Positions 1 through 32,039 of a stretch of DNA of 32,039 nucleotides are shown piece after piece. The position numbers and the translations under genes were made by a program. The DNA is from an uncultured Rhodospirillales bacterium (GTDB taxonomy: Bacteria; Pseudomonadota; Alphaproteobacteria; Azospirillales; Azospirillaceae). Each line of letters starts with the position of its first letter. Position 1 is the stretch's first letter. The stretch is from NCBI GenBank assembly GCA_903927615.1, contig CAIYNU010000093.1:1-32039 (forward strand), written 5' to 3'. The notes under the pieces were generated by a model. It was not told the origin of the DNA, searched no databases, and was given only the letters and a program-made list of their open reading frames with translations.

Positions 1-137
1 GCTGAACAACTGCTCAGACCGCCGATCTTCCCCACGCATCCCAGGCCGCCATCATCTTCGGTTCTCTCTATGCGCCGAATTATACGCACTGAATGCTCAT
101 TATACAACCGTATTCTTTGGCGTTTTTCCGCAGCCTG

Positions 138-2672
138 CTAGGCCGGCAGCGTGACGAAGACATCGTCCGGGAACGTTACCCCGATGGCCGGCTGTTGGCG
201 GTTGCCGGTCAGGTCCGAGACCAGATGGACCAGGGTGTCCGCCAGATGGTTCATGCTGATCCGGCCGGTGTGCTCGCGATCGGCGCCGCCGCGCAGGGCG
301 TGCAGCAGCGCCCAGGTGAACACCCCATGCCCCAGTTCGGCCCGCTCCACCGAGATCTGGTCGGCCGAAGACGACGTCACCACCGAGACGTTGGTCATGG
401 CCAGGGCGGCATGCACCGCCCGGGCATCCCGGACCAGCGGCCCGCCGACCGCCGTCGCCGCCCCGGCGTGACAGGTGTCCAGCAGCAGCAGCACCCGCCC
501 CAGCGTCCCCAGTTGCGCCACTTCTTCGCGCAACTCGTCGCCGGACAGCGCCGTGGCCCGAATCCGGGTCTTTGTGCTGGTGTCGACCTGATAGGGCAGC
601 AGGTAGAATTTATCGTCCACCAGACCGCCATGCCCCGCCACCAGCACCACCGCCACGTCCTTGCCCTCGCCCCGGCCCATGACCTCCCGGAGGGTTTTCA
701 GGGTCTGGAGGATGCCGGTTTTGGTGGCGTCCCGGTTGAGCAGCAGATACCGGACAACCTCGGCATAGAGGCTGCCTTGGGAGCTGTCGTCCAGGACATT
801 GAGCACCTCCCAGGCGTCCCGGGCGGCATAGGTCAGGCGCAGATGGTCGGCGTCGGGGCCGTAATCGTCGATTCCCACCGTCAGCACATGCAGCCGCGCC
901 CCGGGCCGGGTCCCGGTGCGCCGCCGCACCGCACCCCGGGCCCGCTCCAGTTCCACCAGGCCGAGCGCCCGGACGGTGTCCAGTTCCTGGAGCACCCGCG
1001 ACAGCACCGCCGGCCGGTACAAGTGGGAAATCTCCGAGACCGGCACCAACTCGCCCGCCTCATCCCACCCGCGGTTGACATGCCAGCCCAGCACCGAGCG
1101 CGCCTCCGGCGTCGCCCCATAAAACCCCTCGGGGGTCCACGCCACCCAGTTCCGGCGGTCCCCCAGCGGCTTGAAGGCCAACAACTCCTGTCCGTCGTTC
1201 ATCCGGTGCCAGCGAATCGTGCCGTCGCCATAGGCCGCCACCACCAGCCGGCCATCCCCAGTGATGTTGACCGCCCAAACCACAGAGGGGACCGGTTGGC
1301 GCCACAGCCGCTGACCCGCGGCGTCGAATGCCCACAACCCCCACTCGCTCCCCAGCACGAAGCGATCCCCGGCCGGATGCACCGCCAGACTGCGCGACAT
1401 TTCGTTGGGCGCCAGCGGCAGCGGCCGGCCGTCGAGCCGGGGCTGTTGAGCGTCGATCCAATCGGTCAGGGCCAGCCCATCCTGTTTCGGCCGGGCAGTG
1501 AGGGCGTCGGCGGGCGGGTCCAGGCCCAAGCGGAGTGCCCGCCCGTCGAATCGGGCCGGCGTGTGCCCCCCCGGTTCATAGCCGAACGCCACCATGCTGC
1601 CGTCCGCCGACAGCCCGAGCGTCGCCCGCTGCCCCCGGAAATCGGCCTGGGCCGTCGCCCGGGTCCAAACCCTGGTGCCGTCGGGGCCGAGCCGGATCAG
1701 GATGGGATCCTGCGTCGCGACCAGCAGCCCGCCTTCCGGCAAGGGCACCAGGGTCATGATGGCGTCACCGCTCCCTGGCAGCACCCGCCGCTCACCCCGC
1801 CCCGCCCCGGCCCACGCCACCACCAGCGTCTCGCCATCGGCCCCATACCACCCGGCGGCAAACAGGGTCCGGCCGTCCGCCGACCAGGCAATGGTTGCAA
1901 GATTGCCGGTGGCGATCCCGGCGGTGTCGGGTCCCGGCCGTACCGCCAGCGTATGGCCGTCGACAATCTCCACCGCGGGGCAATCCTCAAACCCCACCGC
2001 CAACCGGTCCCCGTCGGGGCTGAAGGCCAGACCAAACGGCCGTCGGCCACCGGTTGTCTCCGCCACCGTCACCCGGTGGAACGCCCGGTCATAGAGCCGC
2101 AGGCAGCCATCATAGCTGGTGGTGGCCAGCCGGCCATCGCGGGCAAAGGCGACACCGTAACTATCGCCACCATAGTCGGGATCGCGCGCCCGTTCGGCCC
2201 ACCCGTCCCTCCGGTCGTAGAAGCGCAAACCGTTGGCCCCGCCGAGCGCCACCGCCAGCATATGGCCGTCGGGCGAAAAGGCCAGGTGATGCACCACATC
2301 GGGCAAGCCGACGATTTGCGCCGTCATACGACCGTCACGGTCGAACAGAGAGACGCTGATCCCCCGTTGCTCGGTCCCGGTCCATCCCCCTGCCGCGATG
2401 ACGTCCCCCGCCGGACTGATGGCCACCGCGTAAATCATGCCGACCTCGCCCGGTCCCCGCGGCCCCCGGATGGTCCGCAGCAGGCGGCCGTCGGCCAGGG
2501 ACCACAGCCGCACCGTGCGGTCGTGGGAGCCGGTGACCGCCACCAAGCCCGCGGCGTCCACGTCGGCGCTTCTGATCGGGGCGGTGTGCAGGCCGGGATC
2601 GATCACCAGCACCGGGCGGTCATAGAGGCCGTCGTCGGCCCGGGCCGGCGGCACCGGCGGCAGGGGCGTCAC
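138..2672 (-). CDS. WD40 beta-propeller / caspase-like (peptidase C14) protein
   Basis: 844 aa. Residues about 25-560 form a degenerate WD40-type beta-propeller (blades ending in motifs such as VRLWSLADG and RLYDRAF). A linker with the segment NWVAWTPEGFYGATPEA, which I recall as usual in WD40-caspase proteins, follows. The C-terminal 250 residues are a caspase-like fold beginning at LHVLTVGIDDYG. The catalytic dyad is intact: His681 in VAGHGG and Cys734 in LLLDTCHAG, 53 residues apart. The Asp before the Cys is typical of metacaspase/orthocaspase enzymes that cleave after Arg or Lys. GHGVFTWALLHALRG is the usual C14 C-terminal helix. No signal peptide is visible, so it is probably cytoplasmic. 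The ATG overlaps the stop of the upstream small gene (ATGA), implying translational coupling. Substrate and role are unknown; related proteins are discussed as programmed-death or defence effectors, which is inference here. Confidence 0.9.
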   Translation of the reverse strand: MTPLPPVPPARADDGLYDRPVLVIDPGLHTAPIRSADVDAAGLVAVTGSHDRTVRLWSLADGRLLRTIRGPRGPGEVGMIYAVAISPAGDVIAAGGWTGTEQRGISVSLFDRDGRMTAQIVGLPDVVHHLAFSPDGHMLAVALGGANGLRFYDRRDGWAERARDPDYGGDSYGVAFARDGRLATTSYDGCLRLYDRAFHRVTVAETTGGRRPFGLAFSPDGDRLAVGFEDCPAVEIVDGHTLAVRPGPDTAGIATGNLATIAWSADGRTLFAAGWYGADGETLVVAWAGAGRGERRVLPGSGDAIMTLVPLPEGGLLVATQDPILIRLGPDGTRVWTRATAQADFRGQRATLGLSADGSMVAFGYEPGGHTPARFDGRALRLGLDPPADALTARPKQDGLALTDWIDAQQPRLDGRPLPLAPNEMSRSLAVHPAGDRFVLGSEWGLWAFDAAGQRLWRQPVPSVVWAVNITGDGRLVVAAYGDGTIRWHRMNDGQELLAFKPLGDRRNWVAWTPEGFYGATPEARSVLGWHVNRGWDEAGELVPVSEISHLYRPAVLSRVLQELDTVRALGLVELERARGAVRRRTGTRPGARLHVLTVGIDDYGPDADHLRLTYAARDAWEVLNVLDDSSQGSLYAEVVRYLLLNRDATKTGILQTLKTLREVMGRGEGKDVAVVLVAGHGGLVDDKFYLLPYQVDTSTKTRIRATALSGDELREEVAQLGTLGRVLLLLDTCHAGAATAVGGPLVRDARAVHAALAMTNVSVVTSSSADQISVERAELGHGVFTWALLHALRGGADREHTGRISMNHLADTLVHLVSDLTGNRQQPAIGVTFPDDVFVTLPA

Positions 2673-3151
2673 CGGGACGGGATGGCGTCGAAGGCCGACC
2701 AGCGGGCGGATTCCAGGCTGTTGGCGATGGTTTCCCGGCGCAGGTGATCGTCGGCGCGGAAATTCTCGTAAAGGGTTCTCACCGCCGCGACCAGCGGTCC
2801 GACCAGCTTGTCCGCCGCGTCCGAGACCCAGGACCGCACCCCTGGTGCCGCCGGCCGCGCCGGTTTGGCCAGGCGTTCCAGGGCCTGCCGGAACCCGGCG
2901 CCCCGGTTCAGGCGGTCGATCAGGTCGGCCAGGCTGTCGGGGGTGCCGTTGGTGGTCCTGATCACCAACTGGAGCCCGGCAATCACGCCGTTGAACTCCG
3001 CCCTGCCCTGGTCATAAAGGCGCGCGCCCTCGGCGATGGCGGCGGCCTCGCCCCGAGCCTTGAGCGCCGCCACGGCGGCTTCCGCCCGTTCCCGTTCGGT
3101 GGTCAAAGTCGCCACCGCGTCTTGCCAGGTTATCTCCCGCTCCACCACCAT
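2669..3151 (-). CDS. small helical protein coupled to the caspase gene
   Basis: 160 aa from the ATG at 3151, chosen because GGGAGGG lies 4-5 nt upstream; an in-frame ATG 36 nt earlier (3187) has no such site. No family recognised. The sequence is Ala/Arg/Glu-rich and predicted mostly alpha-helical: residues 8-45 look coiled-coil-like, then a Pro/Ala hinge (KPARPAAPGVRSW), then a helical C-terminal part. No transmembrane segment or signal peptide is seen. The stop overlaps the start of the WD40-caspase gene by four bases, so the two are very likely made together at a set ratio. An adaptor, inhibitor or substrate of the protease is possible, but nothing in the sequence settles which. Confidence 0.75.
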   Translation of the reverse strand: MVVEREITWQDAVATLTTERERAEAAVAALKARGEAAAIAEGARLYDQGRAEFNGVIAGLQLVIRTTNGTPDSLADLIDRLNRGAGFRQALERLAKPARPAAPGVRSWVSDAADKLVGPLVAAVRTLYENFRADDHLRRETIANSLESARWSAFDAIPSR

Positions 3152-3582
3152 GCTGCCCTCCCAACGCCGTGCAATCCGGACATGCATACACTCGTAATCA
3201 AGCGAGTCAGCGCCGGACCGATGATCGGTGGTAGCTTAATCGGCATGGCCGGGCAACGCCATACCTCAGTCCTGGACCCAAACACGCGGGTCTGCCCGCC
3301 CGCCGCTGGCTCCGCCATCCCCAGACCGAGGTCGGGCTCTATGTTTGCTCAACCGGTTATCCGGCATGGTGTTCAGTCAGCCCGCCAACGCCGCCGAACT
3401 GCCGCATCGCCACTCGGATCCCTTGACCCGGTGGAGAAAGAGAGTATCATTATATGCTCAATGCGGCAACGCCGGGGCTGCGGGGAATGCGGTCATCGCG
3501 TCCGTTGCCGGGGGATCCCGGCAAAGCGGCGGGTTGGGTGAGATTTGCTTGAAACCAGGCCTTATCGTCAGGACAATAACCA
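3152..3582. other. 431-bp divergent intergenic region
   Basis: Lies between the caspase operon and the hybrid kinase and should hold both promoters. I see no convincing gene. A short inverted repeat, ACTCG-N8-CGAGT, lies about 40 bp upstream of the small helical gene and could be an operator. The half nearest the kinase carries the promoter candidate listed separately. Confidence 0.5.
3423..3450 (+). promoter_or_regulatory. sigma70-type promoter candidate for the PAS hybrid kinase
   Basis: TTGACC (3423-3428), 16-nt spacer, TATCAT (3445-3450), followed by an AT-rich stretch. It would give a leader of about 125 nt before the kinase ATG. Found by eye only. Confidence 0.4.
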
Positions 3583-6165
3583 ATGCCCATCCCAGACCTG
3601 ACTCCGGATGAGGAGCCTACCGCCGCAGGTCCCCGGTCTCCCAGCCTGGCCGGTGACTGGCCCTGGGACGTCATCGGCGGCGCCCAAGCCCCCCCGCCAA
3701 GCCATGGTGATCATCAGCCAAGAGTCGTGAATGAACAGGATATTTCCGAATTCATGGTCTCCCAGCAACCCCTGCTGAATGCCATTCCGATCATTTCGGC
3801 GATTATTGATACCCAGGGGACAATCTTACTGGTCAATGAGGCGTGGCGGTATTTTTGGAACCAAACGGATGGCGCTGCTGATACCCGTTGTGGCGCAAAT
3901 TATCTGGTTGCGGCTGAAAGTCTGGCCCGCGTTACCGGACCATTCTTGGTTGATCTGAGGGGCGTCCTCGCCGGCTCCCACGCCCACGCGGGTTACGACT
4001 ACCCCATCACCGTCGACGGTCATAAGCGGTGGTACCGGTGCCAGGCGGCGCCACTGTCCCGGGATAGCCGGAGGCAGCCGTCGGGCGCGTTGATTACCCA
4101 TGTGGACATCACCAAAGCGAAAGAAACCGAAGCCCTGGCCTTACAATCCGAAGGGCAGCTCGATTTTCTATTGAACAACATCCCCGACCTGATCTGGCAG
4201 AAAGATGTCGAGGGTCGATACACCTTTTGTAATAAAAAATTCGGTGATTTTGTGGGCACCCCGCCATCAAATATTATTGGAAAGACAGACTACGATTTAT
4301 TTGACCATGACCTGGCCACTTTTTTTCGAGACCATGACCAGAAGGCCGCGGCAGCCGATCAGCCCACGTCAAATGAGGAATGGGTGACCTTTGCCCATGA
4401 CGGCCGGCGGATCTTGTCGGAAACGATCAAAACCGCGGTCTACGACTCCGATGGTACGCTGGTGGGGATCCTGGGAATCGGTCACGACATTACCAAAATC
4501 CGGGCGGCCGAGCAGGCCGCACAGCAGGCCAACCGGTCCAAAAGCACCTTCGTGTCCAACATCAGCCACGAAATCCGAACGCCGATGAACGTCATCATCG
4601 GCTTCACCGACAGCCTGCGCCGGACCCTCCGGAATCCGGCCAATCTTGAAAAGCTCGAGAAAATCGATCAGGCGGCCGATCACCTGCTCCAGATCATCAA
4701 TGATATCCTGGACATCTCCAAGATCGAGGTGGGCAAGATGCAGATCGAGCCCCGGCCGTTCAGTCTGAGAACCATGATGGCAAACGTCATGTCCCAGGTG
4801 ACGGCCCAGGCCGACCGCAAGGGTTTGCAGGTCGACATGGAGATCGGCCCGGAGATTCCCGACCGGCTGCTGGGTGACGCCCTACGCCTCAGCCAATGCC
4901 TGATCAATTACGGCACCAATGCCGTGAAATTTACATTCAGGGGGGGGATTACGGTTCGCGTGGGACTGGAGCAAAAAATTGGCAGCGGGTTTCTGACCCG
5001 CTTTGAGGTGAACGATACCGGTATCGGGATCGATCCGGCGGTGGTGCCGCGCCTGTTTTCGACCTTCGAGCAGGCTGACCCGACCATCACCCGGCGCTTT
5101 GGCGGAACCGGGCTGGGTCTGGCGCTGACCCGGGAGCTTTCGACCCTGATGGGGGGTGGCGTCGGCGTGACCAGCACGCCGGGACAGGGGAGCGTGTTCT
5201 GGTTCACCGCCCTGGTCCAACCGGCGCCCGACAACGCCGATGCGACGATCACCGGCCCGACTTCCGGTCCGGCCGCGGATTTCGGCGGGGTCCGGGTGTT
5301 GGTGGCCGAGGACGTGGCGTTGAACCGCTGCGTCCTGCGGGACATGCTCGACCATTTCGGCGTCACCGCCGACATGGCGGAAAACGGCGCGGCGGCCGTG
5401 ACCATGGCCGCCGCCCTGGCCTATGACTTGATTTTGATGGACATGCAAATGCCGGTGCTGGACGGTTTATCGGCATCCATAGCCATCCGGAAGTTGCCGG
5501 GCCATGCCCGGACCCCGATCATCGCCCTCACCGCCAACGCCTCCAACGAAGACCGCAACCGCTGCCAGGCGTCGGGGATGGATGATTTCGTCGGCAAGCC
5601 GGTCCACGCCGACCTGCTGCGGGCCGTGATGTCCAAATGGCTGAACAAGACCCGCCCCGCCCGATCCGACGCCATCCCCCTCCATCCGCCCGAAACGCCG
5701 GCCCCAGACCCGGCGTCGGAATCGGCATCGGGCCCGCCGAGTCTTCGGAATGAGCATGGTCCTTTTGACCTGCAAGACGTGCTCCAACGCCTGAACGGCA
5801 ACCACCGGCTCGCCCGGCGCCTGTTCAGGAGCTTCGGCGAGACCTTCGCCCGAGCCGGTGAGGACCTGAAGCGCCTGGTCAACCTGGACACGTTGGCGAA
5901 AGCGGACGATCTGGTCCATTCCCTGAAGGGCACCGCCGGGCAACTGGCAGCCCACCCCTTGCTCGCGGTCCTCGAAGACCTGGAATCGGCTTTACAGGAC
6001 ATGCCGGCACGCCTGCACGCGGCGACCGGGGCGCTGACAACCGCCCTGGCCGACGCGGGCCGCTTGGCCGAGGCACCGGAATCCTCCTTCGTGCTGGACT
6101 CCTCACTCGTCCCGGACTTCCGGCCGGTTGCAGCATCCGCGCCCCTGGACCAACAGGGTTCCTGA
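3583..6165 (+). CDS. soluble PAS-PAS hybrid histidine kinase with receiver and HPt
   Basis: 860 aa with no transmembrane segment. Order: unstructured N-terminus (1-55); PAS about 62-180; second PAS about 191-310 (IPDLIWQKDVEGRYTFCNKKF); HisKA with His329 in SHEIRTPMN; HATPase about 430-545 with N box NYGTNAVKFT, G1 DTGIGID and G2 GGTGLGLAL; receiver with phospho-acceptor Asp620 in LILMDMQMP; Pro-rich linker; C-terminal HPt with His779 in HSLKGTAGQL. All four phosphorelay residues are present, so it can autophosphorylate and pass phosphate His-Asp-His to an external response regulator. No dedicated regulator lies beside it. AGGA about 9 nt upstream supports the ATG. The PAS ligand (redox, gas or small molecule) cannot be read from sequence. 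Divergent from the caspase operon, with no evidence that it controls it. Confidence 0.95.
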   Translation: MPIPDLTPDEEPTAAGPRSPSLAGDWPWDVIGGAQAPPPSHGDHQPRVVNEQDISEFMVSQQPLLNAIPIISAIIDTQGTILLVNEAWRYFWNQTDGAADTRCGANYLVAAESLARVTGPFLVDLRGVLAGSHAHAGYDYPITVDGHKRWYRCQAAPLSRDSRRQPSGALITHVDITKAKETEALALQSEGQLDFLLNNIPDLIWQKDVEGRYTFCNKKFGDFVGTPPSNIIGKTDYDLFDHDLATFFRDHDQKAAAADQPTSNEEWVTFAHDGRRILSETIKTAVYDSDGTLVGILGIGHDITKIRAAEQAAQQANRSKSTFVSNISHEIRTPMNVIIGFTDSLRRTLRNPANLEKLEKIDQAADHLLQIINDILDISKIEVGKMQIEPRPFSLRTMMANVMSQVTAQADRKGLQVDMEIGPEIPDRLLGDALRLSQCLINYGTNAVKFTFRGGITVRVGLEQKIGSGFLTRFEVNDTGIGIDPAVVPRLFSTFEQADPTITRRFGGTGLGLALTRELSTLMGGGVGVTSTPGQGSVFWFTALVQPAPDNADATITGPTSGPAADFGGVRVLVAEDVALNRCVLRDMLDHFGVTADMAENGAAAVTMAAALAYDLILMDMQMPVLDGLSASIAIRKLPGHARTPIIALTANASNEDRNRCQASGMDDFVGKPVHADLLRAVMSKWLNKTRPARSDAIPLHPPETPAPDPASESASGPPSLRNEHGPFDLQDVLQRLNGNHRLARRLFRSFGETFARAGEDLKRLVNLDTLAKADDLVHSLKGTAGQLAAHPLLAVLEDLESALQDMPARLHAATGALTTALADAGRLAEAPESSFVLDSSLVPDFRPVAASAPLDQQGS

Positions 6166-6513
6166 CCTCATCGACGATCCGCCCGTTGTTAACCCATCCG
6201 GACCTCGGATCGATCTGCTGCTAGTGGGCCACGTCAGCGAAATTGCACGGTAAAAGTCATGGTTTCCAAAGGCCGACGGCCTTTAGAAACCGTTAACCCA
6301 GCAATTTTGCTGACACGACACACTAGGGACAGGTGACGATTAGCCAATATCTCGACCCAGGTCGCGCGGCGTCCCGAGGATACGCCCGGCGGCCATTCCG
6401 AATGACGGCGATGGCGTCACCCCCGGCCGCAATGGCCGAGAACGGACCATCCCCCTTGGTTTTTGGTCCGCTGAATTGACCCGATACACCCCGCCTCAGG
6501 CCATTAAGGGCCG
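6166..6513. other. 348-bp convergent intergenic region
   Basis: Separates the hybrid kinase (plus) from the BLUF gene (minus). The first half is occupied by the palindromic element at 6221-6326. The second half holds an inverted repeat, CGGACCA-N14-TGGTCCG, near 6445-6472, which could be the 3' hairpin of the BLUF transcript but lacks a convincing T tract. No gene seen. Confidence 0.5.
6221..6326. repeat. palindromic MITE-like element
   Basis: 106 bp of nested imperfect palindrome. Outer arms GTCAGCGAAATTGC (6233-6246) and GCAATTTTGCTGAC (6301-6314) pair at 13 of 14 positions. Inner arms GGTTTCCAAAGGCC (6261-6274) and GGCCTTTAGAAACC (6278-6291) also pair at 13 of 14, around a 3-nt loop. The whole is bounded by CTAG on both sides, which fits a 4-bp target duplication of the YTAR type used by IS5-group elements; however, CTAG is itself palindromic, so this is not proof. 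No coding capacity. It may also act as the transcript end of the kinase gene, although no T tract follows. Confidence 0.55.
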
Positions 6514-6915
6514 CTACTGCGACAGCCGCCACACCATATCCATCACGCCATCCATGTTGATCATCCGCCGGGGATCGAACCCTCCCGCCGTGTAGGTCGA
6601 GACGATCACCTCGTCCAGGCCGGTGCCGCCAACATAGGCCATGGTCCAGTGCGGGAAGCGACGGGCCCGAATCGGTGATAGCTCCATGAGCTCGACATCA
6701 CGGTGCCGTTTGTCGTTGCATATGACGATGAACCTCTTGGATACCGCGCTTCTGCCGCCCTCCAGAACTTGAAGGAAATGTGTCCCGTCATAAAGTAAGA
6801 CCCCCGTGATGCCGTCCAGCGCATTGTTGGCGCGAGACCGGTCCAGGATGTCCTCGATGTCGGCATCCCCAACCCCACTCGGCGTGCTGCAATAGATCAG
6901 ACGAACCAGGAACAT
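6514..6915 (-). CDS. stand-alone BLUF-domain blue-light sensor
   Basis: 133 aa, starting at the ATG at 6915, which has GGAGG 5 nt upstream; a longer in-frame form is possible but has no such site. The BLUF flavin-binding domain spans the first 95 residues. The photocycle residues are present at the spacing known from AppA: Tyr8 (LVRLIYCS), Asn31 (RANNALDGITG), Gln49 (THFLQVLEGG), Trp90 and Met92 (FPHWTMAYVG). The domain binds FAD and switches hydrogen bonding on blue light. About 40 residues follow without an attached output domain, so it is a short-type BLUF that must signal by protein contact. No partner gene is adjacent, and it lies in its own unit downstream of the tRNA gene. Confident on family; target unknown. 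Confidence 0.93.
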   Translation of the reverse strand: MFLVRLIYCSTPSGVGDADIEDILDRSRANNALDGITGVLLYDGTHFLQVLEGGRSAVSKRFIVICNDKRHRDVELMELSPIRARRFPHWTMAYVGGTGLDEVIVSTYTAGGFDPRRMINMDGVMDMVWRLSQ

Positions 6916-7036
6916 GGTGGCCTCCGATTGCGTACCGTGTTGGTTGCACCCCCGATTCTGTGGTCCGGAACCGGTTTCAAGCCGGACTGACCACACCGGA
7001 ACGTCTCATATCCCCTTATATCCCTTTGACATCTTT

Positions 7037-7123
7037 TGGTGCGGGCGGGGGGACTCGAACCCCCATGACCTTGCGATCTCCAGATTTTAAGTCTGGTGCG
7101 TCTACCGGTTTCGCCACGCCCGC
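7037..7123 (-). tRNA. tRNA-Leu (anticodon UAA)
   Basis: Read on the minus strand, the 7-bp acceptor stem GCGGGCG/CGCCCGC closes perfectly. The anticodon arm is CCAGA-CTTAAAA-TCTGG, giving anticodon TAA. A long variable arm (GATC/GGTC stem) marks it as class II, as expected for tRNA-Leu. The T arm GGGGG-TTCGAGT-CCCCC is standard, and CCA is encoded in the DNA (7037-7039). Confidence 0.97.
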
Positions 7124-7131
7124 ATCGCGCG

Positions 7132-7159
7132 ACTATATTCGCTGGCTTGCCGGACACAA
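7132..7159 (-). promoter_or_regulatory. promoter of tRNA-Leu
   Basis: On the minus strand: TTGTGT (7154-7159), 16-nt spacer, TATAGT (7132-7137), ending 8 nt before the mature tRNA 5' end. The -10 match and position are good; the -35 is weaker. Confidence 0.55.
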
Positions 7160-7274
7160 GCCCTTTGGCGCGCCGAACGCCCGGCCGCCCGCCCCTTTTT
7201 TTTGGGAGGGGCCGGGGGTTTTTCGGGCATCGGTCACAGGGAATGAACGGACCCGCGGTCGTCCGGGCCGGGCC

Positions 7275-7736
7275 TCAGGCCGGGCTGACCACCGACGAGT
7301 CCACCTTAGGGTGGCCGTAAAGCGACTCGGCACGGTGTTCAAACGCCATGACCATTCGCTTGACCGCCTCGCCGAACAAAACCGAGATGATCTTTTGCAG
7401 CATCTTCGACTTGAACTCAAAGTCCACGAAGAAGTCGATCTGGCATCCCCCCGGGACCGCGACAAAAATCCAGTGGTTGTTAAGGTACTGGAACGGACCT
7501 TCGGCGTAGGTCACGTCGATCCGGCCCGGCGCCATCAGCACCGTCGAGGTAAACCGTTCGCGGACCATCTTAAAACCGATCATCAGGTCGGCATAGACGA
7601 TATTACCGACCCGCCGCTTGATGCGCGCGCCCACGCACCAGGGCAGAAATTCGGGATAACGTTCGATATCGGCGACCAGCCGGTACATCTGATCGGCGGT
7701 ATAAGGCAGAAACTTCTTTTCGGCGTGTGTCGGCAT
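7275..7736 (-). CDS. Coq10/RatA-type START-domain protein
   Basis: 153 aa, a single START/polyketide-cyclase-like domain of the Coq10/RatA family. It opens with the family N-terminus (KKFLPYTADQMYRLVADIERYPEFLPWC) and has the central IDFFVDFEFKSKMLQ segment. Coq10 proteins bind ubiquinone and support its delivery to the respiratory chain; RatA was described as a ribosome-associated toxin in E. coli, and the two cannot be told apart by sequence alone. In alphaproteobacteria this gene often follows lipA, as here (110 bp downstream), and a quinone role beside the pyruvate dehydrogenase genes makes sense. AGGGA lies 6 nt upstream of the ATG. It is the last gene of the pdh cluster. Confidence 0.85.
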   Translation of the reverse strand: MPTHAEKKFLPYTADQMYRLVADIERYPEFLPWCVGARIKRRVGNIVYADLMIGFKMVRERFTSTVLMAPGRIDVTYAEGPFQYLNNHWIFVAVPGGCQIDFFVDFEFKSKMLQKIISVLFGEAVKRMVMAFEHRAESLYGHPKVDSSVVSPA

Positions 7737-7846
7737 CGAATTTCCCTGGCGTCACCGGTTCTGGCACCACCTGCCGCCGCGCCCCGGGGCCAAGCCGGAG
7801 CGGGCGGAACTGAGCTGGTGATGATCCACGCCCGGCGGCGGCCTGT

Positions 7847-8794
7847 CTAGCTGATAACCTTGCCGTCACGAGCGACCTTTAGTCGCACAAAGTCGTCGCC
7901 GGCATGGTAAGACGAGCGGGTTAGGGGCGACGATGAAACCATGTGAAACCCCTTGCCCCGGGCCAACACCGCATAACTGGCGAACTCTTCGGGGGTCACG
8001 AAACGATCGACAGCGGCATGTTTGGGCGTCGGTTGAAGATACTGACCAATTGTCAGGAAATCCACGTCCGCCGCGCGCAAATCATCCATCACCTGGCCGA
8101 TTTCCTCCCGGGTTTCGCCCAGGCCGACCATCAGACCGGACTTGGTGAACACCGTCGGCGCCAGTTCCTTGGCCCTGGCCAGCAACGCCAGAGAGGTATA
8201 ATAGCGCGCCCCCGGGCGGATCCCCGGATACAGCCGCGGCACGGTTTCGAGATTGTGGTTGAACACGTCCGGGCCGGCGGCGATCACCACATCCAGGGCG
8301 CCGGGCTTGCGCATGAAGTCCGGCGTCAACACCTCAATGGTTGTGGCGGGCGACACCTCGCGCAACCTCCGGATGGTGCGGGCGAACTGTTCGGCGCCAC
8401 CGTCGGGCAGATCGTCCCGGTCCACCGACGTCACCACCACATGCAGCAACCCCAGTTCCGCCGTGGCCTCGGCCACATGCTCGGGCTCGTCGGGATCGAC
8501 GCCGTCAGGCCGGCCGGTGGCCACGTTGCAGAAGGCACAAGCCCGGGTACAGATCGCACCCAGGATCATAAAGGTGGCGTGCCGATGCTTCCAACACTCG
8601 CCGATATTAGGGCACGACGCTTCTTCGCAAACCGTATGGAGCTTCAGGCCACGCATCAGCTTGAGCGTGTCCTGATACTCGCGCGATACCGGGGCTTTGA
8701 CGCGAATCCAGGCCGGCTTACGCGCCACCGGATTGTCCGCCCGGTTGACCTTTTCCGGATGCCGAACCCGAAGTGCCGGATCCGTGGTGGGCAT
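7847..8794 (-). CDS. lipA: lipoyl synthase
   Basis: 315 aa from the ATG at 8794 ([10 protein letters not shown]), supported by GGGAG about 8 nt upstream; reading on to an in-frame ATG at 8851 would overlap the lpd stop and cross a hairpin. It is a radical-SAM enzyme that inserts two sulfurs into octanoyl groups on lipoyl domains. Both iron-sulfur signatures are visible: the auxiliary-cluster motif [13 protein letters not shown] and the SAM-cluster motif [10 protein letters not shown]. Its products are the lipoyl lysines of the PdhB and PdhC proteins encoded just upstream, which explains its place in this cluster. Confidence 0.97.
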
Positions 8795-8820
8795 GACGTG
8801 ACTCCCAAAAACCGGGGGGA

Positions 8821-8839
8821 CCAGGGGCACCGCCCCTGG
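8821..8839. repeat. CCAGGGGC-type hairpin between lpd and lipA
   Basis: CCAGGGGC, 3-nt loop, GCCCCTGG: a perfect 8-bp stem in the 53-bp gap between the lpd stop and the lipA start. Related sequences occur at 22705-22747 and 30641-30688. No T tract follows, so full termination inside the operon is unlikely; processing or attenuation is possible. Confidence 0.7.
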
Positions 8840-8847
8840 CCTTCCGT

Positions 8848-10248
8848 TCAAATATGAATGGCCCGCCCGTAGGCCGCAAGCACCGACTCGTGCATCATCT
8901 CGGACAGGGTCGGATGCGGGAACACCGTGTGCATCAGTTCGGCCTCGGTGGTCTCCAGCGTCCGGGCGACGGTATAGCCCTGGATCATCTCGGTCACCTC
9001 GGCCCCGATCATGTGCGCCCCCAGCAACTCACCGGTTGCGGCATCGAACACGGTCTTGACCAACCCCTCCGGTTCGCCCAGAGCGATGGCCTTGCCGTTG
9101 CCCATGAACGGGAAACGGCCGACCTTGACCTGATAGCCGGCGGCCTTGGCCCGCGCCTCGCTGAGGCCGACGCTGGCCACCTGGGGGTGAGAGTAGGTGC
9201 AGCCCGGAATGTTGCGGGCCTCCAGGGGATGAACATCGGGGACGCCGGCAATGCGCTCGACGCAAATCACCCCCTCGTGGCTGGCCTTGTGGGCAAGCCA
9301 GGGCGGGCCGGCGACATCGCCGATGGCGTACAGGCCGGGCTCGTCGGTTTCCAGCCACGGGCTGACCAGGATATGGCCGCGGTCGACCCGAACCTTGGTG
9401 GTCTCGAGGCCGAGTTTCTCGACATTGCCGGTGATGCCCAACGCCAGGATCACCCGGTCCACGGTCACGGTTTCCCGGGTGTCCCGAATATCCAGTGTTG
9501 CCGACACGCTGTCGGCCCCGGCCACCAGCGGCCCGACCCGGGCGCCGGTGACGATCCGCATGCCCTGCTTTTCGAAGGCCTTGCGCGCCAGCGCCGAGAT
9601 TTCCTCGTCTTCGTAGGGCAGGATGCGATCCACCACCTCGGCCACCATCACCTGGCTGCCCATGGCGTTGTAGAAGCTGGCGAATTCAATCCCGATGGCC
9701 CCCGAACCGATCACCAGCAGCGACTTCGGCAGCGCCTGGGGCACCATCGCTTCTTTGTAGGTCCAGATCAGCCGGCCGTCGGGCTCGAGTCCGGGCAGGG
9801 TGCGGGCCCGGGCGCCGGTGGCCAGAATGATGTGGGGGGCGGTCAGCACCGCCACTTCAAACCCGCCCGCCTCCACCAGCAGCCGGCCCGGCCCCAACAA
9901 CCTGCCATGGCCGTCGATCACCTCGACCTTGTTCTTTTTGAGCAGATGCTTGACGCCGCCGGCCAATTGCTGGGCGACCTGACGCGAGCGTTTCACCACC
10001 TTGGTGATATCGACGCCGGTCCGCTCGGCGGACAGGCCGTAGACGTCAAGATGCTGAAGCAGGCGGTTGATCTCTGCCGAGCGCAACAACGCCTTGGTTG
10101 GGATGCAGCCCCAGTTGAGGCAGATGCCGCCCAGATGCTCGCGTTCCACCAGCGCGGTCTTCAGCCCAAGCTGACTCGCCCGGATCGCCGCCACATAGCC
10201 GCCGGGTCCACCGCCGACGACAATGAGATCGAACTGTTTTTCGGCCAA
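8848..10248 (-). CDS. lpdA: dihydrolipoyl dehydrogenase (E3)
   Basis: 466 aa flavoprotein that reoxidises dihydrolipoyl groups of E2 with NAD+. Visible: N-terminal FAD-binding [17 protein letters not shown], the redox-active disulfide in [16 protein letters not shown], an NAD-binding [13 protein letters not shown], the second FAD motif [22 protein letters not shown], and the C-terminal active-site HPHPTLSE-like segment ([13 protein letters not shown]). The start codon appears to be TTG (10246-10248): GGAGGAGGG lies about 7 nt upstream and the encoded [14 protein letters not shown] is a normal N-terminus. It is 37 bp downstream of pdhC in the same direction, so it is probably the E3 dedicated to this complex. 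Confidence 0.97.
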
Positions 10249-10285
10249 GACCGACCCTCCTCCGTTACACCGCCGTCCCCGCGCC

Positions 10286-11590
10286 TCACAGCAACATGGT
10301 CAGCGGGTCTTCGATCAGTCCCTTGAAGGCGGCGAGGAATTCGGCGCCGACAGCACCATCCACCACCCGATGGTCGGTGGACAGGGTGCAGGACATCATG
10401 GTGGCAATGGCCAGCGCGCCGTCCCGAACCACCGGCCGCTGTTCGCCGGCCCCCACCGCCAGCAGGCAGGCCTGGGGCGGATTGATGATCGCCGCGAACT
10501 CCCGGACACCGAACATGCCCAGATTGGAGAGGGTGATGGTCCCGCCCTGGAACTCCTCGGGCTTCAGCTTGCCGTCCCGGGCCCGGGCCGCCAGTTCCTT
10601 GACCTCTGCCGAGATCACCGCCAGGCCCTTGGTGTCGGCCGCCTTGACGATGGGCGTGATCAGGCCGGTCGGCGTGGCCACCGCCACCGAGACATCCACC
10701 TGCTGATAGAGCAGCACCGCCTCGTCGGTCCAGGCCGCGTTGGCCGCCGGCACCTTGCGCAGCGCCAACGCCACCGCCCGCACCACGAAGTCGTTGACCG
10801 ACAGCTTGTGGCCGCCGGCCTTGGCGTTCAACTCGGCCCGAACCTTCAGCAGCGTATCCAGGGCGCAATCGACGGTCAGGTAAAAGTGAGGAATGGTCTG
10901 CTTGGCCTCGGTCAGACGGCGCGCGATCACCTTGCGCATGCCGCTGTTCGCCACCGCCCGGTACTTCAGTCCGACCTGATCCGACCAGGCCCGGGCATCG
11001 GGACCGGCGGACGGCCGGGCCGGAGCGGGTGTCGGAGCCGGAGCGGCTGCGGCCGGAGGCGCGGGCGTCGCAGCCGCTGCCGCCGGAGCCGCGGCCACCG
11101 CCGGTCCCCGCGCCAAGGCTGAAACCACATCGACCTTGACGATCCGTCCGCCGGGACCACTGCCGCCGACGGTGGCAAGATCAAGGCCGGACTGGGCCGC
11201 GATCCGTCGGGCCAGCGGGCTGGCCACCACCCGGTGACCCGACCCCGGGACGGCGACGGCGACCGGCGCGGACGGAACCGCCGCCGCCGCCGGCGTGACT
11301 GATGTGACCGGTCCGGCGGGAGCAGGAGCGGGAGCGGTGCGGCTTTCGCCTTCGGCCCGCAGCACGGCGATCGGGGTATTGACCTTGACCGCCTGGCTGC
11401 CCGCCGCCACCAGGATGGTCTCGAGCACCCCCTCGTCGACCGCTTCGACTTCCATGGTCGCCTTATCGGTCTCGATTTCGCAGATCGGCTCGCCGGCCTT
11501 GACCGCGTCGCCGGGCTGTTTGAGCCAGCGGGCGAGGTTGCCCTCGGTCATGGTCGGCGACAGCGCCGGCATCAGAATGTTGATCGGCAT
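10286..11590 (-). CDS. pdhC: pyruvate dehydrogenase E2, dihydrolipoyl acetyltransferase
   Basis: 434 aa from the ATG at 11590 ([14 protein letters not shown]), with GGGAA about 8 nt upstream. The open frame runs on for another 220 codons, but that part is antisense-like read-through over pdhB. Domains: lipoyl domain 1-76 with Lys43 in [11 protein letters not shown]; Ala/Pro linker; peripheral subunit-binding domain ([18 protein letters not shown]); second Ala/Pro linker; catalytic acetyltransferase domain ending with His407 and Asp411 in DHRVVDG. It moves acetyl groups from E1 to CoA and forms the core of the complex. Only one lipoyl domain is present, fewer than the three in E. coli E2; a second is supplied by PdhB. 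Confidence 0.97.
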
Positions 11591-11667
11591 GACGTGCGTT
11601 CCCATTCCCTGGGAGCGCGGGCCGGTGGCCCGCCTGCGGCTCGAACCGCCGCGCCCCCTGTTTCGGT

Positions 11668-13050
<1,383 letters not shown>

Positions 13051-13139
13051 ACCCAATTCCTCCGGCCCCGAGCACCCTTCCCGGGAAAAACAGTCCCCTG
13101 ATCTCCGCATCGGCGATAAGCCGTCTGGTCACGGCGGCG

Positions 13140-14152
13140 TCAGGCTTCAACCAACACGTCGGTCCACAGTTCTGCGGCATCCGGCTCCGGACTTTGCTGG
13201 GCAAACTCAGCGGCGTCCGCGACAATGGCCTTGACCTCCCGATCCACCGCCTTCAGCGCGTCCTCGTTGGCCAGACCGCGATCCAGCAACAGTTTGCGGA
13301 AATTATCGATGGGATCGGCTTCGGACTTGACCTTGGCCACTTCTTCCTTGGAGCGGTACTTGGCCGGGTCGGACATGGAGTGGCCGCGATATCGATAGGT
13401 CTGCATCTCCAGGATCGCCGGCCCCTCGCCGGCGCGCACCCGGGCGCCCCACTCCGCCGCCGCCGCCTTGACCGCCAGCACATCCATGCCATTGACCTGG
13501 ACACCGGGAATGCCATAGGCCAGACCGCGCTGATAAAGCTCGCCGGCCGCCGCCCGGGCCTGGGCGGTGCCCATGGCGTACTTGTTGTTCTCGAGAATAT
13601 AAAGACAAGGCAGCTTCCACAGCGCCGCCATATTGAAGGATTCGTAAACCTGGCCTTGATTGATGGCGCCGTCACCGAAATAGGTCGCCGAGATCCGGCC
13701 GTCGTTCTTGTATTTGTGAGCAAAGGCCAGACCGGTCCCGATCGGCACCTGGGCCCCGACGATGCCATGGCCGCCGTAAAACGCCTTTTCCCGGCTGAAC
13801 ATATGCATCGAGCCGCCCTTGCCCTTGGAATAACCGCCGCGCCGGCCGGTCAGCTCGGCCATCACGCCCTTGCCGTCCATGCCGCAGGCGATCATGTGGC
13901 CGTGGTCGCGGTAGCTGGTAATGACGGAATCCCCCGGCTTCAGCACCGCCTGCACCCCCACCACCACCGCTTCCTGGCCGATATACAGATGGCAAAAGCC
14001 GCCGATCAGGCCCATGCCATACATCTGACCGGCCTTTTCTTCGAAACGGCGGATCAGCAGCATGTCGCGGTAGTAGCCCAACATCTCCGCCGGCGACGCG
14101 TTCCCGCCGGTGACCTCGGCGGATGCCGCGCGGGTTTCTTGGACGTGGCCAA
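13140..14152 (-). CDS. pdhA: pyruvate dehydrogenase E1 alpha (5' end apparently frameshifted)
   Basis: E1-alpha, about 330 aa. The conserved part begins NASPAEMLGYYRDMLLIRRF and includes the thiamine-diphosphate motif GDGAINQGQVYES...LENN (about 13578-13675 by position) and the loop YRYRGHSMSDP. The start is a problem. The frame carrying the conserved part has no credible start: upstream of MLGYY it runs through unconserved sequence to 14309. In the next frame a TTG at 14152 has GGGGAGGGG 4 nt upstream and encodes MATSKKPA, a typical basic E1-alpha N-terminus. Joining the frames near 14130 would give a continuous MATSKKPAR-ASAEVTGGNASP. So either one base is missing (true mutation or sequencing error near CGCGCGGC), or translation starts at the ATG of MLGYY (14099). 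It heads the pdh operon. Confidence 0.88.
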
Positions 14153-14534
14153 AGTGCCCCTCCCCTTTGCTGTTCCGGCTCGACGGGTGCGTTCTTGAAC
14201 ATTGGCGCTGGGATTCCAGGAGGCCAGGGTCCCCGATGCCAAATCTTCGTCCCCAGTCCTCGCCCCCCAACCGGACCCAAGGTGTACCGCCGGTTGGACA
14301 CACTTTCAAGCGGACTGAGCGGTCATTTTAGCCGAGACCATACCGACATTTGCCCATCGCATGGTTAACCATCATTTATGCTGCGCCACAGCAAAATCAG
14401 GTCCAGTCGATTCTTGCGTCCGGCCCGCGAAGATTTTTGAATTTGTTGCTGCCCGAGGCCGCTTCAGGGATTGGGAATTGCCCTGACCGTCAATCATGAC
14501 AGGGCGAGCGGCTGACGACGCCCGAACGTCGCCC
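14153..14534. other. 382-bp region upstream of pdhA
   Basis: Lies between the membrane hybrid kinase and pdhA, both on the minus strand, so it should hold the pdh operon promoter and the kinase 3' end. The part from about 14335 to 14450 is AT-richer than its surroundings. A hairpin near 14480-14505 (GCCCT...AGGGC with an inner GTCA/TGAC) could be the kinase terminator but lacks a T tract. A near-match to a CtrA site (TTAA-N7-TTAT, 14365-14379) is present. No gene seen. Confidence 0.45.
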
Positions 14535-16439
14535 TCAGCTTAGGGGTTCCGACACCTCCCCTTGGGAAGTATGGGCCTCCAACGCTGCGAGCAGAATCCG
14601 CCAATCAATGGGTTTCGGCACCCAGTCGTTGATACCGGCGGCCAGGTAGCGATCGCGATGCTCGACCATCGCATCGGCGGTCAAGGCGATGATGGGCAAC
14701 CCGTTTTTCGGGGGCGGCAGGGCGCGGACCATTCGGGTTGCTTCCTCACCGTCCATTTCCGGCATCTGCAGATCCATCAACACCGCATCGAAATCGCCGG
14801 CCACGATCGCCGCCACCGCAAGACGGCCATTCTCGGCGATTTCAACGCTGTGGCCGAACTTCTGAAGCATCGTCCGCACCAGCATCTGATTAATGCGGTT
14901 GTCTTCCGCCACCAGAATGCGCAAAGGCCGCCGTCCCCCCGACACCAACGCCGGATCCGGCCCGGGGGCCGGCAAGGCGGCGGCCGGGGCGGTGGCGACT
15001 CGGAGCGGCAGGGAGAACCAGAACCGCGTGCCCTGCCCGATCCGGCTGTCGACGCCGATCTCGCCGCCCATCAGTTCCACCAGCCGCTTGGTGATGACCA
15101 GACCCAATCCGGTTCCCCCGAATCGGCGCGAGGTCGACGCTTCCAGTTGGGAAAACGGTTGGAACAGCCGCGGCAATTGGTCCGACGTGATGCCGATCCC
15201 GGTATCCTCGACCTCCACCATCACGGTCAAAGCCGTCTGGTGGCGCGCCTTGACCGACAGACGCAGGTGGACACCGCCCGCCTCGGTGAATTTGACGGCG
15301 TTCCCGGTCAGGTTGAACATGACCTGCTTGAAGCGCCCGGGGTCACCGACCACCTGATCCGGCAGGTCGCGGGCCAGGTGCGGGGTCAAGGTCAGTCCCT
15401 TGGCGGTGGCGCCACCCTGGAACAGGGCTAGGGTATCGCGAACCACCTGGGAGAGGGCAAACTCGGCTTCCTCCAAGACCACCTTGCCGGCTTCGATTTT
15501 GGAGATGTCGAGAATATCGTTGAGGATGGTCAGCAAGGTCCGGGTCGACGCGGTAAGGGTATCAAGATAGCCCGCCTGTTCCGGATTGAGCGGCGTACCG
15601 CGCAACAGGTCGGCCATGCCCAGCACACCGGTGATCGGCGTCCGAATTTCGTGACTCATCATCGCCAGAAACGCGCTCTTGGCCAGATTGGCCGCGTCGG
15701 CACGCTGTTTTTCCTGGCGGAGTTCGGCGGTTCGGCTGGCCACCAGGACGTCCAGGCGCTGCTGGCTATAATTCAGCGCCTCCACCAGCGTCCCCAGTTC
15801 ATCGCCGTGGGGATAGTCGATGGGTTGCCGTTCCCCCCGTTCCAACCGGGCCGGCCAATCCTCCACCGACGCAGCGATCCGTCCCAAATTGTCGGACAAT
15901 TTGGCCTTGACGATGATAAAGAATATAAACCACAAACCAAGGGTCATCGCCGTGGAATTACATAATACGGTTATCGCACTATACTTTATCTTGTTAATGA
16001 CGACCGAGCAATCCGAGTAAATTATCAAACGGCCAAGCGGGATGAGATTAGAAGTTGTTGATTTCATCTGCAACGGAAAGTCATATTCGCGATGGCCGGC
16101 GACCGGCCGCACCGTCGGGGAGGCGCCGGACGCGGCCGGCAGAACGCCGGCGGAAGCGAGCGGAACCCCCTTGTTGGTCGTTATTTGCACACCGGTCACC
16201 ACCGCGGATTGCTTGATCCCCATGACCAGGGACGCCAGCAACGGTCGGTCAACCGCCCACAGGGCATCGGTCACGCCGGGTTCAAAGGACCGGCCGAGGG
16301 ATTCAATATCGGTGTCGACCGAGTGGCTGACCGCAAAAAACTCGATCAGCAGTTGGATCGCTGTTACACTCACCGCCACCAATAAATACCGGCCGAGGAC
16401 AGCCCGAAACAATCGACCCGCGAGAGTGGTCCGTCGCAT
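14535..16439 (-). CDS. membrane-bound hybrid histidine kinase
   Basis: 634 aa. TM1 about 15-36 and TM2 about 152-177 enclose a roughly 115-residue periplasmic domain that I cannot assign to a named sensor family. A short HAMP-like linker and coiled coil lead to HisKA with His263 in [12 protein letters not shown]. HATPase follows, with N box [11 protein letters not shown]1 DTGIGIT and G2 GGTGLGLVI. The C-terminal receiver has Asp556 in [12 protein letters not shown]. There is no HPt, so an external HPt protein would be needed for onward transfer. AGGAG sits 6 nt upstream of the ATG. The divergent neighbour at 16573 encodes a periplasmic solute-binding-like protein, a plausible ligand-presenting partner for the periplasmic sensor, by position only. 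Confidence 0.95.
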
Positions 16440-16572
16440 GAGGGGCTCCTGGCGTTAATCGATCGGCGAAAACGGTCGGGCGACGGCTGGGGGCGCAGTG
16501 TAACATGGCAATGGCGGCGGCGGTGGCATTGTGACGGTCGAGCGCGTCCGTTCGGTCCCCGGGTGATAGGAT

Positions 16573-17493
16573 GTGGCTGTGATTCCCTTACTTTCCTTGC
16601 GCCGGACCGTACCATTGAAGTGTGCTTGGCCGCAACCTCCGGTCCACCGGCGGGAATCCGGCTCGCCGCGTCTGACCGGACGGCTGTTGGCCAATCTGAT
16701 CGGCGCCACGGTGATCGGCGCCGGCCTGGTCGGTCTGTCCGGGATCGGGACCGCTGTTGCGGAAGACCGGCCGCCGGCACTCCAGCTTTGCTTTGATGAC
16801 GACCCCAACAACAAGCCCACGCTTTTCGCCCTGCTCGACGGGGTCAGCGCCCGGTTGGCCGTGCGCTTCGACATTGTTCGCGTCCCTTGGGCCCGGTGCC
16901 TGTTGGATGTCCAGAGCGGCGACCGGGATGGCGCGATCGGAGCCTCCTATCTTCCCGAACGGGACGCCTTCGGCGTCTTTCCGCGGGACGCCGGGGGACA
17001 GCCGGACCCGACGAAACGCCTCAGCACTGAAGGATACTATCTCTATACGGCAAAGGATTCGGATCTTGATTGGAACGGCTCACAGCTCCTGCATTTAACC
17101 GGATCGGTGGCGGTCAAGATTAACGCATCGATCATCACCAAACTGAAATCGCTGGGAGCGCCCGTGATCGAAGTCAATTCGGATTGGGCCTCGTTGTTTG
17201 AAATGGTGATCGCCAACCACGCCCAGGCAACCGCCATGCTGTCGGATCGCGGCGACCGCATTTTGAACCAAAACTCCGACGTCTCGGACAAAATCCGCAA
17301 AATCCCCCTCGCCTTGCAAGAAAAGCCCTATTATCTGATGTTTTCTCATCAATTCCAGAATGCCCATCCGGATTTGACCCGGCAGATGTGGGCCACCATC
17401 GAGTCGGTGCGGAATGCGCCGGTGAGCCAGCCGGCCGACGCAAAAACTGTGCCTCAGGGGCGCCCGGATCAGCCGGCAACGTCAGCCCATTAG
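16573..17493 (+). CDS. periplasmic solute-binding protein family 3-like
   Basis: 306 aa as drawn from a GTG. The start is uncertain because the first 35 residues are not typical and the ribosome site is weak; an internal TTG about 130 nt downstream would leave a more normal signal peptide. The hydrophobic stretch LIGATVIGAGLVGLSGIGTAVA ends in an AVA-ED cleavage site, so the mature protein is periplasmic. The mature part has the pattern of family 3 solute-binding proteins without permease genes nearby (LQLCFDDDPNNKPT, VPWARCLLDVQSG, GYYLYTAKDS, MWATIESVRN). Such orphans often serve as sensor partners rather than transport components. The divergent hybrid kinase 133 bp away supports that idea but does not prove it. 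Ligand unknown. Confidence 0.75.
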   Translation: MAVIPLLSLRRTVPLKCAWPQPPVHRRESGSPRLTGRLLANLIGATVIGAGLVGLSGIGTAVAEDRPPALQLCFDDDPNNKPTLFALLDGVSARLAVRFDIVRVPWARCLLDVQSGDRDGAIGASYLPERDAFGVFPRDAGGQPDPTKRLSTEGYYLYTAKDSDLDWNGSQLLHLTGSVAVKINASIITKLKSLGAPVIEVNSDWASLFEMVIANHAQATAMLSDRGDRILNQNSDVSDKIRKIPLALQEKPYYLMFSHQFQNAHPDLTRQMWATIESVRNAPVSQPADAKTVPQGRPDQPATSAH

Positions 17494-17517
17494 CGGATCA
17501 TCAGCGACGTCCGGCGG

Positions 17518-18162
17518 TCAAAGGTCCGCTCCCGGCTTGGGAAACAGGGCCTCGAAATCCGCCGTCGTCAGAACCGCGGCGGCAAAATCGGCGTTGACCG
17601 CCAGCGCGGCGGTCAGGCGTCTGCGGTATTCGGTGCGGGGACTTTCCGTGGCGCCGAATTGGGTCAGATGCTCGGTGACGAATTGGGTATCAAGCAGGGT
17701 AAAACCGGCCCGGATCAGGCGCGCCACCAGATGCACCAGGGCGACCTTGCTGGCGTCGGTGACCCGGCTGAACATGCTTTCGCCGAAAAAGGCGCCGCCC
17801 AGCGCCACCCCGTAGAGCCCACCGACCAGCCGGTTGCCAAGCCAGGCCTCGACGCTATGGGCATAGCCGTATTCGTGCAGGTCGCAATAGCTGCGCACGA
17901 TGTCCCGGTTGATCCAGGTGCTGGGACGGACCGTGGCGCAGGCGGTGATGACCCGATCGAAGGCACTGTTGATACGGACCTCGAACACACCCTGGCGGAT
18001 GGTCCGACGCAGGCGGCGCGGCACATGGAAGCCGTCGAGCGGAAGAACGCCGCGCCGGTCGGGATCGAACCAGTAGAGTTCGTCCGAGGCGGCACTTTCC
18101 GCCATCGGAAACAGGCCCTCGGCATAGGCCTGGAGTAGCAACTGGGGGGTCAGATCAACCAT
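17518..18162 (-). CDS. aat: leucyl/phenylalanyl-tRNA-protein transferase
   Basis: 214 aa. It adds Leu or Phe from charged tRNA to proteins with N-terminal Arg or Lys, marking them for ClpS/ClpAP degradation (N-degron pathway). Family motifs are clear: YAEGLFPM near the N-terminus, [17 protein letters not shown], the acceptor-binding core [20 protein letters not shown], and [16 protein letters not shown]. The length is normal for the compact alphaproteobacterial form. GGGGA lies 5 nt upstream of the ATG. It is 27 bp downstream of the aminotransferase gene on the same strand, so the two may share a transcript, although they have no evident functional link. Confidence 0.96.
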
Positions 18163-18189
18163 GCTTGTCCCCGGCGCCCCCGCCGGTGA

Positions 18190-19068
18190 TCAGCCCCCCG
18201 ATCGGACCAGCGCCTCGTAATCGGTCATCAAGGTCCGGGTGATGTCGCCCGGGATGTAGCTCAGGTCGTCGATCCGTCCCACCGGCGTCACCTCGGCCGC
18301 GGTGCCGGTCAGGAACACCTCCTGAAAACCCGCCAGTTCCTCGGGCAGAATCGCCCGCTCGATCACCTCGAAGCCGCGTCGGCGGGCCAGACCGATCACA
18401 GTCTGTCGGGTGATGCCGTCCAGGAAACAGTCGGGAGTCGGGGTATGGATGCAACCGTCCTTGACCAGAAAGATATTCGCGCCGGTCGCTTCGGCAACCC
18501 GGCCGCGGTAATCCAGCATCAGGGCGTCCTGACAGCCGCGGTTTTCGGCGGCATGCTTGGACAGCGTGCAGATGATGTAAAGCCCGGCGGCCTTGGCCGA
18601 GGTCGGCGCGCAGTCGGGCGACGGCCGCCGCCAGCGCGAGGTTTCCAGCCGGATGCCGGCCATCCGCGCCTCGATGGGGAAATAGCTGCCCCATTCCCAG
18701 ACCGCGACGGCCAGATGGATGCGGTTGCTTTGGGCCGAAACCCCCATCATCTCGCTGCCGCGCCAGGCCAGCGGCCGGACATAGCCGTCGGGAAAGCCCA
18801 TGGCGGCCACGGCCTCGCGGGTCGCCTGATCGATCTGTGCCACCGAATAGGGAATCTCGAAACCCAGCGCGGCGGCGGAAGCGACCAACCGCTCGCTATG
18901 TTCGGTCAGCTTGAAAACCCCGCCCTGATAAAACCTCTCCCCTTCGAAGACGCAACTGCCGTAGTGCAAACCGTGAGTCAGCACATGGACCTTGGCGTCA
19001 CGCCACGGGACCATGGACCCGTTCATCCAGATCACGCCGTCACGATCGTCGAAGGGCAGAATGGACAT
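18190..19068 (-). CDS. ilvE: branched-chain amino acid aminotransferase
   Basis: 292 aa fold-type IV pyridoxal-phosphate enzyme that makes Val, Leu and Ile from their 2-oxo acids using glutamate. The catalytic lysine is Lys159 in TSAKAAGLY. Other family motifs: THGLHYGSCVFEGER, the Arg-bearing RPLAWRGSE, EATGANIFLVKDG, and the cofactor-phosphate loop FLDGITRQTVIGLA with FLTGTAAEVTPV. Length and motif order match bacterial IlvE; D-amino acid transaminase and aminodeoxychorismate lyase are related but lack this pattern. AAGGAA lies about 10 nt upstream of the ATG. It is transcribed away from the OmpR-type regulator. Confidence 0.95.
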   Translation of the reverse strand: MSILPFDDRDGVIWMNGSMVPWRDAKVHVLTHGLHYGSCVFEGERFYQGGVFKLTEHSERLVASAAALGFEIPYSVAQIDQATREAVAAMGFPDGYVRPLAWRGSEMMGVSAQSNRIHLAVAVWEWGSYFPIEARMAGIRLETSRWRRPSPDCAPTSAKAAGLYIICTLSKHAAENRGCQDALMLDYRGRVAEATGANIFLVKDGCIHTPTPDCFLDGITRQTVIGLARRRGFEVIERAILPEELAGFQEVFLTGTAAEVTPVGRIDDLSYIPGDITRTLMTDYEALVRSGG

Positions 19069-19180
19069 AACGCATCAATTCCTTGGTAGACTCAGCGATG
19101 GAATCGGGCAAAGTCCCGAAGGTGCCAGATCTGTCGCCCGCGGGCTGTGTGGGGTAACATTCCGCTGTCGACGTGTCAAC

Positions 19181-19330
19181 ATGACTGACATAATGGCTGG
19201 CAGTCGCCCGCTCGTTCCGCGCGAGGAGGACTTGCCGAAGGGGTTGGAGATGCTGTTTTATCCGCCCGGACGGTCACCGCCGCAGCCCGTGAGCGGCGTC
19301 AACGGTGAAGACGGAGGGGAGCCGGCATGA
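19181..19330 (+). pseudogene. remnant of a MarR-family (PetP-like) regulator gene
   Basis: A 49-codon frame whose first half, containing PLVPREEDLPKGLEMLFY, resembles the N-terminus of the MarR-family regulators that sit directly upstream of PetR-type response regulators in many alphaproteobacteria (pattern: REEEL..G.ELL.FAYRDF). The winged-helix body is missing, and the last 25 residues are Pro/Gly/Glu-rich. The frame ends in an ATGA overlap with the response regulator, as an intact partner gene would. This suggests an internal deletion that kept both ends and the coupling. The resemblance is from memory, not from a search; it could instead be a leader ORF. Confidence 0.4.
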
Positions 19331-20016
19331 GCGAAGGACTGCCCCATATCCTGGTGGTGGACGACGATACCCGCTTGCGGCAGCTCTTGCGCAAGTATCT
19401 CTCGGACCACGGCTTCGTGGTGGCCACGGCCCGGGATGCGGCCGACGCCCGGGCACAACTGGCCGGCCTCAGCTTCGACCTGATCGTGCTGGACGTGATG
19501 ATGCCGGGTGAAACCGGACTGGACCTCACCGCGTCGCTGCGCCGCACCAGCGAGATTCCCATCCTGCTGCTGACCGCTCGGGGCGAACCCGACGACCGCA
19601 TCGCCGGGCTGGAAGCGGGCGCCGACGACTACCTGCCAAAGCCCTTCGAGCCGCGGGAACTGGTGTTGCGGATCAACGCCATCCTGCGCCGCCTGCCGCC
19701 GCCGGCGCCGGCCGAAGCGGTCCGGACTCTGCGGCTGGGCCGTTGGACCTACTACCCCGAGCGCGACGAGTTACGGTGCGGCGACGAGATTCTGCGCCTG
19801 ACCACCGCCGAGGCGGCGTTGCTGCGGGTGCTGGCGGTGCATCCCGGCACCACGCTCAGCCGCGAGGACCTGACCGAGCGGGCCGGCATCGACGGCAACA
19901 CCCGCTCGGTGGATGTCCAGGTCACCCGCCTGCGCCGCAAGCTCGAAGATGATCCGCGGCAGCCCCGGTATCTGCATACCGTGCGCGGCGAAGGCTATGT
20001 TCTGCGTCCCGATTGA
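19327..20016 (+). CDS. OmpR/PhoB-type response regulator (PetR-like)
   Basis: 229 aa. The receiver domain is 7-120, with the acidic pocket VVDDD (Asp12-14), phospho-acceptor Asp56 in VLDVMMPGETGLD, and KPFEPREL. A winged-helix DNA-binding domain (about 135-227) ends RSVDVQVTRLRRKLEDD...VRGEGYVL. It binds DNA as a dimer when phosphorylated. No cognate kinase is adjacent. Its position beside ilvE and after a MarR-like remnant matches the petP-petR neighbourhood I know from alphaproteobacteria, where PetR is linked to cytochrome bc1 expression; assignment to PetR is inference. The ATG overlaps the preceding short frame's stop. Confidence 0.93.
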   Translation: MSEGLPHILVVDDDTRLRQLLRKYLSDHGFVVATARDAADARAQLAGLSFDLIVLDVMMPGETGLDLTASLRRTSEIPILLLTARGEPDDRIAGLEAGADDYLPKPFEPRELVLRINAILRRLPPPAPAEAVRTLRLGRWTYYPERDELRCGDEILRLTTAEAALLRVLAVHPGTTLSREDLTERAGIDGNTRSVDVQVTRLRRKLEDDPRQPRYLHTVRGEGYVLRPD

Positions 20017-20171
20017 GGCCGGGGCGGTCCGGCCCAAGGGGACGGAGACCCTTGGCGGTGTCGGGAGTCACGCTGCTCGAGCGCACCCTGTGCGTGTTGA
20101 CGCGGCCAGGACCTAAGCCGTTGCACGCGGGTCTGTCGTGCGGCCCCGGCGTAGCTCAAAGGGATTTAAAA

Positions 20172-20195
20172 CACACAGAATTAAGTCTTAGTGTG
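20172..20195. promoter_or_regulatory. inverted repeat upstream of the diguanylate cyclase
   Basis: CACAC-N14-GTGTG within an AT-rich patch about 85 bp before the diguanylate cyclase start. Symmetry and position fit an operator, but the arms are only 5 bp. Confidence 0.25.
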
Positions 20196-20278
20196 GGACG
20201 ATCCGATATGCTTCTTGTTCTCAAGTGGCTCACGTTACTTATCCATAAAATTTGAGACGACAAGCGCGAGAGGCTGAC

Positions 20279-21235
20279 ATGATTGGTATGCAGCCCAATG
20301 CGACCGGAACCTGGGATCTGTTCGCCACCACCCCCGAAGCCCAGCGAACCCAGGACGAATTGCTGCGCGCCCGGACCAAACTCGGCGTCTTTCTGGATCT
20401 GATCCCGGTCGGGCTGGTCATCCATCAGCGCCATGCCATCATCTTTGCCAATCTGGAGGCCGGAAATGTTATCGGAATTCCGCCGCATGAACTGATCGGA
20501 CACCACATTCTGGATTTCGTCGACCTCGAGGACAGTGAACTGATCCGCGATAGATTTAACCGGTGTTTCGATGACGCCCTCACCGTCCGCGCCCTGGAAG
20601 CCCGCCTGACCAGCACCGACGGGCAGAAGCGCGAGGTCCAACTCTCGATGAGCCCCTTGTTCTGGGACGGACTGCCGGTCATCAATATCGTGTTCAGCGA
20701 CATCACCCTGCTGAAAAAAAAAGAACATGAATTATTTATCCTGTCCACCACCGACAGTCTCACCGGGGCCTACAACCGCCGCTACTTTATGGATGCGGCG
20801 GCCCGGGAGTTCAAGCAGTTCCAGAGGCACCATACGCCGTTATCCCTGATGGTCATGGACATTGATTACTTCAAGCGGATCAACGACAATTTTGGTCATG
20901 CGGTCGGTGACGAAGCGATCAAGGCGTTCGTGGACGCCAGCCTCAGCAATCTGCGCCGGGAAGACGTGCTGGGACGGATGGGGGGCGAAGAGTTCGCGGT
21001 CCTGTTGCCTCAAACAAAATTGGAGAGCGCAACGGCCATCGCCGAACGGTTGCGACGCCAGGTCGCCAGCCTCGTCATTGACGCCAAGGGCGGGCAGGCC
21101 CGTTTCACCGTCAGCATCGGCGTCACTCAAGCCACGGCCAGCGACATCAGCATCGAAACCGGCTTGAACCGGGCCGACCGGGCACTCTACGAGGCCAAGG
21201 CCACCGGCCGCAACCGGGTCGTGGCGGAGCCCTGA
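20279..21235 (+). CDS. PAS-GGDEF diguanylate cyclase
   Basis: 318 aa from the ATG at 20279, preceded by GAGAGG at 5 nt; an in-frame TTG at 20252 lacks a site. An N-terminal PAS domain (about 30-150, LDLIPVGLVIHQRHAIIFAN...VFSDITLLKKKE) is followed by a GGDEF domain starting DSLTGAYNRRYFMDAA. The active-site signature is GGEEF in GRMGGEEFAVLL, with metal and GTP contacts in DIDYFKRINDNFGHAVGDEA. An RxxD inhibitory site (RRED) lies five residues before GGEEF, so product inhibition by c-di-GMP is likely. No transmembrane segment and no EAL domain. The last 49 bp overlap the 3' end of imuA on the other strand. Confidence 0.95.
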   Translation: MIGMQPNATGTWDLFATTPEAQRTQDELLRARTKLGVFLDLIPVGLVIHQRHAIIFANLEAGNVIGIPPHELIGHHILDFVDLEDSELIRDRFNRCFDDALTVRALEARLTSTDGQKREVQLSMSPLFWDGLPVINIVFSDITLLKKKEHELFILSTTDSLTGAYNRRYFMDAAAREFKQFQRHHTPLSLMVMDIDYFKRINDNFGHAVGDEAIKAFVDASLSNLRREDVLGRMGGEEFAVLLPQTKLESATAIAERLRRQVASLVIDAKGGQARFTVSIGVTQATASDISIETGLNRADRALYEAKATGRNRVVAEP

Positions 21236-22014
21236 GCCAAACCATGCGGCGTGGCGGTCTGCTGGCGTTCGGAAACAGCGGCACCCGATCCGGCCGCCGG
21301 CTGGAACCGTTCGCCGTTCCATTCCAGCAACCATTGTCCCGGCCGGCCGCCGCGACAGCGCACCAACTCGATTCGCCACCGCGGCAGCCCCAGCCCGAAA
21401 GTCCCGCCGCTGACCGCCGACGCCAGCCGCCAGCGGGTGACGGCGGCACTGGCCACAGGAAGCGGCGCCGGCCGCCTCAGCAGCAAACCGGTGACGCCCA
21501 CCCCTTCGGCGGCCAGTTGCAGCCGTCGCGACGCAACCATATCCAGGTCATCAACCTCGCCAAGCACCGCCGCCAGTTGACGATGGCGCAGCGCCTCCTC
21601 CATTGCCCACAGCACATCACGATCCCGACGCGCCGGCACCGGGATCAGGGCATCCGGCTTCAGCCCAAAGCCCAGCAACCCCGGCGGATACAGGTCGCGG
21701 CGGCGGGTCAGCCAGACCACCCGCCCGCCCTCGGCGACCAGCCGCCCCAACACCACCGCGGCAAAACCCACCGCGGCGCCATCGTCGCCGGCCGCAACCC
21801 CGGCGATCTCGTGGAGGCAACCCAGCGCCAGTCCGCCGCCGGGCAACCACTCATCCAGCGCCGCTGAGCCCAAGGATCGTACCGGTCCGCTTCCGCCACC
21901 CTCCAGTTGCCCGATTTTGGTCCGCAAGGCACGCAACACCGCAGCCTTGTCCGCCGGGCCCTCTCTTTTGCTTGCCGGTCCGTCTATTTGACTTGAAGGA
22001 AACGCGGGCGGCAT
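21187..22014 (-). CDS. imuA: ImuA-like SOS mutagenesis protein, orphan
   Basis: 275 aa. RecA/SulA-related fold of the ImuA family: [20 protein letters not shown] replaces the Walker A of RecA without a GKT, followed by [20 protein letters not shown] and [21 protein letters not shown]. In the usual imuA-imuB-dnaE2 operon ImuA supports ImuB and the error-prone polymerase DnaE2 in SOS translesion synthesis. Here neither partner follows: downstream on the same strand is only the 3' end of the convergent diguanylate cyclase, which the gene overlaps by 49 bp. AGGT lies 5 nt upstream of the ATG. A LexA site sits about 58 bp upstream. It may work with imuB-dnaE2 elsewhere or be a leftover. Confidence 0.85.
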
Positions 22015-22071
22015 GGGACACCTGGACGGAGAGCGGAAGGATAGAGAGCGGACGCCGGACGAGGGTTTCCG

Positions 22072-22086
22072 GTTCTTGGTATGTTC
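22072..22086 (-). promoter_or_regulatory. LexA SOS box of the imuA gene
   Basis: GTTC-TTGGTAT-GTTC: an exact match to the alphaproteobacterial LexA consensus GTTC-N7-GTTC, 58-72 bp upstream of the imuA start. Because the neighbouring gene is an ImuA family member, the site is very likely functional and makes imuA DNA-damage inducible. Confidence 0.85.
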
Positions 22087-22181
22087 TGATCATACGCTTC
22101 GCGCCGGCCCGGTGTCAAGCGGCACCACCCCGCCGAGAGTCACCCCAGCGGCGAAACCGCGTCCTGCGGAGCGACTGTGCC

Positions 22182-22210
22182 TTGCGTGGCACCGGCGCCC
22201 GCCCTATAGT
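22182..22210 (+). promoter_or_regulatory. promoter of rpoZ-rel
   Basis: TTGCGT (22182-22187), exactly 17 nt, TATAGT (22205-22210), 30 bp before the rpoZ ATG. Spacing is ideal and the -10 is a 5/6 match. Confidence 0.6.
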
Positions 22211-22240
22211 CATTGGCTCATCCTACGGAGTTTGTTCGGC

Positions 22241-22666
22241 ATGGCTCGCGTTACCGTTGAAGATTGCGTCCTCCAGGGTCCCAACCGGTTTGAATTGGTG
22301 ATGATGGCGGCCCAGCGGGCACGGAGCGTTGCCGCGGGGGCGCCGTTGTCCATCGACCGGGACAATGACAAGAATCCGGTGGTTGCCTTGCGCGAGATCG
22401 CCGAAGTGACAATCTCGCTGGAGACTCTGCGCAACGAATTGATCCGGGGTCATCAGAAGCATTCGGAAGCCGACGAGCCCGAAGAGGAAATCGTCGAATT
22501 GATGGCCGGGGAACAGGCCTGGAGCCGGACCGGCAGCGATGTCGATGGCGAAGGGGATCTGGATGCCTTGATGGATGAAGGCGACGAAGACGCCGAAGAA
22601 CCCATTGATGGCGAAGTCGACGACCTGTCCGTAGTCGAATTCGACGGAGAACTGCCGCCGGTGTAA
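22241..22666 (+). CDS. rpoZ: RNA polymerase omega subunit
   Basis: 141 aa. It opens with the family sequence [24 protein letters not shown] and [17 protein letters not shown], the conserved region that clamps the beta-prime C-terminus. From about residue 80 it has a strongly acidic tail rich in Glu and Asp, longer than in E. coli (about 91 aa) but usual for alphaproteobacteria. CGGAG lies 10 nt upstream of the ATG. The gene directly precedes rel, the same order as rpoZ-spoT in E. coli; omega is part of a ppGpp-binding site on RNA polymerase in that species, so the pairing is functional. Confidence 0.97.
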
Positions 22667-22704
22667 GATCGGTGGGACCGGCGCGTTACAGGAGCCTTCG
22701 GCGA

Positions 22705-22747
22705 CCAGGGGCCTTTCCCCTGGACCCCACTGGGGCCGGGGGCCCCA
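22705..22747. repeat. double CCAGGGG/TGGGGCC hairpin between rpoZ and rel
   Basis: First stem CCAGGGG-N5-CCCCTGG (22705-22723), then TGGGGCC-N3-GGCCCCA (22731-22747). This is the same style of GC-rich hairpin, followed by a GACCCC run, as at 8821 and 30641. In this position it may reduce read-through from rpoZ into rel. Confidence 0.7.
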
Positions 22748-22781
22748 GGCCCCATGGTTCGGACAAATGGGGCGGGCAGTC

Positions 22782-24938
<2,157 letters not shown>

Positions 24939-24940
24939 GC

Positions 24941-24956
24941 CGACCGCCGGCGGTCG
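24941..24956. terminator. 16-bp perfect palindrome between convergent rel and chrA
   Basis: CGACCGCCGGCGGTCG is its own reverse complement and fills most of the 22-bp gap between two convergent stop codons. It could act as a bidirectional hairpin, but it has little room for a loop and no T tract. Confidence 0.35.
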
Positions 24957-24960
24957 TGGC

Positions 24961-26181
24961 CTATCGCGCCACCAGGGTCGTCACCACCGCGCCCAGCACC
25001 ACCACCAGCCAGGGCGGCACGCGCCAGACCATCAGCAAGACCAGCGCGCCCAGCCCGACGGCGAAATCGTCGCGGCTGAAAATGGCACTGGTCCAGACCG
25101 GCGTATACAGCGCCGCCCCGAGCAATCCCACCACCGCCGCATTGACGCCGTTCAGCACCGAGCGAACGGCGGTCCCATGCCGCAGACCTTGCCAGTACGG
25201 CAAGACCCCGACCACCAACAGCAAGGACGGCAGGAAAATCGCGACCAGGCAGATCACACCTCCCGCCCACCCCGCCGGCGGCGGTTCCATCACCGCACCA
25301 AGATAAGCCGCGAAGGTGAACAGCGGTCCCGGAACCGCCTGGGCCGCGCCATATCCGGCCAGGAACAGGTCGTTGCCAACCCAGCCGGGCGGAACCACTT
25401 CGGCCTGCAACAACGGCAGCACCACATGACCGCCGCCGAACACCAACGCCCCGGTCCGATAGAAGCTGTCCAGCAGCGCGATGATGTGATTGCCGGTGGC
25501 GTCGGCCAGCAGCGGCAAGCCCAACAGCAACACCAGGAACAGCCCCAGCGCGGCGGTCGACAGACCGCGTCCGAACGGCACCACGATAGGATCGGCCCGG
25601 TGTGCCGGAACCCCGGCGGCACACCACCGCCAGCCCACCAGCCCGCCCAGGGCAATGGCGCCGATTTGTCCCAGCGTCGACGGCACGGCCAGCGACACCA
25701 GCGCGGCACCGGCCGCCAGGGTCAGGCGCCCTCGGTCGGGGCACAGGCTGCGGGCCATGCCCCACACCGCCTGGGCGACCACGGCCACCGCGACAATTTT
25801 GAGGCCATGCAGCCAGGCGGCATCGCTCAGTGTTCGGGCGCCGGCCACGCCGTAGGCAAACAGTATGAGCGCCACCGCCGAAGGCAGGGTGAATCCAAGC
25901 CAGGCGGCCAGGGCTCCGGGCAAACCGGCCCGCAAAATGCCCACAGCCATCCCGACCTGACTGCTGGCGGGGCCGGGCAGGAATTGACACAGCGCCACGA
26001 TATCGGCATAGGCCGCCTCGTCAAGCCATCGCCGACGCGCCACGAACTCCGTCCGGAAAATGCCGAGATGGGCCACCGGACCGCCAAACGAGGTGCATCC
26101 CAACCTCAGGAACACCCAGAAAACCTCGAGTGCCGATTGAAACCGCCCCAGGGGCCGGGCTTCCACCGGATTATCGTTCAC
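24961..26181 (-). CDS. chrA: ChrA-type chromate transporter
   Basis: About 406 aa. Long-chain CHR-family membrane protein with two homologous halves and about ten hydrophobic helices. Half 1 has FLRLGCTSFGGPVAHLGIF, FVARRRWLD and QFLPGPASSQVGMAVG; half 2 has FYRTGALVFGGGHVVLPLL and QAVPGPLFTFAAYLGA. Members export chromate or related oxyanions; the substrate here is unproven and no chrB regulator is adjacent. Three in-frame GTG codons begin the frame at 15-nt intervals. The first (26196) overlaps the chemoreceptor stop as GTGA. The second (26181) has AAGGA 7 nt upstream and is preferred. Coupling to the chemoreceptor gene upstream is likely in either case. Confidence 0.9.
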   Translation of the reverse strand: MNDNPVEARPLGRFQSALEVFWVFLRLGCTSFGGPVAHLGIFRTEFVARRRWLDEAAYADIVALCQFLPGPASSQVGMAVGILRAGLPGALAAWLGFTLPSAVALILFAYGVAGARTLSDAAWLHGLKIVAVAVVAQAVWGMARSLCPDRGRLTLAAGAALVSLAVPSTLGQIGAIALGGLVGWRWCAAGVPAHRADPIVVPFGRGLSTAALGLFLVLLLGLPLLADATGNHIIALLDSFYRTGALVFGGGHVVLPLLQAEVVPPGWVGNDLFLAGYGAAQAVPGPLFTFAAYLGAVMEPPPAGWAGGVICLVAIFLPSLLLVVGVLPYWQGLRHGTAVRSVLNGVNAAVVGLLGAALYTPVWTSAIFSRDDFAVGLGALVLLMVWRVPPWLVVVLGAVVTTLVAR

Positions 26182-26192
26182 CGGATTGTCCT

Positions 26193-28091
26193 TCACCGGT
26201 CGATTTTAAACTGCGCGATGGTCGCCGTGGTCGCCTCGGAAAGCTGGCGCAAATCCACCAGCCTTTGGGAAATTTGCTCGCCGGCCTGGACGTTATGCTC
26301 ACCGATCCGGGCCAGGCTGTCGGCGGTGGCGTCGATTTCGAGGATGGCCGACTGCTGGGCCAGCATGGCTTCGGCAATGGTGCGGATCAAGCCGTCGGTT
26401 TCTACCACCCGCAGGTGAATGTCGTCGATCACCCGGCGGGCGGTTCCGGCCACCACCAGTCCGGCCTGAAGATCACGATTGGCGGCGTCGAGCAGCGCCA
26501 CGATCCGGGCGGCATAGTCCCCGGCCTGCCCGGTCAGCGCGCTGATCTGGTGGCCGATCGCCGCAAAGCCGTGGCCATGCTCGCCCAGGCGGGCCGCTTC
26601 CACCGCCGCGGTGGCGGCCAGCAGGTCCGTTTTGGTGACGATGTGGCCCAACGCCTGGGCCATCTGCGCGACGTTACGGCCGCCGGCGGTCAGCGCCTCG
26701 ACCAGATCGGCCAGTTCGGCAACGGTGATCTGGCCGCGATTGGCCAGACCGGTCGCCTGATCGGCGACGGCGCTGGCGGTGCCCGCGGTGCCGCTGACTC
26801 TGGTAATGACCTCCGCCGACTGGCGGATGGCCTCGCGCACCTGTTCCAGGGAACGCGCCTGTTCGGCCGCCCCGGCATTGACCTCGACCACCGCACCGCT
26901 GGCATCGCCGGCCGCCATCGCAACCTTGCCGGCATCGTTGCCGATGGTCACGAACGCCGCACACACCGAATCAAAGAGCTGATTCACCGCATGGCTGATG
27001 GTGGCGACAAAGCCCGTGCGCCCTTCGACCGGTGCGCGATTGCGGAAGTCGCCGTCCTGCGCCGCCAGTTGGATCAACTCGCCGATTTCCTCGGCGACGC
27101 GGGCGGCGGTCGCCATTTCGGCTATCGGCCGGGACACCTTCCGGCTGACCACAATCGCACACACAATCCCGAGGCCGATGGCGAACAGAGTCAGCACCCC
27201 GATCACCAGCTTGGCATGGGCTAGGTGATCACCGACCCTCTGGCTGATCTCCTCGGCGCGATCGGTCTGTAATTTACGCACGGCGTTGGAGGTCGAAGAA
27301 ATTTCCTTGCCGATGACTTCCATGGCTTCGTTGGTCAGCGTCTCCAACTGAAAGGCGACGGCCGCGGCCGCCTCAAAGCTGGCCGCAAAGTTTTCCGCCA
27401 GGGTGACGATCTCGGCAAGTCTGGCCTGACGGTCGGCCGGCTGACCCGCGCCGGCGTCCTTAAGCTGCTGAAGCTCCTTGACCTGCTGAAGGAAGGTCAG
27501 GGCCAGTTCATGTCCGCTCTGGTGCCAGCGTTCGGTGGAATGGGCCTCGAAGCGAATCACGTCGAGCCGACTCCGCATCAAGGTTTCCATCGGCACGGAA
27601 ATCGCCGCTTCCGCATGGGCCGCCTTGCCGAACTCATCCAGTCTGGTCCGGCAATGAAGGCCGATGGCATCGGTATCATTCAACATGGCGATCTTCTTCG
27701 TCCGCAAAGCCGCCGCCTGATCGAATCGGGCACGGAACGACGTCAACAGGGCCCGCAGCCGTTCCAGTCCCTGCCGCCGCTCGGCTGATGTGATCACCGC
27801 CAGCCCGTCTTCCAGTTCGTGTAGGGCCTCGCGATCCAGTTCATCAAGCCGCCCGAGCAACGAGTCGTCACCAGTTTCCAGATAGGTCTGAACATAGCGG
27901 CGGAACGACGCGGTGTTGCGGTCGGCCAACACCACCTTCAGGGTGCCCTCGGCGATCCGGCTCGATTCGGTAAACTCTTTGACCGTTTCATCGAAAGACA
28001 AATAACTGAGGCTGCCGACCCCCGCGAGCAGGACCAGGACCGACAGAAAGCCTCCCCAAATCCACCAGCGAACCTTACTGTCTTCCGACAC
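26193..28091 (-). CDS. methyl-accepting chemotaxis-like protein with altered signalling tip
   Basis: 632 aa from the GTG at 28091, which has GGAGG 6 nt upstream; an ATG 36 nt earlier lacks a site. TM1 8-30; a long all-helical periplasmic domain (31-293) like the helical-bimodular/CHASE3 class (FRRYVQTYLETGDDSLLGRLDELD); TM2 294-314; HAMP about 316-368; coiled-coil signalling domain 380-630. The hairpin tip reads TKTDLLAATAAVEAARLGE then HGHGFAAIGHQISALT. In ordinary receptors it is QTNLLALNAAIEAARAGE then GRGFAVVA.EVR. EAAR and GE are kept, but the LALN Asn and the EVR arm are changed. Coupling to CheA/CheW is therefore doubtful. No C-terminal CheR tether. Divergent from the Cache-HAMP/channel operon and upstream of chrA. 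Confidence 0.92.
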   Translation of the reverse strand: MSEDSKVRWWIWGGFLSVLVLLAGVGSLSYLSFDETVKEFTESSRIAEGTLKVVLADRNTASFRRYVQTYLETGDDSLLGRLDELDREALHELEDGLAVITSAERRQGLERLRALLTSFRARFDQAAALRTKKIAMLNDTDAIGLHCRTRLDEFGKAAHAEAAISVPMETLMRSRLDVIRFEAHSTERWHQSGHELALTFLQQVKELQQLKDAGAGQPADRQARLAEIVTLAENFAASFEAAAAVAFQLETLTNEAMEVIGKEISSTSNAVRKLQTDRAEEISQRVGDHLAHAKLVIGVLTLFAIGLGIVCAIVVSRKVSRPIAEMATAARVAEEIGELIQLAAQDGDFRNRAPVEGRTGFVATISHAVNQLFDSVCAAFVTIGNDAGKVAMAAGDASGAVVEVNAGAAEQARSLEQVREAIRQSAEVITRVSGTAGTASAVADQATGLANRGQITVAELADLVEALTAGGRNVAQMAQALGHIVTKTDLLAATAAVEAARLGEHGHGFAAIGHQISALTGQAGDYAARIVALLDAANRDLQAGLVVAGTARRVIDDIHLRVVETDGLIRTIAEAMLAQQSAILEIDATADSLARIGEHNVQAGEQISQRLVDLRQLSEATTATIAQFKIDR

Positions 28092-28160
28092 TTGACACCT
28101 CCGCCCTTTTTTCCGCAATAATCCCAAACCATGCCCTTAAAGCAAGAACGGTTTTCACCA

Positions 28161-28256
28161 GGGTGTCGTTTCATCAAGGTGTCGTTTCGTCGGGGTGTCG
28201 TTTCGTCGGGATGTCGTTTCGTCGGGATGTCGTTTCATCGGGGTGTCGTCCCGTCA
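28161..28256. repeat. six tandem copies of a 16-bp repeat
   Basis: Units start at 28161, 28177, 28193, 28209, 28225 and 28241; consensus GGGTGTCGTTTCGTCG, with one to four substitutions per copy and no spacer. It lies in the 250-bp region between the divergent chemoreceptor and the Cache-HAMP/channel operon, 70 bp from the former start and 86 bp from the latter. Possible roles: an array of regulator sites serving both promoters, or a variable-number tract that tunes them. Confidence 0.92.
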
Positions 28257-28341
28257 CCGGAACCAACCGCCAGATGACAAATCGATCACGGTCCCAGGAT
28301 GCCATCATGTTACCCGCACCGACGAGCCAGGATTGCCGATC

Positions 28342-29505
28342 ATGAAATTAAAGGTCATCGCGCCCGTTGCACTGGTCTTCAGTGTGGCACTGGTCCTGGT
28401 GTTCATCAGCGTGATCTCCTACCAGAATGCCCGAGAGACCGTCGATTGGGCCAAAGGCAAAGAATTGACCGGTCTGTCGGCGATGATCGAGGAGTTGCTG
28501 CGGGAGGAACAGCATCAGGCGGTCGCCGAAGCCGAGATGCTGGCGGCGCTGCCCCAGGTGGGGGAACTGGCGGCGAAAGGGGATCGCGACGGTCTGATCA
28601 AGATGTTGATGCCGGGCTACCGCAAGGAAGTGACCAAATACGGCATTGAATCCTCCGCCATTATCTTGCCGCCGGCAACAACCCTGCTGCGGTTACACGA
28701 TCCGGACAAGTTCGGCGACGACCAGAGTGTCAACCGGCCCATCTATGTCTTTGCCAACCAGACCCGCGAAGTCGAGTCGGGGCTGGAGATCAGTTCGGTT
28801 GCCGGCATCCGCGGCGTGGCGCCCATTTATAACGGCGATATCCATGTCGGCGCGCTGGAATGGGCGATCGGGCTGGAGCCCCTGGTGGCCGATCTGAAGA
28901 GTATTACCGGTGCCGAAGTCGCGGTCATGATTAAAGGCTCGGTCATTCCGGCGCAAAGCCACATCCGCGACAACCAGTCCCACACGCTCAAGGACTTCAT
29001 CGCCGCCCAGGCCACCGACTGGACCTACCTTTCCGGCGCCTTGCGCGAAACCGATGTCGATCAGGCCAACGAGGCGGCGGTCTCTACCCGCACCGTCGCC
29101 GGCATTGATGTCGGCGTGGTCAAGGTGCCGCTGTTCGACTTCAGCGGCCGGAATGTCGGTGTGGTTCTCGCGGTCAAGGAGATCAGCGCGTTCGGCCGCA
29201 CCCTCAAGGACACGCTGGTGCATCTCACCATGGCGGCCGGCATCGGTCTGCTCGTGACCGCGGGGGTCTCGTTACTGATCATTTCGGGGTTATTGCTGCG
29301 ACCGTTGGAGCGACTCGGCGCCCGGCTGAAAAGCCTGGCGGGCGGGGATTTTTCGACCAAGGTCGAAGCGGTGGCACGCCGTGACGAAATCGGGGTCCTG
29401 GCCGCCAGCATCGAATCCCTGCGTGTGGACCTGTTGCGGCGCTACCCGCCCGGATCGGCGCCGCCCCTGCCCGCGGCCGACCAGAACCAGGAGGTCGCCC
29501 GGTGA
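28342..29505 (+). CDS. double-Cache/HAMP membrane sensor lacking an output domain
   Basis: 387 aa from the ATG at 28342 (MKLKVIAPVALVF), with AGGA about 9 nt upstream; the frame is open further back but only through the tandem repeat. TM1 5-26; periplasmic region 27-292 of double-Cache type, resembling the dCache_3 sensors of chemoreceptors (LLRLHDPDKFGDD, ANQTREVESGLEIS, GIRGVAPIYNGDIHVGALEW); TM2 293-318; HAMP about 319-365 (RPLERLGARLKSLAGGDFS, DEIGVLAASIESL). Where a methyl-accepting or kinase domain should follow, the protein ends after about 20 Pro-rich residues. No frameshifted remnant is visible, because the next gene begins within the stop codon. It is translationally coupled (GTGA) to the pentameric channel gene, so the channel is the natural candidate for its output. 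Confidence 0.88.
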   Translation: MKLKVIAPVALVFSVALVLVFISVISYQNARETVDWAKGKELTGLSAMIEELLREEQHQAVAEAEMLAALPQVGELAAKGDRDGLIKMLMPGYRKEVTKYGIESSAIILPPATTLLRLHDPDKFGDDQSVNRPIYVFANQTREVESGLEISSVAGIRGVAPIYNGDIHVGALEWAIGLEPLVADLKSITGAEVAVMIKGSVIPAQSHIRDNQSHTLKDFIAAQATDWTYLSGALRETDVDQANEAAVSTRTVAGIDVGVVKVPLFDFSGRNVGVVLAVKEISAFGRTLKDTLVHLTMAAGIGLLVTAGVSLLIISGLLLRPLERLGARLKSLAGGDFSTKVEAVARRDEIGVLAASIESLRVDLLRRYPPGSAPPLPAADQNQEVAR

Positions 29506-30548
29506 GCCGGCGTCCGTGGCTGCCGGCGGCGCTGTTTGCCGGACTCGTGCTGTGGGCCTTGGCGCAACCGGTCCTGGCGGCCACCGGGGTGCCCGGGCCG
29601 CCGGCCGACGACGGCCTGCCGGCCCGGATTCAGCCGACCGTGACCATCGACCGGATTCCCGAAATCGATGAAAAAGACAGCCTGTTTAAGACGATGCTGA
29701 CCCTCAGCTATGTCTGGCATGACCATCGCCTGGCCTTTGACCACCGGGTGACCGGCCGCGATGTCTACGAATTCTTCAACGAGGCGGCCCAAGCCAAAAT
29801 CGCCACCATCTGGACGCCGAAAATCACCATCCTCAACAGCGCCGAAGTTCCGAGGATCATCGGCATCATTCTGGTGATCCATCACGACGGGACGGTTCAG
29901 ATTACGGAAAAAGTCGCGGCCAGCCTGGAGACCAGCTATTCCTTCGCCGACTTTCCGTTTGACCGGCAACAACTGGTCCTGCGCCTGGCGTCGTCCGAAT
30001 TCAGCCGGGAGGCGGTCCTGATCCGCGACGTGGCGGTGATCCCGAACCCGCGGCTGGCGATCAAGAACTGGCATGTGCTGCGCACCACCGCCGAACTCGG
30101 CGAAAGCACCAGCATCACCGGACGTCAGTTATCCACCTGCATGCTCACGGTTGAGGTAAAACGCAGTTCCTCGGTGGCCGTTACCCAGATCTTTTTGCCT
30201 TATCTGGCTATTATTTTCTTACCATTGATCTGCCTGTTTAATGTCGGCGCGTCAACGCCAACCCAATTGTTTACGGCACTGTTGGCCTTACTGACTTTGA
30301 ACTTCAAGGTTGTGCTGGAACAACCAACCATTATCAGCGTCAACAATTCGGTGGTCGACGCCATGTGGATGGGCTACTGCGTCATCGGCATCAATCTGAT
30401 GCTCGCCTTTACGGTGATGCGCGCCCGGCCGGCAGAAGCGCCGCCGCTTGGGGATGTGTATCAGGAATTGCGCAATTTCATCAAATGGGCCGTGCCCATC
30501 GCCTTTCTGGTGCTGGTGGTCGGTCGGGTGTTGCTGGCACAGAACTGA
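29502..30548 (+). CDS. pentameric ligand-gated ion channel (prokaryotic Cys-loop/Pro-loop family)
   Basis: 348 aa from a GTG that overlaps the sensor gene's stop. Signal peptide 1-27 (ending PVLA-ATG). Extracellular beta-sandwich domain about 45-222 with family marks LTLSYVWHDHRLAF, WTPKITILNS and the Pro-loop YSFADFPFDRQQLVLRL (Pro152), which takes the place of the disulfide Cys-loop of animal receptors. Four membrane helices: M1 226-247 (IFLPYLAIIFLPLICLF), M2 252-273 (TPTQLFTALLALLTLNF, pore-lining), M3 283-306, M4 325-346. It is thus related to GLIC, ELIC and nicotinic/GABA receptors. M2 lacks the N-terminal Glu that makes GLIC cation-selective, so ion preference cannot be called. It should sit in the inner membrane with its ligand domain in the periplasm, next to the coupled Cache sensor. 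Confidence 0.95.
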   Translation: MSRRPWLPAALFAGLVLWALAQPVLAATGVPGPPADDGLPARIQPTVTIDRIPEIDEKDSLFKTMLTLSYVWHDHRLAFDHRVTGRDVYEFFNEAAQAKIATIWTPKITILNSAEVPRIIGIILVIHHDGTVQITEKVAASLETSYSFADFPFDRQQLVLRLASSEFSREAVLIRDVAVIPNPRLAIKNWHVLRTTAELGESTSITGRQLSTCMLTVEVKRSSSVAVTQIFLPYLAIIFLPLICLFNVGASTPTQLFTALLALLTLNFKVVLEQPTIISVNNSVVDAMWMGYCVIGINLMLAFTVMRARPAEAPPLGDVYQELRNFIKWAVPIAFLVLVVGRVLLAQN

Positions 30549-30951
30549 TTCCGGCGGACCACACGATCCGGCGTCCCTTGGTGACTCCTTGAAGTCACAG
30601 GCGAGGACATCACACCGACAAGCTTGAATTTTGACCTATCAAGGGGGCTTTGCCCCCTTGACCCCCACCAGGACCGAGGCGGTCCTGGACCTCCGATACC
30701 TTTAGGGTTCGAGGGGCCACCGGCTCGGTTCCGGCCAAGGTCGTGAGATGTGCGCACCTTTAACTTGATATTTTGATACTGCTAAACAATGCCATAAACA
30801 TATTATTGTATGTGGATGGTTACGACCCCCCAATTCTTCGGGAACTTTTTAATCTCTGTTGACACCGAAAGCATTTTAGTCAAATTTATTGTCACCTGAT
30901 GTTCGTAAGGGGCACACACTCTGCCATCTTAACTTTTTAATGGGGACTGGC
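30549..30951. other. 403-bp intergenic region with hairpins and AT-rich promoter zone
   Basis: First 150 bp: GC-rich with two hairpins (listed separately), probably the end of the channel operon. From about 30755 to 30945: clearly AT-rich compared with the rest of the window, with an inverted repeat ACATA-N6-TATGT (30798-30813) and a TTGACA at 30859-30864 that could be a -35 element for the lipoprotein gene, though no good -10 follows at 17 nt. No gene seen. Confidence 0.5.
30641..30688. terminator. twin GC-rich hairpins after the channel gene
   Basis: AAGGGGGC-TTT-GCCCCCTT (30641-30659), then CCAGGACC-N5-GGTCCTGG (30668-30688), linked by a GACCCCCA run. The first stem-loop ends in only two T residues, so it is an imperfect intrinsic terminator. 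It belongs to the same hairpin family seen at 8821 and 22705. Confidence 0.5.
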
Positions 30952-32039
30952 ATGAACACCGTGTTACGCGGCGCCCTAGGTGTTGCGGTCGCGCTGGGGC
31001 TATCGTCCTGTAATGATGTCCAGGACTGGCGGTTTCACCAACTCACTTTCAACGATGCCGGTTCGGCCGCGGTTGCGGTTCTGTCGGTCCGACACTGGGA
31101 GGATGCCCGACAGGGTCTGCAACCCAGCTTTAAAATGGACGCCGACACCGCCCTGAAAGCCGTACTGCCGGTCACCGGGCAAATTGATCAGCGGACCCTC
31201 GTCGACACCATCGCCAAAGCGAGCATTCAACCGGTCGGTAATTCCCGAACGGTTGGACCGTCTTCGGGAACGACCACGCCGATCCTGAACAAATCCCTGG
31301 CCGATGCCTTGCCGGCCCTGGCGGCGCCGGCCTCGGGTGCCTTATCCAGTGACCCGGTCATGAAATATCTGGCCGCGACCGCCTTGTATCAGGAGGTCGA
31401 CATCTTAAACAATTATGTCAAGAATGCCGTAACCTGGGAGGAGGGCAACCAAGCGTACTTGGTCAATCTTCGGGTGTCCTTAATGCCGCAACGGCGCGAC
31501 CTGCCCCTGGATGCCCTTACCGAACTCAGTTTTCTGCCCTTTGACGTGGATAGCCCAAACGACAGTAAGGTGAATTGCCCGAACGACAGTAAGGTGAATA
31601 GCCCAAACGACGGTAAGGTGAATTGCCCGAACGACAATAAGGTGAATAACCCAAACGACGGTAAGGTGAATTGCCGGGTTGAGGTTGTGCCATTGCTGGT
31701 CACCGACAACCTCGAAAGCTTGCAACGTTCGCGCAGTGGCGTAACTGCCGAAGAGTTCGGGCTGAACCTGCAACTGTTGCTTAAAGCGCTGGATGTGACC
31801 GGAGATTTCCAACAACTGTCCCAGGCGTTGGCCGCCCAGTATGGTCATGACCTCAACAGCCTGTTCACGGTCGCGCGCATCGCCCATGATACCGTCAGTG
31901 TCCGGTTCGGCGCCTCGGCAACCCCGGGCCCGTCGGAATTTACTATGTTGCCGATGACCCATGACGTCTCTGTAATGGTCGTTCTCCGCAACTGTATCCC
32001 GGAATCCACTGGCAATGTTGTTGCGAAAGCCCCCGTTAA
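30952..32039 (+). CDS. unidentified lipoprotein with internal repeat, 3' end outside window
   Basis: At least 362 codons, with no stop before the window ends two bases into a codon, so the gene is incomplete here. GGGGA lies 5 nt upstream of the ATG. The first 20 residues form a lipoprotein signal with lipobox LSSC (Cys20), so it is exported and lipid-anchored. No family recognised. The mature part is mixed (TLVDTIAKASIQP, MKYLAATALYQEVDILNNYV, WEEGNQAYLVNLRVSLMPQRRDLPLDA, then VEVVPLLVTDNLES). Residues 201-240 are five copies of an 8-residue repeat (PNDSKVN type) that interrupts an otherwise beta-strand-like segment. Upstream is an AT-rich promoter region, so it is probably its own transcription unit. 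Function unknown. Confidence 0.85.
   Translation, partial: MNTVLRGALGVAVALGLSSCNDVQDWRFHQLTFNDAGSAAVAVLSVRHWEDARQGLQPSFKMDADTALKAVLPVTGQIDQRTLVDTIAKASIQPVGNSRTVGPSSGTTTPILNKSLADALPALAAPASGALSSDPVMKYLAATALYQEVDILNNYVKNAVTWEEGNQAYLVNLRVSLMPQRRDLPLDALTELSFLPFDVDSPNDSKVNCPNDSKVNSPNDGKVNCPNDNKVNNPNDGKVNCRVEVVPLLVTDNLESLQRSRSGVTAEEFGLNLQLLLKALDVTGDFQQLSQALAAQYGHDLNSLFTVARIAHDTVSVRFGASATPGPSEFTMLPMTHDVSVMVVLRNCIPESTGNVVAKAPV
31552..31671 (+). repeat. 24-bp in-frame coding minisatellite, five copies
   Basis: Five tandem 24-bp units, each encoding (S/C/N)PND(S/G/N)KVN. Odd units begin AGCCCAAAC or AACCCAAAC and even units TGCCCGAAC, so there is a 48-bp higher-order period that suggests duplication of a two-unit block. 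It lies inside the lipoprotein gene and keeps its frame. Confidence 0.93.

Follow-up and report, generated by a model that had tools for sequence, protein, structure and literature searches.

A sensor gene of the Cache type without an output domain and the pentameric channel gene directly downstream of it form a conserved, specialised module that recurs in two bacterial phyla, and the genomic evidence suggests that the sensor controls the channel. The pair described here lies in the window, i.e., the whole 32,039-nucleotide stretch of contig CAIYNU010000093.1 from an uncultured Rhodospirillales bacterium (Table 1).

Table 1. Positions in the window of the sensor-channel pair, its parts and the neighboring MCP gene
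Feature	Position	Strand	Basis or remark
MCP gene divergent from the pair	26193-28127	divergent	Pfam scan of the window
Output-less sensor gene (387 aa)	28342..29505	+	TM1 - dCache_3 - TM2 - HAMP - 25-residue tail; orthologues; ATG at 28342, stop codon 29503-29505
dCache_3 domain, residues 42-283	28465..29190	+	Pfam PF14827
Second-half Cache segment, residues 186-258; candidate contact region	28897..29115	+	Length comparison
Second TM helix, ~residues 293-316, then Pro321	29218..29289	+	AF2 helix 282-333; limits approximate, set by eye
HAMP domain, residues 314-362	29281..29427	+	PF00672; undetected in most other pairs
GTGA stop/start overlap	29502..29505	+	ORF coordinates
Pro-loop pentameric channel gene (348 aa), signal-peptide-like N-terminus	29502..30548	+	Pfam, solved relatives, model; GTG start at 29502, stop at 30548
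Ligand-binding-type domain, residues 35-173	29604..30020	+	PF02931; conserved columns
Pro-loop FPFD, residues 151-154	29952-29963	+	Conserved columns
Pore helix M2, residues 253-273	30258..30320	+	AF2 helix; alignment to GLIC M2
M2-M3 linker, residues 274-286, without YxT	30321..30359	+	Comparison with other prokaryotic channels

The Pfam search of the window sensor placed a dCache_3 domain (75 bits, cut-off 25.7, E 9e-21) between two TM helices, followed by a HAMP domain (40 bits, cut-off 25). No output domain was found by Pfam, and only 25 residues remain after HAMP. The original prediction of a Cache-HAMP sensor lacking an output domain was thus correct, as was the short tail, although its length had been put at about 20 residues. 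The AF2 model of the sensor had a mean pLDDT of 65.8, a moderate confidence, and a Foldseek search with it retrieved the dCache ligand-binding domains of PctA, Mlp24, Mlp37 and Tlp3 (best E 6e-6), whose double-Cache periplasmic fold the sensor is predicted to share. We know of no output domain for the archaeal HAMP protein AF1503, whose HAMP constructs were the best match among solved structures, a weak one (E 0.007) with the likeness confined to HAMP.

The start of the channel gene overlaps the sensor stop codon, the two ORFs sharing the four bases GTGA, as had been noted originally. Its product was compared with the Pro-loop channel features listed in Table 1 of PMC4795631. It matched PF02931 with 64.5 bits (cut-off 26), its FPFD agrees with the F/YPxD form of the Pro-loop, and the alignment revealed the pre-M1 Arg221, the β9 Trp190, the M1 Pro233 and the M2-M3 Pro275, the last being substituted in the channels of loci L096 and L101. 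By our reading of the alignment, the M2 0′ position of the window channel holds no R/K, and two cyanobacterial representatives have one; a cationic residue there is frequent (79% in PMC4795631) and not defining. The AF2 model, again of moderate confidence (mean pLDDT 64.6), showed, downstream of the signal peptide, a β-sandwich and four long helices of the membrane type. GLIC constructs were the best solved relatives (E 4e-16), with a match spanning the ligand-binding domain (LBD) and the membrane part. Foldseek matched the model to GLIC with E 4e-20, and the identity to GLIC is ~20%. The sequence marks and the predicted fold, which is that of GLIC and ELIC, assign the protein to the Pro-loop pentameric channels, as originally proposed, with conduction and the pentameric state being predicted.

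We then investigated whether the pair recurs. Since the genomes were picked for holding channels and many are close relatives, the counts of pairs are not independent. An output-less dCache_3 sensor stood directly upstream of the channel, on the same strand, at 33 of 63 channel (PF02931) places: 4/8 in the window's family, 12/12 in another family of the same class, 16/33 in a cyanobacterial class and 1/10 elsewhere. The pair was absent from G004, a genome of the window's own genus. The sensor profile was built from the sensors of the window's genus and long-frame homologues and might overlook Cache partners of a very different sequence. Taking the channel start nearest to the sensor stop, all 31 junctions fell within -8 to +21 nt (-4 in 12 pairs, -8 in 11, -1 in 2 and +1 to +21 in 6). 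A promoter scan returned one site, the same number as in shuffles.

In the 30 chosen genomes, all 32 short-frame (<500 aa) PF14827 genes lay upstream of a channel (one of these being a fragment of a broken gene), versus none of the 27 long-frame ones, and no unpaired short-frame dCache_3 sensor was found. The domain dCache_3 was detected in 31/31 paired sensors, and the families listed for these sensors included no output domain. The nearest homologues with a long frame are chemoreceptors (~640-700 aa). The domain scan covered 10 of the 14 in the sensor tree (L011, L015, L190 and L191 lay outside it), and all 10 had the order dCache_3-HAMP-MCPsignal. The window sensor shares dCache_3 and HAMP with these chemoreceptors of related genomes but has no MCPsignal; the output domain was presumably lost from a chemoreceptor ancestor. 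Such kinship would also fit a decaying, truncated chemoreceptor that precedes the channel by chance. This account retains next to no credibility, as output-less relatives stand beside a channel at 33 places and form one clade, with identities to the window sensor of 67 and 65% in two genomes of its genus, 28% in a third and 30 and 25% in two further aligned relatives, and the 30 genomes held no unpaired short form. Homologues with a normal signaling domain thus exist, as a refutation of the original idea would have it, but the sensors without an output domain make up a clade of their own that is conserved outside this strain.

The two partners have also diverged together. The 31 paired sensors formed one clade against the 14 long-frame homologues (SH-aLRT 97), and the 32 paired channels formed one clade against 27 unpaired channels (support 100). 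The main subclades agreed between the trees, and the G002 pair grouped with the pairs of the other family in both. The mirror-tree correlation was 0.985 for 31 pairs (maximum among 2000 shuffles, 0.31) and 0.887 for 12 divergent representatives (0/5000 shuffles as high). The trees were built without L149, where both genes are in fragments, L062, whose channel is split, L161, which had weak hits, G029, which fell below the cut-off, L071, L072 and the 750-aa proteins of the cyanobacterial loci, and the L148 sensor, a fragment, was omitted from the sensor tree and the mirror-tree. Recurrence across taxa was what the original prediction called for, and both it and the co-divergence support the proposed link between sensor and channel.

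The surroundings of the pair were less constant. In one family, the ten flanking genes scanned, from 7 loci, had mixed functions (acyl-CoA dehydrogenase, CorA, RTX repeats, mannonate dehydratase, histidine kinase, EamA, LysR, short-chain dehydrogenase, ETF-QO and one without match), and a shared operon function was rejected. Two paired channels had no match in 72,556 plasmid records, nor had the window channel in viral contigs. Four genomes of the window's genus have the pair, and in three of them an MCP gene is divergent from it. Orthologues of the window MCP were found at only two of the 32 other paired loci, in G003 (61%) and G001 (53%), flank lengths differ, and L094, L067 and L099 gave weak partial matches (21-36%). 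The MCP was thus ruled out as a general partner; in the window's genus it is an alternative partner of the sensor. This neighbor, together with the intact HAMP of the window sensor, would suit two receptors for the same environment that are merely co-transcribed, the sensor signaling elsewhere, e.g., with full-length chemoreceptors via HAMP, and the channel working alone. We consider this quite unlikely, given the rarity of the MCP at paired loci, the failure to detect HAMP in most pairs, the constant association of the sensor with a single channel clade among 59 channels and the lack of unpaired short-frame sensors in the 30 genomes.

HAMP, intact in the window sensor, was detected in 12 of the 31 paired sensors. 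The cytoplasmic tail is variable, and the L093 sensor stops 9 residues beyond the end of its match to the sensor profile. HAMP gating therefore does not look like a conserved mechanism, and the proposal that HAMP movement links the sensor to the channel was not supported; the domain looks like a relic. The same data bear on signaling in the reverse direction, with the Cache-HAMP protein reading the channel state or ion flux. Gene adjacency does not fix a direction and HAMP is present in those 12 sensors, but a sensor without an output domain, in L093 almost without a cytoplasmic tail, makes this very improbable.

The channels of the pairs differ from the others in the M2-M3 linker. The Thr of the YxT motif was present in 27/27 unpaired versus 1/32 paired channels, and the Tyr in 24/27 versus 0/32. 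Among the 59 channels, YxT was missing only in the paired clade, the unpaired sampled channels, GLIC included, having YxT residues. Upstream genes were scanned with Pfam at 16 of the 27 unpaired tree loci and none of them had a Cache domain, of this or another family; three of the 16 matched no Pfam family. The remaining loci were L063, L065, L066, L136, L140 and L160, and five (L059, L137, L146, L156 and L157) where the 400 bp upstream had no ORF of 100 aa or more on the same strand, the channels of L059 and L137 being at a contig start. As for a fused Cache in N-terminally extended channels, the extension of L063 was DeCLIC-like (E 1.6e-24) and that of L060 had no significant relative among solved structures.

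On this genomic evidence, we favor as the likelier account that the dCache protein is a putative regulatory subunit dedicated to the channel, on which its periplasmic and membrane portions would act. Together, the two genes would encode a single receptor made of two subunits, in which the periplasmic double-Cache protein would sense a small solute and, through periplasmic and transmembrane contact, open, close or tune the pentameric channel. The channel would serve as the output where the chemoreceptor-like relatives have a methyl-accepting domain, and HAMP would be dispensable. We infer the physical contact, the direction of signaling, the ligand and the ion. The residues R82, R117, G125, D127, R132, G147 and K186 of the sensor are common to 10 to 13 of the 14 long-frame homologues, and paired sensors probably retain ligand sensing because dCache residues are shared with full-length receptors. 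Pro321 was present in 31/31 paired sensors. The second-half Cache segment measured 68-76 aa in the 31 paired sensors and 55-57 aa in 10/14 long-frame homologues (63-77 aa in the other four); it is thus longer than in most full-length homologues and is a candidate contact region. A difficulty for the two-subunit reading is that Cache receptors usually form dimers, and channels of this type pentamers.

A conserved joint transcript can also arise from common assembly or regulation, with no gating involved. The channel might need the sensor for its folding, assembly or placement, or to be kept shut, with no ligand signal passed on. The genomic evidence for such a factor is the same as for a regulatory subunit, and a partner that has no output domain and whose cytoplasmic tail varies would suit it, yet a pure chaperone might not need the many dCache residues kept as in full-length receptors. 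Moreover, GLIC works without such a partner, and the upstream neighbor of its gene here (locus L139, recognized by its M2 sequence) is ClpX, with no sensor. We regard this role as unlikely. Returning to the regulatory subunit, the channel clade may, if on balance not quite probably, have passed ligand detection to the separate dCache protein, being gated mainly by the neighboring sensor and not by a ligand of its own domain, with the M2-M3 linker remodeled to suit and the two-subunit receptor moving as a unit between distant bacteria. The paired channel may still answer its own ligand, because the Pro-loop, the pre-M1 Arg, Trp72 and Trp190 are retained.

Tasneem et al. 2004 (PMC549065) described one predicted operon of a channel and a stand-alone Cache gene in Rhodopseudomonas, Cache and MCP-N domains fused N-terminally to channels, and ART-LGIC operons or fusions with Cache or PBP domains, and proposed a cooperation of function for channel and Cache. 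The window pair fits this type of channel-Cache operon without output domain. The Rhodopseudomonas operon was from a single genome, and the text has no occurrence of HAMP or mention of a TM-dCache-TM-HAMP anatomy, whereas here the pairing was found at 33 places in two phyla, with one clade per partner, co-divergence, overlap and a linker signature. Hence, the predicted distinct sensor-channel architecture stands as a conserved two-gene module but is not wholly new: the kind was known and its conservation and specialisation are what is added here.

DeCLIC has a fused, jelly-roll-like, Ca-binding regulatory N-terminal domain (PMC12664993). The pair resembles it in adding a putative periplasmic regulatory module to a prokaryotic pentameric channel, but the module is a separate membrane-anchored dCache protein, and the LBD of the window channel begins at residue 35 with no fused N-terminal domain before it. 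The window genome has a DeCLIC-type paralogue elsewhere (C77); the DeCLIC-type relatives of the genus keep YxT and have no sensor neighbor, DeCLIC itself being outside the alignment. The ELIC operon was reported with an annotated glutamate decarboxylase (PMC3119659). A parallel with α2-δ, an auxiliary subunit of calcium channels in animals that contains Cache, was drawn in PMC549065. By analogy only, the window sensor may likewise be a Cache protein serving an ion channel as regulatory subunit. The α2-δ protein belongs to a different channel family and has a different Cache arrangement.

Bacterial pentameric channels are standard models for neurotransmitter receptors and, to our knowledge, the natural stimuli and roles of most of them are unclear. 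Through the dCache ligand, a conserved partner offers a direct way to ask what gates such a channel. The paired channels are a natural set with an altered M2-M3 linker, the element that usually couples the binding domain to the pore. If the proposed mechanism is true, it would be a case of a Cache receptor signaling by ion flux, and not by phosphorylation, methylation or cyclic nucleotides.

The original prediction of a sensor without an output domain, whose stop codon overlaps the start of a pentameric channel gene, was borne out by the ORF calls and Pfam. In the window, the TGA stop of the sensor gene overlaps the GTG start of the channel gene, and the tail following HAMP had no match in the Pfam scan. 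The channel has a signal-peptide-like N-terminus followed by the ligand-binding domain of pentameric ligand-gated channels (Pfam), and GLIC constructs are its closest solved relatives (E 4e-16). AF2 models built on 8-sequence alignments were of moderate confidence (pLDDT 65.8 for the sensor and 64.6 for the channel). In Foldseek, the channel model matched GLIC (E 4e-20), and the sensor model grouped with the dCache chemoreceptor domains of PctA, Mlp24, Mlp37 and Tlp3 (best E 6e-6). The listed sensor matches were mainly amino-acid receptors; we propose no ligand, because model residues 92-140 were poorly predicted. Orthologues of the neighboring MCP gene adjoin the pair in genomes G003 (61 %) and G001 (53 %), not in G002.

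Features of the window and of related loci (L, locus; G, genome; C, contig)
Feature	Location	Strand	Remarks
MCP gene (PF00015)	window 26193-28127	-	divergent from the pair
16-bp tandem repeat, six copies	window 28153-28249		between the MCP and sensor genes, where a promoter is expected
Sensor gene	window 28342-29505	+	387 aa (ORF calls)
Sensor architecture (Pfam)	dCache_3 42-283; HAMP 314-362		N-terminal membrane helix, dCache_3, second membrane helix, HAMP, 25-residue tail
Channel gene	window 29502-30548	+	348 aa, GTG start
ORF	window 30889-32037		Pfam scan, no match above cut-off
24/48-bp tandem repeat	window 31546-31675		inside ORF 30889-32037; encodes NDSKVN-type peptide repeat
DeCLIC-type channel of the window's genome	G000:C77:46733 (L063 7768-9666)		N-terminal part matches DeCLIC, E 1.6e-24
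Channel C-terminal piece	G004:C241:33212-33352 (L027)		47 residues, 66 % identical to the channel's C-terminus; possibly a remnant
CorA-type transporter gene	L095 6115-7152		after the pair; similar-sized ORFs at the same place in L093, L097
Nitric oxide synthase gene	L159 3-4103		just upstream of an unpaired cyanobacterial channel
Channel gene as two overlapping ORFs	L062 5054-5982		perhaps a frameshift or assembly error

Genomes encoding the channel ligand-binding domain (PF02931) amounted to 5/82 in the window's family, 5/385 in its class and 7/398 in its phylum. They numbered 11/297 in the family of genome G739, 29/291 in the class of a Phormidium genome, and 3/48 in both the order and the class of G487, the same 48 genomes being searched both times. 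At E 0.001 these overlapping sets yielded 63 distinct channel places, of which two, in G029 and G1132, score under the family cut-off. Recurrence of the pair across taxa, the check proposed with the original prediction, was confirmed: when flanking DNA was scored with sensor and channel profiles, an output-less sensor lay directly upstream on the same strand at 33 of the 63 places, two of these pairs being fragmented (L148 and L149). Pairs occupied 4 of the 8 places in the window's family, all 12 in G739's family and 16 of the 33 in the cyanobacterial class. Among the remaining 10 places one was paired, that of G487, from another class in the window's phylum. One named scan contained uncultured Rhodospirillales MAGs (L073, L074, L079), Pseudanabaena (L075, L077, L078) and Phormidium tenue (L076). 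The 30 places without a sensor include three that could not be judged (L059 and L137, near a contig start, and G029, whose flanks were not included). Channels are termed unpaired according to the dCache_3-based profile together with Pfam scans of the upstream neighbors at 16 of 27 loci.

The four non-paired places in the window's family represent a second channel type: the copy of the window's genome is DeCLIC-like, and the channel tree joins the remaining three to it. Downstream of this DeCLIC-type channel lie a PBP_like_2 gene in the window's genome, an alpha-2-macroglobulin gene in G001 and a 1747-aa ORF of similar size to the latter in G003. The pair was not found in G004, of the window's genus; in G001, two contigs begin with pieces 57 % identical to the channel's C-terminus. 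Nine cyanobacterial loci (L075-L078, L142, L144, L145, L148 and L149) carry a third gene of ~750 aa upstream of the pair; its C-terminus matches the channel profile, and in L076, the only copy scanned, it also has a periplasmic-binding-protein domain.

Is the sensor dedicated to the channel? We took the dCache_3 (PF14827) matches at E 0.001 from the 29 pair-bearing genomes and G004, 30 genomes in all. All 32 places in frames <500 aa lay upstream of a channel (counting one G1161 fragment of a broken gene and leaving out the broken sensor of G1319), as did none of the 27 in frames >=508 aa. The Fisher p-value of 2e-17 overstates this evidence, because channel content was the criterion for choosing the genomes, many of which are closely related. 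All 10 long-frame homologues scanned, from related genera and G487, were dCache_3-HAMP-MCPsignal chemoreceptors; the paired sensor therefore looks like a chemoreceptor minus its output.

The 31 paired sensors formed one clade (SH-aLRT 97) in a tree with 14 long-frame homologues, and the 32 paired channels formed one clade (support 100) in a tree with 27 unpaired channels, with the main subclades agreeing between trees. The pair of G002, from the window's genus, grouped with the G739-family pairs in both trees. Three two-pair genomes (G890, G1106 and G1285) placed one pair in each of two subclades in both trees; a fourth, G1161, whose second sensor is a fragment, did so in the tree of channels. 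These placements fit the two genes having been transferred or duplicated together. The sensor-tree position of G002 (support 90, long branch) is weaker than the channel-tree one, because its closest matches by raw identity differ: cyanobacterial sensors (0.30) for the sensor, G739's family (0.40) for the channel. Across the 31 pairs, sensor and channel distances correlated with r 0.985, against at most 0.31 in 2000 shuffles; across 12 divergent representatives r was 0.887 (0/5000 shuffles as high). Shared species history adds to any such correlation. A single origin of the pair is compatible with, rather than shown by, these trees, which are quick searches with long branches.

With the channel start nearest the sensor stop taken as the inferred start, the genes overlap by 4 nt in 12 of the 31 pairs, by 8 nt in 11 and by 1 nt in 2, and lie 1 to 21 nt apart in 6; from these junctions, translational coupling is likely in most pairs.

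HAMP movement had been suggested as one way to gate or assemble the channel. All 31 paired sensors matched dCache_3, and 12 matched HAMP at E 0.01, the window's own sensor giving a good match. Single scans of eleven others at E 0.1 yielded a match barely over the cut-off in L076 (25.4 bits) and a weak one in L056 (15 bits), and no HAMP was found in L061, L091, L092, L093, L095, L096, L098, L101 or the cyanobacterial L106. By eye, both close relatives of the window and also Cyanobacteria retain a DEIG- or DEVG-like HAMP end. Since HAMP was not found in most sensors and the L093 sensor ends 9 residues beyond the point where its match to the sensor profile stops, HAMP movement is unlikely to be the general coupling step. 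The conserved sensor parts are the periplasmic domain and the membrane helices, and Pro321, directly after TM2, is present in 31/31.

Sensor residues R82, R117, G125, D127, R132, G147 and K186 are common to 10-13 of the 14 long-frame homologues and may line a ligand pocket. Paired sensors are marked by T225 (31/31 vs 1/14 long-frame) and G258 (30/31 vs 0/14). Segment 186-258, a candidate contact region, spans 68-76 aa in paired sensors; in the long-frame homologues it spans 55-57 aa in 10 of 14 and 63-77 in the other 4.

The M2-M3 linker of pentameric channels has a role in gating. Its YxT residues are present in unpaired channels (T 27/27, Y 24/27), one of which, L139, is GLIC itself judging by its M2 sequence; the counts in paired channels are T 1/32 and Y 0/32. 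Paired channels retain the Pro-loop, the pre-M1 Arg, Trp72 and Trp190. The distinct linker appears exactly in the partnered clade, a correlation rather than a mechanism. Text of Jaiteh et al. 2016 (PMC4795631) places the superfamily's conserved residues at the binding/membrane domain interface, including an M2-M3 Pro.

A Cache partner for a channel is already in print for one genome: passages of Tasneem et al. 2004 (PMC549065) describe Cache and MCP-N fused to channels and, in Rhodopseudomonas, one predicted operon of a channel and a stand-alone Cache gene, propose cooperation and a chemotaxis role, and point out that alpha2-delta carries Cache domains. The Jaiteh et al. text left terminal domains aside, noting that additional work on domain architectures could yield insight, and a term search of it found no mention of Cache, operons or gene neighbors. 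No later report of the pair appeared among the open-access matches listed, a scope outside which most subscription papers and bioRxiv preprints fall; the recurrence, two clades, co-divergence, HAMP decay and linker signature were not found in print by this open-access search.

Functional coupling of the sensor and channel genes is highly probable, and direct regulation of channel gating by the sensor somewhat favored; most of the remaining probability goes to an assembly or stabilizing role of the sensor toward the channel. Most likely, the pair would constitute a two-subunit receptor, in which ligand would bind the dCache protein and the channel would provide the output.
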